From: Methanocalculus alkaliphilus
GTDB lineage: Archaea > Halobacteriota > Methanomicrobia > Methanomicrobiales > Methanocorpusculaceae
Direction of reading: 5' to 3'
Assembly: GCF_024170505.1 (NCBI RefSeq)
Contig: NZ_JALJYG010000006.1
Location: forward strand, 62,001 to 126,000
Length of the DNA stretch: 64,000 nt
Shown here: positions 1-64,000 of the stretch, piece by piece
Position numbering within the stretch: the stretch's first letter is position 1
How the letters are laid out: each line of letters opens with the position of its first letter
The notes under the pieces: model-generated
Database searches by the model: none
What the model was told of the DNA's origin: nothing
What the model saw: the letters and a program-made list of their open reading frames with translations, nothing else
Translations under genes and position numbers: made by a program

Positions 1-87
1 GGCCGTCCCTGGTGGGAAGTGAGCATCATCATCCTGCCGGGGAATGGTAAACCGGGTCGTCCCTTCGACGACAGAAGCAAAATCCAT
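1..87 (-). CDS. trm1: Probable N-terminus of archaeal tRNA guanine-26 dimethyltransferase (partial)
   Basis: An open frame of 29 codons runs off the left edge from an ATG whose complement is at 85-87. The peptide begins MDFASVVEGTTRFTIP and continues to a HFPPGTA stretch. Archaeal Trm1 proteins typically start with a short V-x-EG-x-T segment followed by FPPGSAPVF, so the match is by pattern memory only. Trm1 makes N2,N2-dimethylguanosine at position 26 of tRNA. The divergent tRNA gene next door fits but proves nothing. Only the first residues are visible, so another protein is possible. Confidence 0.5.
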   Translation of the reverse strand, partial: MDFASVVEGTTRFTIPRQDDDAHFPPGTA

Positions 88-146
88 TCTGTACACCTGG
101 TCTTCGCAAAACTTATACCTTCGTCACCCTAACTATAATGGTCAAA

Positions 147-221
147 GGGCATGTGGCCTAGTCAGGATAGGGCGTTAGCCTCCTAAGCTAATGGTCGGGG
201 GTTCAAATCCCTCCATGCCCG
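147..221 (+). tRNA. tRNA-Arg (CCT)
   Basis: A full cloverleaf can be drawn. Acceptor arms GGGCATG and CATGCCC pair, the anticodon stem TTAGC/GCTAA closes the loop CTCCTAA, which gives anticodon CCT reading AGG codons, and the T arm carries GGTTCAAATCC. The discriminator base is G and no intron is present. A TATA-like cttatacc lies near 110-117, at a suitable distance upstream, and the gene is followed by the T-rich tract tctcttttt at 222-230, a likely terminator. Confidence 0.95.
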
Positions 222-318
222 TCTCTTTTTGAACAACCACCCTTCTGCCCCTCCAGGTCCGCAGAGGCCGGAATAGTACATCCAATGATAAATAGATCGA
301 CTACCTACGTAGTACGTA

Positions 319-1176
319 ATGCATCTACCGGGATTCATACGGATCACTCGGCCTGCGAACTGCCTCGTTGCCGGAGGTGCGGCGATCATCGCCTACTTTA
401 TCGCGGCCGGGTCGCTCATCCCGGAGACGCTCTTTCTCTTTGTCACCGTCCTTCTGATCACAGCGGCGGGCAATACCATCAATGATGCGTACGATGCTGC
501 AATTGATGCCATCAACCGGCCAGATCGCCCGATACCCTCGGGTGAGATGACAGTCCGGGGGGCCGGGCTGTACTCCATCCTCCTCTTCATCGGAGGTATT
601 GGAGCTGCACTCTTTACCAATCCAATCTGCCTTGCGATTGCGGTCTTCAACACCCTGATCCTCATCTTCTATGCACGAAATCTGAAAAAGGCAGTACTTA
701 TTGGAAATCTCTCAGTCGCCTACCTTTCAGGGAGCATCTTCCTTTTCGGGGGTGCACTCGCGGGGATTGACGGGCTCATCATCACGCTTCCGCTGGTGGC
801 TATCACCTTCTTCGGAACAGTTTCGCGTGAGATCCTCAAGGATGCAGAGGATATTGACGGGGATGCCGCAGGTGGGGCAACGACCTTTCCCATGGTCGCC
901 GGTCTTCAGCGTTCTGCAGCGATTGCATTTGGATGTGCCATCGTTGCTGTCATGGCAAGCTTCATCCCTGTTCTCTGGTGGGGCCTTCCATACCTTATCG
1001 GGATACTTGTTGTGGATGCAGCGATTCTGAAATCCGTCTATTCTGTGAGACAGTGTTCCACCCCGGCATGTGTGCGGGATCTTCATGTGACAAAACAGCT
1101 GGCATACCTGATGTATGCAGCCCTGCTCATCTTTGCGGTTGCGGCAGGAATGGAAATCTTTATCCCGATTGACTAA
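319..1176 (+). CDS. UbiA-family prenyltransferase, probable digeranylgeranylglyceryl phosphate synthase
   Basis: This 285-residue protein is an integral membrane prenyltransferase of the UbiA superfamily, with about eight hydrophobic segments. Residues 52-76 hold the diagnostic Mg-diphosphate motif NTINDAYDAAIDAINRPDRP, and a second Asp-rich loop, REILKDAEDIDGDAAGG, lies near 170-186. In archaea the closest family is DGGGP synthase, which adds the second geranylgeranyl chain to glycerol-1-phosphate in ether-lipid synthesis. Length and motif spacing agree. Other archaeal UbiA members, such as those acting on quinone-like acceptors, cannot be excluded. It stands alone behind tRNA-Arg with a short gap to the next gene. 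Confidence 0.85.
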   Translation: MHLPGFIRITRPANCLVAGGAAIIAYFIAAGSLIPETLFLFVTVLLITAAGNTINDAYDAAIDAINRPDRPIPSGEMTVRGAGLYSILLFIGGIGAALFTNPICLAIAVFNTLILIFYARNLKKAVLIGNLSVAYLSGSIFLFGGALAGIDGLIITLPLVAITFFGTVSREILKDAEDIDGDAAGGATTFPMVAGLQRSAAIAFGCAIVAVMASFIPVLWWGLPYLIGILVVDAAILKSVYSVRQCSTPACVRDLHVTKQLAYLMYAALLIFAVAAGMEIFIPID

Positions 1177-1198
1177 TTGCTTAGTATAGAGGGGAGAT

Positions 1199-1609
1199 AT
1201 GCGAGTCTATAAGCGAAATACAACCTATCTGGCAGAACCGGGAGCCTTCTTTGAAGGAAATGTCCATATACATGGTAACTTTATGGTGCCCACACGGACA
1301 CACTTCTGGGGAAGGCTTGTCGTTGACGGCGATCTTGAACTTGGCCCGCAGTCATCGGTCGAAGGGGATATCGTCTGTAAAAATGCTGTCATCGGGCGGG
1401 AAAGCACCATTAAAGGCCCGCTCCGGGTTGATGAGAATGCAACGATCTGCGATCGGGCACATATCCATTCCATCGAAGCAGGCGGTGATATCATCATCAG
1501 ACCTGGTGTGACTGTCGGAGATGTGCGGTCCGAGAACTCTGTCCTGATCTATGGCAAGATACACTCAGGAACATTAGTTGGAAGGAACGTCAAAATCATC
1601 GGGGATTGA
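1199..1609 (+). CDS. Bactofilin-like / polymer-forming beta-helix protein
   Basis: This 136-residue protein is built almost wholly of short repeats of hydrophobic and Gly/Asn residues, for example FEGNVHIHGNF, LVVDGDLELG, VEGDIVCKNAVIG and IKGPLRVDENATI, the pattern of a right- or left-handed beta helix. Such small single-domain proteins are annotated as polymer-forming cytoskeletal (bactofilin) or hexapeptide acyltransferase-like proteins. No catalytic His of an acyltransferase is obvious. A purine-rich ggggag lies 4-9 nt before the ATG. Its last 36 nt overlap the end of the convergent DUF116 gene. The function is unknown. Confidence 0.65.
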   Translation: MRVYKRNTTYLAEPGAFFEGNVHIHGNFMVPTRTHFWGRLVVDGDLELGPQSSVEGDIVCKNAVIGRESTIKGPLRVDENATICDRAHIHSIEAGGDIIIRPGVTVGDVRSENSVLIYGKIHSGTLVGRNVKIIGD

Positions 1610-2281
1610 TGAGGAATCAACCCCGATGGTGATCACCTCGCAGATGTCGTGCCAGTTGACGATCGTCTCAACACACCCGTCCTTCACGGTTACAACACCC
1701 ATCCCGACGAGCCCGATCCGGTTGCACATCTCAAGCCCTTCCTTCACTTCCATCAGGCAGCCGACACCAACGATCGCTTTTGGGCGATACTTCTGCACCA
1801 TTCTTTTGATAAATGTCGATCCCGGTATGATGAAGACCCGGTAGCCAAGATCCTCCATCTTTGGGATTGCAGTACCTAGATCACACCGTCGGCAGCCGAC
1901 ACATGCAAGCCCTTCCGGGGTGAGATGAGCGGGGCATTGTGCGGAGCGAAGGCATTGTGGTAGAAAGACGGCCCGCTCAGACACCGGTATCGCAGAGAAC
2001 GCACTTGTATTCATTCTGTTATCAAGTCTGATCAGAAACTTCAGGAGCTCTCCCGGCTCAATCCCCACAAAGGCACAGAGACCCTTGACGAACCCCTCCA
2101 TCAGGAAAAGGAATGGCCGGAGGAGGGCGGGGAAGATGACCTTCCCGGATCGGATCGATGTGCCGATTAAAACAACCATGAGGATCGCAATTCCAAAGAG
2201 GAAGAGAATGACGAAGAGGGTCACCTCTCCAAGGAGGATCATCAGGTTCTGCAAAGTCGGATCCGTAAAGATCATAGTCAT
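1574..2281 (-). CDS. DUF116 family membrane-anchored Cys-rich protein
   Basis: A 235-residue protein with one strong N-terminal membrane segment (about residues 15-42) and a cytosolic domain typical of DUF116. That domain has the cysteine pattern LPQCLRSAQCP, then GLACVGCRRCDLG, then GVGCLMEVKEGLEMC. The spacing suggests a metal or Fe-S site, which is an inference. DUF116 proteins are common in methanogens and have no assigned reaction. The gene ends inside the convergent bactofilin-like gene and has its own start near 2281, 35 bp after the MtnA stop, so it may be transcribed separately from the mtnA operon. Confidence 0.75.
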   Translation of the reverse strand: MTMIFTDPTLQNLMILLGEVTLFVILFLFGIAILMVVLIGTSIRSGKVIFPALLRPFLFLMEGFVKGLCAFVGIEPGELLKFLIRLDNRMNTSAFSAIPVSERAVFLPQCLRSAQCPAHLTPEGLACVGCRRCDLGTAIPKMEDLGYRVFIIPGSTFIKRMVQKYRPKAIVGVGCLMEVKEGLEMCNRIGLVGMGVVTVKDGCVETIVNWHDICEVITIGVDSSSIPDDFDVPSN

Positions 2282-2316
2282 CTAGTATATACCATTGACA
2301 CCTTTATCCCCTTGCT

Positions 2317-3339
2317 TCAGGGCAGAAGCCAGGGGTGGTCAGCTGGACTGGTTATGATCCCCTCCTCGGTGATGATACCGGAGACGAGATCAAACGGGGT
2401 TGCATCAAATGCATAATTACGAACAGGCACACCATCTGGAACGGTTCTGACGCCGGAAAATGAAGCTATCTCATCACGCCCCCGTTCCTCAACGACAACC
2501 TCACCAACAGTCTGTGATGGATCAAAGGTGGACTTCGGTGCAGCGACATAAAACGGAATCTGGTGGTATCGCGCAGTGACCGCATGCATATAGGTACCGA
2601 TCTTATTGAAGATCCCGTCGCGGCAGATCCGGTCGGCACCCACAATAACAAGATCTATCTCCCCTTTCTGCATCAGGCAGGCGGCTTCAGAGTCGATGAT
2701 CGTCGTCACCGGTATGGCGTCCCTGGCAAGCTCCCAAGCCGTCAGCCGCGATCCCTGGAGGAGGGGGCGTGTCTCGCATGAGATGACGCTGACATCCTTC
2801 CCATCAGCCACAGCCGATCGAATCACGCCAAGGGCAGTGCCCCATGCCGAACAGGCGAGGGCACCGGCATTGCAATGGGTCAGTACCGTGGCACCATCCG
2901 GGATGATCTCTGCGCCATGCGATCCGATTCGCCTGCAGACAGCTTCGTCCTCATCAGCGAGGGCCTCTGCCAGGCTACGTGCCAGTTCTGCCGCCGCAAC
3001 CGGTTCATCCTCCTCCATGACGGCTGCGAGGACCTGATCCACACCCCATGCCAGATTCACCGCAGTCGGCCGGGCAGACCGGAGAGCTCCCGCATCCTTC
3101 TGAACAGACTGACGGAAGGTGTCAGGACTCTCCTGCAGTGCTCTCCTGCATGCGAGGGCAACACCATACGCTCCGGCCACTCCGAGCGCAGGCGCACCCC
3201 TGACCTCAAGCCTCTGTATCGCCTCGACCAGCCTGGGGACGGTTGCACAGACGATATGCTCATACCGGCCTGGGAGGAGTGTCTGGTCGATAAGGCCAAT
3301 GCCCCCTTCCTCCCACCAGATCGTCCGCTCCTGCATCAC
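2317..3339 (-). CDS. mtnA: S-methyl-5-thioribose-1-phosphate isomerase family protein
   Basis: A 340-residue member of the eIF2B-alpha/MtnA isomerase family. It shows RLEVRGAPALGVAGAYG near residues 45-61, TVLTHCNAGALACSAWGTALG with the catalytic-type Cys near 155-175, and the Asp-containing DLVIVGADRICRDG near 230-243. The enzyme interconverts methylthioribose-1-phosphate and methylthioribulose-1-phosphate in methylthioadenosine salvage. In archaea the same fold can act on related 5-deoxyribose-1-phosphates, so the substrate is not fixed by sequence. It is the last gene of an operon: its start overlaps the stop of the HdrA-like gene by 4 nt (ATGA type). Confidence 0.88.
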   Translation of the reverse strand: MMQERTIWWEEGGIGLIDQTLLPGRYEHIVCATVPRLVEAIQRLEVRGAPALGVAGAYGVALACRRALQESPDTFRQSVQKDAGALRSARPTAVNLAWGVDQVLAAVMEEDEPVAAAELARSLAEALADEDEAVCRRIGSHGAEIIPDGATVLTHCNAGALACSAWGTALGVIRSAVADGKDVSVISCETRPLLQGSRLTAWELARDAIPVTTIIDSEAACLMQKGEIDLVIVGADRICRDGIFNKIGTYMHAVTARYHQIPFYVAAPKSTFDPSQTVGEVVVEERGRDEIASFSGVRTVPDGVPVRNYAFDATPFDLVSGIITEEGIITSPADHPWLLP

Positions 3340-4613
3340 TCACCAGTCGTCAGGGTATCGCGGGTAGCTCTCATTGCCGCAGCACCCGCCGTCATCACCG
3401 AATCCGGTATATCACGTGGGGCGGTGACCGTGCCTGCGACATAGATCCCCGGCCGGATAGTCCCGACGGGATCGAGCTTTTGGTCGGTTGTGTTCACAAA
3501 ACCGTTCTGATCAAGAGGGATACCGAGCTGCTCCATAATCGCCTGTGTATCCGGCTCAGCTTCCATCCCGGCTGAGAGGACGACCATATCTGCATGGAGG
3601 CTGATGAACTCGCCGGTCTCCGTATCCTCAAGGGGCAGGATGAGATCATTGTCGCCTGCGATCACCTCTCCCGGGAAGGCACGGAGTAGTCGGATTCCGG
3701 CCGCCTCGGCACGGACACAATACTCCTCATATCCTTTTCCATAGGCACGGATATCGTTGTAAAGGATAGTTACCTCGATTTCGGGGTGATGTTCACGGAT
3801 GAGCATCGCATTCTTCAGTGCGTACATGCAGCAGACGCTTGAGCAGTAGCTCTTGCCAATCTGCATATCACGTGATCCGACACACTGGACGAAGACGACG
3901 GAGCGTGGTACTGCACCATCCGAGAGTCTCCGCACCTCTCCCCCGGTTGGTCCGCTCGAATTGATCAGGCGTTCAAATTCAAGGCTTGTGATGACATCCG
4001 GATACCTGAGGTATCCAAACATCTCCTTGCGCCTGGCATCGAAGAGCTGATAGCCGGTGGCGATGATGACACTCGCCGCCTCGATCACCTCCGTCTTCTC
4101 CGTGTCCTCACGGAGAACTGCTTCACGGCCGCAGATATCATAGCAGAGACCGCATTCTATGCAGTGCTCTGAATCCCGGACGACGACGTTTGGCACAACC
4201 TGGGGGTGCGGCTTGTAGATTGCCTTGCGGACACCGACACCTGCATCAAACCGGTTATACACCTCGACGGGGCAGATATCGACGCAGTCCTCACACCCGG
4301 TACAGAGATTTGTCTCAACGTACCGTGGGTGCTGCCGGACAGTTACGCGGAAGTCGCCGACCTCACCCTCGATACTGGTCACCTCTGCAAGTGTTCTGAT
4401 GGTGATAAGAGGATGACGCTGCACATCAACCATCTTCGGTGAGAGGATGCACATCGAACAGTCGTTTGTCGGGAAGGTCTTGTCGAGCTGTGCCATGTGG
4501 CCGCCGATACTGGGTTCCCGTTCGATCAGTGTTACCGGGATATGATGGTTGGCGACATCGAGTGCCGCCTGGATCCCTGCCACACCTCCGCCGATGACAA
4601 CAACCCTACGCAT
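3336..4613 (-). CDS. Short HdrA-like FAD/iron-sulfur protein
   Basis: This 425-residue protein has the central part of heterodisulfide reductase subunit A. It contains a Rossmann FAD motif VVVIGGGVAGIQAALD at the extreme N-terminus, the HdrA signature CSMCILSPKMVDVQRHP, two 4Fe-4S motifs (CTGCEDCVDICP and CIECGLCYDIC), and SYCSSVCCMYALKNAMLIRE. Canonical HdrA is about 650 residues. Here the N-terminal extension and the C-terminal ferredoxin-like pair are missing, and no HdrB, HdrC or hydrogenase gene is nearby. It probably transfers electrons by flavin and two clusters, but the partner is unknown. It overlaps gamma carbonic anhydrase upstream (8 nt) and mtnA downstream (4 nt). Confidence 0.85.
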   Translation of the reverse strand: MRRVVVIGGGVAGIQAALDVANHHIPVTLIEREPSIGGHMAQLDKTFPTNDCSMCILSPKMVDVQRHPLITIRTLAEVTSIEGEVGDFRVTVRQHPRYVETNLCTGCEDCVDICPVEVYNRFDAGVGVRKAIYKPHPQVVPNVVVRDSEHCIECGLCYDICGREAVLREDTEKTEVIEAASVIIATGYQLFDARRKEMFGYLRYPDVITSLEFERLINSSGPTGGEVRRLSDGAVPRSVVFVQCVGSRDMQIGKSYCSSVCCMYALKNAMLIREHHPEIEVTILYNDIRAYGKGYEEYCVRAEAAGIRLLRAFPGEVIAGDNDLILPLEDTETGEFISLHADMVVLSAGMEAEPDTQAIMEQLGIPLDQNGFVNTTDQKLDPVGTIRPGIYVAGTVTAPRDIPDSVMTAGAAAMRATRDTLTTGE

Positions 4614-5097
4614 CCCTGTGCCTCCCTGCGAGTTCGATATAGTCGGTTGCGTTCTTCAGGATGGATGCGCGCTGCTCCTCTGTCGTCTCCGCGAGGATCT
4701 TTCCGGGAACGCCAAGAACAAGGGAATGTGGTGGAATGACCTTCCCTTCGGTGACGACAGCTCCGGCACCGATGATACTCCCGGCTCCGATCACTGCTCC
4801 GTTCATGACGATTGCCCCCATTCCGATGAGGACCTCATCTGAGATGGTGCAGCCATGCAGAATCGCCCCGTGGCCGACAGATACCTGTGAACCAATGAGC
4901 GTTGGATGGCCGGTACTTCCATGGATGACAGCGTTATCCTGGACATTTGATCCATCACCGATGACGATCCGCTCGCGGTCTCCCCGGATCACGGCACCAA
5001 ACCAGACGCTCACATCGTTGCCGAAGGTCACATCACCAACGATGGTGCTGTTCCCTGCGACGAAGATGCAGGAGCTGAGGCTTCCACCATTACACAT
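4606..5097 (-). CDS. Gamma-class carbonic anhydrase family protein
   Basis: A 163-residue left-handed beta-helix protein with hexapeptide repeats (IVGDVTFGNDVSVWFGAVIRGD, IGDGSNVQDN). The three zinc-ligand histidines of the gamma class are present: one in NAVIHGS and two in VSVGHGAILHGC. It lacks the long acidic loop of the Methanosarcina Cam enzyme, so it is closer to CamH or the YrdA/PaaY type. The likely reaction is CO2 hydration, though many CamH-like proteins have weak or unproven activity. It is the first gene of the operon with the HdrA-like protein and mtnA, and is transcribed divergently from coaD. Confidence 0.85.
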   Translation of the reverse strand: MCNGGSLSSCIFVAGNSTIVGDVTFGNDVSVWFGAVIRGDRERIVIGDGSNVQDNAVIHGSTGHPTLIGSQVSVGHGAILHGCTISDEVLIGMGAIVMNGAVIGAGSIIGAGAVVTEGKVIPPHSLVLGVPGKILAETTEEQRASILKNATDYIELAGRHRDA

Positions 5098-5126
5098 AAT
5101 AGTGTATATGTTGTACGATGATTTGC

Positions 5127-5585
5127 ATGAACGTTATGGTAGGGGGCACCTTTGATCCGCTCCATGCCGGCCACCGGGTTCTCCTCAGCAGATCGTTTGA
5201 GATTGCCGGAAGAGCCGGTACTGTCACCATCGGACTGACATCCGATGAATTTGTGCAGAAGAAGAGCCACCCGGTCCGCCCTTATGACACTCGTAAAAGA
5301 GAACTGATCTGCTGGATCGGGTCGATGGATTTTGAGGCTTCATATACCGTTGAATGCCTCTCAGACCAGTATGGGTCAGCCCTTAACGATGATTTTGACG
5401 CACTCGTCGTCTCAGAAGAGACCTTTCCCGTTGCCGAGGAGATAAACAGGCTGCGGGAGGAGATGGGAAAAAAGCGGGTTGATATCTATACGATCCAGTG
5501 CATCCTCGCAGACGATGGAAAGATCGTCTCCAGTACCCGGATCTATCGGGGGGAGATAGATCCCGATGGCCACCTGATCAGATGA
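5127..5585 (+). CDS. coaD: Archaeal phosphopantetheine adenylyltransferase
   Basis: The protein joins AMP to 4'-phosphopantetheine to make dephospho-CoA. It begins MVGGTFDPLHAGHRVLL after two residues, which is the nucleotidyltransferase HxGH-type motif of archaeal CoaD (COG1019), and has IGLTSDEFV and a C-terminal VSSTRIYRGEI that matches the ISSTRI signature. ATGs exist at 5118, 5127 and 5136; 5127 gives the usual M-x-VMVGGTFDPLH start and a 152-residue protein. The last 8 nt overlap the convergent pyrI gene. The short divergent gap to the gamma carbonic anhydrase contains AT-rich tracts (agtgtatatg) suited to promoters. Confidence 0.9.
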   Translation: MNVMVGGTFDPLHAGHRVLLSRSFEIAGRAGTVTIGLTSDEFVQKKSHPVRPYDTRKRELICWIGSMDFEASYTVECLSDQYGSALNDDFDALVVSEETFPVAEEINRLREEMGKKRVDIYTIQCILADDGKIVSSTRIYRGEIDPDGHLIR

Positions 5586-6042
5586 TATAGGTTGCAATAT
5601 CCCGGGTGATCAGGGTCTCGCAGTACCGGCACCGGTACCCTCTTGACTGACAGTGAAAGGAGCTCTCTATCGGCTCATTCGCATTTGATATACAGCCGGG
5701 ATTCGGGCACCGGATGACCCCGGTGATGAGGGAGGGGATCTCAACTCCGATCTTCTTCTCAACCCGGAACTCCCGGATGATATTGATACTGGCATGGGGG
5801 GCTACCAGAGAGATCCGATCCACCTCCTCTTTCTTCAGCTCACGATTCTCGATCTTGACGATATCCTTCTTTCCCATCTGCCTGCTTTGTACATTCGTCG
5901 CAATCGATAGGCACTCCGTCGTCCTTCCGGTCACACCGAGAATTCGCAGGACAGAGAGTCCCTCCCCCGGATCGATATGATCGATCACTGTCCCGTTCCT
6001 GATGGGGCTGATCAGCAGCCCTTCCTCCGGCTTTCTCTTCAT
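5578..6042 (-). CDS. pyrI: Aspartate carbamoyltransferase regulatory subunit
   Basis: A 154-residue allosteric subunit of aspartate transcarbamoylase in pyrimidine synthesis. The N-terminal nucleotide-binding domain has the typical start PIRNGTVIDHIDPGEGLSVL and the C-terminal zinc domain has CPNPGC and, after a 20-residue gap, CRYC, giving four Cys ligands. The length matches the family. It follows pyrB on the same strand with a 4-nt ATGA overlap, so the two chains are translationally coupled as expected for subunits of one holoenzyme. Its tail overlaps the convergent coaD by 8 nt. Confidence 0.95.
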   Translation of the reverse strand: MKRKPEEGLLISPIRNGTVIDHIDPGEGLSVLRILGVTGRTTECLSIATNVQSRQMGKKDIVKIENRELKKEEVDRISLVAPHASINIIREFRVEKKIGVEIPSLITGVIRCPNPGCISNANEPIESSFHCQSRGYRCRYCETLITRDIATYII

Positions 6043-6935
6043 TGTAACACCTTCTGCAGCATGGCCATCCGAATGGGAACGCCGTTTTTCGCCTGCTGGA
6101 AGTAGCGGGCGCAGGGGAGCGCATCGACGGCAGGGTCGATCTCATCGACACGGGGGAGGGGGTGCATCAGGATGAAATGGTCCCTGACCCCGGCGAGCAC
6201 CTCCGGTGTTATGCGGTACCATGAGGCTATCGATGCATAGGAGCCCGGATCGGGGAATCTCTCCCGCTGGATACGGGTGACATAGAGGACATCAAGGGAC
6301 GGGATGATGTCGTCAATATGTTCATGCACCACAATCTCGGTCCCGGCTTCCTGGAGATCATGGACGAGGCTTGGCGGGAGTTCGAGCCCCTGCGGGGTGA
6401 TGGTATGGATCCGGACCCCATAATGTGAGAGGGCGAATGCGAGGGAGTGCGTCGTCCTCCCATACCGGAGATCCCCGAGGAATCCGACATCTATTCCTTC
6501 AAGCGGCATCGACTGCCGGATCGTAAAGAGATCAAGGAGTGTCTGGGAAGGGTGCTGGCCGGCTCCATCACCGGCATTAATGACAGGCACCGTCGAGAAC
6601 TCGGATGCAAGCAGTGCTGCCCCCTCCTTTGGATGGCGCAGGACGATGGCGTCGGCATATCCTGAGACCACCCGGATGGTGTCTGCAAGGGTCTCACCTT
6701 TTACAATCGAGCTTGCCTCTACCGAGCCGAGATTGATGACGGTGCCACCCAGCCGCTGCATCGCCGCGGTAAATGACATCTGTGTTCTGGTACTTGGTTC
6801 AAAAAAAAGGACGGCAAGGATCTTCCCTGTCAGGGCACCGGGATCAAATGACCCCTGGTCGATCGCAGCCGCCCGATTGAGGATATCATCGATCTCCTCC
6901 CGGGACACCTCTTTTATCGAGATTATATGATCCAT
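6039..6935 (-). CDS. pyrB: Aspartate carbamoyltransferase catalytic subunit
   Basis: A 298-residue transcarbamoylase that condenses carbamoyl phosphate with aspartate. The carbamoyl-phosphate motif FFEPSTRTQMSF is at about residues 44-55, the HPSQTLLDL motif at about 128-136, and the C-terminal MHPLPRVDEI fits the aspartate-binding loop. Family length is about 300 to 310 residues, so it is complete. It precedes pyrI in a two-gene operon. The 73 bp upstream, to the end of the TrmI gene, hold no gene; they probably carry the promoter. Confidence 0.96.
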   Translation of the reverse strand: MDHIISIKEVSREEIDDILNRAAAIDQGSFDPGALTGKILAVLFFEPSTRTQMSFTAAMQRLGGTVINLGSVEASSIVKGETLADTIRVVSGYADAIVLRHPKEGAALLASEFSTVPVINAGDGAGQHPSQTLLDLFTIRQSMPLEGIDVGFLGDLRYGRTTHSLAFALSHYGVRIHTITPQGLELPPSLVHDLQEAGTEIVVHEHIDDIIPSLDVLYVTRIQRERFPDPGSYASIASWYRITPEVLAGVRDHFILMHPLPRVDEIDPAVDALPCARYFQQAKNGVPIRMAMLQKVLQ

Positions 6936-7008
6936 AATGATCCGCCAGTACGAGGATATCTCCTCATTGTCCCAGAGATTACCCGGCTATCCAGATAAAA
7001 CGAGGGGA

Positions 7009-7737
7009 TCACTTCCGGGCGATTGTCAGAAATCCGCTATGAGCGACCCGTGTTGATGGGCGGGTTCCCCTCGCGCTCCGGGTCAGTTCGCGTTCCATAC
7101 ACTCGTAGCAGTGCACCTCTCCTGCAAAGAGCTCTGCGGCGGCATCGATGACAGCAAATGTCTGCTCAAAGAACGGGGTATATGTTGCGAAGAATCCGCC
7201 TGGTACCAGAAGGGTGTGGGCATGGGCGACATGCTCGGGCTGTATCATCATATCGAGATGAACAATATCATAGCTCCCGGTTGCAGACAGGAAATCCTCA
7301 GGGTGAATCCTGACGTTATCCAGGCGTGCATCAGCGATATTCTTCTCCGCAAGGCGTGCAAACTCGGGGCGGATCTCATAGGTGTCAACCGACGCGGCAA
7401 TCCCGCCGAAGTAGATGGCTGCCACACCGCTCCCGGTCCCGGCATCGAGAACCCGGTCTCTGCGGTTCATGCCGGTATAGGCGATCACCATCCCGATGTC
7501 CTTTGGGAGCATCGGTGCCCCGCTCCGCTTGCCGTGGGTGAAGAGATCCGGGGGGCGGGGTACCCGGATGGAGAATACCTTCCCGAGGTGTGTACGTATC
7601 TCGTCGCCTGGCTCCTTTCCGATGAGATCGGAGAGTTCTATCTCTCCTGCATCGGATCCAAATTTTCCGGGCCCTGCCCGGAGGTAGTACTCCCGCTTCG
7701 GGCCGATGAGGAGTACGCGATCTCCTTCCTCGATCAT
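7009..7737 (-). CDS. trmI: tRNA (adenine-N1)-methyltransferase, archaeal TrmI type
   Basis: A 242-residue SAM-dependent methyltransferase. The N-terminal beta domain includes IGPKREYYLRAG and GKRSGAPMLPKDIGMVIAYTG, the latter typical of TrmI. The SAM-binding motif VLDAGTGSGVAAIYFGG lies near residues 96-112, followed by the acidic YEIRPEF. Archaeal TrmI methylates A57 and A58 in the T loop of tRNA. It is last in an operon DHH phosphoesterase, PUA protein, NAC, TrmI; its start overlaps the NAC stop by 4 nt. This placement with RNA-linked genes supports a tRNA role. Confidence 0.9.
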   Translation of the reverse strand: MIEEGDRVLLIGPKREYYLRAGPGKFGSDAGEIELSDLIGKEPGDEIRTHLGKVFSIRVPRPPDLFTHGKRSGAPMLPKDIGMVIAYTGMNRRDRVLDAGTGSGVAAIYFGGIAASVDTYEIRPEFARLAEKNIADARLDNVRIHPEDFLSATGSYDIVHLDMMIQPEHVAHAHTLLVPGGFFATYTPFFEQTFAVIDAAAELFAGEVHCYECMERELTRSARGTRPSTRVAHSGFLTIARK

Positions 7738-8099
7738 TGCATGCCGATCTTCACGATCGCCTCAGCAATATCGCCGTTCGTCTCTTTCAGGGCTGCACGA
7801 GCGGCTTCTTCTGAGACATTCGCCTGCATGGCGACGAGCTGCACATCATCCTCGGAGATCTCGACCTCAACGGGTTCGGAGTCGGCAATCCTCGCAGGCT
7901 CAAGTCTGGGGGTTCCTGTCAGCTGGTAGGTTGTCACACCCTGCATCGTCATGCCGACGACCTCGGCTTCGTCGAAGATATAGGTCCCATCCCGTGCCTC
8001 GATGGTGACACGGGTGACACCCTCGATGGGCTCCATCGACATGCCGAGCTTGTTCATCATCTGTTTCATCTTTTTTGGGTTCATTCCACCTGGCATCAT
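7734..8099 (-). CDS. nac: Archaeal nascent polypeptide-associated complex protein
   Basis: A 121-residue archaeal NAC-alpha homologue. It starts MMPGGMNPKKMKQMMNKLG, as archaeal NAC does, then has the NAC beta-barrel segment with YIFDEAEVVGMTMQGVTTYQ, and ends in a UBA helix bundle (EDDVQLVAMQANVSEEAARA). It forms homodimers that bind ribosomes and nascent chains. It overlaps the upstream PUA gene and the downstream trmI gene by 4 nt each, so the operon is tightly coupled. Confidence 0.95.
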   Translation of the reverse strand: MMPGGMNPKKMKQMMNKLGMSMEPIEGVTRVTIEARDGTYIFDEAEVVGMTMQGVTTYQLTGTPRLEPARIADSEPVEVEISEDDVQLVAMQANVSEEAARAALKETNGDIAEAIVKIGMQ

Positions 8100-8539
8100 C
8101 GTTTATCTCTTCCCTGTCGTACTTTTACGGCACCACCGTACTTAAATTCCAACATCTCTGATCCGGAGAGGACTGCCATTCCGGTCGCAAGGAGTGTATC
8201 CTCCTCATCAACGACGAAGACCTCATCTTCGGCACGAATATCCGGATCTGCGCCGATCACATGCTTCGCCATCGCATTCTTGCCTGCAAGGACGAAGGGG
8301 ACCGCCTCGGGATGGAGGATGACCCTTCCCATGGGGGGCGCGGAGAAGGCATGGATTCGCTCTGCACCATCATAACTGAGGGTGAGACGCCCGTCCTGCG
8401 CACGGACCGTGGCAAGCCTCCTGCCGCCATCACTGATATAGCGTATCCGCTTTGATGTTGAGTACTGAAACGTGCATGTCTCTGGAAAGAGTGCCTCTCC
8501 GGCTCCTCGTCCAAACTGAAATTCAGCTATTCTCCGCAC
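8096..8539 (-). CDS. PUA-domain RNA-binding protein related to archaeosine transglycosylase C-terminal modules
   Basis: About 147 residues if translated from the GTG at 8537-8539, which gives MRRIAEFQFGRGAGEALFP. That segment matches the C2 module found before the PUA domain in archaeal tRNA-guanine transglycosylase and ArcS. The second half is a PUA domain with HPEAVPFVLAGKNAMAKHV. A longer frame upstream lies wholly inside the DHH gene and looks like a shadow. The GTG start overlaps the DHH stop by 17 nt. It probably binds tRNA or rRNA, but the partner is unknown. It could be a stand-alone modification cofactor. Confidence 0.8.
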   Translation of the reverse strand: MRRIAEFQFGRGAGEALFPETCTFQYSTSKRIRYISDGGRRLATVRAQDGRLTLSYDGAERIHAFSAPPMGRVILHPEAVPFVLAGKNAMAKHVIGADPDIRAEDEVFVVDEEDTLLATGMAVLSGSEMLEFKYGGAVKVRQGRDKR

Positions 8540-9917
8540 ACGGCGAAGACTGCCGTGCGAGGATATCGTCGATCTCTCTGACAAAAACTTCCTCCGTCCC
8601 TGCAGGGATATACGCCCCTGCGGCGATTGCATGTCCGCCACCTGCCCCACCGACACGCTCTGATGCCTCACAGAGTGCGGCCTGGAGGTCAATTCCTCTC
8701 GCAACGACCCGCTCGACCGTTCGCATCGAGACTTTCACCACCTCGGGATCATCAGGGAGGGTACAGAAGACCATAATCGGCCGCTTCCAGTCGAGCTTCG
8801 AGAGGGCCATCCCGGCCCCGATCCCGACGATGGTGTCAGGGAACCGGTCCCCGGTATGGATCCACTGCAGGTTATCGGTTCTGGCTACGCCTGTATCCAG
8901 GATATACTGGAAGAGCTCTCTGATGACGCTTCTGTGGTGACGGAGCATATGTTCAGCTTTGCGGTACTGCAGATCCCGATCTCCGGTGCAGACGGCGCTC
9001 CCGATATCGGGACGAGCCCATCGTCCACAGGCATTCAGCATTGTTGCGTACTCGGATGCATTTCTGAGCGGAGATCTCGGTGCTTCGTCCGGGAAGATAT
9101 AGGACTCCCCGAAGATCCGGTTCACAGGCTCTCCATGGGCGATCAGCTGTTCAACGATCGCAGAGGCGATCGTCCTTCTCTCTTCATCAGGCAGCTCCTC
9201 CCAGACCCGCCATCTGCCATCAGTTTCACGAAGAGTAATCCCGAGCCTCTCAAGGAACGCCTGCGCACCATTTGGGTTGTTGCTGATCCCCGGGATGATC
9301 GGGTCGTCGCTATAGCTGAGGCAGATGTGGATTGGGCGTGTGGAGAGGCCGTAGCAGTTGAGATCATGCGTGGTTATTCTAACATTGCCAGCCGTGACAC
9401 CATCGAGTGCGATCTCACGGGCGGGACCGACAAGCCCGCATGCCTCCCGCGCCATCATATCCCCGACATTCCCGACGACACCAAGCTTTGCCAGGTCCCG
9501 GTTTTTAGAGTCCATCTCCCTGGCGACAAAGTATGCAATACCTGCCGCAGAGAGTTTCCCAATTCCATATGGGAGGCAGTTTACCTGCCGGTACTCGATA
9601 TTTGACGGCTGGCTGATATGGTGATCAAGGATGAGAACCTCGTCCTCCACAAGACCATGCTCTTCGATGAGGTTCTGCTGGCCTGCACCGAGATCAACGA
9701 ATATCTTGAGGGTGTCATCCTTGGGAACCCACTTCATCATAAGAGGTTCAAGCTGCCTGAGAAAGACCGACCGTGTCTGAATGTCAAGTCGGGATACTGC
9801 CTGCCTCAGGATCGCCTCACTTGCAATGCCATCGGCATCGATATGTGAGAGGATCGTCACTGCGGATGCAGATCTGATGATCTCCGATGCCTTGCGGAGA
9901 TCGTCAGTAAAAGCCAT
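8523..9917 (-). CDS. DHH-family phosphoesterase, RecJ-like nuclease
   Basis: A 464-residue protein with all main DHH motifs: LSHIDADGIASEAIL near residue 24, IFVDLGAGQ near 72, ILDHHIS near 96 and GNVGDMMAREACG near 148. A C-terminal DHHA1 motif GGAGGGHAIAAGAY sits near 430. Archaeal RecJ-like proteins include GINS-associated 5'-3' exonucleases and RNases, and other DHH members cleave oligonucleotides, so the substrate is uncertain. It is first in the operon with PUA, NAC and TrmI genes, which might favour an RNA substrate (inference). It is divergent from nnr with a 41-bp gap. Confidence 0.88.
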   Translation of the reverse strand: MAFTDDLRKASEIIRSASAVTILSHIDADGIASEAILRQAVSRLDIQTRSVFLRQLEPLMMKWVPKDDTLKIFVDLGAGQQNLIEEHGLVEDEVLILDHHISQPSNIEYRQVNCLPYGIGKLSAAGIAYFVAREMDSKNRDLAKLGVVGNVGDMMAREACGLVGPAREIALDGVTAGNVRITTHDLNCYGLSTRPIHICLSYSDDPIIPGISNNPNGAQAFLERLGITLRETDGRWRVWEELPDEERRTIASAIVEQLIAHGEPVNRIFGESYIFPDEAPRSPLRNASEYATMLNACGRWARPDIGSAVCTGDRDLQYRKAEHMLRHHRSVIRELFQYILDTGVARTDNLQWIHTGDRFPDTIVGIGAGMALSKLDWKRPIMVFCTLPDDPEVVKVSMRTVERVVARGIDLQAALCEASERVGGAGGGHAIAAGAYIPAGTEEVFVREIDDILARQSSPCAENS

Positions 9918-9958
9918 ACACTAATAGATACGATCTCCCAATACATCAAAGGTGTGCT

Positions 9959-11353
9959 ATGCCATACAGGACGTCAGAATGGGTGGATGAACGACCGGTG
10001 ACTCCGCGCCTGATGCAGGCGATCGAGAGAAACGCGGTTGCACTCGGGGTCTCGACCCTTCAGATGATGGAGAGTGCAGGCAAGGCCCTTGCAGACCGGG
10101 CGCTCATCGAGGCGCCTGCTCATGTCCTCCTCCTCTGTGGAAGGGGGAACAACGGCGGTGACGGGTTCGTTGCCGCGAGATACCTTGCCAGGCATACTGA
10201 GGTCACCTGCCTCGCCCTCTCCGGGGAACGGGAGGGTGACGCGGCGGCAAACCTTCATGCACTCAGGCGATGCGGTGTACCGATTCATGAGATCACCTGC
10301 CGCGATGATCTCCTTGTTCATGATCCTCTCTTCTCCTCTGCCGATCTTATCATCGACGCACTTATCGGGACCGGATCAGCAGGCCCCCTCCGTGAACCGG
10401 TCGCCACCTGCGTCCGGATGGCAGGGGAATCGGATGCGTTCATCCTCTCGGCCGATCTCCCGACTCCGGGTATCTCCCCGGACTGCATCCTCGCGTTTCA
10501 CCGGAGCAAAGGCGATGCAACAGATGTGGCGGATATCGGGATTCCGATCGAGGCTGAGTGCTGCACGGGTCCCGGGGATCTCCTCCTCATTCCGGCGAAG
10601 CAGAGGGGAGCCCATAAAGGTGCGGGAGGAAAGGTCCTCGTCATTGGCGGGGGGCCGTACCAGGGGGCTCCCTATCTCGCCGGCCTCGCCGCACTTCGCG
10701 CAGGCGCGGATATTGTCAGGGTTGCGACCCCTCATCCCCTCGATTATCCGGATCTCATCCACCTCCCTGTTGCCGGAGGGGTCATCGGTGATGCTGATAC
10801 AGAGATGCTGATCACCCATGCAGAAGAGGCGGATGTTGTTCTCATCGGGCCCGGGATGGGCAGCCGGAGCCACGGTGTTGCGATCCGTGTTGCAGAGGCA
10901 GCACGCAGGGTGGTTATTGATGCTGATGCACTCCGCCTTCCGCTCCCTGCCGGGAAAGAGACGATTTACACACCGCATGCAGGGGAGTTTGAACGCATCT
11001 TCGGCCGGTCCCCCGATGGGAGGTCCCGGCAGAAGGCCGCCCTCGTTTCGGCTGCCGCATCTGAGGCGCGCGTCGTCCTCCTCAAAGGGAAGACCGATAT
11101 CATCAGCGACGGGGGAAGGGTGCGGTTGAACAGGACCGGCCATCCTGCGATGACGGTCGGGGGTACCGGAGATATTCTCGCCGGGGTTGCTGCGGGACTC
11201 TTCTGCCGGATGCCTGCGTTTGAGGCGGCATGTGTTGCAGCATATGCAAACGGTGTTGCCGGGGAATCTGCGGCAGAGGGGGTGGGTGATGGCATGATCG
11301 CGGGTGATCTTCTTCTCTTCATCGCCCGGATACTATACGGAGAGTCATACTGA
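9959..11353 (+). CDS. nnr: Bifunctional NAD(P)H-hydrate epimerase / ADP-dependent NAD(P)H-hydrate dehydratase
   Basis: A 464-residue fusion that repairs hydrated NAD(P)H. The N-terminal YjeF domain has MQMMESAGKALADRA-type sequence, LLLCGRGNNGGDGFVAARYL, and the Asp-rich ADLIIDALIGTGSAGPLREP. The C-terminal ribokinase-like domain has VVIDADALRLPLP, YTPHAGEFERIFG and TVGGTGDILAGVAAG. Both halves look intact and the length fits. Its TGA overlaps the ATG of moaC by one base (TGATG), so the two are probably co-transcribed. The gene is divergent from the DHH gene. Confidence 0.95.
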   Translation: MPYRTSEWVDERPVTPRLMQAIERNAVALGVSTLQMMESAGKALADRALIEAPAHVLLLCGRGNNGGDGFVAARYLARHTEVTCLALSGEREGDAAANLHALRRCGVPIHEITCRDDLLVHDPLFSSADLIIDALIGTGSAGPLREPVATCVRMAGESDAFILSADLPTPGISPDCILAFHRSKGDATDVADIGIPIEAECCTGPGDLLLIPAKQRGAHKGAGGKVLVIGGGPYQGAPYLAGLAALRAGADIVRVATPHPLDYPDLIHLPVAGGVIGDADTEMLITHAEEADVVLIGPGMGSRSHGVAIRVAEAARRVVIDADALRLPLPAGKETIYTPHAGEFERIFGRSPDGRSRQKAALVSAAASEARVVLLKGKTDIISDGGRVRLNRTGHPAMTVGGTGDILAGVAAGLFCRMPAFEAACVAAYANGVAGESAAEGVGDGMIAGDLLLFIARILYGESY

Positions 11354-11823
11354 TGGTGGAATTTACCCATATTGACGAGGGGCATGTCCGGATGGTTGAT
11401 GTCACCGGCAAGCCCGATGTCTCCCGCTCCGCAACGGCGGAAGGGAGGATATATCTGAGCGGTGAGACGCTTGCCGCAATCAGGGATGGTACGACCCTGA
11501 AAGGAAACGTCCTTGCAACAGCCGAGGTGGCAGCCATCCTCGCAGTGAAGGAGACATCTGCGATCATCCCGATGTGTCACCCTCTCCCCATCGGTGGTGT
11601 CTCGGTCGGTTTTACCGAGACGAATGAGTATATCAGCGCTACAGTCACTGTCAGAACCTATGGAAAGACGGGTGTCGAGATGGAGGCGCTCACCGGTGTC
11701 TCTGTCGCCCTCCTCACCATCTGGGATATGGTGAAGTCGGCGGAGAAGGATGATGGGGGGCAGTACCCGACGACCCGGATTGAGGGAGTTCGTGTTCTGT
11801 CAAAAGAGAAGGGCACCGCATAA
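11353..11823 (+). CDS. moaC: Cyclic pyranopterin monophosphate synthase
   Basis: A 156-residue MoaC that converts the MoaA product into cyclic pyranopterin monophosphate in molybdopterin synthesis, needed for the Mo or W formylmethanofuran and formate dehydrogenases of methanogens. Visible motifs are VRMVDVTGKPDVSRSATAEG at the N-terminus, the active-site loop AIIPMCHPLPIGGV, and GKTGVEMEALTGVSVALLTI. The length and motifs are standard. It is coupled to nnr through a one-base overlap, and the next gene (L15e) has its own promoter-like region. Confidence 0.96.
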   Translation: MVEFTHIDEGHVRMVDVTGKPDVSRSATAEGRIYLSGETLAAIRDGTTLKGNVLATAEVAAILAVKETSAIIPMCHPLPIGGVSVGFTETNEYISATVTVRTYGKTGVEMEALTGVSVALLTIWDMVKSAEKDDGGQYPTTRIEGVRVLSKEKGTA

Positions 11824-11864
11824 CCAGACACCTTTATCTGCGCTTGTAGCGAACAAATACGCAC

Positions 11865-11880
11865 ACGGGATCTTTCCCGT
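11865..11880 (+). promoter_or_regulatory. Hairpin in the 5' leader of the L15e mRNA
   Basis: A perfect 6-bp stem ACGGGA / TCCCGT encloses the tetraloop tctt, 40 nt before the L15e ATG. A TATA-like cctttatctg at 11831-11840 would place the transcript start near 11860, so the hairpin would sit at the very 5' end of the superoperon mRNA. A role in stability or ribosomal-protein feedback is only a possibility. Confidence 0.4.
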
Positions 11881-11919
11881 AAAGGAATGTGGCTCATACG
11901 AGCTGAACCTGGAGCAACT

Positions 11920-12504
11920 ATGTCACGATCAATGTATTCGTACGTCCGTGAGGCCTGGAAAAAGCCTGACGAGACAGAAGTAAAAGCACTCCTCTGGCAC
12001 CGCATGCAGAAGTGGCGTCGCCAGGGATCGGTCGTCAGGATCGATCGCCCGACCCGTATCGACCGCGCCCGTACCCTCGGGTATAAGGCAAAGCAGGGTG
12101 TTATCGTCGTCCGCGTGCAGGTACGCCGTGGAGGAAGAAGGAAATCCAGATACGTCCGTGGCCGCAGGACTGCCCGGATGGGTATGGCCCGGGTCACCGC
12201 AGGAAAGAGCATCCAGCGGATCGCAGAGGAGCGTGCCGGCAGACGGTATCCGAACATGGAAGTTCTCAACTCCTACTGGGTTGGAGAAGATGGTGTCCGG
12301 AAGTTCTTCGAGGTCATCCTCGTCGACCGCGACCACCCATCCGTCCGGAGCGACGCGACACTCAACTGGATCTGTGACCAGAAGAACCGTGTATTCCGTG
12401 GCAAGACCTCAGCAGGCAGGAAAGGGCGTGGGATGCGCCACCGCGGAAAGGGTACTGAGAAGACCCGCCCAAGCATCCGTTCACACAAGAACCAGGGGAA
12501 ATAA
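11920..12504 (+). CDS. rpl15e: Ribosomal protein L15e
   Basis: A 194-residue large-subunit ribosomal protein, the usual length for L15e. It starts [16 protein letters not shown] and contains [37 protein letters not shown] and the C-terminal [17 protein letters not shown]. The ATG at 11920 is chosen over one at 11887 because it gives the conserved N-terminus and has GGAG at 11911-11914. It is the first gene of a long collinear translation, RNA-processing and proteasome operon reaching to 16541. Confidence 0.97.
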
Positions 12505-12516
12505 TCCCTCTTTTTT

Positions 12517-13152
12517 ATGACGGTCACGGATGTCTTCATCCAGCCCCATCCGAGGGGCGACTCGACCATACGGCGAATGGCGCGCACCGCTCGCGAGTAT
12601 GGATTTGATACCCTTGTTGCCATCGATCAGCCGTCTGCGGAATATCACGGTGTCTCTATTCTGAAAGGGATCATCGTCTCCGAGAGGACCATGAAGGCGG
12701 TCAATGCAGCGGTACGGAAACGCGGCGATACGATCATCGGTGTTGCTGCCGGAGAGAACAGTTTTAACCGCTCAGTCATTCAGACCCCGGGCGTTTCTCT
12801 CCTGACAGGGATCTGTTCGACACGGAGGAACGCTTTTGATCATGTAACGGCGCGGTATGCCGCTGAGAAGGGGGTGGCGGTCCATCTTGATATCGGGATG
12901 CTCATAACCTGCCGCGGCCATACCCGGCAGAAGGTGCTCACACGGTACCATGAACTTCTCCTCCTCCAGAGGAAGTATGAGTTCCCGTTTGCTCTTGGGA
13001 GCGGCGCTGCATCCATCCTTGATCAGCGTTCGGTCCGTGAGATGGTGCAGCTCTGCGGGCTCTTTGGTATGGAGAGGGATGAGGTGCGCACGGCTCTTGC
13101 CACCATCCCCAAACTCCGTCAGGAGTCCTCATTCCCACGGGTGGTATCATGA
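12517..13152 (+). CDS. rnp3: Ribonuclease P protein component 3 (Rpp30)
   Basis: A 211-residue TIM-barrel-like protein subunit of archaeal RNase P, which trims tRNA 5' leaders. Features typical of Rpp30 are VFIQPHPRGDSTIRRMARTA, GFDTLVAIDQ, VAAGENSFNRSVIQTPGVSLL and the C-terminal FPFALGSGAASILDQRSVRE. It begins 12 nt after the L15e stop, and its own stop overlaps the next gene, rnp2, by 4 nt. Rpp30 and Pop5 form a heterodimer pair in the holoenzyme, so the adjacency is functional. Confidence 0.93.
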   Translation: MTVTDVFIQPHPRGDSTIRRMARTAREYGFDTLVAIDQPSAEYHGVSILKGIIVSERTMKAVNAAVRKRGDTIIGVAAGENSFNRSVIQTPGVSLLTGICSTRRNAFDHVTARYAAEKGVAVHLDIGMLITCRGHTRQKVLTRYHELLLLQRKYEFPFALGSGAASILDQRSVREMVQLCGLFGMERDEVRTALATIPKLRQESSFPRVVS

Positions 13153-13658
13153 AGCCGCTTCCACCCACACTCAGGGAGAATCGCAGGTATGTTCTTGCAA
13201 GGATCCGGCCGCCAACTGTTGAGGCTGATGAGCGGGACTGGCATATTGCCATATCCGAGGCGGTATCCTCATTATATGGTGATATTATCGCGGCAGAGAT
13301 TCATGCCGGAACAATCCGGCAGGAAGGGGCATACCTTATTATCCGATGCAGAAGAGGATGGGAAGAGGAGCTCAGTACTGCACTTACCACAGTCCGGGGT
13401 GTCCACCAGACCCCCGTCCATCTTCAGGCGATCAGCACCTCAGGGACGATCAAAGCACTTACAAAGAAGATCCGCCCCGTCTCCACTGGAGATGAGGTCA
13501 GCTGTGTCATCGATGGACGCGACCATTCCGGCATACACTATACCAATGGAAACATTGACCTTATCAGAAGAGATATGAAAGGTCAGGAAGTAGTATTTCT
13601 GACGAAAGAGGATATGGAGAGTTTTCATGCAACCACAACCAAGTCAGATGGGATATGA
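13149..13658 (+). CDS. rnp2: Ribonuclease P protein component 2 (Pop5 family), with C-terminal extension
   Basis: A 169-residue Pop5-like RNase P subunit. The N-terminal half matches the family: PLPPTLRENRRYVLARI, AVSSLYGDIIAAEI and AYLIIRCRRGWEEELSTAL. Residues from about 110 onward extend beyond the usual Pop5 length of about 120 residues, with EVSCVIDGRDHSGIHYTNGN; I cannot assign this part. The gene overlaps rnp3 by 4 nt and runs 32 nt into psmA in another frame, so the extension may be constrained by the proteasome gene start. Confidence 0.88.
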   Translation: MKPLPPTLRENRRYVLARIRPPTVEADERDWHIAISEAVSSLYGDIIAAEIHAGTIRQEGAYLIIRCRRGWEEELSTALTTVRGVHQTPVHLQAISTSGTIKALTKKIRPVSTGDEVSCVIDGRDHSGIHYTNGNIDLIRRDMKGQEVVFLTKEDMESFHATTTKSDGI

Positions 13659-14352
13659 CCGGGCGATCACCGTCTTCAGTCCGGACGGCCGCCTTTACCA
13701 GGTCGAGTACGCACGTGAAGCAGTGAAACGCGGAACAACTGCTGTCGGGATCAAATGTAAGGAGGGTGTCGTCCTCATCGTGGATAAGCGGGTGAGTTCA
13801 CGCCTCCTTGAGCCATCATCCATCGAGAAGATCTTCCGGATAGATGCACATATCGGTGTCGCATCATCCGGTCTTGTCGGTGATGCCCGCGCCCTCGTGG
13901 ACCGCGCGCGAATCGAAGCACAGATTAACCGCGTCTCGTATGATGAGTCGATCGATATCGAGACCCTCTCAAAGAGGCTCTGCGATCATATGCAGACCTA
14001 CACGCAGTTTGGTGGTGCCCGCCCGTATGGAACCGCTCTGCTTATTGCAGGAATCTCCGATGGGAAGCCGCATCTCTTTGAGACCGATCCATCCGGTACA
14101 CTCCTTGAGTACAAGGCGACAGGCATCGGTGTCGGCAGGCCGGCGGTTATGAAGGTCTTTGAGGAGGAGTACAATCCAGAGAACTCCTGCAAGGATGCGA
14201 TTCTCCTTGGCCTTAAGGCGCTTCATGCCGCAACTGAAGGGAAATTTGATGTAAATACCGTTGAGATCGGCATCGTCTCAATCCAGTCGGGAACATTCCG
14301 GAAGATGACTCCGGAAGAGGTTGCTGTCTGTGTTGAGACCTTTGAGCAGTGA
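13627..14352 (+). CDS. psmA: Proteasome subunit alpha
   Basis: A 241-residue archaeal 20S proteasome alpha subunit, which forms the outer gating rings. It has the hallmark GYDRAITVFSPDGRLYQVEYAREAVKRGTTA at residues 9-39, including the YDR gating motif, followed by GIKCKEGVVLIVDKR and HIGVASSGLVGDARALVDRA. The beta subunit is not in this window. The start lies inside rnp2. Its position between RNase P genes and SBDS is the classic archaeal superoperon arrangement. Confidence 0.97.
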   Translation: MQPQPSQMGYDRAITVFSPDGRLYQVEYAREAVKRGTTAVGIKCKEGVVLIVDKRVSSRLLEPSSIEKIFRIDAHIGVASSGLVGDARALVDRARIEAQINRVSYDESIDIETLSKRLCDHMQTYTQFGGARPYGTALLIAGISDGKPHLFETDPSGTLLEYKATGIGVGRPAVMKVFEEEYNPENSCKDAILLGLKALHAATEGKFDVNTVEIGIVSIQSGTFRKMTPEEVAVCVETFEQ

Positions 14353-14361
14353 GGAAGACCG

Positions 14362-15063
14362 ATGATCCCTCTTGATGATGCCGTTGTCGCGCGCTATGAG
14401 GCGCATGGAGAGCGCTTTGAGATCCTGGTCGATCCGGATCTCGCCCAGAAGATACGTGATGGTGAGGAGATCGGGATCGAGGATGCCGTCGCTGCTGCAT
14501 ATGTCTATGAGAATGCCGCCCATGTCGAGAAGGCCTCAGATGAAGCCCTGAACAAGGTCTTCAATACGACGGACTTTGAGGCAGTGGCTGAGGTGATCAT
14601 CAAAAAGGGGGAGATTCATCTCACCTCCGAGCAGCGGAAGCAGAGGGCTGAGGAGAAGAAGCGGCAGGTAATCACGTATATCGCGCGCAATGCGATCAAC
14701 CCCCAGACAAATCTCCCCCACCCCCCACAGCGGATCGAGCTTGCACTCGAGGAGGTCAGGATAAACTTTGATCCCTTCAAATCCGTCGATGCCCTCGTCA
14801 AGGAGGTGGTCAAGGCTTTACGCCCGATCCTCCCGATAAAATTTGCAGAGCGGCGGTATGCCGTCCGGATCCCTGCTGATTATGCTCCGCGAGGATATGG
14901 GGAGATTGCAGGTGCAGCGATGGTCACGATGGAGAAGGAGGAGTGGCAGGCTGACGGCTCCTGGATCTGCCTTGTGAAGATACCTGCGGGTATGCAGGAA
15001 GAGTTCTTCTCACTCATTAACCGTGTCTCAAAGGGGGACGCGGATGTCAGGATCATCGAGTAA
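14362..15063 (+). CDS. sdo1: Ribosome assembly factor SBDS
   Basis: A 233-residue SBDS homologue. The N-terminal FYSH domain has ARYEAHGERFEILVDPD, AAYVYENAAHVEKASDEAL and IIKKGEIHLTSEQRKQ; the central helical domain has NPQTNLPHPPQRIELALEE; the C-terminal ferredoxin-like domain follows. It helps release anti-association factor aIF6 and mature the large subunit. It begins 9 nt after psmA. In many archaea exosome genes follow it directly, but here the next gene is L37Ae after 53 bp. Confidence 0.96.
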   Translation: MIPLDDAVVARYEAHGERFEILVDPDLAQKIRDGEEIGIEDAVAAAYVYENAAHVEKASDEALNKVFNTTDFEAVAEVIIKKGEIHLTSEQRKQRAEEKKRQVITYIARNAINPQTNLPHPPQRIELALEEVRINFDPFKSVDALVKEVVKALRPILPIKFAERRYAVRIPADYAPRGYGEIAGAAMVTMEKEEWQADGSWICLVKIPAGMQEEFFSLINRVSKGDADVRIIE

Positions 15064-15116
15064 CTTAATAGCCCCTGATAGCAAATAGAATAAGACATAT
15101 CCCGGAGATTTCAATC

Positions 15117-15407
15117 ATGGTTAAGGGTAAACATAAGGCAAAGGGTCGTGTAACTGGTAGTGCAGGCCGCTATGGACCGCGATACGGACGATTCATCAGA
15201 AAGAGCGTCAATGAGACCGAGAAGGTTCAGCGCGCAAAACACCTCTGTCCACGTTGCGACACATTCTCAGTCAAGCGGCAGGGCACCGGCATCTGGGGAT
15301 GCAGAAAGTGCGGCTTTGCGTTTGCAGGTGGAGCATACACCCCACAGACACCGGGACTGAAGGTAGCACTCAGGAACATCGAGGCAACAACCAAGAAGGA
15401 GGCGTAA
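15117..15407 (+). CDS. rpl37ae: Ribosomal protein L37Ae
   Basis: A 96-residue zinc-ribbon ribosomal protein. It has GRYGPRYGRFIRKSVNETE and the Cys pattern CPRCDTFSVKR ... GCRKCGF (C-x2-C, about 14 residues, C-x2-C). The C-terminal AGGAYTPQTPG is typical of the family. A purine-rich cggag lies 10-14 nt upstream. It is followed after 6 nt by rpoP. Confidence 0.96.
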   Translation: MVKGKHKAKGRVTGSAGRYGPRYGRFIRKSVNETEKVQRAKHLCPRCDTFSVKRQGTGIWGCRKCGFAFAGGAYTPQTPGLKVALRNIEATTKKEA

Positions 15408-15413
15408 TCTGGC

Positions 15414-15548
15414 GTGACCGGGTCCTATAAGTGCGCCCGTTGCAAAAAGAAAGTGGAGATCGATGTCAATGTCCGTTGCCCGTACTGCGGACACCGTATC
15501 CTCTTTAAAGAGCGCGGTGCGGGTATTAAGGACCTCAAAGCCAGATGA
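15414..15548 (+). CDS. rpoP: DNA-directed RNA polymerase subunit P (Rpb12-like)
   Basis: A 44-codon gene starting at GTG 15414-15416, below usual length cut-offs. The peptide begins [17 protein letters not shown] and has a second pair in [15 protein letters not shown], so it is a C-x2-C / C-x2-C zinc ribbon of the RpoP/Rpb12 family. The C-terminal [10 protein letters not shown] is typical. It is 6 nt after L37Ae and its TGA overlaps the ATG of the Brix gene (ATGA). Position between L37Ae and Brix is conserved in archaea. Confidence 0.93.
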
Positions 15549-15943
15549 CAATCCTGACGACATCACGAAGGCCGTCTCCTGAGCTTCGGACATTGGCACG
15601 GGATCTTGCCTTCGCCCTTGGGTGTGATCATATCAACCGGGGCAAGGCCGGCCTTCGTGATCTCGAGGATCGTGATCCGGTCTTTATCTTTCTTGAAAAG
15701 CAGCAGGAGAAGACGATCCTCCGCCTCGAGGTTGAGGGGGAGGTAAAGGGCGAGGTGATCATATCCACCTGGTCAGTTGAACCCCGTGAAGGGGTGATGC
15801 AGCGAGGCATCTTCGTTTCTGATCAATCGGTGTATGATCTCCTTGCACGGTATGTCCCCGTCACATTGAAGGCCGATGCAGAGAATACGATCATCTTTGA
15901 TGGAAGGCAGAGGAGATTATACAGGTGTCAGATAGCGAGTTGA
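15545..15943 (+). CDS. Brix-domain ribosome biogenesis protein
   Basis: A 132-residue archaeal Brix/Imp4-like protein, much shorter than eukaryotic relatives, as is usual in archaea. The N-terminal signature is [21 protein letters not shown] followed by [10 protein letters not shown], and the middle has [18 protein letters not shown]. Such proteins are thought to bind pre-rRNA in ribosome assembly. The start overlaps rpoP by 4 nt, and the end overlaps the pcc1 start by 19 nt. Confidence 0.87.
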
Positions 15944-16176
15944 GGCATCATGCCGAGTTCTGGTTTGAGACCCCTCATGCAGCGAGGATCTATGAGGCGC
16001 TTGCACCTGAGGCATATGATGAGACCGGTGAGCGGTCGTATGCCACTATCAGCTGTGACGGCGATCACCTCTCCCTTTCAGTGATGGCCGGTGATATCCC
16101 GGCTTTGCGAGCCGCTCTCAATATGTGGCTTCGCCTGATAACAATAGCAGAAGAGATGCAGGAGATACATATATGA
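15925..16176 (+). CDS. pcc1: KEOPS complex subunit Pcc1
   Basis: An 83-residue protein starting at GTG 15925. The C-terminal half DIPALRAALNMWLRLI matches the Pcc1 dimerization helix, and the first half has HHAEFWFETPHAARIYEAL. Pcc1 is the dimerization subunit of KEOPS, which makes t6A37 in tRNA together with Kae1 and Bud32, neither of which is in the window. It overlaps Brix by 19 nt and pfdB by 4 nt. Confidence 0.9.
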   Translation: MSDSELRHHAEFWFETPHAARIYEALAPEAYDETGERSYATISCDGDHLSLSVMAGDIPALRAALNMWLRLITIAEEMQEIHI

Positions 16177-16541
16177 ACCCGAATCAGAATATTCCCGAGA
16201 AGATCCAGAATCAGATCGCCCAGCTTCAGCAGATGCAGCAGCAGCTTCAGACCATCGTCTCTCAGAAGTCCCAGTATGAGATGACCATCCGCGAGACGAA
16301 ACGTGCCGAAGAGGAGCTGAAAGAGGCTGCCGAGGATGCGGACGTCTACATGACTGTTGGATCTGTGATGGTCCGGCAGAAGAGAGATCATGTTGAGAAG
16401 ATGCTCTCCGAGAAGGTGGACACACTTGAGCTTCGGATTAAATCTCTGGAGAAGCAGGAGAAGGCTCTCTCCGGCAGATTTGAGCAGCTTCAGCAGCAGG
16501 TTAAAAACGCTCTCGAGGGCAGGGCCCCCGAAGCTGCATAA
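16173..16541 (+). CDS. pfdB: Prefoldin subunit beta
   Basis: A 122-residue coiled-coil protein starting MNPNQNIPEKIQNQIAQLQQ at 16173. It has the beta-prefoldin pattern of two long heptad helices around a beta hairpin (AEDADVYMTVGSVMVRQKRDH). Prefoldin holds unfolded proteins for transfer to chaperonins. Translation is coupled to pcc1 through ATGA. It ends the superoperon; a T-rich tract atcttttatttattatt follows directly and may terminate transcription, overlapping the end of the convergent aldehyde dehydrogenase gene. Confidence 0.95.
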   Translation: MNPNQNIPEKIQNQIAQLQQMQQQLQTIVSQKSQYEMTIRETKRAEEELKEAAEDADVYMTVGSVMVRQKRDHVEKMLSEKVDTLELRIKSLEKQEKALSGRFEQLQQQVKNALEGRAPEAA

Positions 16542-17957
16542 TCATCTTTTATTTATTATTAACATCTTTTCCACCGTCATCTCAGCGATGGCATATGCCG
16601 GTCCCTCCCGTCCTGTTCCCGATCCCTTCACCCCGCCATACGGCATCTCATCGACTCTGAATGTCGGGATGTCATTGACCAGGACTGCACCGACATCAAG
16701 GGCGGAGAAGGCTCTCTGCGCCGTCTCAAGGGAGTCTGTGAAGATGCCTGCCTGGAGGCCGTACTCTGAGGCATTCACAATGCTGAAGGCTTCATCCTCA
16801 GTCCTGTATGGGGAGAGAAGGATGACGGGTGCAAAGATCTCACGGCATGCGATCGGAATTGCGGGATCGACATCGGCAAGGACCGTCGGGTGGAGGAGGG
16901 CTCCCTCCCGGGTGCCGCCAGCGACGATCCGGGCGTCTGATGAACGGATCAGATCCTCGGTTGCCGCCGCCGCCTCCTCTGAGATCATCGGCCCCAGATC
17001 GGTTGTGGGATCTCTGGGATCACCGATCCTCAGGGTTCTGAGTTCTGAGAGGATTCTGGCGGTCATCTCCTCATAGACCTCATGGTGAATAAGGACACGC
17101 TGGACTGAGACACAGTTCTGGCCGGCATTGACAAACCCTCCTGCAATAATCCTGGATGCGGCATACGGGAGATCGGCATCCCTGCAGATGATGGCAGCAG
17201 CATTTCCTCCGAGTTCAAGACTGACCTTCTTCCTTCCGGCACGCTTCTTCAGCTCCCACCCAATCTCGGGACTTCCGGTGAAGGAGAGATACGCAAACCG
17301 CTCATCTCCAATGATGGCATCGGCGACGGATCCAGGTGCCGGGATGACCGATACTGCTTCGGGGGGGTATCCTGCGTCAAGGATGATCTCGGCAAGGATG
17401 AGGGAGGAGAGGGGGGTTGCTGTTGCCGGCTTGAGGAGGAAGGGTGCACCGATTGCTATTGCCGGCCCTATCTTATGGCAGGCGAGATTCAGCGGGTAGT
17501 TAAACGGGGTGATCGCAAGGAGGGGACCAACGGGGACCCTGATGAGATGGCCGGTGTGGCCGGCTCCTCCGGGGGTTCGATCCAGGGGGATGATCGTCCC
17601 GGTGATCCGGGACGCCTCCTCGGCAGAGATGGTGATCGTCTCGATTGCACGGGTGACTTCGCCATCTGCTACCTTCCTGACCTTGCCGCCTTCTGCGATG
17701 AGGGCATCAACCAGCTCGCTGCGCCTCTCTTCAAGGAGCGCAGCGATGGTATGAAGGATCTGTCGCCGGAGATATGTGGGGAGTTCATTGGTTATCCTGA
17801 ATGCTGCCGCGGCATACTCGGCTGCCATGAAGAGGTCGTCAGCTGATCCCGTGCAGACACATGCCACCTCTTCCCGTGTATAGGGGTTGATGACAGGGGT
17901 GGTGGTGGTGCTTGTCTTCCATCTGCCGGCGAGGCAGAAAGGGCGTGGTTCCCGCAT
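16542..17957 (-). CDS. Aldehyde dehydrogenase, lactaldehyde dehydrogenase-like
   Basis: A 471-residue NAD(P)-dependent aldehyde dehydrogenase. Key elements are the general-base Glu in VSLELGGNAAAIICRDADLP near 240, the catalytic Cys in GGFVNAGQNCVSVQRVLIH near 275, and EIFAPVILL near 370. Methanogen homologues such as MJ1411 oxidize lactaldehyde to lactate for coenzyme F420 synthesis (CofA); similar proteins include non-phosphorylating glyceraldehyde-3-phosphate dehydrogenase. The sequence alone does not separate these. It lies 34 bp downstream of leuA on the same strand, so co-transcription is possible. Confidence 0.85.
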   Translation of the reverse strand: MREPRPFCLAGRWKTSTTTTPVINPYTREEVACVCTGSADDLFMAAEYAAAAFRITNELPTYLRRQILHTIAALLEERRSELVDALIAEGGKVRKVADGEVTRAIETITISAEEASRITGTIIPLDRTPGGAGHTGHLIRVPVGPLLAITPFNYPLNLACHKIGPAIAIGAPFLLKPATATPLSSLILAEIILDAGYPPEAVSVIPAPGSVADAIIGDERFAYLSFTGSPEIGWELKKRAGRKKVSLELGGNAAAIICRDADLPYAASRIIAGGFVNAGQNCVSVQRVLIHHEVYEEMTARILSELRTLRIGDPRDPTTDLGPMISEEAAAATEDLIRSSDARIVAGGTREGALLHPTVLADVDPAIPIACREIFAPVILLSPYRTEDEAFSIVNASEYGLQAGIFTDSLETAQRAFSALDVGAVLVNDIPTFRVDEMPYGGVKGSGTGREGPAYAIAEMTVEKMLIINKR

Positions 17958-17991
17958 ACCTGACGAGAATGATATTCAGAAATAAAAAAGT

Positions 17992-19548
17992 TCAGGGTGT
18001 CTCCCCGGACCACCGGAGGAGATTGATTGCATTGATCATCGCCTCTGCGGATGCAAGGACGATGTCATCGCCTGATGAGCTCGCATCGAAGGTTCTTCCC
18101 TGCTGATCCTCAACGGTGATCGTGACATGGCCGATGGCATCGGTTCCACCGCTGATCGCCTCGATCCGGAAATCCTTGAGTGAGATGGCGATCGGCATCA
18201 CCCCGAGGACTGCACGGACCGCGGCATCAACCGGACCATTGCCGGTGGCGCTGGCGGTCTTCTCGACCCCGCCGACGATTGCGCGGACACTCGCTGTCGG
18301 GATGCAGTGGTTCCCGCTCATGATGGAGATGTCACGCAGCTCGATCGTCTTTGCGATTGCCTGAATATCCATGATATCCTCAGCGATCGTGTAGAGATCA
18401 TGATCGGTGACCCGGCGGCCACGGGATGATATCGCCTTGATCCTCTCAACGATCTCATCCAGCTGCCGATCAGACGGCGTGATATGGACGAGGGAGAGCA
18501 TCTGCCTTACGGCATGCCTGCCGACATGCTTGCCGAGGGCGAGGCGGCGGCGGTGGCCGACCATCTCGGGTGTCATAATCCCAGGCTCGAAGGTCTGGCT
18601 GTTTGCCATGATGCCATGGGAATGGATGCCTGATTCATGGGCAAAGGCGTTATCTCCGACGACCGGCTGGATCGGGGTGATCGGAATCCCGGAGTACCTG
18701 GAGACGACTCGCGAGGTCTCAACAAGCCTCGTCGTCTCGATACCGGTACTGATCCCGTGAATCGCCTCGAGGATCATGACGGTCTGAGCGATATCGGCAT
18801 TCCCGGCCCGTTCACCGATCCCATTGACCGTCACCTGCACCTGGGAGGCGCCCGCCTCGACGGCGGTTGTCGTATTGGCAACGGCGAGACCGAAGTCATT
18901 GTGACAGTGAACATCAATCGGGATGGTTATCTCCCGGGAGATGGCCATGATCAGCTCCCCAATCTTCATCGGGGTGGAGACACCGACGGTATCGGGGATA
19001 TTGACGACTGTTGCACCGGCTTCTTCTGCTACCTTCAGTACCTCGATCAGGTACGGGAGATCGGTCCGGGTTGCATCCATCGCAGAGAACATGCAGGATC
19101 CGAGGTGATCGCGGACATATCCGACGATCTCACCGGTCATCTGGAGGACTTCCTCGCGGCTCTTCTTGATGGTATTCTCTCTCTGGATATCCGATGTCGG
19201 AATGAAGACATGGACCATATCGACGCCGCAGTCAAGGCAGGTATCGACATCATCGATCCGTGATCGTGATAACCCACAGACTTTCGCAGCAAGGTCCTCA
19301 GAGGCGATCCGGGTGACCGTCTCCTTCTCCTGTGCTGAGGATGCAGGGAATCCGGCTTCGATGGTATCCACACCGATCTCTGAGAGGAGGCGTGCGATAT
19401 CCAGTTTCTGTTCAATGGTGAATGATACACCTGGTGTCTGCTCACCATCCCTGAGGGTGGTGTCAAAAACAGTTACTCTCTCTGGGCGTTTGCGATCAAC
19501 AAAGAAAGCAATTCCCCACGGAAGTATTTGCCTGAGGCATACTGACAT
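17992..19548 (-). CDS. leuA: 2-isopropylmalate synthase
   Basis: A 518-residue Claisen-condensing enzyme of the HMGL-like TIM-barrel family. It has VFDTTLRDGEQTPGVSFT near residue 26, the metal-binding HCHNDFGLAVANT, and GERAGNADIAQTVMILE. A C-terminal regulatory dimer domain (from about residue 390) is present, which excludes the shorter homocitrate synthase AksA. Length equals that of methanogen LeuA; citramalate synthase CimA remains the main alternative. The ATG at 19548 gives about 20 residues before the conserved core. No other leucine gene adjoins it; ilvD lies at 47.6 kb. Confidence 0.82.
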   Translation of the reverse strand: MSVCLRQILPWGIAFFVDRKRPERVTVFDTTLRDGEQTPGVSFTIEQKLDIARLLSEIGVDTIEAGFPASSAQEKETVTRIASEDLAAKVCGLSRSRIDDVDTCLDCGVDMVHVFIPTSDIQRENTIKKSREEVLQMTGEIVGYVRDHLGSCMFSAMDATRTDLPYLIEVLKVAEEAGATVVNIPDTVGVSTPMKIGELIMAISREITIPIDVHCHNDFGLAVANTTTAVEAGASQVQVTVNGIGERAGNADIAQTVMILEAIHGISTGIETTRLVETSRVVSRYSGIPITPIQPVVGDNAFAHESGIHSHGIMANSQTFEPGIMTPEMVGHRRRLALGKHVGRHAVRQMLSLVHITPSDRQLDEIVERIKAISSRGRRVTDHDLYTIAEDIMDIQAIAKTIELRDISIMSGNHCIPTASVRAIVGGVEKTASATGNGPVDAAVRAVLGVMPIAISLKDFRIEAISGGTDAIGHVTITVEDQQGRTFDASSSGDDIVLASAEAMINAINLLRWSGETP

Positions 19549-19700
19549 ATTGGGTAGTATTGATGATAAAACGTTCTATGGCAGCAGGGGTCGGGGTGTG
19601 CATCGTGTGCGGAGGGATTTCTGATGAGGGTATTGTATCGCAAGGGGAATATCACACCTCCTGGAAACGAGGATGCAGATTATCGGTAGCGGAGTGTACA

Positions 19701-19709
19701 TTTTATATT
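19701..19709 (+). promoter_or_regulatory. TATA box for the small RNA at 19731
   Basis: The tract ttttatatt sits in an AT-rich stretch and is centred about 26 nt before the first base of the structured segment at 19731. That is the standard archaeal TATA-to-start distance. No plus-strand coding gene follows, so the promoter would serve only the small RNA. Confidence 0.55.
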
Positions 19710-19730
19710 GATAGAAATATTATTACTTGT

Positions 19731-19811
19731 CGTGGGTAAGTCCTTTCCGAAACGGATGAGGCCACCGTGAGGTGGGTGGGACAAAGTAGGAGAGGGGCCA
19801 CTTCTTTTTTA
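19731..19811 (+). ncRNA. Candidate structured small RNA with own promoter and terminator
   Basis: About 75 nt with nested pairing: an outer GTGG (19732-19735) with CCAC (19798-19801), an inner GTCC (19740-19743) with GGAC (19779-19782), and inside them two hairpins. The hairpins are CCG-AAA-CGG (19747-19755) and CCACC-GTGA-GGTGG (19762-19775), the latter a 5-bp stem with a GNRA tetraloop. A T-run (19805-19810) follows at once, and a TATA box lies 26 nt upstream. No plus-strand gene follows, so a riboswitch is unlikely. I do not recognise the family; it lacks clear C/D boxes. Confidence 0.6.
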
Positions 19812-19873
19812 ATAGGCGTTATATTATGTAAAGCATCATTGTTTCTTTCAATGAGATGCTTAAAAGAAGAAGA

Positions 19874-19946
19874 CGCCCAGATCGGAATTCGAATCCGAGT
19901 CGATGCCGTGACAGGGCATCATGATAGGCCACTACACTATCTGGGC
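19874..19946 (-). tRNA. tRNA-Asp (GTC)
   Basis: The complement folds into a standard cloverleaf. The acceptor arm GCCCAGA pairs with TCTGGGC, the anticodon stem ATGCC/GGCAT encloses CTGTCAC with anticodon GTC, and the T loop carries GGATTCGAATTCC. The discriminator is G, as expected for tRNA-Asp. It is 22 bp downstream of tRNA-Tyr on the same strand and is probably co-transcribed; a T-rich stretch follows its 3' end. Confidence 0.96.
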
Positions 19947-19968
19947 ACGTTGTTTTTTCTGTTACTGG

Positions 19969-20075
19969 TCCCGCCTCCCGGAGTCGAACCGGGGACATCG
20001 CGGTAGCCGCGCAGTTCGCCCGCAGGCGATGATCTTACTACAGCCGCGCACTCTACCAGTCTGAGTTAAGGCGGG
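19969..20075 (-). tRNA. tRNA-Tyr (GTA) with a 33-nt intron
   Basis: The complement gives acceptor arms CCCGCCT/AGGCGGG with discriminator A, anticodon stem CGCGG/CCGCG and anticodon GTA. The 107-nt gene is about 33 nt too long; the extra stretch at 20005-20037 lies after position 37, the canonical archaeal intron site, and can pair with the anticodon arm as a bulge-helix-bulge for the splicing endonuclease. A TATA-like GTTTATATG on the minus strand lies near 20104-20113, about 30 nt upstream. Confidence 0.93.
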
Positions 20076-20141
20076 TAACTGCACTAAATAAAAAGGCTCA
20101 GATCACATATAAACATATCGAAGGGTGAAATGATGGTGGAA

Positions 20142-20172
20142 TGAGGTAAAAACCTCAAATATTATCTTTTTT
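20142..20172 (+). terminator. Terminator-like hairpin with T-run, no assigned transcript
   Basis: TGAGGT (20142-20147) pairs with ACCTCA (20152-20157) around a four-A loop, and a run of six T follows at 20167-20172. The geometry is that of a terminator reading rightward. No rightward gene ends here, so it may stop stray transcription into the end of the ppx operon. The 173-bp gap between tRNA-Tyr and ppx otherwise holds only the tRNA promoter. Confidence 0.35.
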
Positions 20173-20248
20173 GGCAAATGGGCTTAAATTCTCTTTTTTT
20201 CCATTGGTTCCTGTCATACAGGTGGGATCGGCTGAAGCGGTGCAGAAA

Positions 20249-21832
20249 TCATCCCGGAAGCTCTCCGCGCAGTGATTCTCCACCCCCTTCCCTCATCTCG
20301 ATGACGAGGCCCCCGCCAAAGACCTTCCTGACGGCCGCCACCTCGGACCGAACCCCCCATACCTCAAGGGTGCAGTCACCCCGCCCTTCAATCGTGAGCA
20401 TGATCGAGCCGTCAGGAGACCGTGTGAGCCGGGCATCCATGACAAGGCCGGCATGGGTTCTGTCGAGATGCTCGGCAAGCCTCAGGAAGAGGGCGAGGAT
20501 CCTGATCTGATCCTGAAGATTTGGATCATATTGGCTGAAGGGAAGATCCTTCTTTCGGGGTGGCTTCTTCCGGTGGTACCGTGCTATCTCTGCCATCGTT
20601 GTAATCTCGGCCTGATCGAAGCCGAGGAGTTCTGCGTTTCTGATGATGTATGCGGAATGGAGGTGATGATCGGAGAATGAGATGAAGTTCCCGATATCAT
20701 GGAGATATGCCGCGTACAGGAGGAGATCCCGCTCCCGCTCCCCTGATTGATGGAGCCCGGCATCACGGGCGCTATCAAAGAGCCTGGCTGAGAGGCCGAC
20801 GATCGTCATGGCATGCGTCTCATCGATCCGGCAGGATCGGCCAAGCTGGACCACGCTCCGCCGCCTGACCGAGATCTTCTCTGCATGGGGAAGGCCTGGT
20901 ATCCGTGAGAGGTACTCCATCAGCAGCCCTTCCCGGAGACCATGGGGTGAGATCCAGATTTTTTCGATCCCAAGTTCACTCATCGCCGACTCAAGGATGA
21001 CAGCACCCCCGATGATAATATCCGCCCGCTCAGGATTGATCCCGGGCACCCGCCTCCGTTCATCCAGCCGCAGTGAGCATAATCGCCTGATAACAAGCCT
21101 CAGATCCTCATACCGGAGACAATCCGGGGTGGATGTCGCGGGATAGAGGCGGGCTGCTATCTCAGCAAGGTTCTGAATGGTCCCTGAACTGCCGACGACC
21201 CGCGAATAGGGTGTCTTTCTCAGACGGTTTAGCGGCTGTGCAAGTACGTTTCTGACAAACTGCTGGATCTGTGCGTACTTTTTCCGCGAGACAACCCCGG
21301 ATTCATCAGCCCGGAAGAACTGGTTCGTAAGCCGGATCGCACCAAGCTTCATCGATTCGAGGGTGAGGTAATCATGCTGACCACCGATGATCATCTCGGT
21401 GGAACCACCACCGATATCGATGAAGAGGGCGCGGGAGCTGCCGAGATCGATCCCGCTGACAACACCCCGGTAGATGAGCCGCGCCTCCTCCTTGCCGGAG
21501 ACGACCCGTACCTCCAGATTTGCCTCACGCTGGAGAAGCTCAAGGAACTGATCGGCATTTCCTGCCTCCCGTGTTGCGGAGGTTGCCACGGCAACCATCT
21601 CCGTTGCTCCGAATGCAAGGCTGAGATCGACAAAGTTCTTGCAGATGGTTACACCACGGCCGATCGCTTCAGGGGTGAGCTCCTCGTGTGCAAACTCCCC
21701 CTCCCCAAGCCTGGCAACCTCTTTCTGCATCGTGAGTACCGTCACCGACCCATTCTGGTTCAGCCGGACGACGAGCAGGCGGATCGAATTTGTGCCGATA
21801 TCGATGAAAGCGACCGTCTCTTCAGCTATCAT
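20249..21832 (-). CDS. ppx: Exopolyphosphatase (Ppx/GppA family) with HD domain
   Basis: A 527-residue phosphatase that removes terminal phosphate from polyphosphate or pppGpp. The ASKHA core has VAFIDIGTNSIRLLVV at the N-terminus, VAVATSATREAGNADQFL, and the phosphate-binding ALFIDIGGGSTEMIIGG near 145. A C-terminal HD-like helical domain contains YAAYLHDIGNFISFSDHHLH. Polyphosphate is the likelier substrate because it is the last gene of an operon with two ppk1 genes. Its start overlaps the CHAD-phosphoesterase gene by 4 nt. Confidence 0.92.
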   Translation of the reverse strand: MIAEETVAFIDIGTNSIRLLVVRLNQNGSVTVLTMQKEVARLGEGEFAHEELTPEAIGRGVTICKNFVDLSLAFGATEMVAVATSATREAGNADQFLELLQREANLEVRVVSGKEEARLIYRGVVSGIDLGSSRALFIDIGGGSTEMIIGGQHDYLTLESMKLGAIRLTNQFFRADESGVVSRKKYAQIQQFVRNVLAQPLNRLRKTPYSRVVGSSGTIQNLAEIAARLYPATSTPDCLRYEDLRLVIRRLCSLRLDERRRVPGINPERADIIIGGAVILESAMSELGIEKIWISPHGLREGLLMEYLSRIPGLPHAEKISVRRRSVVQLGRSCRIDETHAMTIVGLSARLFDSARDAGLHQSGERERDLLLYAAYLHDIGNFISFSDHHLHSAYIIRNAELLGFDQAEITTMAEIARYHRKKPPRKKDLPFSQYDPNLQDQIRILALFLRLAEHLDRTHAGLVMDARLTRSPDGSIMLTIEGRGDCTLEVWGVRSEVAAVRKVFGGGLVIEMREGGGESLRGELPG

Positions 21833-23853
21833 TCACTCCGCCTTCCCGGTTCATACCAGGTAAACTCCGGTTCGGCTCTTTTGCCTGCAGAGATGGTATC
21901 GCCCTTCTCCTCGGGAAGGTGCATCAGGAGCCGTGCCTCCTCGATGGTGATACCATGACGCAGTATCGTTTTGAAGATTGCGGGAAGTTTCGCCGCCTCC
22001 AGTGCATCCGTGACGCTATCGATATCATATGGGATCCGGATATGGCAGACCGAGAGGGGTTGTGTCTGCAGGATACAGTACGATGCCCGGGGATCCCCGT
22101 CATGGGGCCGTCCGACAGAGCCCGGATTAATGAAGAGGCAGCCATCGAGATACCGGGCGAACGGGATGTGGGTATGGCCGGTTGCGATGACCCCTGCCCC
22201 GGCTGACCCTGCATACTCTGAGAGCTCTGTATCGGGCGTATCAGGCCCGATCCGACCCGTGGATGACATCGGACTCCCATGGGTCAGAAGAATGGATATC
22301 TCGCCCGCCCGTGTCCTGATCTCCCCCGGAAGACCGGCCAGGTACGTCCGGCTCTCTTTTGAGAGGCGTCTTCGTGTCCAGCAGAGGGCGATCTCTTTCT
22401 CAGAATCCTTCTTCTTACACTGTTTCTTCGTCATCAGGAGGGTATCTGCATCGATATTGCCGGCAACACCGGTGATCGACTCTTCCCTGATACGGCGGAT
22501 CGCCTCTTCCGGAAACGGGCCGAAGCCGACGAGATCGCCAAGATGCAGGATATGGGATGCCCCACGTTGGCGGGCATCCTCAAGAACAGCATTGAGAGCG
22601 GGGAGGTTCCCATGGATGTCGCTGATGAAGGCGATCCGAATCGGATCACTCCCGCTCCGGAGATGCGTGCTCTGGTGGCCGATAACAAGTGGTTCAAGTA
22701 TCTTCTGCCTGAGACGGTCGAAGAGCCCCTCACTCTTCATCGTCTCCCAGTATGCGGCGAAAGACCTGTAGAGATCCTCGCGCCTGATACGCCGGTCACG
22801 TGCAAGGTGGATGATCCCCGGTCTGATGACCTGCATGAACCCGGAATGGCCGAAGAAGGCGGTTACCCGTGCCTCCTCCTCTTCAAGAAACGCAGGCAGT
22901 ACCTCAAGCCAGACATCACAGTCATGCAGATCCCCAAGAAGATCCTGCAGGTGCTTAATCGACTGGATCTCCTCTTTCAGCCGGTCCGGATAGAGATCCC
23001 GGAAGATCTCGATGGTATACCTGAGCTGCTTGGCACTGATCCGCATCTCATGGTGCTTACTCACTTCTTCGGGATCCGGAATATACCGTTCATATGAGAA
23101 GATATCAAGAATCCTCTCACTGATAACCCTGTAGGCAGTTTCATACGCATACCTGCTGTGGCTGTCGGTGCCATCGAGGCGTGCGGAGATGATCTGATCC
23201 CTGCTCCATGCAAGGAGCTCCTCCCCGACACCGGATGCTTCAAAGGTATCCACGGCAGCGATGACGTCCGGTTGAATTGCTGCCCGCCGTTCTGTCCATC
23301 TGAGGAGGAGGCATTCAATCCCGGGCCTGAGGGATGGCGAGTGCGGTGGTGGTGCAGGCTGAACAGATACCGCCATCTCACCGGCAAGATAGGATCGCAT
23401 CCGACGGATGACCTCAGTAATCCTGCTGATAACTCCTGTTTGCTCGGGTGGGGCCGGTGGCTCCTCCTCCGGTACCAGAATCTCCGTCTCCTCACCTGGT
23501 GGGAGAAATCCTGCATACCAGAGAGGAGGCTCCTCATCAGGGAGGGTCTCAAGGAATGAGGTGAGGAAATCCATCTGGACATCAAGATCCCGTGCGTCAC
23601 CAAGGGAGCGCGTAACAGCCCTGATGCTCTTCCTGAGTCGTGTATATTCCTTTCCTGGAAAGCAGATGATAAAAAGGGGGAGTGCTGCACGAATCCGGCG
23701 TGATGCGACACGCATACGGTGAATATATTCGATGTCGTCCGACTCGCGCACTCCATCTGCTTCAGAGAGGAGATCTTCGGTGAGCTTCCCCATGATCTCT
23801 GCGCCAAAGAGACAGAAACCCGGATCCACCCTTTGTTTACTCTTTCCAGCCAT
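21829..23853 (-). CDS. CHAD domain fused to a YfcE/MJ0936-type metallophosphoesterase
   Basis: About 674 residues from the ATG at 23853, which has GGTGA just upstream; an in-frame ATG at 23865 adds four residues. The N-terminal CHAD domain has DIEYIHRMRVASRRIRAAL and RSLGDARDLDVQMDFL, then a Glu/Pro-rich insert (about 115-185), then the second CHAD half with HHEMRISAKQLRYTIEIFRD. The C-terminal calcineurin-like domain has IAFISDIHGNLPALNAVL, HLGDLVGFGP, GNIDAD, LTHGSP and GHTHIPF, a full metal-ligand set. CHAD domains bind polyphosphate; the phosphoesterase substrate is unknown. It lies between ppk1 and ppx with overlaps on both sides. Confidence 0.9.
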   Translation of the reverse strand: MAGKSKQRVDPGFCLFGAEIMGKLTEDLLSEADGVRESDDIEYIHRMRVASRRIRAALPLFIICFPGKEYTRLRKSIRAVTRSLGDARDLDVQMDFLTSFLETLPDEEPPLWYAGFLPPGEETEILVPEEEPPAPPEQTGVISRITEVIRRMRSYLAGEMAVSVQPAPPPHSPSLRPGIECLLLRWTERRAAIQPDVIAAVDTFEASGVGEELLAWSRDQIISARLDGTDSHSRYAYETAYRVISERILDIFSYERYIPDPEEVSKHHEMRISAKQLRYTIEIFRDLYPDRLKEEIQSIKHLQDLLGDLHDCDVWLEVLPAFLEEEEARVTAFFGHSGFMQVIRPGIIHLARDRRIRREDLYRSFAAYWETMKSEGLFDRLRQKILEPLVIGHQSTHLRSGSDPIRIAFISDIHGNLPALNAVLEDARQRGASHILHLGDLVGFGPFPEEAIRRIREESITGVAGNIDADTLLMTKKQCKKKDSEKEIALCWTRRRLSKESRTYLAGLPGEIRTRAGEISILLTHGSPMSSTGRIGPDTPDTELSEYAGSAGAGVIATGHTHIPFARYLDGCLFINPGSVGRPHDGDPRASYCILQTQPLSVCHIRIPYDIDSVTDALEAAKLPAIFKTILRHGITIEEARLLMHLPEEKGDTISAGKRAEPEFTWYEPGRRSE

Positions 23854-25912
23854 GCCATTCACCATGATGTTCGATCAGCCAGTTCTGCGAATGGCATCTC
23901 TCTTCTCCATCTGCCGGATGTATCTTCTCATACCGTCCATCCGGCAGGAGCTGCCATGATTTGACATTGTCTGCCAGATGGATCCTGAGGATTCTGATGA
24001 GGGCATTCCGTATCCTTTGGTCCCTGACCGGGAAGAGAACCTCCACACGCCGTCTCAGGTTCCTCTGCATCATATCAGAACTGCCAAGGAGCACTTCATC
24101 ATCGCCTCCGTTATGGAAATGGTAAATTCGGGCATGTTCAAGGAACCGCCCGACGATGGATCGCACAACAACGGTCTCGGAGACGCCGGGCAGCCCTGGC
24201 CTGAGGGCACAGAGACCCCGGACATTCAGATCAAGCCGCACCCCTTCCTGGCTTGCCCGGTAGAGTGCGCTGATGATATCCGGATCGAGAAGGCCGTTGA
24301 GCTTTAATGCAATATACCCGTCACCCTGTCGTCTCTGGTGGTCAATCTCCCGGTCGATCCGTCTGATGATCTCCTGCTGGAGGCTTACCGGGGCGACAAG
24401 GAGTTTCCTGTACTCCTCCTTTCCGACATAGCCGGTGAGGAGGTTAAAGAGTTCGGTGATGTCTGCTGCGATCTCGGGATCTGCCGTCAGGTAGCCGATA
24501 TCACCGTAGATGCGTGTCGTGACTGTGTTATAGTTTCCAGAGCTGAGATGAACGTACCGTCTGATGCCATCGGGCTCTCTCCTGACGATGAGGGCAAGTT
24601 TTGCATGGATCTTCAGCCTCTCATGGCCATAGACGACATGCACACCCTCATGCTCAAGTGCCCGTGCCCAGGTGATATTATTCTGCTCATCAAACTTCGC
24701 TTTCAGTTCAAGGACGACCGTCACCTGCTTCCCATGCTGCCTCGCCTTCATCAGGGCATCGACGATTGGAGAATTTTTATCGATCCGGTACAGGGTGATC
24801 TTGATGGCAAGGACATCCGGATCAATTGCGGCCTGGCGGAAGAGCCGGACGAGCGGATTGAAGCTGTCATAGGGGTGGTAGAAGAGGAAGTCCTCATTTC
24901 GGATTGCAGTAAAGAGATCCCGTTCCGCTGCAAGGGCGGGGTGAACAAAGGGGAGGAGCGGGGGATCCAGCAGATCAGGACGGGGCAGATTGTGGAGCTG
25001 CCAGAGATCGGCAAGCCCGATGAAGGATCCGACGCCATAGATATCACCCTGGCTCAGGCCGAGCCGTTCCGAGAGGAGGAGGATGAGGTCCGCAGGCATC
25101 CCGGAATCAACCTCAAGTCTGACCGGCATTCCGGTCCTCCGGCACTCGATACTCTCCTCGACTGCAGTGAGGAGATCCGATGCCTCATCGATGACAACCT
25201 TGATCTCCGCATCCCGTGTCAGGCGGAACCGGTATGATCGCTCCACCCTCATTCCTGGGAAGAGAACACCGAGATTCTCGGCGATGAGATCCTCAAGCAG
25301 GATGAACCTGTTCCTGGATGTGCCCTTTCCTGTCTCTACCGGGACAAACCTCCCGAAGGTGAGTGTCGGGATCTTCACCCTCGCAAGGTACTGCCTCTGC
25401 TCGGCGGAGCGGAGGACGACGAGAAGGTTCACCGAGAGATTTGAGATGAAAGGGAACGGGCGTGCGGCATCGATCGCCATTGGTGTCAGGATGGGGTAGA
25501 TCGTCGTTATGAAGTATTCCTGGACATACTCCCTCTCCTCATCGCTGAGATCAGCCATTGCGATGATCGAGACACCGGCGTCTGTCAGTTTCGGAAGAAG
25601 CCTCTCCCGCCAGCATGTATCATAGAGGCGGTAGAGTTCATCCACCTCAATCTGAATCCTCCAGAGAAGATCCACCGGCATAATTCCGTCAGGAGGAGCT
25701 TTCCAGACCCCGTCTTTGATCTGGTGTCTCAGTCCTGATACCCGGACCATGAAGAATTCGTCAAGATTTGCACCGCAGATTGCAAGGAACTTTACCTGCT
25801 CAAGGAGGGGATGTCCATCATCATGTGCCTCTGCAAGCACCCTGCGGTTAAAGGAGAGCCAGGAGAGCTCCCGATTGATGTAATACTCCGTGGATGTGAG
25901 ATCATGCGTCAT
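23837..25912 (-). CDS. ppk1: Polyphosphate kinase 1, paralogue A
   Basis: A 691-residue Ppk1 that reversibly polymerizes the gamma-phosphate of ATP. It has YYINRELSWLSFNRRVL at the N-terminus, the NLDEFFMVRVSGL motif, YHPYDSFNPLVRLFRQAA, the phospho-His region LKIHAKLALIVRRE, and YVHLSSGNYNTVTTRIY with the second His. All core domains are visible and the length is normal. It overlaps the upstream ppk1 paralogue by 11 nt and the CHAD gene downstream by 17 nt. It clearly differs in sequence from its neighbour, so the duplication is old. Confidence 0.95.
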   Translation of the reverse strand: MTHDLTSTEYYINRELSWLSFNRRVLAEAHDDGHPLLEQVKFLAICGANLDEFFMVRVSGLRHQIKDGVWKAPPDGIMPVDLLWRIQIEVDELYRLYDTCWRERLLPKLTDAGVSIIAMADLSDEEREYVQEYFITTIYPILTPMAIDAARPFPFISNLSVNLLVVLRSAEQRQYLARVKIPTLTFGRFVPVETGKGTSRNRFILLEDLIAENLGVLFPGMRVERSYRFRLTRDAEIKVVIDEASDLLTAVEESIECRRTGMPVRLEVDSGMPADLILLLSERLGLSQGDIYGVGSFIGLADLWQLHNLPRPDLLDPPLLPFVHPALAAERDLFTAIRNEDFLFYHPYDSFNPLVRLFRQAAIDPDVLAIKITLYRIDKNSPIVDALMKARQHGKQVTVVLELKAKFDEQNNITWARALEHEGVHVVYGHERLKIHAKLALIVRREPDGIRRYVHLSSGNYNTVTTRIYGDIGYLTADPEIAADITELFNLLTGYVGKEEYRKLLVAPVSLQQEIIRRIDREIDHQRRQGDGYIALKLNGLLDPDIISALYRASQEGVRLDLNVRGLCALRPGLPGVSETVVVRSIVGRFLEHARIYHFHNGGDDEVLLGSSDMMQRNLRRRVEVLFPVRDQRIRNALIRILRIHLADNVKSWQLLPDGRYEKIHPADGEERCHSQNWLIEHHGEWHGWKE

Positions 25913-28019
25913 GCCAGGCCCCCCTGTTTGTGATCATCCACCCCTGCGAGTCCAGGGGTTCCGGTCCGAGTTCCTGCCGCTGGTACCGGCCGTTCTCGTT
26001 CATCAGTCTCATCTTCAGGGTATCCTTGAGATGTATCCAGAGGATCTTCTCGATCAGCCTCTGCCGGATCGTTGCATCCCGTACCGGGTACAGGATCTCC
26101 ACTCTCCGATCAAGGTTTCGTGGCATCAGGTCCGCAGATCCGATTAAGACGTCCTCTTCCCCGCCGTTCCTGAAGTAAAAAATTCGTGTGTGCTCAAGGA
26201 AACGCCCTACAATGGAAGAGACGGTGATATTTCGGGAAAGGCCGTGTACTCCTGGCCTGAGGCAGCATATCCCCCGTACCTGGAGGTGAATTCTGACCCC
26301 CTCCTCCGATGCCCTGTAGAGTGCCGCTATACAGGCGGGATCGACAAGGGCATTACATTTGAAGACGATGCAGCCGTCACCGGTCTCACGGTGGCGCTGG
26401 ATCTCCCGGTTAATTCTCATGATGATATCATCACGCATCAGACCGTCCTTTCCATGGGAGACGAGGAATGTTCGGTATCGCCTCTTTGCCGAGTATCCGG
26501 TGAGCGCGTTGAAGAGATCGGCGGCATCGGATCCGACATCGGGATCAGCGGTAAAGATGCCGAGATCGGTATAGACCCGCGCCGTCTGGGCATTGTAGTT
26601 TCCGGTTCCGATGTGTGTATATGTGACGAGCCTCTCGCCTTCCCGCCTTATGACAATAGAGAGTTTGGCATGGACCTTCAGGCCGACGAGGCCATAGACG
26701 ACATGCACCCCGGCACGCTCCAGCGCCCGTGCCCAGACGATGTTATTCTCCTCGTCGAAGCGTGCCTTCAGCTCCACAAGGACCGTCACCTGCTTGCCGC
26801 GTTCACGCGCCTCCATCAGGGCCTCAACGATGGGAGAGTTGGTGCCGGCCCGGTAGAGTGTCTGTTTGATGGCAAGGACATCCGGATCACGGGCGGCCTG
26901 CCTGATGAATGCCACCACAGGGTTGAAGCTGTCATAGGGGTGGTAGAGGAGATAGTCACGCTGCCTGATGGCTGCGAAGATCTGCTTTTCATTCTCAAGG
27001 CCGGGAGGCGTTATCGGAAGAAATGGCGGGTCTTTCAGCTCGGGCCGGTTGATTCCCGTCAGCTCCATCAGGTCTGCCATCCCGATCGGCCCGGTGCTGG
27101 TATCGACCTGGCTTGGATGGAGATGAAGTTTTCCCGCGAGCATCTCCCGGATCCAGGATGGGACGGATCTGTCCACCTCAAGCCGTACAGGCTGGCCTAT
27201 CCGCCTGTGCTCGACACTTTCCTCGATGCTGGTGAGGAGATCTGATGCCTCGTCCTCCTCGATCTCAAAGTCTGCATCCCTCGTTACCCGGAATGGGTAT
27301 GCCGCCTCCACGTCCATCCCTGGGAAGAGGAGATCGAGGTTATCAGCAATGAGGTCTTCAAGCATGACGAAATGATAGTGTCTCTTCCCTGTATCCGGCA
27401 TCTCCACGAGCCTGATGAACCGTTTTACAATACCCCTTGGTACCTTGACCCTTGAGAAGAGTCGGCCACGCTGCGGGTGGTTGATGACCACGGCAAGATT
27501 CAGCGAGAGGTTGGATATAAACGGGAAGGGATGGGAGACATCAAAGGCCATCGGTGTAATGATCGGAAAAATATCCTTTATAAACCGTTCACGGGCCTTT
27601 TCTCTCCACTCCGGGGGGAGATCGTCCATCCTGTGGATGAAGATCCCTTCATCACGGAGCCGGGGGAGCAGATACTCCTCCCAGCATTCTGTCGCCTCTT
27701 CAAGGAGGGGGAGGAGTTCTGATCGGATCCCTGCGATCTGTTCTGCTGGTGAGAGGGCATCGGGGGGGCGCTCCAGTGCCCCGGCTGCCACCTGGCGCCA
27801 GAGTCCTGAGAGGCGTATCATCACAAATTCATCGAGATTGTTTGAGAATATCGAGAGGAACTTGACCCGCTCAAGGAGCGGGTGGTCGCTCTCCCATGCC
27901 TCCTCGAGGACTCTTCGGTTAAATTGTATCCAGGAGAGTTCACGGTTAAAGAAGACCTTCGGTGTGTTTATGAGGACCTGATCTGTCGTATCATCCCGGA
28001 TGATGGCATCTCCGTCCAT
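25902..28019 (-). CDS. ppk1: Polyphosphate kinase 1, paralogue B
   Basis: About 705 residues from the ATG at 28019; in-frame ATGs at 28028, 28037 and 28067 would add up to 16 residues. The same Ppk1 landmarks are present: VFFNRELSWIQFNRRVL, NNLDEFVMIRLSGL, YHPYDSFNPVVAFIRQAA, LKVHAKLSIVIRRE and YTHIGTGNYNAQTARVY. The last segment is closer to the bacterial form than in paralogue A. It is the first gene of the four-gene polyphosphate operon. The divergent HEAT-repeat gene starts 76 bp away, so the shared gap probably holds both promoters. Confidence 0.95.
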   Translation of the reverse strand: MDGDAIIRDDTTDQVLINTPKVFFNRELSWIQFNRRVLEEAWESDHPLLERVKFLSIFSNNLDEFVMIRLSGLWRQVAAGALERPPDALSPAEQIAGIRSELLPLLEEATECWEEYLLPRLRDEGIFIHRMDDLPPEWREKARERFIKDIFPIITPMAFDVSHPFPFISNLSLNLAVVINHPQRGRLFSRVKVPRGIVKRFIRLVEMPDTGKRHYHFVMLEDLIADNLDLLFPGMDVEAAYPFRVTRDADFEIEEDEASDLLTSIEESVEHRRIGQPVRLEVDRSVPSWIREMLAGKLHLHPSQVDTSTGPIGMADLMELTGINRPELKDPPFLPITPPGLENEKQIFAAIRQRDYLLYHPYDSFNPVVAFIRQAARDPDVLAIKQTLYRAGTNSPIVEALMEARERGKQVTVLVELKARFDEENNIVWARALERAGVHVVYGLVGLKVHAKLSIVIRREGERLVTYTHIGTGNYNAQTARVYTDLGIFTADPDVGSDAADLFNALTGYSAKRRYRTFLVSHGKDGLMRDDIIMRINREIQRHRETGDGCIVFKCNALVDPACIAALYRASEEGVRIHLQVRGICCLRPGVHGLSRNITVSSIVGRFLEHTRIFYFRNGGEEDVLIGSADLMPRNLDRRVEILYPVRDATIRQRLIEKILWIHLKDTLKMRLMNENGRYQRQELGPEPLDSQGWMITNRGAWHDA

Positions 28020-28073
28020 TATGATCATTGATACCATTGGGCTTGATGCAGATATTTGTTCCCGCATACGGAT

Positions 28074-28094
28074 CTATCTTCCAAAAGAAGATAG
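28074..28094. repeat. Inverted repeat before the HEAT-repeat gene
   Basis: CTATCTT (28074-28080) and AAGATAG (28088-28094) form 7-bp arms around the spacer ccaaaag and end one base before the ATG at 28096. It could be an operator or a small leader hairpin controlling translation. It may also be chance. Confidence 0.35.
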
Positions 28095-28095
28095 T

Positions 28096-28611
28096 ATGGC
28101 AGGGCAAAGAGAGATCATGCATCTTCATCCGGATGAGAGGAGCACCGTCTCTTTTGAGGAGACTGTGACAGCAATGCTTACCGCACCATCTGCCGACGAG
28201 AAGATAACCCATCTGAGATCTCTTACAGCGATGGATGGCCGCCGTGCCATCCCTCATCTCATTGCGGCACTGCGGGATGATGATAAAACGGTCCGGGCCT
28301 CGGCATCCGCATTCCTTACCTCCATCGGTGAGGGGGCTATTCCTGAGCTTGCAGCACTTCTGAAGGATCAGTGGTGGATAGTCCGGTACCGTGCCTGCGA
28401 GGCACTCGGGGAGATGAAGAGTTCCCAGACGCTTCCTCATCTCAGAAGATCCCTCCAGGATGAGAGGGATCATGTCCGGTACATGGCAGCCAAAGGGCTC
28501 GGCAGTCTTGGCAATCCTGCTGTTATTCAGGATATTACACCGCTCCTTGATGACGAGAACCCGTATGTCCGGGATATGGCACGGCGGGCGATTCAATCTC
28601 TCAGAGGGTGA
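28096..28611 (+). CDS. HEAT-repeat (PBS lyase type) protein
   Basis: A 171-residue all-helical repeat protein. Repeats of about 31 residues are plain: RRAIPHLIAALRDDDKTVRA, GAIPELAALLKDQWWIVRYR, QTLPHLRRSLQDERDHVRYM and AVIQDITPLLDDENPYVRDM. The ATG at 28096 is preferred over an upstream one that would lie inside the ppk1 start region. Such proteins act as scaffolds or protein-binding modules; the partner is unknown. It is divergent from the polyphosphate operon, and its end overlaps the convergent Hsp20 gene by 11 nt. Confidence 0.85.
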   Translation: MAGQREIMHLHPDERSTVSFEETVTAMLTAPSADEKITHLRSLTAMDGRRAIPHLIAALRDDDKTVRASASAFLTSIGEGAIPELAALLKDQWWIVRYRACEALGEMKSSQTLPHLRRSLQDERDHVRYMAAKGLGSLGNPAVIQDITPLLDDENPYVRDMARRAIQSLRG

Positions 28612-28975
28612 AGAAGACCGGTTTGCGGCAGAGGATATCCATCACCCCGTTGCGCACCGTGTAATTTGAATGGAAGACATTGATCCTGGTCGGGAGGGGT
28701 ATCCAGGTCTCGTGTTCGTTGACGACGATGGCAACTCTCTCCCTCTCGATCCTGGCATAGGGTGCCGATTTCAACATATTCTCAGGCGGGAGTCCGGCGG
28801 TGATATAAATCCGGTTTTCTGTCTCGATCATCTCAAATGGGAGATCAGCCGGGGGGGAGTAGGTTGGAACCAGAAGGTACCCGCCAAATCCGCCTTCGGG
28901 CCTGAGGATACACCCAATGATCCGCAGGGTTCCGGGACGCTTCCTGTACTCATCTTCAGGTCTGTACTGCTCCAT
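28601..28975 (-). CDS. Hsp20/alpha-crystallin-like protein
   Basis: A 124-residue protein starting MEQYRPEDEYRKRPG at 28975. The C-terminal part has the beta-sandwich pattern of small heat-shock proteins: PFEMIETENRIYITAGLPP, then YARIERERVAIVVN, then VRNGVMDILCRK, where G-V-x-D-I-x resembles the GVLxI core. It overlaps the upstream ArsR-like regulator by 20 nt. Pairs of an ArsR-type regulator and a short Hsp20 are common in Methanomicrobiales, so it is probably stress-regulated by that partner (inference). Confidence 0.72.
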   Translation of the reverse strand: MEQYRPEDEYRKRPGTLRIIGCILRPEGGFGGYLLVPTYSPPADLPFEMIETENRIYITAGLPPENMLKSAPYARIERERVAIVVNEHETWIPLPTRINVFHSNYTVRNGVMDILCRKPVFFTL

Positions 28976-29588
28976 ACATCCCGGCAATCCTGTACCGTTC
29001 CCCCTCCTTCGTGACGATACCCCTTGATCCCAGACGCCCAAGCGCTATAGTGACCGCCTCTGGATCCCTCTCCATCACTTCGACGAGCTCGCCGAGGGTG
29101 AGATCCTGGTGGGAGAGCGTGATGATGATATCAAGATCCAGGTCGTCTTCACAGACCCCCCTGCTCATCCTGAAGATATCGTTCATCGTCGCCTCGATAT
29201 CATGCTCAAGATTCTCAAGGGTGTCAAGGATACTCTCCCGTGCCCGTGCCATGCGCCTGAGCATTGAGAGGGATTCGATAAGACGGAGATCGGCTGAAGG
29301 GAGGCCTGCCACCCGCATCCCGTCTCCGTTCTTCCTCATCGAGACGACGATGTCAAATTCCTGGGAGAGATAATAATATTTCCTCCTCCGTTCATCGAGG
29401 AAGGAGGAGATGAGTGCCTCCCGCTCCATCATACCGAGATGATCGATCACCGCTTTTGGTGATATGATGAGACGGTCGGATATCTCGGTGACAAAACAGG
29501 GTTTTTGCCGAAGCAGCTCGATAATCCGCCTTCGATTACGATTTCCAAGGATGTCGAGCAGGCGGGAAACCTCGACGTGATTAAGCAT
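28956..29588 (-). CDS. ArsR-like winged-helix transcriptional regulator
   Basis: A 210-residue regulator. The N-terminal winged helix has LLDILGNRNRRRIIELLRQK, FVTEISDRLIISPKAVIDHLG and the wing SSFLDERRRKYYYLSQEF. The remaining half, with LDTLENLEHDIEATMND and LTLGELVEVMERDPEAVTIA, appears to hold a coiled coil and a second winged helix. No metal-binding Cys pair is seen, so the signal is not metal-like by sequence. It is transcribed with the Hsp20-like gene and has a perfect palindrome right at its start, which suggests self-control. Confidence 0.85.
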   Translation of the reverse strand: MLNHVEVSRLLDILGNRNRRRIIELLRQKPCFVTEISDRLIISPKAVIDHLGMMEREALISSFLDERRRKYYYLSQEFDIVVSMRKNGDGMRVAGLPSADLRLIESLSMLRRMARARESILDTLENLEHDIEATMNDIFRMSRGVCEDDLDLDIIITLSHQDLTLGELVEVMERDPEAVTIALGRLGSRGIVTKEGERYRIAGMYGAVQT

Positions 29589-29589
29589 A

Positions 29590-29604
29590 CTAACATTATG
29601 TTAG
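29590..29604. promoter_or_regulatory. Palindromic operator at the ArsR-like gene start
   Basis: CTAACAT-T-ATGTTAG is a perfect 15-bp palindrome ending one base before the ATG (complement at 29586-29588). On the minus strand a TATA-like TTTTTTATACT lies at about 29611-29621, so the transcript would start within or next to the palindrome. Binding here would block initiation, the usual layout for archaeal autorepression. Confidence 0.6.
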
Positions 29605-29629
29605 GATTTTTAGTATAAAAAAGTTGGTA

Positions 29630-31093
29630 TCAGGTGAGCCGATAGTTCGGGGCTTCATCTGTTATCATGATGTTATGTGGATGGCTCTCGTTGTATCCCG
29701 CTGAGGTGATCCTGACAAAACGTGACCGCTTCTGGAGGTCAGTGATCGTCTTTGCACCGGTATAGCCCATCGCCGACTTGAGGCCGCCGATAATCTGGTA
29801 GATGATATCAGATACCTCGCCGATATAGGGGATTGCTCCCTCGACACCTTCCGGCACAAACTTTGTTGCACCGATCCCCTTTGACTGGAAGTACCGGTCA
29901 CTTGACTGGCCGCCTGTCATGACACCAAGCGATCCCATTCCACGGTACTGCTTGTACCGCCGTCCTTTGATGACGATTATCCTGCCGGGCGACTCATCGG
30001 TTCCTGCAAGCATACTCCCCATCATCACGCAGTCCGCACCCGCAGCGATCGCCTTTGCGACATCACCTGAGTACCGGATGCCACCGTCAGCGATCACCGG
30101 GACTCCTGTACCGTTCATCACATCCGCAACCGCCGCGATGGCCGATATCTGGGGTACTCCGACACCGGCGACGATCCGGGTTGTACAGATCGATCCCGGA
30201 CCTATACCGACCTTGATCCCATCGACATCATTCACAAACTCTTCTGCTGCCTGCCGTGTTGCGATATTCCCTGCAACGCAGTCGGCCTTTGCGCTCTCCT
30301 TAATCTCGCGGAACGCCTTGACGACCTTCATGTTATGGCCATGGGCGCAGTCGACGACGAGGGCGTCAACCTCTGCGTCATCAAGGAGCATCGCACGTTC
30401 AAAGTCGAATGGGCCAACGGCTGCTGCCACCCGGAGGCGGCCATGTTCATCCCTGTTTGCACGGGGGAACTGCCGCTTCTCGAGGACATCCTGCATCGTG
30501 ATGATTCCAAGCAGGCCCCCATCAGCATGAAGGACGGGGAGCCGTTCCACCTTGTTTGTGTACATGATCTCAAGGGCCTGCTCAGGGGTGATGGATTCAT
30601 TGACACTGATGGGATCATGGGTCATCACCCTGTTGACCGGTTCACTCCCGCGCTTGCCGACAATTGCCCGTATATCACGTCTGCTGACGATACCGACCAG
30701 ATTGCCATCTTCAAGAACCGGAACTCCTCCGATACCATGTTCGTTCATCAGTCGCTCAACGGCGATGATGGTCGCTTCCGGCTCAACAAAGAGAACATGC
30801 CGTTCGATAAGATCCTCGGCACGCTTGACAATCCGGACCATCTCCGCTTCATCTTCTGCGGTGAGGTTCCGGTGGATCACACCGATTCCACCCTCCCTTG
30901 CAAGGGTGACTGCCATATGGGACTCGGTGACGGTATCCATCGCAGAACTGCAGATCGGAATGTGGATAGGAACATTCTTTGAGAATCTGGATCTGACATC
31001 AGCCTCACTTGGCTCAACATAGGACTCAGCAGGCTCGAGGAGAACATCATCGAATGTCAGTGAGTATGGGATCTTGAACTTCTCTTCAAACAT
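29630..31093 (-). CDS. guaB: Inosine-5'-monophosphate dehydrogenase
   Basis: A 487-residue IMPDH that makes XMP for GTP synthesis. It has YSLTFDDVLLEPAES at the N-terminus, two CBS domains at about 95-205 (GIGGVPVLEDGNLVGIVSRRD, VERLPVLHADGGLLGIITMQD), the catalytic loop GIGPGSICTTRIVAGVG with the active Cys, and the flap MGSLGVM. Length and motifs are standard. It is 2 bp downstream of mfnB on the same strand, and the two probably share a transcript. Confidence 0.97.
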   Translation of the reverse strand: MFEEKFKIPYSLTFDDVLLEPAESYVEPSEADVRSRFSKNVPIHIPICSSAMDTVTESHMAVTLAREGGIGVIHRNLTAEDEAEMVRIVKRAEDLIERHVLFVEPEATIIAVERLMNEHGIGGVPVLEDGNLVGIVSRRDIRAIVGKRGSEPVNRVMTHDPISVNESITPEQALEIMYTNKVERLPVLHADGGLLGIITMQDVLEKRQFPRANRDEHGRLRVAAAVGPFDFERAMLLDDAEVDALVVDCAHGHNMKVVKAFREIKESAKADCVAGNIATRQAAEEFVNDVDGIKVGIGPGSICTTRIVAGVGVPQISAIAAVADVMNGTGVPVIADGGIRYSGDVAKAIAAGADCVMMGSMLAGTDESPGRIIVIKGRRYKQYRGMGSLGVMTGGQSSDRYFQSKGIGATKFVPEGVEGAIPYIGEVSDIIYQIIGGLKSAMGYTGAKTITDLQKRSRFVRITSAGYNESHPHNIMITDEAPNYRLT

Positions 31094-31095
31094 GA

Positions 31096-31788
31096 TTACC
31101 CCCGGATGAGATCAATCGCCTTCTCGACCAGTGCCGGATTGATAACACCTGATCGATCGCCGCCGCAGACCATGCCCCGCACACCGATGATATCGGGATC
31201 TATCCTTCTGAGGAGGGGAAGATCCTCAAATTTGAGGGTTCCGGCAAGTGCCGTCTTCATATTGAGCCGGCGGTTCTCCCGTGTAAACTCAGTCAGCTCG
31301 CTCTCATCCATAAACTCAAAGGTGCTCTTCCCATCCTTAACTCCTGTGTCGACCATGGATACATCCGCCCCCTCTTCGGCGGCAATCTGTGCCATATCAA
31401 ACGGGGATATCGCATTGAGGCGTTCATAGTCTGAGTATGCGGCGATGACGACCGTCTTCTCAGGAAACTCCGGCTTGATCGCCCTGACGACGGCCTGGAT
31501 CACCGAACGCGCATCATCCTGATCTGAAAACAAGAGTCCAATCTTGACATAATCGGCACCTGCGCAGGCTGCACCATACGCTGCAAGCGCGGCTGTTCCT
31601 GGTTTCGGGGAGAAATCACCGATGGCAGCAGATACAGGCTTCATTCCGGCCAGTTCCTTGATAGATCGGATTACCCATGGGAAGTTTGCACCAAGGGATC
31701 CCTCTGCAGGACGCTTCACATCGATAATGTCAGCTGAAAGAGAGAATTTCGCCTCTTCCAAAGAACTCGGGCTGACAAGCAATTGCAT
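31096..31788 (-). CDS. mfnB: (5-formylfuran-3-yl)methyl phosphate synthase
   Basis: About 230 residues from the ATG at 31788, giving MQLLVSPSSLEEAKFSL. The family markers ADIIDVKRPAEGSLGANFPWVI, DYVKIGLLFSD, VSMVDTGVKDG and TALAGTLKFEDLPLL are present, including the Lys residues of the TIM-barrel active site. MfnB makes 4-HFC-P, the furan precursor of methanofuran, the C1 carrier of the first step of methanogenesis. It is a strong methanogen marker. It is divergent from a HisA-like gene with a 40-bp gap. Confidence 0.95.
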   Translation of the reverse strand: MQLLVSPSSLEEAKFSLSADIIDVKRPAEGSLGANFPWVIRSIKELAGMKPVSAAIGDFSPKPGTAALAAYGAACAGADYVKIGLLFSDQDDARSVIQAVVRAIKPEFPEKTVVIAAYSDYERLNAISPFDMAQIAAEEGADVSMVDTGVKDGKSTFEFMDESELTEFTRENRRLNMKTALAGTLKFEDLPLLRRIDPDIIGVRGMVCGGDRSGVINPALVEKAIDLIRG

Positions 31789-31828
31789 AGAACTTAATGA
31801 TCCCGGAGGATAATAGTGATTACGTTTC

Positions 31829-32503
31829 ATGATGAAGCTCGTTTGTGCAATGGATCTCCTGGGTGGCCAGGTGGTGCATGGGAGGTCCGGGAATCGATCT
31901 TCCTATACACCGCTCACCTGGGGACTCTCCCCGACGGCGGAGCCGGGAGGATATCTCAACGTGATCCGTCCGCGGTATCTGTATATCGCTGATCTCGACC
32001 GGATTGCCGGAACCGGATCCCATGATGAGCTTGTTCTCGGCTTCTCCGGGCTCGTCGACCGCTGCTATCTGGATCGTGGATGCCGGTTTCCCGGTGATAT
32101 CCTCAGAGCACCCTTTATTGAGAATGTCATCGGCACCGAGACGGCAGGGCCGGATCTCTCTGGTTTTTATGGCGGATATCTCAGTGTGGATGTGAAGGAT
32201 GGGCACGTCGTCCCGACCGGTGAGGATCCGGTCTCCCTCCTCTCCCGCGCAGAGACGATGCAGTTTGATGGATGTATTTATTTACAGATCACCGCTGTAG
32301 GGTCTTCCTCAGGGATCGATCCCGGCGAGGCGGCGCGTATCCGATCGGCAACCGATCTCTCCCTCTTCTATGGAGGGGGTGTCCGGGGTGAGGAGGATCT
32401 TGGCATCCTCCATGATGCCGGGTTTGATGGCGCGATTATCGCAACTGCGCTTCATACCGGAGCCATACCACCTGATCTCATCAGGAGGGGTCTCTTCTGC
32501 TGA
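31829..32503 (+). CDS. HisA/HisF-like TIM-barrel protein
   Basis: A 224-residue TIM-barrel protein. It has LVCAMDLLGGQVVHGRSGNR at the N-terminus, which resembles the HisA start with catalytic Asp and VVHG, then YLYIADLDRIAGTGSHDEL and FYGGGVRGEEDLGILHDAGFDGAII. It is shorter than HisA and lacks a clear second half-barrel Asp. Methanogen relatives of this type occur by methanofuran genes and are often called HisA-like; the reaction is not known to me. It is divergent from mfnB and overlaps tmk. Confidence 0.72.
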   Translation: MMKLVCAMDLLGGQVVHGRSGNRSSYTPLTWGLSPTAEPGGYLNVIRPRYLYIADLDRIAGTGSHDELVLGFSGLVDRCYLDRGCRFPGDILRAPFIENVIGTETAGPDLSGFYGGYLSVDVKDGHVVPTGEDPVSLLSRAETMQFDGCIYLQITAVGSSSGIDPGEAARIRSATDLSLFYGGGVRGEEDLGILHDAGFDGAIIATALHTGAIPPDLIRRGLFC

Positions 32504-33108
32504 TAACGATCGAGGGGATTGACGGCGCGGGGAAGAGCACCCTCCTTGCCTCGCTGAAGGAGGAGCTCTCCGATATTGATCCCCTCTTTACCCGTGAGCC
32601 CGGTGCAACATGGATCGGACGGGTCGTCCGTCAGGCCATCGCCGAGGAGGTCGATCCGATCGCCGAGGCGCTCCTCTTTGTTGCCGATCACGCGATGCAT
32701 TGTGCATCGGTCATCCGACCTGCCCTTGATGACGGCCGGATGGTGATATCGGATCGCTATACCGATTCCCGGTTTGCATATCAGCAGGTAACCCTGCAGG
32801 GGCATCTCCCGGATCCCCGGCGCTGGCTGGCCGCTCTTCACGAGGGCTGGTCGATACAGCCGGATCTCACATTCCTTCTTGTTCTCCCGGTTCATCGTGC
32901 GCTTGAGCGGCTTGACGAGAATGGTACCCGTGAGCATTTTGAGAGGGAGGAGGTTCTCACCGCAGTGTGGGCGGAGTATCTGGCACGGGCAGAGGCGGAG
33001 CCTTCACGATTCATCCTGGTTGATGCCGAAGAAGAGAGGGGGGTGATCGCCTCCTTTGTTGCAGAGGAGATCAGGCGCGTTTATGAATTGCGAGGACGAC
33101 ATCCCTGA
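32497..33108 (+). CDS. tmk: Thymidylate kinase with a non-AUG (CTG) start
   Basis: About 203 residues. The conserved N-terminus [19 protein letters not shown] holds the P-loop, followed by [21 protein letters not shown] and a C-terminal helix. The frame opens after a TGA at 32473 and contains no ATG, GTG or TTG before the P-loop; CTG codons at 32497 and 32500 are the only near-cognate starts, and AGGAGGGG lies at 32483-32490. The first ATG (32695) would delete the ATP site. The start overlaps the HisA-like stop, so translation is probably coupled. The last 38 nt overlap convergent valS. Confidence 0.88.
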
Positions 33109-35665
33109 TCGTGAGGATATCGACCTCTTCTCCCTCGATTGCGTAGGAGTGAACAAGGGTATAGGCCCCGTCAGGAATTGCGATCTCATCATCTCCAATC
33201 CTGACCGAGGTGATGCCTTCCTTCAGGGTCTCAATCGGGAGATCACGGATCGCCTGCATGACGGCGCCGGCCTGTTTTCTGAAGGTGGGGCCGATGATCC
33301 CCATGTTGAAGGTGATATCCGAGACGATCCGATCTAGATTCGGTGCAGCGGATCGCCAGTCAATATCAGCGTTTACCGTCCTTCCTGCATCGCCGCCATC
33401 ATTGAACGAGATGCCCGGAGTATAGATGGTGACATGGCCGAGAGGGGCGTTTAAGGCAAGCCCTTCATCATGTTTGTACTTCCTCAGGAGTGAGACGATG
33501 GTGACAACGAGATCCCCGTCTTCCAGGTCCTTCTCATCGTACTCCGGGAGAGCCGGCCATTCCTGGTCGATGACCCTCTCTCCGGTGAGGTGATGGTAGC
33601 ACTCTGCTGCAAAGAATGGTGTATAGGGTGCCATGCAGCGGCATAGGGCATCAAGGGTCGTCCTGAGGGTGGATGCCGCACCGGAACGGGACGGCGTGTC
33701 GCCATAGAGCCTCCCCTTGACGAGCTCAAGATAGTTGTCTGCAAGGGTTGACCAGGCAAAGTCCCGGAGTGCCTTCAGCCCCCGGTCGAACTGGTTGTTG
33801 TCAAGTGCCGTTGTCACCTCGTCGACGGTCTTCCTCAGGTGTGCAAGCAGCCAGCGGTCCGCAAGTTCTGTGGTTGGATCTGGTCTGATCTCATCCCGGC
33901 GTATCTGAAGGAGGGAGAACCGGACGATGTTCCACATCTTCGTCTGGAATCGTGATGCCGCGACGACGTCGTTCCATGAGAAGGTGATATCGGATCCGGT
34001 TGCGCCGCCGGCAGCGGCCCATTGCCGGAGGGCGTCGACGCCGTACTTGTCGATCAGTTCATCGGGAGAGATGACGTTGTTCCTGGATTTTGACATCTTA
34101 AATCCGTCCTCTCCAAGAACCATCCCGTTGATGAGGATGCCTTCCCAGGGCTTCTCACCGGTGAGGGCAAGGGATCTGAGGATGGTGTAGAATGCCCATG
34201 TCCTGATGATATCATGGCCCTGGGGGCGGAGCTGGGTCGGATAGAGCGCAGGGGTGGTCTTCCCGTCCCATCCTGAGACGACGAGCGGGGATATGGATGA
34301 GTCCATCCAGGTATCGAGGACATCGGTCTCTCCCTCCCATTCTGTTGATCCGCATGACGGACAGGGTGTCGAGGGGGATTCGACCGTCGGATCAATGGGG
34401 AGATCAGCCTCATCGGGGGTGAGTAATTCGCCACAGGCTGTACAGAACCAGACCGGAATCGGGGTGGCAAAGAGCCGCTGCCTGGAGATGCACCAGTCCC
34501 ATTCCATCTGGGATGTCCAGTTCAGGAGCCGGGTGAGCATATGCTCCGGGAACCAGGTGATCTCCTTTGCGGCTTCGGTGATCTCATCGGGTCTGACCCT
34601 GACAAACCATTGTCGTTCAGAGAGGATCTCGATCGGTGTCTCACACCGCCAGCAGGTGCCGACACGCTGGGGGAGCTCCTCCTGGCGGATCAGGATATCC
34701 TCCTTTGTCATATCGGCGAGGATGGCGTCGCGGCACTCCTTCGCCCTCATCCCGGTATAGGGTCCGCAGATGGCGGTCATCCTGCCGGTGTGATCGATCG
34801 CTTTCCGGAGGTCAAGATTGTGTGTCTTCCACCAGACGACATCCTGTTTGTCGCCAAATGTACAGATCATCACAGCGCCTGATCCGAATGAGGGATCGAC
34901 CGTCTCATCCTCGATAACCGGGACCTGGTATGAGAAGAGCGGGACGGTGAGGGTTCCCCCTCTGAGGCTGGTGTACCGTTCATCATCGGGGTGGACGGCG
35001 ACGGCGACACAGGCTCCGAGGAGCTCGGGCCGTGTTGTTGCGATCTCAACGCCATCGAAGGTGAAGTAATTGAGGAGGGTGGTATTCTCCGTATATGCAA
35101 CCTCCGCAAATGCGATGGCGGTTTCACACCGGGTACAGTAATTGACGGGATGATCGGACTGGTAGATGTACCCAGATTTGAGCATCCTGAGGAATGATGC
35201 CTGTGTCAGGCTGTAGTACTCCGGCTCCATCGTGATGTACTCGTTGCTCCAGTCCACAGAGAAGCCCATTACCCTGATGGAGCGGCGCATCATCTCAATG
35301 TTCTCACGGGTCAGCTCCTGGCACATTGCCCGGAACTCATGTCGTGGGAGATCATTTTTTGTGATCCCATGGATCTCCTCGACCTTCACCTCGGTCGGGA
35401 GGCCATGGCAGTCCCAGCCCTGTGGAAACATGACATTGTATCCGCGCATCCGCTTATACCGCGCGATGATATCCATGTAGACCCAGTTCAATGCATGGCC
35501 GATATGCAGTCTGCCGGTCGGGTACGGCGGTGGTGTGTCTATGATGTACCTCGGCTTTGTTGAGGCCCGGTCAAAGTAGAAGTCTTCGTCACGCCATGTA
35601 TCGAGCCATCGTTGCTCAACCCCGGCATAATCATAGGTTTTATCGAGATCCTCTGGTGACGACAT
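33071..35665 (-). CDS. valS: Valyl-tRNA synthetase
   Basis: An 864-residue class I synthetase. The HIGH motif is in [18 protein letters not shown] near residue 50 and the KMSKS motif in [17 protein letters not shown] near 510. The editing domain between them has [22 protein letters not shown] four-Cys zinc-type insert ([18 protein letters not shown]) lies near 400-440. The anticodon-binding helical domain follows. Length is normal for archaeal ValS. It has a stand-alone promoter region before 35665 and overlaps tmk at the 3' end by 38 nt. Confidence 0.97.
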
Positions 35666-35763
35666 TTATATCTGGTTGTCATCGTCATCTGATATACTGT
35701 TCGCACAACCGGACGAGCCTGTACGAAGATTCTTCTCTCTATTTGACCAAACCTTTAGTATCC

Positions 35764-36963
35764 ATGAAGATTCAGCCACGCCTCCTGCTGGCCACGGGTA
35801 TCGCCATCCTTGGTATCCTGCTTGCCCCGTATATTCAGCCAGCGTGGCTCTTCTCAATCTTTGTCATCGCATTCTCGGCTGTCCTGTACCTGATCCGCGG
35901 TACTCAGTATATCTCCCTGGCACTCGGGGTGACGGCGATCCTCTATGGCGCCGGCCTTTTGCCGCTGGTTGCATTCGGGGGGACAGTGGCAATCGTGACG
36001 CTTGGCGAATTAGCATTCCGGGCCGGTGGTGAGGAGAAGCTTGCCTATATCCATTATACTGCGGGCGCAACCCTTGGAGCCCTCATCGTGATGGCATATC
36101 TTGGGAATATTCAGCCTCTGGTCCTGATCATCGGTGTGCTTGTTGCCCTCCTCCTCAGGTCTATCCTTGCGACCCGTGAGGATGCGTATATGATCATCAT
36201 GCTCGGGGTGGCGATGACGATGTTCCTCTTCCTCGAGCTTGACTTCCAGGTTAATATCCTGCTCCTGATCCTTGCGGTGACGATAGCGCTCCTCTTCGGG
36301 TACTCATCGTTCCGTGTTGGTGCAGCTGACCTCTCCGGCCTCTTCTCGGGTGCGCTCATCGGCATTCTTCTGATCGTCTTTGCCGATGCCCGCTGGTTCC
36401 TGGTGATGCTCGCCTTCTTCATCATCGGATCGGCCAGCACCAGATACCAGTACCGAAAGAAGCAGCTGATGGGGGTTGAGCAGGAGCGTGGGGGTGCCCG
36501 GGGATATAAAAATGCCTTCTCAAACGGCCTTGTGGCGACCTGTGCGGCGATCGTCTTTGGGATCACACACGATCCGCTCTGGGTCGCCATCTTTGTCGGG
36601 AGCATCGCAACGGCGACGGCTGATACCGTCGCCTCGGAGATAGGGGTCACCGGGGGCCGCCCGTACATGATCACGACGTTTCAGCCCGTTCCGGAAGGGA
36701 CAAACGGGGGGGTGACCCTCCGTGGCGAGATGGCGGCGCTTGTTGGCTCCCTGATCATCTCCGGCCTTGCGGTGCTCCTCGGGATGATCACACTCCCGGT
36801 CTTCCTCATCTGCACCCTTGCCGGGCTCATCGGGACAAATATCGACAGTATCGTCGGTGCAACTATCGAAAACCGTGGGATCATCGGTAATTCCGGGACG
36901 AACCTCATTGCAACCTTCGGGGGCGGGGTTGCAGCAGCAGTGCTGGTGCTTGTGCTGATCTGA
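35764..36963 (+). CDS. DUF92/TMEM19 family membrane protein (VTE6-like)
   Basis: A 399-residue protein with about ten membrane segments, from the ATG at 35764 (MKIQPRLLLATGIAILG). The C-terminal half holds the DUF92 signature: KNAFSNGLVATCAAIVFG, ATATADTVASEIGV, FQPVPEGTNGGVTLRGEMAAL and NIDSIVGATIENRG. Plant VTE6 of this family phosphorylates phytyl phosphate, so an isoprenoid-phosphate kinase role in lipid recycling is possible here but unproven. The extended N-terminal membrane half may be a second kinase-like module. It stands alone, divergent from valS. Confidence 0.82.
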   Translation: MKIQPRLLLATGIAILGILLAPYIQPAWLFSIFVIAFSAVLYLIRGTQYISLALGVTAILYGAGLLPLVAFGGTVAIVTLGELAFRAGGEEKLAYIHYTAGATLGALIVMAYLGNIQPLVLIIGVLVALLLRSILATREDAYMIIMLGVAMTMFLFLELDFQVNILLLILAVTIALLFGYSSFRVGAADLSGLFSGALIGILLIVFADARWFLVMLAFFIIGSASTRYQYRKKQLMGVEQERGGARGYKNAFSNGLVATCAAIVFGITHDPLWVAIFVGSIATATADTVASEIGVTGGRPYMITTFQPVPEGTNGGVTLRGEMAALVGSLIISGLAVLLGMITLPVFLICTLAGLIGTNIDSIVGATIENRGIIGNSGTNLIATFGGGVAAAVLVLVLI

Positions 36964-37085
36964 TCAGGAGATCGGTATCTGCTGCCTTATTTTGGATTGC
37001 GTGCGGTTCGCGTTCCGGCCTTTTGCAAAAAAAGAGTCTGAATCACACTCTGAGGGTGTGGGGCATGAAGGGGAATTCCCCCTTC

Positions 37086-37919
37086 TCAGTACTTATACCA
37101 CCGCCCCTTCTCATCATACTCACCGATCTCCTGTTGAATGACAGAGATCTTCTCCAGTCTCCTGAAGAAGGCCGCCTTGAAGGTGAGGGTGAAGGGGGTG
37201 GCGATGAGTGCCCAGATGAAGAGGACGACTGCGGTTGCTGTGAGGGCATCAGGTCCGAGGAGTGCCATCACCTCATCGCCGGTCATTGCGCTGATGAGAT
37301 CCGGATCCATCTCTGCAACCTCCGCCATCTTCTCCCAGAGGAGACCCATCCAGAGGAATGCAAGGCCGAAGAGGATGCCAAGCAGGATGATGATGTTTGC
37401 GGCGATGAAGAGGAGCACCTTCCAGCCATGGACCATGACCAGCGTGATGCTCGCACGGAGCGAGTCGAAGATCTTCTCATCCCGGAAGACGACGAATGTG
37501 TCGTAGAAGTAGGTGAAGAGGAAGATCGGAATCATGATCCACATCGCTATCATCATGGTGAAATCAGCGGTTGGCGGTATTCCAATCAGCGTCGTCGTGC
37601 CAATCACCAGCATGATGGTGATGATACTTGCAAAGATGATGACGAGGAGCGGAAGGAGGACCCGGAAGTAGTATGAGAGCCCGTACCGGAGATAGACGGA
37701 CGGATCATTTGAATCCTCCCTGATGATCCCATAGCTTGCGGCGATGATGAACGGATAGACGAGGAGAGCGAGGATCTGGAACTGCCCGCCTGCGAGGGGA
37801 TCTGATCCCGTGATCAGGATATCGCCTGCTGTGACTGCTGCGATGAGAAGGCCGGAGAGCCAGAGGAGCGGCCTGCGCTTCAGGAGCCCGACGGTATCTG
37901 CGAGTGCTTCACGGATCAT
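37086..37919 (-). CDS. Multi-pass membrane protein of unknown function
   Basis: A 277-residue protein with about six hydrophobic segments, for example LLWLSGLLIAAVTAGDILI, LLPLLVIIFASIITIMLVIG and ALTATAVVLFIWALIATPFTL. It resembles archaeal membrane proteins with DUF4013- or DUF7847-like folds, which have no known activity. No catalytic motif is evident. It starts 2 bp after the stop of the upstream pyruvate-kinase-domain gene on the same strand, so they form a two-gene operon. Confidence 0.7.
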   Translation of the reverse strand: MIREALADTVGLLKRRPLLWLSGLLIAAVTAGDILITGSDPLAGGQFQILALLVYPFIIAASYGIIREDSNDPSVYLRYGLSYYFRVLLPLLVIIFASIITIMLVIGTTTLIGIPPTADFTMMIAMWIMIPIFLFTYFYDTFVVFRDEKIFDSLRASITLVMVHGWKVLLFIAANIIILLGILFGLAFLWMGLLWEKMAEVAEMDPDLISAMTGDEVMALLGPDALTATAVVLFIWALIATPFTLTFKAAFFRRLEKISVIQQEIGEYDEKGRWYKY

Positions 37920-37921
37920 GG

Positions 37922-38512
37922 TTACCGGTTCCTTGGCATCGCGATGATCTCCCTGACCTGGAGATCGAAGAAGGTGGCTGTATGTGCAGGCCGGATGACA
38001 GCGGCACAGTCTGCGCCGGTGGCAGTCCCGCCGACCGCGATCACCTCATTTTCGATCGGGATGGCGCCCTGGTCTGCTGCGATCAGCACCGATTCGACCG
38101 CAACCTTCAGCCCGACGGCAACAACGCGGCGGAGCGCCTCGGCAATCGCTTCGGATCGTGAGCCTCCACCGACACGCTCTGAACGTGAGAGGGCGCGTTC
38201 AAGCCCGGAGAGGGTATGTGTTCCGGTGACGATGGTATGGCCTTCGGCTCTGAGGGTTGCAGCGGCATCTTCGGAGAACTCCCAGACGCCGGGCTTTGAG
38301 AAGCCGACGACATGCGAGACGACAACGAGGCGTATCCCGGTTCCCCGGACCGCATCAAGGAACGCGAGTGCGGTCTTCCCGCTGGTGCTGGCGACCACGA
38401 TCTGCGTACAATTCAGCAGGCGCGCCCGTTCGACCGCGAGATGAACCACATCTGCGGTATTCTCTTTTCCTGGCTTGTCAAAGTATGCCGTTTCTCGTGT
38501 GATGTAGCCCAT
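37922..38512 (-). CDS. Stand-alone pyruvate kinase C-terminal-like domain protein
   Basis: About 196 residues from MGYITRETAYFDKPGKEN at 38512. It matches the alpha/beta C-terminal domain of pyruvate kinase with CTQIVVASTSGKTALAFLD, IRLVVVSHVVGFSKPGVWEF and GADCAAVIRPAHTATFFD; the catalytic barrel is absent. In pyruvate kinase this domain binds effectors. Free-standing copies are widespread in archaea with no known reaction; a small-molecule-binding role is an inference. It is transcribed with the membrane gene at 37086 and divergently from ychF. Confidence 0.8.
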   Translation of the reverse strand: MGYITRETAYFDKPGKENTADVVHLAVERARLLNCTQIVVASTSGKTALAFLDAVRGTGIRLVVVSHVVGFSKPGVWEFSEDAAATLRAEGHTIVTGTHTLSGLERALSRSERVGGGSRSEAIAEALRRVVAVGLKVAVESVLIAADQGAIPIENEVIAVGGTATGADCAAVIRPAHTATFFDLQVREIIAMPRNR

Positions 38513-38549
38513 GTATCTTAATATGCATCGGTCGTACAAGTGAATTACT

Positions 38550-39716
38550 ATGATCACGCTTGCTCTTGCTGGTAAACCAAACTGTGGCAAGTCCACGTTC
38601 TTTAAGGCGGCGACCCTGGCGGATGTCGAGATCGCAAACTATCCGTTCACAACGATCGATGCAAACAATGGTGTCGCCTATGTCCGGTCTCCCTGCCCGT
38701 GCCGTGAGCTTGACCTTGACTGTGGACACTGCCATGACGGATTCCGGTTCATCAATGTCGGTCTCATCGATGTCGCGGGTCTTGTCCCGGATGCCCACAA
38801 AGGGAAGGGGCTTGGCAATCAGTTTCTTGACAACCTCCGGGCTGCCGATGCGATCATTCAGATCGTGGATGCAAGCGGGGGGACGGATGCCGAGGGGAAC
38901 CCCGTTGATCCGGGGAGCCATGATCCGATGGAGGATATCCGGTTCCTCAGGTTCGAGATGGCAATGTGGGTTGCAGGCATTATTGAGAAGCATCTCCCGC
39001 GCCTTGCCCGTGCTGCCCAGGGGAAGGAGGCGGCACTCGTCGACCTTCTTGCAGAAGGGCTTGCCGGGCTCTCGATGACGGCTGATGATATCAGATCCGC
39101 ACTCGCAGAGACCGATGTCGATCTCTTCACCGCCGATGGCGATGCACTCTGCCGGTTTGCCGATGCCCTGATTGCCATCAACAAGCCGATGGTGACGGTT
39201 GCGAACAAGGCTGATCTCGCATCACCAGACCTCCTTGCGGCATTTCCTCCGGAGGTCGTCAGGACAACGGCAGCGGCAGAGCTCGCCCTCAGAGGAGCCG
39301 TCTCTGCCGGGGTTATCTCCTATCTTCCTGGTGATCCCGACTTTACGGTCAAACCGGGTGGAACCCTCACTCCGCAGCAGGAGAAGGGGCTCTCAATGGT
39401 CAGGGCGGTGATGCAGAGGTTCAATGGAACCGGTGTGCAGGAGGCGGTGAACAGGGCAGTCTTTTCGCTCCTTGATATGATCGTCGTCTATCCCGTCGAG
39501 GATGAGACCCATTTCACCGATGGAAAGAACCGGATCCTCCCGGATGCCTTCCTGATGAGGCGGGGTTCGACCCCCCGGGATCTTGCGTACCGTGTTCATA
39601 CCGATATCGGGAAGGGATTCCTCTATGCGGTTGACGCGCGGACAAAGATGCGGGTGAAAGACTCGACAGAGCTCAAGAGTGGGGATATCATCCGGATCGT
39701 CAGCACAGCGAAGTAA
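38550..39716 (+). CDS. ychF: Obg-like GTPase/ATPase YchF family
   Basis: A 388-residue P-loop NTPase. The Walker A motif LAGKPNCGKSTFFKAAT is at residues 6-22, DVAGLVPDAHKGKGLGNQFL gives the switch region, and VANKADL the NKxD motif. A C-terminal TGS domain has LAYRVHTDIGKGFLYAVDART. The insert CPCRELDLDCGHCHDGF, with four Cys, suggests a metal site. YchF binds ribosomes and may act in translation or stress control. It is divergent from the pyruvate-kinase-domain gene with a 37-bp gap. Confidence 0.93.
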   Translation: MITLALAGKPNCGKSTFFKAATLADVEIANYPFTTIDANNGVAYVRSPCPCRELDLDCGHCHDGFRFINVGLIDVAGLVPDAHKGKGLGNQFLDNLRAADAIIQIVDASGGTDAEGNPVDPGSHDPMEDIRFLRFEMAMWVAGIIEKHLPRLARAAQGKEAALVDLLAEGLAGLSMTADDIRSALAETDVDLFTADGDALCRFADALIAINKPMVTVANKADLASPDLLAAFPPEVVRTTAAAELALRGAVSAGVISYLPGDPDFTVKPGGTLTPQQEKGLSMVRAVMQRFNGTGVQEAVNRAVFSLLDMIVVYPVEDETHFTDGKNRILPDAFLMRRGSTPRDLAYRVHTDIGKGFLYAVDARTKMRVKDSTELKSGDIIRIVSTAK

Positions 39717-39762
39717 ATGAGCGACAGGTTAAAGTAATATCAATCAAGAGAAGAGTATACGT

Positions 39763-40083
39763 ATGGCAGGCGAGGTCTATCAGGCACAGGTGCTGAAGAA
39801 CTTCTTCGATACCATCACCGGATCGGATAGAAACCTCACCCGCATTTCGATGTGTGTTGTCACCCTCGCAAAGCTCAGAAGCGAGGACCCTTCGAAGGTT
39901 ACCTTTCTCCTCGACCAGATGCGCAAGTCACGCGAGAAGAAGGAGCTCTCCGTCGATATCCTCGATTATATGGTTGATGCCGCGGTCGCCCTGGATCTTG
40001 AGATCGTCCAGACCGCGTTTGGCGTCACCAACGTCAGGCAGATAGCCGATGACTTCGGTACCGTCTCCCTTGACTCATTCTAG
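39763..40083 (+). CDS. Small helical protein of unknown function
   Basis: A 106-residue, cytosolic, probably all-helical protein (KVTFLLDQMRKSREKKELS, LDYMVDAAVALDLEIVQTAF). I do not recognise a domain. It follows ychF by 46 bp with the same strand and base composition as its neighbours, so it looks like a native gene. It is the last gene before a 160-bp gap that holds the iterons of the DUF4143 gene. Confidence 0.6.
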   Translation: MAGEVYQAQVLKNFFDTITGSDRNLTRISMCVVTLAKLRSEDPSKVTFLLDQMRKSREKKELSVDILDYMVDAAVALDLEIVQTAFGVTNVRQIADDFGTVSLDSF

Positions 40084-40148
40084 TCCTTGATCGGATCTCT
40101 TCATTTTTCCCGTTGTACAGTGATGTCGGGAGTTTCAGTACAATGGCT

Positions 40149-40212
40149 TTCCATTTGTATTGATCAAAAGCTTCCATTCCAAATGATCAATAGTTTCCAT
40201 TTGAAATGGATA
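40149..40212 (+). repeat. Three 18-bp iterons spaced exactly 23 bp
   Basis: Copies begin at 40149, 40172 and 40195: TTCCATTTGTATTGATCA, TTCCATTCCAAATGATCA and TTCCATTTGAAATGGATA. Each is a near-palindrome; the third contains TCCATTT-G-AAATGGA. The 23-bp period is about two helical turns, so bound proteins would line up on one face of the DNA. They end 32 bp before the DUF4143 ATPase start and probably control it. The TATA box may be the AT-rich gttttatg after the third copy. Confidence 0.65.
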
Positions 40213-40243
40213 GTTTTATGAGTTCTCCTCTTCCTGTACTGGT

Positions 40244-41455
40244 ATGCTCCTGAAGAGTGAACTCTCGCGGATTCTCATATCTCAGAGGAATATGCTTCAA
40301 AATCGCGAATTCGGAATAATACGGGGGGATCTCGGGAAGGTGAAGCCTCTGTTGAATTTTGCCGTCATCATATCCGGTATCCGGAGATGTGGTAAAAGCA
40401 CGCTCCTTCTTCAGTCAATGAAGAGAGAGGAGGAATTTTATTTCATGAATTTTGAGGATCCCCGTCTGGGTAGCTTTGATCTCAAGGAGATTGAGCTACT
40501 TCAGGAGGTCTTCATTGAGGAGTTTGGAGACCGGGATCTCTATTACTTTGACGAGATCCAGAACCTCCCAGGCTGGGAATCATATGTGCGATACCTTCTG
40601 GATCAGAATAAGAAGGTGATAATCACCGGATCTAATGCCTCTCTTCTGAGCCGGGAGCTTGGAACAAAACTGACCGGGAGAAACCTGCGTATAGAACTAT
40701 TTCCATTCTCATATCAGGAATACCTTCTGTATATGAACAGGGAGGATTCATTCGATTCATTTCAGGCTTTCCTCTTCTCCGGGGGTTTTCCGGAGTACCT
40801 CAGAACAGGTCTTGATGAGGTTCTTGGGAACCTGCTCATGGATATTATCGCCAGGGATATCGTATTTCGTCACCTAATCAAAAATCCAGGCATTATAACA
40901 GATCTCGCCGTCTATCTGCTTGGGAATATATCAGGAGAGGTTACCCTCTCCCGGCTTCAGAAGACGTTTCCGGAGATCGGTTCGGTAACTACCCTGTCAT
41001 CCTATATGGATCTTCTTGAAGATGCGTATATCCTCTTTACCGTACCGCGGTTTTCCTATTCCCCAAGAGTCAGGCAGGTTAACCCAAAAAAAGTGTATGC
41101 CATCGATAACGGGCTCATACGGGCAAACTCCATAGGATTTTCGGATGACCTGGGCAGGCTTCTTGAGAACCATGTCTTTCTGGAGTTGCGGAGACGATAT
41201 CGGGAGATCTTCTATTTCCGCGAGAAGGGAGAGTGTGACTTTGTTGTGAAAGAGAAGGCGGTAGTCATACAGGCAATCCAGGTCTGCTATGAGGTCACCA
41301 GCCGGAATAAAGAGAGAGAGGTGGGCGGGCTGCTGGAGGCGATGGATCACTTCGGTCTGGAGAGGGGATATATTCTGACTGCTGATCAGGAGGACGAGAT
41401 CCGGATTGCCGGAAGGGTTATCTCACTCATTCCGGCACGTACGTTTCAGTACTGA
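40244..41455 (+). CDS. AAA+ ATPase with DUF4143 domain
   Basis: A 403-residue archaeal ATPase of the COG1373 type. The Walker A motif is in IISGIRRCGKSTLLLQS near residue 47, Walker B in DLYYFDEIQNLPGWESY near 103, and the sensor in KKVIITGSNASLLSRELGTKL; a C-terminal PD-(D/E)XK-like DUF4143 domain has FLELRRRYREIFYFREKGECDFVV. Such proteins are often mobile or linked to toxin and stress functions. Base use is AT-richer than the neighbours (26 of 60 bases G or C in 40441-40500), which suggests transfer. It has iterons upstream. Confidence 0.88.
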   Translation: MLLKSELSRILISQRNMLQNREFGIIRGDLGKVKPLLNFAVIISGIRRCGKSTLLLQSMKREEEFYFMNFEDPRLGSFDLKEIELLQEVFIEEFGDRDLYYFDEIQNLPGWESYVRYLLDQNKKVIITGSNASLLSRELGTKLTGRNLRIELFPFSYQEYLLYMNREDSFDSFQAFLFSGGFPEYLRTGLDEVLGNLLMDIIARDIVFRHLIKNPGIITDLAVYLLGNISGEVTLSRLQKTFPEIGSVTTLSSYMDLLEDAYILFTVPRFSYSPRVRQVNPKKVYAIDNGLIRANSIGFSDDLGRLLENHVFLELRRRYREIFYFREKGECDFVVKEKAVVIQAIQVCYEVTSRNKEREVGGLLEAMDHFGLERGYILTADQEDEIRIAGRVISLIPARTFQY

Positions 41456-41856
41456 TCTTTTTCAGGCTGAGCATCCTCTGAACGGGTTTGCTTCCTGTCT
41501 CCATCCCATTTGTGGATACGCCATTGGAGCCGTATCGTCAGGATGACGATGGTGAAGGTGAAGAAGACGAAGAGCGGGAGGCCTAAGGGGATGTCACCGG
41601 GGAGGAAGAAGAAGATGATCGCATAGAGCGGGGTGAACATTGAAACGAGATCCCGGCGTGGATCTGCAAAAGCCATCCCGCAGAGGAGGAGGGATGCGAT
41701 GAAGCAGCCCCATATGCCTGGTGAGGCATAGATCGGAAGGGGAAGGGTGACCCCCATATAGACGAGGACGATACCAAGCACTGCAACCCCTGGTGTCAGG
41801 TACCAGTACCGGGAGATGGCTGCTGCAAAGGGTGGGGTGGGTTTCTTCTGTGCCAT
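41446..41856 (-). CDS. Small membrane protein of unknown function
   Basis: A 136-residue protein with about four membrane segments (YWYLTPGVAVLGIVLVYMG, GIWGCFIASLLLCGMAF, TPLYAIIFFFLPG, LPLFVFFTFTIVILTI) and a charged C-terminal tail. No family is recognised. It lies downstream of nadM on the same strand with a 36-bp gap and may be co-transcribed with larB-nadM. Its 3' end overlaps the convergent DUF4143 gene by 10 nt. Confidence 0.65.
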   Translation of the reverse strand: MAQKKPTPPFAAAISRYWYLTPGVAVLGIVLVYMGVTLPLPIYASPGIWGCFIASLLLCGMAFADPRRDLVSMFTPLYAIIFFFLPGDIPLGLPLFVFFTFTIVILTIRLQWRIHKWDGDRKQTRSEDAQPEKDQY

Positions 41857-41892
41857 TGCTACCCTGTACCTTGTCCTCTGGTCTATAAATGT

Positions 41893-43166
<1,274 letters not shown>

Positions 43167-43209
43167 GATTATTATTATCAAGGGATGAGGCGCATATTAA
43201 GTGCATTGC

Positions 43210-43515
43210 ATGAATATCCTCTTCTACGTCACCTGTTTTGGAGCCGCCGTCGTCATCTTCCTCTGGCTCCGCGACCTCCGGATCTACGGGCGGACAGGCA
43301 AAGCCGGGTATCGGAGGGCAGCCCTCCGGGGAGTCTTCTGGTCGGCGACGGGGCTTGCAGGTGTTGCAGCAGCGGATTTCAATCAGCCTTTCATCGGGAT
43401 CGCTCTCGTCCTCGGTGCCCTGTATATGCAGGGGCAGGATGAGCGTGAGCGGGTCTGGACAAGCGAGGGTTCCCTTGAGCGGTTCCTCGGCGCGGTCAGG
43501 ATACAGAAGAGATAA
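43210..43515 (+). CDS. Small two-segment membrane protein
   Basis: A 101-residue protein starting MNILFYVTCFGAAVVIFLWL at 43210 (a GTG at 43201 is an alternative). There is an N-terminal membrane segment, a basic loop RIYGRTGKAGYRRAALRG, and a second hydrophobic stretch FIGIALVLGALYMQG. I do not recognise the family. It is 12 nt upstream of hisS on the same strand and may be the first gene of the hisS-top6B transcript. Confidence 0.6.
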   Translation: MNILFYVTCFGAAVVIFLWLRDLRIYGRTGKAGYRRAALRGVFWSATGLAGVAAADFNQPFIGIALVLGALYMQGQDERERVWTSEGSLERFLGAVRIQKR

Positions 43516-43527
43516 GCGACGTGGTAT

Positions 43528-44754
43528 GTGATGATTCAGAGACCGAGAGGAACCCGGGATTTCTTCCCGGATGAACTGGAAGAACGGAGGGGTGTTGAGG
43601 AGACATTACGCAGGGCGGTATCGCGGTGGGGATACCGGGAGGTTGCAACACCCGAATTTGAGCATCTCGAACTCTTCACTATACGTTCCGGCGAAGGCAT
43701 TATCGGGGAGATGTACGCATTCCAGGATAAGGGAGGCCGTGATCTCTCGCTCCGTCCCGAGCTGACCGCCCCGGTCCTCCGGATGTATGTCAATGAGGCG
43801 AAGGTGCTGAACAGGCCGGTCCGGTGGTACTACTTCGGGGACTGTTTCCGGTATGAACGGCCACAGAAGGGCCGCTACCGTCAGTTCTGGCAGTTTGGTA
43901 TCGAGCTGATCGGTGCGGATACCGCACAGGCGGATGCCGAGGTGATCGCGGTCGGCTCTGATCTCCTCACTTCTGCCGGGGTGAGATTTGAACTCCGTGT
44001 CGGCCATCTCGCGATGATGAAGAGTCTCATCGCCGATCTCGGGGCCGATCACCAGAAGCAGGTGATGGGCTGCCTCGATAAGCGGGATTATGGTGCTCTT
44101 CAGACGGTGCTCCCGGAGGGTGATCTCGCGGAGCGGCTCACCGCACTCATCGAGTCACGAACCCTCGATGATGCGTTTGCGATCACCGGATCAATCCCCG
44201 AAGAGGAGCGGATTCGGGAGACATTTGCCCTCCTTGATGCACACGAGGTGGCATATACCCAGTACTTCGGCATTGCACGGGGCCTTGATTACTATACCGG
44301 CTGTGTCTTCGAGGCATTTGCCGAGAATCTCGGTGCTGAGAACCAGATTATGGGAGGTGGCGCCTACCGGCTCGCCCACCTCTTCGGCGGCGAGGATACC
44401 CCCTCCTGCGGGTTTGCCATCGGCTTTGACCGTGTGATGGTCTCCCGGGGTGAACAGGGGGTTCTGCGCCCGGTGACGGTTGCCCTGGTGGTGACGCCTG
44501 AAGGGAGACTGGCGGGTATCGGTGCTGCTGCATCATTCCGGAGAGCCGGTGTGCGGACGCTTGCTGATCTGACCGGAAAAAGTCTCTCGGCACAGCTCTC
44601 GTATGCGGCAAAACATGCAGACTTTGCCGTCGTCATCGGTGGCCGCGAGGCTGAGAGCGGGATGGTGACGCTTCGAAACCTCGGGAGCGGTGATCAGGAG
44701 ACGGTTTCGGTGGATGAGGCGGTGCTCCGGGTGGTGAACGGTGGTTCTCGCTGA
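43528..44754 (+). CDS. hisS: Histidyl-tRNA synthetase
   Basis: A 408-residue class II synthetase. Motif 1 is in RGTRDFFPDELEERRGV, motif 2 in WYYFGDCFRYERPQKGRYRQF, the His-binding motif in ARGLDYYTGCVFEAF, and motif 3 in CGFAIGFDRVM. The C-terminal anticodon domain follows (ALVVTPEGRLAGIGAAASFR). The length is standard for archaea. It ends 14 nt inside top6B in another frame. Confidence 0.96.
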   Translation: MMIQRPRGTRDFFPDELEERRGVEETLRRAVSRWGYREVATPEFEHLELFTIRSGEGIIGEMYAFQDKGGRDLSLRPELTAPVLRMYVNEAKVLNRPVRWYYFGDCFRYERPQKGRYRQFWQFGIELIGADTAQADAEVIAVGSDLLTSAGVRFELRVGHLAMMKSLIADLGADHQKQVMGCLDKRDYGALQTVLPEGDLAERLTALIESRTLDDAFAITGSIPEEERIRETFALLDAHEVAYTQYFGIARGLDYYTGCVFEAFAENLGAENQIMGGGAYRLAHLFGGEDTPSCGFAIGFDRVMVSRGEQGVLRPVTVALVVTPEGRLAGIGAAASFRRAGVRTLADLTGKSLSAQLSYAAKHADFAVVIGGREAESGMVTLRNLGSGDQETVSVDEAVLRVVNGGSR

Positions 44755-46543
44755 GGAACTGGCGAAGCAACAGAAGAGTATCAGTGTAGCGGAGTTCTTT
44801 GAGAAGAACAAGCATCTTCTCGGCTTCGACTCCCCGACACGCGGCATCATCACCACGATAAAGGAGGCGATAGATAATGCCCTCGACGCCTGTGAAGAGT
44901 CGATGGTCCTCCCTGATATTCTGGTGATCATCAGGAAGACGGGATCGGATACCTACTCAATTGCTGTTGAGGATAACGGTCCCGGTATCATGCCGGAGCA
45001 GGTTCCGTTCGTCTTTGGAAAACTGCTCTACGGCTCCCGGTTCCACCAGGTCAGGCAGAGCAGGGGTCAGCAGGGGATCGGAATCTCGGCTGCCGTCCTC
45101 TATGCCCAGCTGACGAGCGGAACACCCGCGGTGGTCATCTCACGGACCGGGGCGAAGACGAAGGCGCACCGGTTCACCCTGATGATCAGGACGGAGACGA
45201 ATGAGCCGGATATCCTCTCGCATGAGGAGACAGACTGGGCGCTCCCTCACGGAACCAGGATCGAGCTTGAGTTTGCCAGCTCGATGGCTGCAAAGAAGCG
45301 GCTCCTTGAGTACCTGAAGTACACCTCCATCGTCAATCCGCATGCCCGGTTCCGGATCGAGATCGATGGCGAGGGGACGACCTTTGAACGGGTATCCGGT
45401 GAGGTACCCCCCTGCCCCCGGTCGATCAAGCCGCATCCGCATGGAATCGAGCTTGGTATCCTGAAACGGATGGCGGCGGGAAGCGATAGTCCGGTGGAAC
45501 AATTCCTCCAGGAGGAGTTCTCGCGTGTCGGAAAGAAGACCGCCTCTGAGATCCTTGCCCTTGCATCGATAGAAGGGAGTCTTCCTGCATCATCACTCCC
45601 GCCACCAGATCTGAAGACGCTCCTTGCCACCATGCAGACGGTCCGGATCCCGGCACCACCGGCGCAGACCTGCCTCTCCCCAATCGGGGAGGAGCTTCTG
45701 GTTGAGGGGCTTGAGAAGGAGTTTGCCCTCGACTTTGTGAAGGCCCGGAGCAGGGCACCCGGGGTCTTCTCCGGACATTCCTTTGTGGTGGAGGCGGCAA
45801 TCGGATATGGAGGGAGGCTTGATGCCGAAGGATCCGCAAAGATACTCAGGTTTGCAAACCGCGTCCCCCTCCTTTACCAGCAGGGGGCATGTGCCATCAC
45901 CCAGTCGGTCCAGTCGATCAACTGGAAAGGGTATGGGATATCCCAGGCAGGCCTCCCGATGGGCCCGGTTCTGATCCTCGTCCATGTCGCCTCGACGAAT
46001 GTCCCCTTTACAAGTGAGAGCAAGGATGCCGTCGCCTCCATCCCCGAGGTCGAACGTGAGATCGTCCTTGCACTCCAGGAGCTTGGCCGGGATCTGAAAC
46101 TCTTCCTCTCACGGCGGGACCGGGGCAGGATAGCAGAGGATCGGGCACGTGCGGTCTGTGCCATCATCCCTGATATCGCCTTGAAGGTCGCAGAGATTGT
46201 GGAAGCTCCGGTCCCCGACACCTCGGCTATTGAAGGGAGGATCATGCGCCGCGTGGTGGTGAAGCGGGGGCTCCGTGGAGATGTGGTCTCTATCCGGGTT
46301 GATAACCATACGGCTAAGCCGGTTGAGCTGACACTCTACGATATCTCAGCAGATACCGGTGAGGGGGCGACCGTTCCTCCGCACTTCGTCTCTGATCTCG
46401 ACGGGGAGACGACGAAGTGCTGGCGGGTCGCCCTGCCGCCGCATGAGTCATTTCAAACAACGTATCCCGGCTCCGGCGGCGGGAGCCTGACGGTGCAGGG
46501 GATCGATGAGTCGCAGATGGTTCTGCTGAATCTCGATGAGTGA
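44741..46543 (+). CDS. top6B: DNA topoisomerase VI subunit B
   Basis: A 600-residue GHKL ATPase subunit of topoisomerase VI, starting at GTG 44741. It has the ATP-site Asn region IKEAIDNALDACEE, the VEDNGPGIMPEQVPFVFGKLLYGS box, RGQQGIGISAAVLYAQLT, then H2TH and transducer domains with the Lys-bearing SINWKGYGISQAGLPMGPV. The last 100 residues (VVKRGLRGDVVSIRVDNHTA) resemble the Ig-like C-terminal domain of methanogen Top6B. The catalytic subunit Top6A is not next to it. Confidence 0.96.
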   Translation: MVLAEELAKQQKSISVAEFFEKNKHLLGFDSPTRGIITTIKEAIDNALDACEESMVLPDILVIIRKTGSDTYSIAVEDNGPGIMPEQVPFVFGKLLYGSRFHQVRQSRGQQGIGISAAVLYAQLTSGTPAVVISRTGAKTKAHRFTLMIRTETNEPDILSHEETDWALPHGTRIELEFASSMAAKKRLLEYLKYTSIVNPHARFRIEIDGEGTTFERVSGEVPPCPRSIKPHPHGIELGILKRMAAGSDSPVEQFLQEEFSRVGKKTASEILALASIEGSLPASSLPPPDLKTLLATMQTVRIPAPPAQTCLSPIGEELLVEGLEKEFALDFVKARSRAPGVFSGHSFVVEAAIGYGGRLDAEGSAKILRFANRVPLLYQQGACAITQSVQSINWKGYGISQAGLPMGPVLILVHVASTNVPFTSESKDAVASIPEVEREIVLALQELGRDLKLFLSRRDRGRIAEDRARAVCAIIPDIALKVAEIVEAPVPDTSAIEGRIMRRVVVKRGLRGDVVSIRVDNHTAKPVELTLYDISADTGEGATVPPHFVSDLDGETTKCWRVALPPHESFQTTYPGSGGGSLTVQGIDESQMVLLNLDE

Positions 46544-46611
46544 GGGTGTATCTGCGGATACTCCCCTGCATCAAACGATGGTGCTAAATCGTCTCCATTC
46601 AGATATCTTCT

Positions 46612-46950
46612 ATGGATATTGAGATTGAGATCATCGGTCTGTCTGAACTCCCCTGTGGACCGTTCCCCTGCGATGATGACCGCTCCTGTGAACTGACAGA
46701 ATGTTTCCCGACCGAGCGTCTCCTGCCGGCTGTGGATGCACTGAAAAAGAAGCTCAGATCGGAATATGGTGATGGGATCAGCGTCACGCTTACCCTCCTC
46801 GACGATGGCGTCCCACGGCGGATACGCGATATCATCGAGGAGCATCAGCCGCCTCTCCCAATCGTCATCATCAATGGGCGTGTCACCCCGATTGGGCGGG
46901 TATCTCTCCATCATATTCGGAAAGAGATACAAAAAGAACTGGATAAGTAG
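46612..46950 (+). CDS. Small thioredoxin-fold-like protein
   Basis: A 112-residue protein. The N-terminal IEIIGLSELPCGPFPCDDD holds a Cys pair after the first strand, then SCELTECFPTERLLPAVDALKKKL, and the C-terminal PPLPIVIINGRVTPIGRVS has the cis-Pro and final-strand look of thioredoxin-like folds. The spacing C-GPFP-C is not the usual CxxC, so redox activity is uncertain. It has an in-line 68-bp gap behind top6B and abuts the convergent beta carbonic anhydrase gene. Confidence 0.6.
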   Translation: MDIEIEIIGLSELPCGPFPCDDDRSCELTECFPTERLLPAVDALKKKLRSEYGDGISVTLTLLDDGVPRRIRDIIEEHQPPLPIVIINGRVTPIGRVSLHHIRKEIQKELDK

Positions 46951-47532
46951 TTATTTAACTTCTTCAAGGAGACCGGTTGCGAGATCGTAATATACCCCGT
47001 AAATCTCCACTTTTTTCCCTGCTTCGGCCCTCTTCACGATCGGATATGTCCTCAGATGCTCGATCTGAAGCCTGATATTCTCCTTCTCCATCTCAGTGAG
47101 CCTGTTCTTTGACTCTTCCGGGGTTATGGGTGCAGCTATCCGTGCATCGACCCTCCGTTTCGCCTCACGGGCATTGTCGATCCAGAGGGGGATATAGGAG
47201 TCATCCATCTCCTTGTCGAGTGCCTTGATCCCTCCGCATTCGGAGTGGCCACAGATGACGATACCCGGAACCCTGAGGTGGGCGACTGCATACTCAAGGA
47301 CGGCAGCGAAGTTCCAGTCTCCGACCGGCACGATGTTTGCGATATTCCGGTGAACAAAGAGCTCGCCTGCATCTGCATCGATGATCCGTTCGGGTTCAAC
47401 CCGCGAGTCTGCGCATCCGATCCAGAGTGCTTTTGGGCTCTGCGAGACGGCAAGGGCATCGTACCGTGCACGATCCTTCTCAAAATCCTTCTTGATAAAA
47501 GACCTGTTTCCTTTGATGAATTCTTCAATCAT
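46951..47532 (-). CDS. Beta-class carbonic anhydrase
   Basis: A 193-residue beta-CA. The zinc ligands are in WIGCADSRVEPERI (with the Asp-Arg dyad) and VICGHSECGGIKAL. The body FVHRNIANIVPVGDWNFAAVLEYAV is typical. It hydrates CO2 to bicarbonate, which can support autotrophic carbon fixation and CO2 capture in a methanogen. A minus-strand TATA-like GTTTATATC lies near 47581-47589, about 50 nt upstream. The window therefore codes for two unrelated carbonic anhydrase classes. Confidence 0.95.
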   Translation of the reverse strand: MIEEFIKGNRSFIKKDFEKDRARYDALAVSQSPKALWIGCADSRVEPERIIDADAGELFVHRNIANIVPVGDWNFAAVLEYAVAHLRVPGIVICGHSECGGIKALDKEMDDSYIPLWIDNAREAKRRVDARIAAPITPEESKNRLTEMEKENIRLQIEHLRTYPIVKRAEAGKKVEIYGVYYDLATGLLEEVK

Positions 47533-47627
47533 GTGAACACCGGGGTTATTCTCCCCTTTTTCTGATTCTGGTGATGAACCGATATAAACACTCTGAATTG
47601 AGGGTGCTGGAGATACGGCTTTTCCAG

Positions 47628-47640
47628 AGGAAAAAAAGGG
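47628..47640 (-). terminator. T-run directly after ilvD
   Basis: On the minus strand CCCTTTTTTT follows the ilvD stop codon directly. Runs of seven T are sufficient for termination in many archaea. No strong hairpin precedes it because the coding region ends here. Confidence 0.5.
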
Positions 47641-49284
47641 TTATAATTCGACAGCACCGGAATCTGCCTGGCCGACGGTGCGTGCATAGCGTCCAAGCAC
47701 CCCTTTGAGCGTGCGCGCCTTCGGCCTCCACATACTCCGTCTCCGGTCGAGTTCTGCCTCATCAACGTTTATATCCATACGTTTTGTCGTGATGTCGACG
47801 ATGATCTCGTCCCCGTCCCTGACAAGAGCGATCGGGCCCCCGACCTCCGCCTCAGGTGCGACATGGCCGATGCATGGCCCCCGTGTTCCCCCGGAGAACC
47901 TTCCATCGGTGATCAGGACCACCTTCTTGTATCCAAGCCCCATCAGTGCTGATGTTGGTGCGAGCATCTCCGGCATCCCCGGACCCCCGCGTGGACCTTC
48001 GTACCTGATGATGACGACATCGCCTTCCCGGATCTCCCGTCCAAGGATCGCCTTGATCGCCAGCTCTTCGCCATCAAAGACACGGGCCGGTCCCCTGTGC
48101 TGCCACATGGACTCATGAACCGCCGCGTACTTGACGACGGCACCATTCGGGGCGAGGCTTCCGGAGAGGATCCGGAGGCCGCCGCTTGTATGGACCGGAT
48201 CGGTGATCGGCCGGACAACCGTCTCGTCGATGAGCTGGATCTCTTCTGCGATCTGGTACACGGTCTTTCCTGAAACCGTCTCGGCATCCTCAAGCGAATC
48301 GATCAGCCTGTGAAAGACCGCCGGGATTCCGCCAGCCCTGTGAAGGGCGACCATTGCATGCGGCCCTGCCGGCTGCATATGGCAGATATGGGGTGTTGTG
48401 TCACTGATGCTGTTGAAGGTCTCAAGGTTCAGGGGAACCCCTGCCTCCCGGGCGATCGCCATGAGGTGGAGGACGGTATTGGTTGATCCTCCGAGCGCCA
48501 TATCGACGCGTATGGCATTTCGGAGGCTCTTATTTGTGATGATATCGGTCGCGTTTGTTCCGGATCTGACGAGATCCATGATGCGCACTCCCGTCTCCCT
48601 TGCAACCCTGAGCTTCCCGGCTTCAACAGCAGGCATGGCGGCTGACCCGGAGATGGACATTCCCATCGCCTCGGTCATACATGCCATCGTATTTGCGGTG
48701 TAAAGACCCTGGCAGCTGCCGCATCCCGGCATTGCGGCGCATTCGAGGGCGCAGAGCGCCTCTTCGGGAACGGTTCCTGCGGCGACCTTCCCGACCGCCT
48801 CGAAGACATCGACGAGGGAGAGATCCTTCCCCTGAAGGTATCCTGGCATCATCGGCCCGCCGGTGAGCATGATCGCAGGGATGTCGAGGCGGGCAGCTGC
48901 CATCAGCATGCCGGGAACGATCTTGTCGCAGGTCCCGATACAGACGATACCATCGAACCGGTGCGCCTCTGTCATCAGTTCGATTGAGTCTGCAATATTC
49001 TCACGGGACGGAAGGGAGTACCGCATCCCCTGGTGGCCCATCGCAATCCCGTCACAGATTCCGATGACGCCAAATTCAAAGGGGACGCCCCCGCCTGCGG
49101 CGATCCCTTCCCTGACCTTCTGGGAGAGGTTCCGGAGATGGGTGTGGCCGGGGACGATATCGTTCCAGGCATTAGCTATCCCGATGAAGGGGAGATCCAT
49201 CTCCTGATCACTGACCCCAAGTGAGCGGAGGAGGGAACGGTTTGGGGCACGAGGGTACCCTTTTTTTATTTCATCACTACGCAT
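47641..49284 (-). CDS. ilvD: Dihydroxy-acid dehydratase
   Basis: A 547-residue Fe-S dehydratase of branched-chain amino acid synthesis. Cluster cysteines are in [16 protein letters not shown] and [17 protein letters not shown]; further marks are [21 protein letters not shown] and [19 protein letters not shown]. The N-terminal [19 protein letters not shown] is typical. The length is right. It is monocistronic here, with a divergent sensor gene 76 bp away; ilvB, ilvC and ilvE are not in the window. leuA at 18-19.5 kb belongs to the same metabolic branch. Confidence 0.97.
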
Positions 49285-49360
49285 AGATGATCAGAAGTAC
49301 CTTGATCTTTAAAATGATAAATCGTTGCGGGAAAGCGACTAGTTATATAATAATGATCTC

Positions 49361-50932
49361 ATGAATGTCCGCACCCAGACGATTGCAATTATTGCGTCTG
49401 TCAGCCTCTGTCTCATAGCGGGCCTCGGCCTCGTCTCCCAGGGAGCAGTTCTTGATGGATTTGTAACCCTCGAAGAAGCTCATATCGAAGAGACGCTTGA
49501 TCGTGTAGTTCGGACTATCGATCTCAAACAGGAGTACCTGGCGGGCTATGGCTATTATCTGGCACACTGTGACGACATCTCTCTTACGATGGCCGGGGAG
49601 CAGCCTGCATATCCAAATATATATCCCAGGACAGGTCTCTTTGAGTATCTCGATATCCATTACATCATTGTGACGGGTGAGGATGGGAGCGTCCTCTCAG
49701 CAGAAGGATATGATCCCCCTAATGAGCACCAGCTTTCCATCCCTCCCGAACTGTACCTTCTTCATCATGATCTCCTTCATCAGGGTCTTGATAAAACCGC
49801 GGGTTTTCTAAGGACCGGTGAGGGGCCGGTATTTGCTGTTCTTACTCCGATTGAGACAACCGCTGGTATGGTGACCTTCGGCCGGCTTGTTGATGAAGAA
49901 TGGATTGCCGCCCTCTCTGAAGAGACCGGAGAAGTGATCACAATGACGATGGCTGTTGATTCTGATGAGGTGGTCATGATCGCCAGATCCCCGGATGGTA
50001 CGGAGATCACCGGATCCCGTATTCTCAGCGATATGCAGGGGGCTCCTCTTATCCGTCTCTCGGTGACGGATGATCGGTCCATCTATGAGAAGGGGCGCCT
50101 GGCGTATCAGTCGGCGTTTTTTATCATCGCTTTTTTAACCCTGCTGTCAGGGATGGTGATCTATCTCTTCCTCAACCGGTCTTTCATCTCACGGATCGCC
50201 TCTCTCAACAGCCAGGTGCAGGAGATCAAAGGGGATTCTGTTGCCCGCGGCTCCGTCTACCTGGAAGGCGATGATGAGCTTGCCGGTCTTGCAACCTCCA
50301 TCGAGGGGATGCTGGCATCCCTTGATCAGAAGCAGCAGAAGGTTCGGGAGAGCGAGGAGCGGTACAGGCGGATCTTCAATGCGGCAATGGATCCGATGCT
50401 CCTTGTGGCAATCGATCCCGATGGAAAACCTGGTCTGATCTGCGATGCAAATCAGGCCGCCCTCTCCCTCCTTGGGAGTGGGTATCATGACCTGACCGGG
50501 ATGCGTCTATCCAAATTCTTTGATATGGAGGATAGGACTATTGAAAATGGGCTTTCTATCGGGCGTTTCCATCCCATCAGTGGTGAGTCGGTACCGGTTG
50601 AAGTGAGTATGCATACGTTTTATATGAATCACCAGCCTGCCGCCGTCTGGGTTGCCCGGAATATCTCCGAGCGGATCCGGGTTGAGGAAGAACGCCAGCT
50701 CTCACTTGAGCAGATCAGCCACAATATCGAACAGTTTGCCATCATCGGGGATAGTATCAGAAACCCTCTTCAGGCGATCAGAGGGTATCTCTTCCTTCTT
50801 AAGGAGGACTCGATGATTATTGAGGCGATTGATACGGAGATTGATCAAATCGATGATCAGATTACGCAACTGGATGAGAGGTGGCTGGAATCTGAGAATG
50901 TGATCAGATTCCTCAGGCGCAATAACAGGTAG
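49361..50932 (+). CDS. CHASE4-HAMP-PAS membrane sensor lacking a kinase module
   Basis: A 523-residue sensor. TM1 is at about 8-28, an extracellular CHASE4-like domain at 40-240, TM2 at about 250-272, a HAMP segment at 275-325, and a PAS domain from SEERYRRIFNAAMDPMLLVA to NISERIRVEEE (about 330-448). The tail has IGDSIRNPLQAIRGYLFLL, where methanogen kinases usually have H-IRNPLQ; here Ser replaces the His, and the HATPase domain is absent. The stop codon looks genuine and no HATPase remnant follows. It may sense signals for another kinase or be a decayed kinase. Confidence 0.82.
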   Translation: MNVRTQTIAIIASVSLCLIAGLGLVSQGAVLDGFVTLEEAHIEETLDRVVRTIDLKQEYLAGYGYYLAHCDDISLTMAGEQPAYPNIYPRTGLFEYLDIHYIIVTGEDGSVLSAEGYDPPNEHQLSIPPELYLLHHDLLHQGLDKTAGFLRTGEGPVFAVLTPIETTAGMVTFGRLVDEEWIAALSEETGEVITMTMAVDSDEVVMIARSPDGTEITGSRILSDMQGAPLIRLSVTDDRSIYEKGRLAYQSAFFIIAFLTLLSGMVIYLFLNRSFISRIASLNSQVQEIKGDSVARGSVYLEGDDELAGLATSIEGMLASLDQKQQKVRESEERYRRIFNAAMDPMLLVAIDPDGKPGLICDANQAALSLLGSGYHDLTGMRLSKFFDMEDRTIENGLSIGRFHPISGESVPVEVSMHTFYMNHQPAAVWVARNISERIRVEEERQLSLEQISHNIEQFAIIGDSIRNPLQAIRGYLFLLKEDSMIIEAIDTEIDQIDDQITQLDERWLESENVIRFLRRNNR

Positions 50933-51140
50933 CGATTATCTGCTCCATTCTTCCTGAACGCGGTCGGCGAAGGAGAGATCCTTTTCCGGAAGGTTCCAAG
51001 GCGTGGGTGGTCCATCCCGATACCCCCTGTGAAATGATAGGGATTGATTCGGAGTGCGTTTTGATGAGGTGGAATATCTGCTATTTATTGGTTATAATTT
51101 GCCTGATCTTTTAAAAAAGCTCAAATGATTATTATAAGGA
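50933..51140. other. Non-coding gap upstream of the surface-protein promoter
   Basis: I see no gene here. The stretch has no reading frame of convincing composition. It becomes AT-rich after 51080 and holds tcttttaaaaaagctc near 51107, which could end the sensor transcript. The promoter of the surface protein starts right after it. Confidence 0.5.
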
Positions 51141-51142
51141 TA

Positions 51143-51154
51143 TTTATATATTTT
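51143..51154 (+). promoter_or_regulatory. Strong TATA box for the surface protein gene
   Basis: The tract tttatatatttt lies in a very AT-rich segment and would direct transcription from about 51173. No other gene on the plus strand lies between it and 51511, so it should drive the secreted protein with a leader of about 340 nt. Confidence 0.65.
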
Positions 51155-51172
51155 AGTTTGACATATCTCCGG

Positions 51173-51510
51173 TAGCCAGCATTTCACCGGCCCTTCTATT
51201 CCATGTCGTGTCGCAATAGACGTAGCGAAGGGTATGAAGAGCCATTTTAGCGGCTTAAAGGATGCTTACGCCGATTCTTCACACCCTGACACTTTCAATG
51301 ATCCGCATCCCAATCCGGAGAAATGCCCCTTCACAAGGGAGACCTGGCCGGGCTCTATCTCCCACCAATACGCCATCCTGGGGCACGGGTGGGCAGACCC
51401 CCGGATCGGGGCTGGCATGATTGCTACCAGAAGCGTGATTGCTACCAGGATGATGACGGGCACGGGGAAGGTCCCCTGCTCTTCGTAAACCATGGAGAAT
51501 GTGATGCATT
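51173..51510 (+). promoter_or_regulatory. Long structured 5' leader of the surface protein mRNA
   Basis: About 338 nt separate the expected transcript start from the ATG, which is unusual in archaea, where leaders are short. Several hairpins can be drawn near the 5' end: CCGGT/ACCGG (51169-51190), CCCTTC/GAAGGG enclosing CTATT/AATAG (51191-51232), and AGCC/GGCT (51241-51256). Farther on, TGATTGCTACCAG occurs twice 18 nt apart (from about 51418 and 51436). Small frames occur on both strands but look random. A regulatory leader or an unrecognised small gene is possible. Confidence 0.4.
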
Positions 51511-54417
51511 ATGAAAAGAATAGAGACGAAGTGGCTCATGGTGCTGCTTGCCATAGCCATGATGGTATCTCTGGTGACGGTGGTTAGCGCTGAACCAGAT
51601 ATTGAAGCTAATTATGGCTTCATCCCCAATTCGGGTGAAGCCAGTGTTTCGAAGGTGGAATTAACGACCTTTACCGAAGTTGCCCGGTACTATACGGCTC
51701 AGCGGTCAGATCCCGATCCCTATGACTGGCGAACCTCGCGTATCGCCATGGATAGGGACGGCAACGCCTGGGTTATCAATGTCGGGGCCGACGGTACAAA
51801 CCTGCAGGGCTCTATTGTCAGGATTCAGGCGGACACCACTGGCCTAGATACCAATTCGGATCCGCTCAATCCCAAGGACTTCAGCACTGACCAGGCTGTG
51901 CAGGTATTTCCTGTTGGGGAACCCGGTGAGATGCCCAGAGCCATTGCGATTGATGCTGATGGCTATATCTGGGTTGGGTTCTACAGCGGCGGATACCTGC
52001 AGAAGTATCGGTATGATGAGGATGCACCTCTACCTCAGGATAGACTTACCCCTATTGGAGATCAATTCCAGTTTACCACCAACATCAAGTTCTACGAGAT
52101 GAAGTTCGCCCCGGACGCAACGGACGGAACTCTCTGGATATCCAGCCGCAGCTCAACTCCAGATAGACCGGGAACCCAGGGCATTTTCAGCTTTAATGGA
52201 ACAACTTTTACTTTAGAACGTGAAGTTAACCCCTACTCGTTGCTTATTGCCGATGACGGCACGGTGTATGCCACGGCGTACAGCAATGAACTGCATATTC
52301 GCGATCCCGATACCGGCGCCTGGAGCGTCGTAATCATCAGCGGTTCCAGTCAGAACCGGGGCATGGCCTTTGACGATTATGGCAGGATCTGGATAGCCAG
52401 CACCGTTGGCACAACTGGTGGTACTGTCGTTTACTCGTATAATATCACAGCAAAAACCCCTGGCCCCACATACACACTCACCAATGGCACGACGCCGGTG
52501 GGTGTTGGGAAGGATGCTGCAGGGAACATGTGGGCAGTCTGCCGGAGCGATGCGATGGCTCAGGGCTGGATAGAGGGCTTTAACCCTGAAAACCAGGATA
52601 AAGTCGGCGCAATTCAGGTTGGCCACCGCCCCTATGCCTATGGCGACTTTGTTGTGGTCGCACCGCCCAAGGGCAAGATATGCGGCACAAAATACGAGGA
52701 TTTCTGGACAGGTGTAAAAAACCGAGAAACAATTGGTGGCTGGATCATTTATTTGTTTGACGAAGAACTCGTTGAACTGGCTCAGACAGAGACTGATGAA
52801 TATGGCAACTACTGTTTCGAAAATCTCCAGTATGGCACCTACTATGTCTATGAACAATGGGATGACTGCTATGCTTCAATTGACCCAGCATCAGGCTTCC
52901 ACGAGGTTGAACTTAATAGTGTCAATGGCGAGGTATATGAAATAAAAGGTAAGGATTTTGTTAACAGGAGAGGTAAAATCCAGGGTATAAAGGTCAACTG
53001 GGATGGTGAGGGCACCTTTGATCCTCAAGTGAATCCAATCTCTGATGTGCTGATCCTCCTCTACAAGGGCGAGCCTGCCAACGGTGAGCCCAATGTAGAT
53101 GATGCGTTTAAATCAACAACAACTGACGACAAAGGCTTCTATGCGTTCGATGAGCTTTGTCCGGATATCTACTACGTCTACGAAAAACTCGATGAAGACT
53201 GGAAGCAGACGTACCCTGCAAGCGGTTTCTACGTAGTTGAACTTGAGGCCGGTGTTCGTGCAACCGGAAAGCATTTCGGCAACAGGGAGTTAATAGAGAA
53301 GCTTACCGTCACCAAGACCGTGGAGACCTCGTTCACCCGAGAACACTTCTGGGACATTGCCAAGAAAGTTGAAACCGAAAACGGACTTGAGCTTGACGGC
53401 ATCCCCAAGATCTGGCTCTACACGAACGGTGACGGCAATGAAACCGCAACCTGGAAGGTTGATGTGACCTACGATGGCTTCAAGGACCGCGAATTCAAGG
53501 TAAATGGCACAATAACCATCGAGAATACCGGCGACGTTGATGCTGTAATCACCGGCATTAATGATTTCCTTGCTGGAACGCTGATTAACGTTGATTTCGG
53601 CGTTACATTCCCATATACGCTGCCTTTCGGGGATACCCTGACATGCACCTACGAAGTAGATGTCGAAGAGAAAGTTGAAGTCGTTAACGAAGTAACGGTC
53701 ACCACTGAGCGGGATGAGTATTTCGCAGACGCAGAGATCGTCTGGTGCGACGACCCGACCACTGAAATTAACAAGACCGTCACCATCGTTGATGACAGCG
53801 AATTCTTAGAAGAAGAGGATGAGCTCGGCACAGCGACTGCCCCGTACGGAGTCACATATACCTACGATAAAGACTTTGCATGGGCGGACTACGGTGCTGA
53901 TAACTGCGGTTCATTTGCCTACGACAACACCGCCACCATCTTCGAGACAGAGCAATCTGCCTCTGCCACGCTCAAAGTGAACGTCCAGAAATATGTCTTC
54001 GACGGCGAGACTGCCTGGGCTGCGAATGGGACTAAGCCTCTCGAACTCAGGTACACCGATAGGGGCAACTGGGCGACCTACGTTAAGTATGAAGCAGGAA
54101 AGAAAACAACATTGTTCGCCGGGCAGACCATTCCTGTTGGCGAAGTAACGTTCTCGGCATGTGATGGCGAGGAAGTTACTATCACCGTCACGCTGGCGGA
54201 TGGTTGGGACTTTGAGGATGTCGGCGAGAACCTCAAGGTTCAGGATTATGAAATAGCCCCGAGCGGGAACCCGGCACCCGGGCGTTTTGATCACAAGTTC
54301 ACTGTGGATTCAGAAGTGAAATCCTTTGACATCACAGTCCCCTGCAACAACTTCTATGGTGTCCACGTGAACGTCGGGCAGTGGATTCCCGACCCAACCT
54401 TCGGTCCATTATACTAG
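51511..54417 (+). CDS. Large secreted protein: beta-propeller, two SdrD-B-like domains, DUF11-like repeats
   Basis: A 968-residue protein with signal peptide (MKRIETKWLMVLLAIAMMV, cleavage near SAEP). Residues 60-385 form propeller-like repeats (RIAMDRDGNAWVINVG, IAIDADGYIWVGFYSG, IADDGTVYATAY, GKDAAGNMWAVC). Two SdrD-B-like domains follow at about 391-485 and 491-590, each with DEYGNYCF or DDKGFYAF and PASGF. Then come beta-rich domains with TVTKTVETSF and ENTGDVDAVI. No C-terminal anchor or sorting signal is seen, so it may be released or held by other proteins. It is AT-richer than neighbours (24 of 60 G or C in 52741-52800), suggesting transfer. Confidence 0.85.
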   Translation: MKRIETKWLMVLLAIAMMVSLVTVVSAEPDIEANYGFIPNSGEASVSKVELTTFTEVARYYTAQRSDPDPYDWRTSRIAMDRDGNAWVINVGADGTNLQGSIVRIQADTTGLDTNSDPLNPKDFSTDQAVQVFPVGEPGEMPRAIAIDADGYIWVGFYSGGYLQKYRYDEDAPLPQDRLTPIGDQFQFTTNIKFYEMKFAPDATDGTLWISSRSSTPDRPGTQGIFSFNGTTFTLEREVNPYSLLIADDGTVYATAYSNELHIRDPDTGAWSVVIISGSSQNRGMAFDDYGRIWIASTVGTTGGTVVYSYNITAKTPGPTYTLTNGTTPVGVGKDAAGNMWAVCRSDAMAQGWIEGFNPENQDKVGAIQVGHRPYAYGDFVVVAPPKGKICGTKYEDFWTGVKNRETIGGWIIYLFDEELVELAQTETDEYGNYCFENLQYGTYYVYEQWDDCYASIDPASGFHEVELNSVNGEVYEIKGKDFVNRRGKIQGIKVNWDGEGTFDPQVNPISDVLILLYKGEPANGEPNVDDAFKSTTTDDKGFYAFDELCPDIYYVYEKLDEDWKQTYPASGFYVVELEAGVRATGKHFGNRELIEKLTVTKTVETSFTREHFWDIAKKVETENGLELDGIPKIWLYTNGDGNETATWKVDVTYDGFKDREFKVNGTITIENTGDVDAVITGINDFLAGTLINVDFGVTFPYTLPFGDTLTCTYEVDVEEKVEVVNEVTVTTERDEYFADAEIVWCDDPTTEINKTVTIVDDSEFLEEEDELGTATAPYGVTYTYDKDFAWADYGADNCGSFAYDNTATIFETEQSASATLKVNVQKYVFDGETAWAANGTKPLELRYTDRGNWATYVKYEAGKKTTLFAGQTIPVGEVTFSACDGEEVTITVTLADGWDFEDVGENLKVQDYEIAPSGNPAPGRFDHKFTVDSEVKSFDITVPCNNFYGVHVNVGQWIPDPTFGPLY

Positions 54418-54456
54418 ACATCCTGTACCGATCTCTGAATGAACAAAGCAGATCCC

Positions 54457-54477
54457 GGGATGGGGAAACCCCCCATC
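54457..54477 (+). repeat. Hairpin after the surface protein gene
   Basis: GATGGGG pairs with CCCCATC around aaacc about 40 nt after the stop. It precedes the main terminator hairpin and may help protect the mRNA 3' end. Confidence 0.45.
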
Positions 54478-54508
54478 TCCAGGATTTGTTACACACTTAA
54501 AAGAAAAC

Positions 54509-54553
54509 GGGGGGAGGGATACGAAACACCCATCCCCCCTCTTCTCTCTTTTT
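54509..54553 (+). terminator. Hairpin and T-rich terminator of the surface protein gene
   Basis: GGGGGGAGGGAT and ACCCATCCCCCC form a long GC-rich stem with one bulge, followed by the pyrimidine run tcttctctctttttg. This is the best intrinsic-type terminator in the window. From here to 54638 I see nothing else; the rest of the gap is the end of the convergent cobA gene region. Confidence 0.75.
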
Positions 54554-54638
54554 GATCACCCCTCGGAGCGGCGAGTGCATCCTTTTCTCTCAGCAACGCC
54601 ACTTCAAAAAAAACGTACCTCCCGAAGATCCCGGCTGC

Positions 54639-55406
54639 TCACCGGCTCCCGGTGTCCCTGCTCCACGCCCCCTCGCTCCCGTCGCGATAGAGCGAGACGA
54701 CCTCCCCGATGACGATGATGGCCGGGGGCTTTACCCCTGATTCTTCCGCCTTCTTTGTTATATCTGCAAGTGTTCCTGTGGTGACCCGCTGATCCGGCCG
54801 GAACCCGCGTTCGATGATCGCAACCGGCTTTGTCCCTGCCATCCCATGTTCAATGAGCGACCCGGTGATCACCGGGAGATTCTTCACGCCCATCAGGATG
54901 ACGATGGTGCCGGGTGATCCCGCAAGCCACTTCCAGTCGATGGCCGACTCCTCCTTGGTCGGATCTTCATGCCCGGTGAGGAAGGTGACCTGGCTTGCCC
55001 ATGTCCGGTGGGTGACCGGGATGCCGACACATTCGGGGACGGCGACGGCGCTTGTGATCCCCGGGACGACCTCAACGGTGATGTTATGCTCCCTGAGCAC
55101 CTCCATCTCCTCCCCTCCACGGCCGAAGACGAATGAGTCGCCGCCCTTCAGCCGGACGACCCGGTATCCCTTCTTTGCCCGGTCCACCATCAGGCTCTCG
55201 ATCTCGTCCTGGGTGAGGGTGTGCGCCCCCCCGAACTTGCCGCAGTTGATCTTCTCTGCGGATGCCGGCAATGAGGCCAGAATCTCTTCTCCCGGCAGCT
55301 GATCATAGAGGATGACCTCTGCTGCATCGATCACCTCGCGTGCCCGAAATGTCAGAAGCCCAAGGCCGCCGGGCCCCGAACCAACAAGATATACAATTCC
55401 GCTCAT
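54639..55406 (-). CDS. cobA: Uroporphyrinogen-III C-methyltransferase
   Basis: A 255-residue SUMT that methylates uroporphyrinogen III twice to precorrin-2. It has VYLVGSGPGGLGLLTFRARE at the N-terminus, ILYDQLPGEEIL, RLKGGDSFVFGRGGEEMEVL and EVVPGITSAVAVPECVGIP. It is the branch point to siroheme, cobamides and coenzyme F430. Its start overlaps hemC by 4 nt. Downstream, where hemD often lies, there is no gene on this strand before the window region of the surface protein. Confidence 0.96.
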   Translation of the reverse strand: MSGIVYLVGSGPGGLGLLTFRAREVIDAAEVILYDQLPGEEILASLPASAEKINCGKFGGAHTLTQDEIESLMVDRAKKGYRVVRLKGGDSFVFGRGGEEMEVLREHNITVEVVPGITSAVAVPECVGIPVTHRTWASQVTFLTGHEDPTKEESAIDWKWLAGSPGTIVILMGVKNLPVITGSLIEHGMAGTKPVAIIERGFRPDQRVTTGTLADITKKAEESGVKPPAIIVIGEVVSLYRDGSEGAWSRDTGSR

Positions 55407-56296
55407 GGTTTCTCCAGTCCTAGTGTCGTCTTTGCCTCACGTATCAGGTCGGCTGCGGCATCCCTCAGCTCACGGCCGGTGAAGCGTGCATCGTCAATAT
55501 CATCAACTCTCCGTTCAATCCGCTCGGATCTCGATCCGTCAAGGGAGAGGATCTCAGCGATGAGGTAGCGATCCCGGCAGAAGATCCCCTGGGGGGTGAA
55601 GCAGCCACCTCCCACCTCCTCCATAACCGCCCGTTCGATCATCGTATCCATGCGTGTCTCCGGATGGTCGAGGGGTGCAAGTGCGTCCTTCAAAACGGTA
55701 TCATCCCTGCAGACGATGGCGATGGTTCCCTGGTTTGGTGCTGGAACGAACTGTGTCACAGGAAGCCGGATACCATTGATCTGCATCCCCATCCTGACCA
55801 GTCCTGCCTCGGCGAGCATGATCGCGTCATAGTCCCCGTCCCTGAGTTTTCTGATCCGGGTATCGATATTCCCCCGCAGCTCCCGGATCTCGAGATCCGG
55901 ATCATGCCGCAGGAGCTGGGCCCGCCGCCGCGTGCTTGATGTCCCGATGTTTGCGATCTCATCAAGGGGTGTATCAAAAGCGAGATAGTCCGTTGGCGGG
56001 TCACGGGGGAGGATGGCCGGGGTGGCAAGCCCTTCCGGCCGGAGTGCGGGGATATCCTTCATGCTGTGGACGGCGACATCGATCTCGCCCCGGAGGATCG
56101 CATCATCGAGTGCCCGGACAAAGATACCCTGGCCACCGACCTGATGAAGCGGGACAGTCGTATCGGCATCTCCTTCGGTTCTGATGATCGTCGTCTCGGT
56201 TTTGAGACCTCGTTCTGCCAGGAGGCGGGAGACGATCTCGGTCTGGCGCATCGCAAGGGCGCTCCCCCGTGTCCCGATTCGGATCAGTTGAGGCAT
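55403..56296 (-). CDS. hemC: Hydroxymethylbilane synthase
   Basis: A 297-residue porphobilinogen deaminase. It has [21 protein letters not shown] at the N-terminus, [31 protein letters not shown] and the dipyrromethane-bearing Cys in [14 protein letters not shown]. The length is standard. It overlaps hemL (13 nt) and cobA (4 nt) in the operon. Confidence 0.97.
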
Positions 56297-57528
56297 GAGG
56301 AGAAGGCCCCGGCAATACTGCTGATATCCTCGTCCGTATGGGTCGATGATATGAAACAGGATTCAAACTGCGCAGGCGGGAAGAAGATGCCCGATGCGAG
56401 TGACTTTTTCCAGAAGGCTCCAAATCGGGTGGTATCGCTCTCCTTTGCCTCGGTATAGTTCTCTGGCGGGGCATTCCTGAAGAAGTAGGTGAACATGGAT
56501 CCGGTCCTGACAAATGAGCCGTCTGCGGTTCCTGGAATGCTCTCTTCAATGACCCGTGCCTGTTCGTCAAGCCGGGTGTAGAATGCCGGGTCGCCTCTCA
56601 GCAGGTCGATGGTGGCAATGCCTGCTGCAAGGGAGAGCGGGTTTCCATTGAAGGTGCCTGCCTGGTAGACCGGGCCTGCCGGGGCGATCATCTCCATGAT
56701 CTCCCTCTTTCCGCCGAATGCACCAATCGGGAGGCCGCCGCCGATGATCTTCCCGAGTGTGGTGAGATCTGGTGTCACTCCATACTGTTCCTGTGCACCA
56801 CCAATGCCGAGGCGATACCCGGTGATCACCTCGTCGAAGATGAGCAGGACGTCATGCTCTTCGGTGATCGCCCGCACCTCCTTCAGGTACTCCTTCTCCG
56901 GGAGGATCGTCCCGACATTGCCCATCACCGGTTCGATGATGAATGCGGCGATATCCGTGTCTTCACTCAGTATGGTCGCAAGTGCCTCAGCGTCATTGTA
57001 CGGGACCTGCCCGGTCAGCTCAGCGACAGCCGGGGGAACTCCTGCCGAGTCAGGGATCCCAAGCGTCGTCGCGCCTGATCCCGCCTTGATCAGGACGCTG
57101 TCATGGGCGCCGTGAAATCCCCCTTCGATCTTGAGGATCTTCTTCCTGCCTGTATAGCCACGGGCGAGCCGGATCGCTGCCATCGTCGCCTCTGCACCGC
57201 TTGAGACGCACCGCACCATCTCAATACCCCTGTGATCCCGGATGAGCCGCTCGGCCATCAGGATCTCAAGCTCGGTCGGTGTTCCATAGAGCCATCCCTT
57301 CTCAAGCTGGCTTCGTATGGCGTCTGCCACCTGGTTATGTGCATGGCCGAGGATGAGCGGACCGTACCCGAGGCAGCAGTCGATGAGTTCATCCCCATCG
57401 CATGTGCTGATACGGGACCCTTTCCCTGCGTCTGTATAGAAGGGGTATGGCTTAATCGCCCTGACCGGGCTGCTGACGCCTCCGGGGAGGAGGGATACTG
57501 CTCGACTGAATAACTCATCACTTCTCAT
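56284..57528 (-). CDS. hemL: Glutamate-1-semialdehyde 2,1-aminomutase
   Basis: About 414 residues from [20 protein letters not shown] at 57528, chosen because GGTGG precedes it and it gives the usual N-terminus. PLP-enzyme motifs are [33 protein letters not shown], the Schiff-base Lys in [19 protein letters not shown], and [13 protein letters not shown]. It converts GSA to 5-aminolevulinate. It overlaps hemB by 11 nt and hemC by 13 nt. Confidence 0.97.
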
Positions 57529-58498
57529 GTAACCACCGTGCGACATCTTCTGCAAAGTATGTAATGATCAGGCCCGCCCCCGCTCTCTTGATCGAGATGA
57601 GGGACTCAAGGACAACTTTTTCTTCATCGATCCATCCGTTAGCGGCAGCTGCCTTGATCATGGCATACTCCCCGCTCACCTGGTAGGCGGCGACCGGGAG
57701 GCCGAGTGCCGTGATCTCCCTGATGATATCAAGATAGAGCCCCGCCGGCTTCACCATCAGGATATCAGCCCCCTCTTCTGCATCAAGGAGCGACTCCCGG
57801 TATGCCTCGTTTCTGTTTGCCGGGTCCATCTGGTAGGTGGAGCGGTCGCCCTGGCAGCATCCCGAATCAGCCGCCTCCCTGAAGGGGCCGTAGAGCGCGC
57901 TCGCAAATTTTGTCGAATACGAGAGGATTGGAATCGCGGAGAAGCCTTCTCCGTCAAGAGCCTCCCGAATCGCCATCACCTGCCCATCCAGCATACAGGA
58001 GGGCGCCACCATCTCTGCTCCTGCCCGTGCATGGCTGACTGCAATCCGTCCCATCAGGTCAAGGGAGAGATCATTGTCGAGCTCAGGGCAGTCTCCGCAC
58101 TCCGTGATGATCCCGCAATGGCCATGATCGGTGTACTCGCATGCACAGACATCAGTGATGACGAGCATCTCCGGCAGTTGAGATCGGATCAGTCGGACCG
58201 CCTGCTGGATGATCCCGTTGTCTGCATAGGCCGATGCTGCACCCGGATCCTTCTCGTTGGGGATGCCAAAGAGGATCACCGCCCTGATACCTGCGGAAGA
58301 GAGCCGTCTGATCGCCTCCGGGAGGTCTCTGAGGGGTAGCCTCGACTGCCCGGGCATCGAGGGGATGGGGGCAGGGTGCTGGATCGTCTCATCAATGAAG
58401 AGCGGGGCGATGAGATCGTCTGTTGTAAGGTTCGTCTCCCTCACCAGAGGCTGCAATTTTCGGGCTCTGAGTCTTCTCAATCGTGTCGTCGGAAACAT
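57518..58498 (-). CDS. hemB: Porphobilinogen synthase
   Basis: A 326-residue ALA dehydratase. It has [19 protein letters not shown], the zinc-type cysteine loop [32 protein letters not shown], the Schiff-base Lys region [16 protein letters not shown], and [15 protein letters not shown]. The three-Cys site indicates a zinc-dependent enzyme. It overlaps hemA by 22 nt and hemL by 11 nt. Confidence 0.97.
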
Positions 58499-59751
58499 AG
58501 TCTCTCTCCTTTTGTTATCGCATCGACGATGCCTTCGGCGGTCTCGAGATCACACTCCTCCGCACAGGTCCTGACCGACATCGTCGCATCGGCGAGGATC
58601 TTCCCTGTCAGGACGCGTGTCAGGTCATCGATGACCTGGATGACCTTCGGATCCGCCGACCCGATACGGTTGATCGCCTTATCCCGCTCACGGATGCGGA
58701 TCGCCTCAGCCCATGTATGCAGTGCTGCAATGGTATCATTTGCTGCGGCACGGTTGATCCTCCGGATGAAGGTGTCGAGTTCGGACTCGATGAGGGAGCG
58801 GATTGTCTCTGCCTCATTTTTTCTTGCCTCAAGGTTCTCTTCAGATATTGACCGGAGATCATCAATGGTGAAGAGGTGGACGCCCGGGATCTCCCGGAGA
58901 GCATCTTCGGTATCCCGCGGCTGTGCAATATCGATGATGATGAGGGGCCTGGGCTTCTCATCAAGCGGCCATCTTCGTCCCGCCATCGCATCTGCAAGTT
59001 CGTCCCGTTTGATCACGATATGCGGGGCTGCTGTGCAGGAGATGACAACATCCGAGAGGGTGATGACCGGGAAGAGCTCTTTGAAGGTGATGGCTTTTCC
59101 CCCGATCTCTTCTGCCAGCTCAACTGCCCGTTCATGGGTCCGGTTTGTCACATAGATGGCGGTGAGATCCTTCTCCCTGAGTGCTTTTGTGACGAGCCGG
59201 CCCATCTCTCCGGTCCCGATGACGAGGATATGGCGGTTCTTCAGGGTGCCGAGGAGCTCTTCTGCCAGCTTGACGGCGGCAGAACCGATGGAGACCGATC
59301 CCCTGTTGATCATCGTCGTCTGCCTGACCGAGACACCGAAATGAATCGCCGTGTTGATGCTGATATCGATCGCCTGGCTGTTCCCGCCGGCGGCCGTTGA
59401 GGTGAGGAGGGCTTTTCGCATCTGGCCGAGGATCTGATCCTCACCGACGATCATCGAGTTGATCCCGCTTGCGAGGCCGAGGAGGTGGCGGAGTGCGCCA
59501 AGGCCATGATGAATGGTGAACCTGGTCCTTCCAAGGCTCTGCATGAAACGGGCGAGGTCCTGGGGATCTCCCTGGACGAGGACCTCGACGCGGTTGCAGG
59601 TCTGGAGGAGGAGGACGCCTTTGTATCGTGAGCGTGCCTGCCTGATGAACTCCTCCTCATCCGGAAACCGGAACTCTTCCAGCTCCTTCTGGCTGGCCGT
59701 CTGGTGATCGAGGCCGGCGATTGCGATCGGGACGAGGAGGCCGTCACTCAT
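58477..59751 (-). CDS. hemA: Glutamyl-tRNA reductase
   Basis: About 424 residues from the second ATG at 59751, which has GAGGT at a better distance than the ATG at 59757. It has the catalytic Cys in LLQTCNRVEVLVQG, HLLGLASGINSMIVGEDQILGQ, VLVIGTGEMGRLV-like NADPH site (HILVIGTGEMGRLVTKAL) and a C-terminal dimerization helix. It makes glutamate-1-semialdehyde from Glu-tRNA, the first committed step. It overlaps the precorrin-2 dehydrogenase gene upstream by 8 nt and hemB downstream. Confidence 0.96.
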   Translation of the reverse strand: MSDGLLVPIAIAGLDHQTASQKELEEFRFPDEEEFIRQARSRYKGVLLLQTCNRVEVLVQGDPQDLARFMQSLGRTRFTIHHGLGALRHLLGLASGINSMIVGEDQILGQMRKALLTSTAAGGNSQAIDISINTAIHFGVSVRQTTMINRGSVSIGSAAVKLAEELLGTLKNRHILVIGTGEMGRLVTKALREKDLTAIYVTNRTHERAVELAEEIGGKAITFKELFPVITLSDVVISCTAAPHIVIKRDELADAMAGRRWPLDEKPRPLIIIDIAQPRDTEDALREIPGVHLFTIDDLRSISEENLEARKNEAETIRSLIESELDTFIRRINRAAANDTIAALHTWAEAIRIRERDKAINRIGSADPKVIQVIDDLTRVLTGKILADATMSVRTCAEECDLETAEGIVDAITKGERLCFRRHD

Positions 59752-60370
59752 GGGCATACCTCAGAAGTGCAGATCGGATCGTCTCGTCCCTGGCTCTGGT
59801 AAGCCCCAGGGTGATCTCCGGGTCCTCCGCTGCCTCCCTGAGCCTCCGCCGCCGCTCCTCCTCCGGGAGATCGGTCTTCTTCAATGCCTCGCGCAGGGTG
59901 CGCTGAAGATCGATCATTGCATCCGTCTCCGGTGCAATTGCTTCAAACCGTTCCCTGAGGAGCCGTGCAACAACAGGGCTTCCCCCTGATGTGGCGAATC
60001 CGATGATGAGGTTCTCGCCACGGACCATCGAGGGGATCATGACATCGCCGGCCCTGCCGTCGGCATTGTTGAAGAGGCACCCCTCCTCTGCTGCGATCCC
60101 CCCGATCCGGTCATTGATCGCCTTGCTGGAGGTTGCTGCTATCGTGAGAAACGCACCCCTGAGGTATGCTCTGATCTCGTCATCATGCATCCGGGAGATG
60201 TCTGCCTCTATCTGCGTAATCGGAAGGTCGGTGATCGGATCTGAGAAGCTCCGGCTGATCACCGAGACGTCCGCCTCTCCGGCGAAGTACCGGGCTTTTC
60301 GTGTGGCAACCGTACCTCCGCCGAAGATGATGACTTTCTTATCTGTACAATCGATGATCAGGGGGATCAT
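59744..60370 (-). CDS. Precorrin-2 dehydrogenase / sirohydrochlorin ferrochelatase-like (Met8p, CysG N-terminal type)
   Basis: A 208-residue protein. The NAD site is VIIFGGGTVATRKARYFAGEA at the N-terminus, followed by FLTIAATSSKAINDRIGGIA and GCLFNNADGRAGDVMIPSMV, then FATSGGSPVVARLLRERFEA. It oxidizes precorrin-2 to sirohydrochlorin, and may also insert iron. It is the first gene of the six-gene operon. The 152-bp gap upstream, to tRNA-Gly, probably holds both promoters. Confidence 0.94.
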   Translation of the reverse strand: MIPLIIDCTDKKVIIFGGGTVATRKARYFAGEADVSVISRSFSDPITDLPITQIEADISRMHDDEIRAYLRGAFLTIAATSSKAINDRIGGIAAEEGCLFNNADGRAGDVMIPSMVRGENLIIGFATSGGSPVVARLLRERFEAIAPETDAMIDLQRTLREALKKTDLPEEERRRRLREAAEDPEITLGLTRARDETIRSALLRYAHE

Positions 60371-60522
60371 TTCCTTTAGTTTTGTGATGCTGGACTATTA
60401 AGATGACGATTTTTCTGATAGGATGCTATTGCACGGGTATCTTTGTCAGAAGGCAGGGGGATTTCGATATGAATAAATATGGAGAGATCATATCTATTTA
60501 GGTCGCAGGGCACTGCCCCGAT

Positions 60523-60594
60523 GCGTCGATAGTGTAGTGGTTATCACTAGGCGTTGCCAACGCCTAAACCCGGGTTCGAGTCCCGGTCGACGCA
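60523..60594 (+). tRNA. tRNA-Gly (GCC)
   Basis: A clean cloverleaf: acceptor GCGTCGA/TCGACGC with discriminator A, anticodon stem AGGCG/CGCCT around TTGCCAA (anticodon GCC), and T arm with GGGTTCGAGTCCC. A TATA-like tatctattta at 60491-60500 lies about 28 nt before the 5' end. A T-rich tctcttcagttc stretch follows the 3' end. No intron. Confidence 0.97.
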
Positions 60595-60788
60595 CTCGCT
60601 CTTCTTCTCTTCAGTTCTTTCCGGTATCTGCCGAACTATCTCATCGGATTTGAGACATGGTGACGATACTCTTCATTGCGATGCAGTAAAGAGTGGTTGA
60701 ACCAGGACTATCCCCATCCGGTGTTCAGAGTGGCATGGGGAAGAGCTCGTCCGAAGACTGGTATTCCGAGTCTGGAAACAAAAAAAGA

Positions 60789-61280
60789 TTATTTGATAGT
60801 ATGCACCAGCTCCGGGATGATGGTGACGTTCCCGAACTCTTCTGTCGTGTTATCGGGGAAGGTGACCGTTGCGATCTCCGGGGCAAGATCAACCTTTACG
60901 AGGGGGGCAAACCAGTAATTCTCCAGTGCAGTGACCGCAGATGAGAAGTCAAGAACAGGAACTGTGTAGACTGTTCCCTCATGTGTATATCTGGTTTGGG
61001 CGAGTCTATCAACCGTAAACTGAACCGATCCCGATGTTACTTCCTTGATCTCAACCGGCCGGTTGTAGTTCCGTTCAAGGGCATGCTTCAGCTCCTTCTC
61101 AGGCTCTGCTATCCTGAGATAGACGGCGACACGCTCAATCCATGTCAGGGTGTAGTCAAATTGTATCTCCGCATCCCCGTTCTCCTCGATTGTCAGGGTG
61201 AAGCGGTCCGCGCTGAATGCTGCTGCCGGCAGAGCCAGGGAGATGATGAGGAGTATCGTGATAAGTACTGTCGATCGCAT
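60789..61280 (-). CDS. Secreted or lipid-facing protein of unknown function
   Basis: About 163 residues from MRSTVLITILLIISLALPAA at 61280, a clear signal peptide with cleavage near AFSA. An upstream ATG at 61331 would bury this signal. The mature part is beta-rich (RFTLTIEENGDAEIQFDYTL, YTVPVLDFSSAVTALENYWF) with no Cys or known motif. It is divergent from the membrane gene at 61359. The 194 bp between tRNA-Gly and its stop hold no convincing gene. Confidence 0.6.
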   Translation of the reverse strand: MRSTVLITILLIISLALPAAAFSADRFTLTIEENGDAEIQFDYTLTWIERVAVYLRIAEPEKELKHALERNYNRPVEIKEVTSGSVQFTVDRLAQTRYTHEGTVYTVPVLDFSSAVTALENYWFAPLVKVDLAPEIATVTFPDNTTEEFGNVTIIPELVHTIK

Positions 61281-61358
61281 GGGTATCACCTGTATGATGG
61301 TATCAATGGATATTATAGTATCAGGTCTCATATAGGTATTGTATCACGGGTGATTTGG

Positions 61359-61622
61359 ATGCAGATCAGATCAGGAGAACTTGCAGTATCGGCAATCACC
61401 ATCTGGATGGGGATCGTGATCTTCTTCATGATCCTTGCCGAGAGCCCTGATCTTGAGATCCTCTTCGTACTCGTCCTCATCGGGATGCTTGTGATCGCAC
61501 AGCTTGCGGATCCTGTTCATATCAGGCCGCTCTTTCTCAGGCGCCTCCGTTATATTATCGCCGCCGGCGTCATCCTCTTTGGTGCCATCGTCGTCCATAA
61601 AATTATGGAGATCATCAGTTGA
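61359..61622 (+). CDS. Small membrane protein preceding the DUF4129-like gene
   Basis: An 87-residue protein starting MQIRSGELAVSAITIWMGIV at 61359 with three hydrophobic segments (AITIWMGIVIFFMIL, ILFVLVLIGMLVIAQL, YIIAAGVILFGAIVVHKI). No family recognised. Its TGA overlaps the TTG start of the next gene, so it is the first gene of a coupled membrane cluster. It probably forms part of the same envelope-associated system. Confidence 0.65.
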   Translation: MQIRSGELAVSAITIWMGIVIFFMILAESPDLEILFVLVLIGMLVIAQLADPVHIRPLFLRRLRYIIAAGVILFGAIVVHKIMEIIS

Positions 61623-63397
61623 TCAGAAGAGGAAGAGAATCAAAGCATCAGTTGCCGACACTCCCGGCCGTAGCGGTGGCACTATGCATCGTCCTCCTCC
61701 TCATCACCCCGCATGCTGCAATCCCCACCCTGTACTCTCCTGAATCTGATGCATTCACCCCGATGCATGACCGGGTTTCGGTCCTGAGGCAGGTCTCGCA
61801 GGATACTACAGGCGTCGCCATCCCGCTGATGGAGGAGATCTTTTTGAGTTCCGGCACCCTCATTCTCAACCTTAATCTGAAGGACTTTGAATCCGCAGAG
61901 AGGGATCTTGATGAGTACCTTGCCCGATCACGACAGTTTGACAACCTGGTGATCCGGCTTGATATGTCCCAGTCGGATCTTGATGAGTGGCGTCGGCTGA
62001 ATGCGCAGAACAGGGAGGATCTCATCTCATTATTTGAGGATACCCAGCGCTTCTCTGATCTGAAAAGGCTTGAGATCGAATATCGGGATGCGAATGATCC
62101 GGATATGCTCTACTCTGTCATGTATGAGGGGGAGGGGCTCAGATCGAGAATACGGGAGGCGGTATCATCGTATGCGGGTCGGAGTGACGAGGTGGTCGCA
62201 GCCTCGGAACGGTACGGTGTTGAGACGGCTGACTACATACAGAGTGTCGATGATGCACGTACACTCTCTGCGAGTGTTGAGGAGGAGCAGGAGGAGCGAT
62301 CATCGACCATACGGACGGCGGTCCCCCCAAAGGAAGGCCGATCGATCACCATCGCCATTGCCCCTGAAGAGGTGCGGTATGGCGATACCCTGACAATATC
62401 CGGCCGTATCATCGGGTCCGGAAGCCGGGATGTCGAACTCTTCCTTGACAGCGGACTGCTCTGGAGTGGTGCTGCCGCATCTGACGGAGCCTATCGTTAC
62501 CAGATGCGAATCGGGATGATCCGTTCAGGGATGCATACACTCTATGCGACCAGTGACGGCGCCTTCTCGGATGTCCTGACGTTCCGGGTCATCCGATCCC
62601 CGACATCCCTGACGCTCTCTTCGTCCGGAGGGGGGAATGTACATGGAGTGCTACTCTCCGGGGATACCCCGGTCTCCAGGGCTCCGATCAGAATCCTCTC
62701 CGCAGGAAGGCAGGTTGCAACCATGACGACTGATGCGGAAGGCCGGTTTGCTGGTCCGCTCAGGCTGCCACCTGGTGATCACCGGGTCATTGCAGCCTTC
62801 GATGATGTCAGGTTTCCGCTTGAACCTTCATGGAGTGGTGAGGTGCTTCTCCATCTCCCACCCGAAGAGGAGAGGCAGTGGTTCAGATCAAGCCACCCAC
62901 AGGATCCCGCCGCTGAGGGTGGGAGGATCAGGGAGGTCATCCTCCCCATTCTGATCGTTCTCGTACTGCTTGCTCTGGCCAATTGGGGATTCCGGAACCT
63001 GCGGCGCAGGCAGACCATCCCCGATCCCCCGGCTCCCTTTATGGTGGCGTTACCGGATGATATCGAAGAGAGCCACGAAGGTGCTCCCGAACCGGATCTA
63101 CCTCCACAACCGGAGGGGGTGGCAGATACGGTACTTGAAGCGTATCATGCCGCTGCCGGATCCGATTATCCGGCCGCGCTCCGCCATCTCTTCATCTCCC
63201 TCGCCGGTGCTGCCGGGCTGGAGGATCCCGCCTGTTCGACGGTCGGGGATCTCCGAAAGGCTCAATCATCCGATCCCCGTATACACGCATGGCTGACTGT
63301 GTATGAACGGGTCCTGTATGCAGGGTATCATCCGACGGATGAGGAGCGCGACCGGCTCCTCGCCGAGTATCGTGTCCTCCGGGAGGTGCCGCCATGA
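61619..63397 (+). CDS. Membrane protein with Ig-like domain and DUF4129-like tail
   Basis: A 592-residue protein starting at TTG 61619. There is an N-terminal membrane segment (AVAVALCIVLLLITPHAA), a helical extracytoplasmic region (about 60-230), an Ig/carboxypeptidase-regulatory-like region (about 240-410), a second membrane segment (VILPILIVLVLLALANWGF) near 445, and a cytosolic domain ending VYERVLYAGYHPTDEERDRL, which fits DUF4129. DUF4129 proteins occur with MoxR ATPases, DUF58 and transglutaminase proteins. It overlaps its neighbours on both sides (TTGA and ATGA). Confidence 0.75.
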   Translation: MIRRGRESKHQLPTLPAVAVALCIVLLLITPHAAIPTLYSPESDAFTPMHDRVSVLRQVSQDTTGVAIPLMEEIFLSSGTLILNLNLKDFESAERDLDEYLARSRQFDNLVIRLDMSQSDLDEWRRLNAQNREDLISLFEDTQRFSDLKRLEIEYRDANDPDMLYSVMYEGEGLRSRIREAVSSYAGRSDEVVAASERYGVETADYIQSVDDARTLSASVEEEQEERSSTIRTAVPPKEGRSITIAIAPEEVRYGDTLTISGRIIGSGSRDVELFLDSGLLWSGAAASDGAYRYQMRIGMIRSGMHTLYATSDGAFSDVLTFRVIRSPTSLTLSSSGGGNVHGVLLSGDTPVSRAPIRILSAGRQVATMTTDAEGRFAGPLRLPPGDHRVIAAFDDVRFPLEPSWSGEVLLHLPPEEERQWFRSSHPQDPAAEGGRIREVILPILIVLVLLALANWGFRNLRRRQTIPDPPAPFMVALPDDIEESHEGAPEPDLPPQPEGVADTVLEAYHAAAGSDYPAALRHLFISLAGAAGLEDPACSTVGDLRKAQSSDPRIHAWLTVYERVLYAGYHPTDEERDRLLAEYRVLREVPP

Positions 63398-64000
63398 GAT
63401 CGTCTCTTCTTATCGCCGGTCTCCTCATCCTCCTCACCCTGGGTGCTGCCGGCGCCCATCTCCAGGCAACCAATGCTGAACTGTCACGGTTCAATCCCGG
63501 CTGGAATGGGACCGCGGCCTTCTTCTCCCTGTCAGAGAGTAAGGGCGCCGTGATCCACAGTCCTGGGACCACCCCCCCTCTCCATCCGGATCGGTATCTC
63601 ATCATCGCTCCTGATGGGATAGGTGCCGAATCGATAGCCAGAGGGGTTCTTGGAGCCGGAGGGACCGTCATCATCGCTGATGAGGAGGGGGGTGCAAACC
63701 AGCTTCTTGAGGCACTTGGTCTGGGGATGCGCATCAATCCCGGAAATGTATCAAGTGTTGATATGGAGTTTGCATCTACCAGGACGGTGCGTGCCGACGT
63801 CAGTTCGAACCACTGGCTCTTTGAGGGTGTTGAAACTCTCGTCTTTAACCGCCCCTCGTCCATCGAGGGGGGTGAGGAGCTCGTCCGGACATCGGTCTTC
63901 TCCTGGATCGATCATGATGGCGACGGCAGCCCCGGACCTGGCGAGGAGCTTGGCCGCTATACATTGATCGCATCGGAGAGGGCCGGGGCCGGTGAGATGA
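63394..64000 (+). CDS. DUF4350-like membrane-associated protein (partial)
   Basis: The frame starts at ATG 63394, overlapping the previous stop (ATGA), and runs off the right edge with no stop. The N-terminal MRSSLLIAGLLILLTLGAAG is a signal or membrane anchor. The rest has YLIIAPDGIGAESIARGVL, GGTVIIADEEGGANQLLEAL and a Gly/Asp-rich IDHDGDGSPGPGEELGRY, consistent with a DUF4350-like Rossmann-type domain. It is probably a member of the MoxR/DUF58/DUF4129 gene set. Function unknown. Confidence 0.7.
   Translation, partial: MRSSLLIAGLLILLTLGAAGAHLQATNAELSRFNPGWNGTAAFFSLSESKGAVIHSPGTTPPLHPDRYLIIAPDGIGAESIARGVLGAGGTVIIADEEGGANQLLEALGLGMRINPGNVSSVDMEFASTRTVRADVSSNHWLFEGVETLVFNRPSSIEGGEELVRTSVFSWIDHDGDGSPGPGEELGRYTLIASERAGAGEM

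Follow-up and report, generated by a model that had tools for sequence, protein, structure and literature searches.

A solo DUF3800-X RNA beside tRNA-Asp in Methanocalculus alkaliphilus and the possible role of its family

Locus and identity of the RNA gene

The window (the whole stretch of 64,000 nucleotides of Methanocalculus alkaliphilus DNA that was analysed) contains at 19701-19811 on the + strand a TATA-like box, a compact RNA and a U tract in succession, as is evident on inspection of the sequence. The RNA gene is intergenic, with a 2-isopropylmalate-synthase-like gene on one side, tRNA-Asp on the other and no plus-strand gene. An earlier sequence-only reading had reported the TATA box, the fold, the T6 run and this intergenic placement without a plus-strand gene, and, one helix of the fold apart, all of these are present as it described them. 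The features of the locus are:

17992-19548, - strand: 2-isopropylmalate-synthase-like (leuA-like) gene, with HMGL-like and LeuA_dimer domain matches
19585-19852, no strand: about 270 bp of extra DNA, including the RNA, missing in five congeners
19701-19710, + strand: TATA-like box TTTTATATTG, an archaeal TATA box about 25 nt 5' of the RNA start (sequence)
19730-19803, + strand: DUF3800-X RNA (RF02984), solo copy, 74 nt (Rfam covariance match)
19730-19735, + strand: 5' strand of P1, partner 19798-19803 (Rfam alignment, covariation)
19741-19748, + strand: 5' strand of P2, partner 19789-19796 (Rfam alignment, covariation)
19749-19761, + strand: 5' side of the internal loop, GAAANGGAUGA (columns invariant or nearly so)
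19762-19775, + strand: P3 hairpin, CCACC-GUGA-GGUGG (Rfam alignment, covariation)
19776-19788, + strand: 3' side of the internal loop, GGGACNAAGUA (columns invariant or nearly so)
19789-19796, + strand: 3' strand of P2 (Rfam alignment, covariation)
19798-19803, + strand: 3' strand of P1 (Rfam alignment, covariation)
19805-19810, + strand: U6 tract, likely transcription terminator (sequence; T runs enriched in relatives), spanned by CTTTTTTAA at 19804-19812
19872-19947, - strand: tRNA-Asp, 3' end towards the RNA (ARAGORN)

A small open frame 5' of the RNA (19578-19727) has no homologues among 60 relatives. Beside tRNA-Asp, at 19970-20075 (-), there is what looks by eye like a tRNA-Tyr(GTA) whose anticodon is followed by an intron, missed by ARAGORN and Rfam, and elsewhere in the window, at 11866-11914 (+), Rfam detects an eL15-Euryarchaeota ribosomal protein leader (RF03144, 43.7 bits).

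The RNA matches RF02984, DUF3800-X, over positions 1-73 of the 73-position Rfam model, with a score of 77.5 bits against a gathering cut-off of 38.2 and an E-value of 1.6e-15, and its membership in this already catalogued family of methanogenic archaea is near certain. Our own covariance model, R1, assigns 90.6 bits to the window copy, which is itself one of the 21 sequences used to build R1. The family was reportedly first described in 2017, in a paper on “224 candidate structured RNAs”, and the genome studied here has a single copy. The sequence-only reading was therefore wrong to call the RNA family unrecognised, a match in Rfam being the outcome that it had itself named as counting against it; its view that the RNA is neither a tRNA nor a C/D box RNA holds, with a tRNA identity rejected because ARAGORN and Rfam (RF00005) call the flanking tRNAs only. 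The RNA gene is real, and its interest lies in its context rather than in any novelty of the RNA.

The conserved fold consists of the helices P1, P2 and P3 arranged around a large, almost invariant internal loop, and it was modelled on 21 copies and then extended to 78. In the 78-copy alignment, which was fitted to the model and so favours the structure, 92.4% of cells are paired, 15 of the 19 pairs show changes on both sides, and the covariation score is 0.284, compared with 0.144 for shuffled (0/500) and no more than 0.091 for slid partners; the outcome is unchanged with the MAFFT alignment A1. Covariation in relatives, which had been proposed as a check, is thus present in the 78 related copies. 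The folding energy of the window RNA is unremarkable (MFE z-score merely -0.62, with 43 of 200 shuffles equally good), so that energy alone would have missed it, and this is what could be said for a chance fold in AT-rich intergenic DNA, an explanation that is practically out of the question in view of the 77.5-bit covariance score and the covariation across the order.

The individual helices predicted earlier fared differently. The hairpin at 19762-19775 stands, and the compensatory changes sought in it were found, since P3 has both-sides changes at five of five pairs, with 98% of cells paired; its loop is GNRA in the window copy and UUGA, CUGA or others in relatives. The helix 19740-19743/19779-19782, in which compensatory changes had likewise been sought, is probably not a conserved helix, because none occurs among 21 sequences, and one of the two outer helices originally drawn is thereby lost: the true outer helices are P1 (19730-19735/19798-19803) and P2 (19741-19748/19789-19796). 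In the Rfam alignment the two outermost P1 pairs of the window copy are unformed and all other pairs of P1, P2 and P3 are formed. Two of its pairs have, by inspection, changed on both sides relative to the consensus, G19735-C19798 in P1 (consensus A-U) and U19746-A19791 in P2 (consensus C-G).

The transcription signals are shared by relatives. Sequences upstream of 61 copies become sharply AT-rich (75-95% AT) from -30 to -23, after a stretch rich in A from -34 to -32, the pattern expected of an archaeal TATA/BRE, and T runs of at least four occur in 30 of 61 downstream 20-mers, compared with about 8% of background windows. Together with the family covariation, the AT box and T runs in the 61 relatives bear out the proposal of a structured small RNA that stands alone, equipped with a promoter and a terminator of its own. 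The spacing of the TATA box places the transcription start near RNA position 1, and this start, combined with a U tract directly after P1, leaves no guide-sized segment at either end; a guide-RNA reading was rejected because the anatomy from promoter to U tract has no space for a guide.

Origin of the solo copy

No match to DUF3800 (PF12686) was found in the whole genome from which the window comes, and the window copy is a solo DUF3800-X RNA. The order leuA-tRNA-Asp is conserved among congeners, and the segment of about 270 bp that includes the RNA is absent from five of them (G006, G005, G004, G002 and G001); in G006 the flanks join at the equivalent of 19584|19853. In the nearest relative, G003, this site is occupied by an insert of about 1.6 kb of unrelated DNA, and it is perhaps an integration hotspot. 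The G003 insert (L075 = G003:C8:67500-72500, ~1990-3620) contains two small ORFs (150 and 161 aa), neither of which matches Pfam.

The closest relatives of the window RNA are congeneric RNAs linked to an ATPase gene, and the similarity is confined to the RNA and does not extend to the flanks. At the tRNA-Leu(CAA) site where those congeners keep the RNA and the ATPase, the window's genome has an ATPase fragment and no RNA. From the empty sites in congeners and this fragment it would appear that the RNA was gained at, or moved to, tRNA-Asp in the window's lineage. A phage or plasmid origin of the insert was set aside, as it has no match in collections of either kind, and inspection by eye disclosed no clear terminal repeats or target duplication. 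In five cellular loci (L163, L161, L162, L136 and L034), three of them from one genus, the RNA lies at most 250 nt from a tRNA gene whose 3' end points towards it, which suggests that tRNA 3' ends serve as insertion sites.

Partner genes and copies without them

Across the order the family is patchy: DUF3800-X RNA occurs in 61 of 232 genomes and a DUF3800 gene in 40, with both present in 34, the RNA alone in 27, DUF3800 alone in 6 and neither in 165 (Fisher p 3.6e-18, computed over related genomes that are non-independent). Among the 67 RNAs above the cut-off, 33 have a downstream DUF3800 match, convergent in every case, and 34 have none; conversely, 25 of the 30 full-length DUF3800 genes are paired with a convergent RNA. 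The DUF3800 stop codon falls between -3 and +9 nt from the last base of the RNA in 19 of the 24 loci with an intact gene; the end of the coding sequence, with its stop codon and Lys-rich C-terminal codons, reaches into the RNA terminator. RNA and DUF3800 protein distances are correlated (Mantel r 0.69, 0 of 5000 permutations), a correlation which shared descent alone can explain. One contig carrying the RNA, L049 (DIFE01000074.1), comes from a “Deltaproteobacteria” MAG and resembles the Methanoregulaceae loci L029 and L035; it is probably a mis-binned archaeal contig.

Structure prediction gives the DUF3800 product an RNase HII fold: its AF2 model (pLDDT 85) matches RNase HII at E 3.5e-5, and the protein has invariant acidic residues at D5, E6, D127, D166 and D177. 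An RNase H fold for DUF3800 and an association with ncRNAs have been reported (PMC10910872), and some CRISPR loci are accompanied by DUF3800 nucleases (PMC12669027); no function for any DUF3800-associated RNA was found in the literature searched.

In three loci from Methanothrix/Methanocellales (L028, L038 and L040) the DUF3800 frame runs antisense through the entire RNA, which imposes a conserved C-terminal extension on the protein. Such frames, and the overlap of stop codons and Lys-rich codons with the terminator, are what would be seen if the RNA gene acted solely in cis, as a convergent terminator or an antisense regulator of the neighbouring mRNA. This is very improbable, because solo copies without a convergent gene, in the window and in viruses, keep the fold, which is unexpected for an element that acts in cis only.

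Solo copies are also retained in cells. In Methanoculleus, four loci in which no DUF3800 domain can be recognised, and which have their upstream gene in common, carry RNAs that are 97.7% identical, while identity in the flanks is 59% over the 60 nt upstream, 40% over the next 90 nt and 49% downstream. If these loci are orthologous and the loss of the gene is old enough, the RNA would have been under purifying selection without its gene.

Solo RNAs above the gathering score occur in three IMG/VR records. In L051 the RNA lies 20 nt 5' of a putative small-terminase gene, which is followed by the large terminase; in L164 two RNAs lie between the large terminase and the portal, with tRNAs interspersed; and in L165 (46.6 kb, with primase, Cas4-type exonuclease and helicase genes) a single RNA has tRNA genes on its flanks. 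Contig L157, binned with genome G139, has proteins in common with L165. No DUF3800 match was found in these three records, of which at least L051 and L164 are fragments. The viral P2 stems have diverged in sequence yet still pair (CCAGACC/GGUCUGG in L051, for example), from which it follows that the RNAs are maintained in viruses, and they are not especially near any cellular copy. Further viral pattern scans gave no real contig beyond these three. A candidate from Peptococcaceae, L050, was rejected as a chance pattern match whose letters do not continue the family consensus. Two matches, L164:9464-9563 (-) and L155:1977-2077 (-), exceed the usual 74 nt by about 26 nt; in the former the additional nucleotides surround the P3 hairpin, and the P3 arm may carry insertions in some viruses.

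These solo copies bear on the possibility that the DUF3800 nuclease uses the RNA as an active cofactor or as a scaffold for its substrate, within an RNP effector or selfish element, and that copies standing alone are relics or pieces of a mobile element. The predicted nuclease fold, the tight pairing of RNA and DUF3800, the patchy presence in 61 of 232 genomes, the insertions at varied sites among congeners, some of which have the site empty, and the tRNAs that flank some sites are all consistent with it. Relics ought to decay, however, and the Methanoculleus RNAs are nearly identical amid diverged flanks, while the window copy retains two pairs compensated on both sides; the family has no guide-sized variable segment, and the window insert has no terminal repeats or target duplication visible by eye. 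We regard this explanation as unlikely, though a credible competitor.

Other genes occupy the place of DUF3800 at some loci. Three Methanocalculus genomes, G002, G004 and G005, have a DUF234 ATPase gene (PF01637+PF03008) next after the RNA; this gene is broken in G004 and intact in the other two, where its stop codon lies within the 3' end of the RNA; the ATPase matches the PADLOC candidate defence family PDC-S27 at E 7.9e-42. A PemK-like toxin gene (L135) ends 7 nt from the RNA and a GNAT gene (L158) 6 nt from it, and RloB-like, SocA-like, AAA_21 and NYN genes lie near other solo copies; as partners, these single-case neighbours, PemK and GNAT included, are suggestive only. The PemK tail, FDDQFKGP, is similar to the DUF3800 C-terminus, FDYFKGPQK, which suggests that the PemK gene replaced a DUF3800 gene.

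That DUF3800, ATPase, PemK-like and GNAT genes all end 3-9 nt from the RNA end, that 34 of 67 copies are without a downstream DUF3800 match, and that viral copies lie among tRNA genes would fit an RNA with a cellular or viral role of its own, as a trans-acting regulator or in a tRNA-related capacity, at whose 3' end these genes have merely settled. Such a role is distinctly unlikely: the patchy distribution is unlike that of a housekeeping RNA, the pairing of 25 of 30 DUF3800 genes and the co-variation of RNA and protein indicate a functional pair, and the DUF3800-like tail of the L135 PemK suggests replacement of DUF3800.

Proposed function and comparison with known systems

The reading we tentatively prefer, with less than even confidence, is that DUF3800-X is an antitoxin-like RNA that restrains the DUF3800 nuclease, with solo copies protecting cells or serving as viral decoys. 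The RNA would be the inhibitory partner of the nuclease in a defence or abortive-infection module and would use the invariant internal loop to bind the enzyme directly; in Methanocalculus the DUF3800 partner would have been swapped for the DUF234 ATPase. A cell that retains the RNA after losing the protein gene would still be shielded from incoming or free nuclease, and in viruses the RNA may be a decoy by which the host module is disarmed. The window copy would then be a retained or captured protector beside tRNA-Asp.

It is the solo standing of the RNA, here and in viruses, that hints at restraint of the enzyme. Also pointing to it are the Rfam membership, the genome co-occurrence, the convergent pairing, the stop-codon spacing and the RNA-protein distance correlation, together with the RNase HII-like fold, the conserved solo RNAs, the viral solo copies, the PDC-S27 match and the lack of space for a guide; published precedents are the AbiF RNA antitoxin (PMC12373285) and the phage-borne pseudo-ToxI RNA (PMC3475682). 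Against restraint, the window's genome lacks DUF3800 and retains just a remnant of the ATPase at another site, so that it contains nothing known for the RNA to neutralise; the RNA is single and convergent, unlike the co-directional tandem repeats of type III antitoxins; the viral copies are few and not especially close to cellular RNAs; and direct binding sits uneasily with one RNA serving two proteins that are unrelated.

A broader proposal, doubtful as a whole, is that DUF3800-X and DUF3800 form an RNA-restrained archaeal nuclease defence module with interchangeable effectors (the RNase HII-like DUF3800 or the DUF234 ATPase), in which cellular solo RNAs would be selected immunity RNAs and the copies in tRNA arrays and late operons of methanogen viruses counter-defence decoys. 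The pattern of a convergent RNase HII-like partner, selection on the RNA after loss of the protein, partner exchange and viral solo copies gives a testable hypothesis of RNA-nuclease defence and counter-defence in methanogenic archaea in place of a “domain of unknown function plus RNA”.

Compared with RF02984 at large, the window copy is alike in length, in P1, P2 and P3 and in the internal-loop motifs, and scores twice the gathering threshold; it differs in having no DUF3800 gene, either adjacent or genome-wide, and in its position between a leuA-like gene and tRNA-Asp. With the guide RNAs of OMEGA/TnpB-type systems the family shares the arrangement of an ncRNA that overlaps the 3' end of a gene for a nuclease of RNase H-like fold, whereas DUF3800-X lies on the opposite strand and has no variable guide segment. 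Type III antitoxin RNAs are tandem repeats located upstream of, and co-directional with, the toxin, and DUF3800-X shows none of this arrangement. The proposed logic resembles that of type III ToxIN and pseudo-ToxI (PMC3475682), with an RNA-nuclease pair and RNA-only copies in viruses, but the DUF3800-X RNA is single and convergent, without a repeat array, and its nuclease is RNase HII-like rather than ToxN. In the abortive infection system of AbiF and its RCd22 RNA, an RNA antitoxin that neutralises AbiF by binding it directly, both in cis and in trans (PMC12373285), the two likewise combine a structured ncRNA with an adjacent defence protein, toxic in the case of AbiF and a predicted nuclease in that of DUF3800; the proteins and RNAs are unrelated, and direct binding, published for AbiF, is a proposed feature of DUF3800-X.
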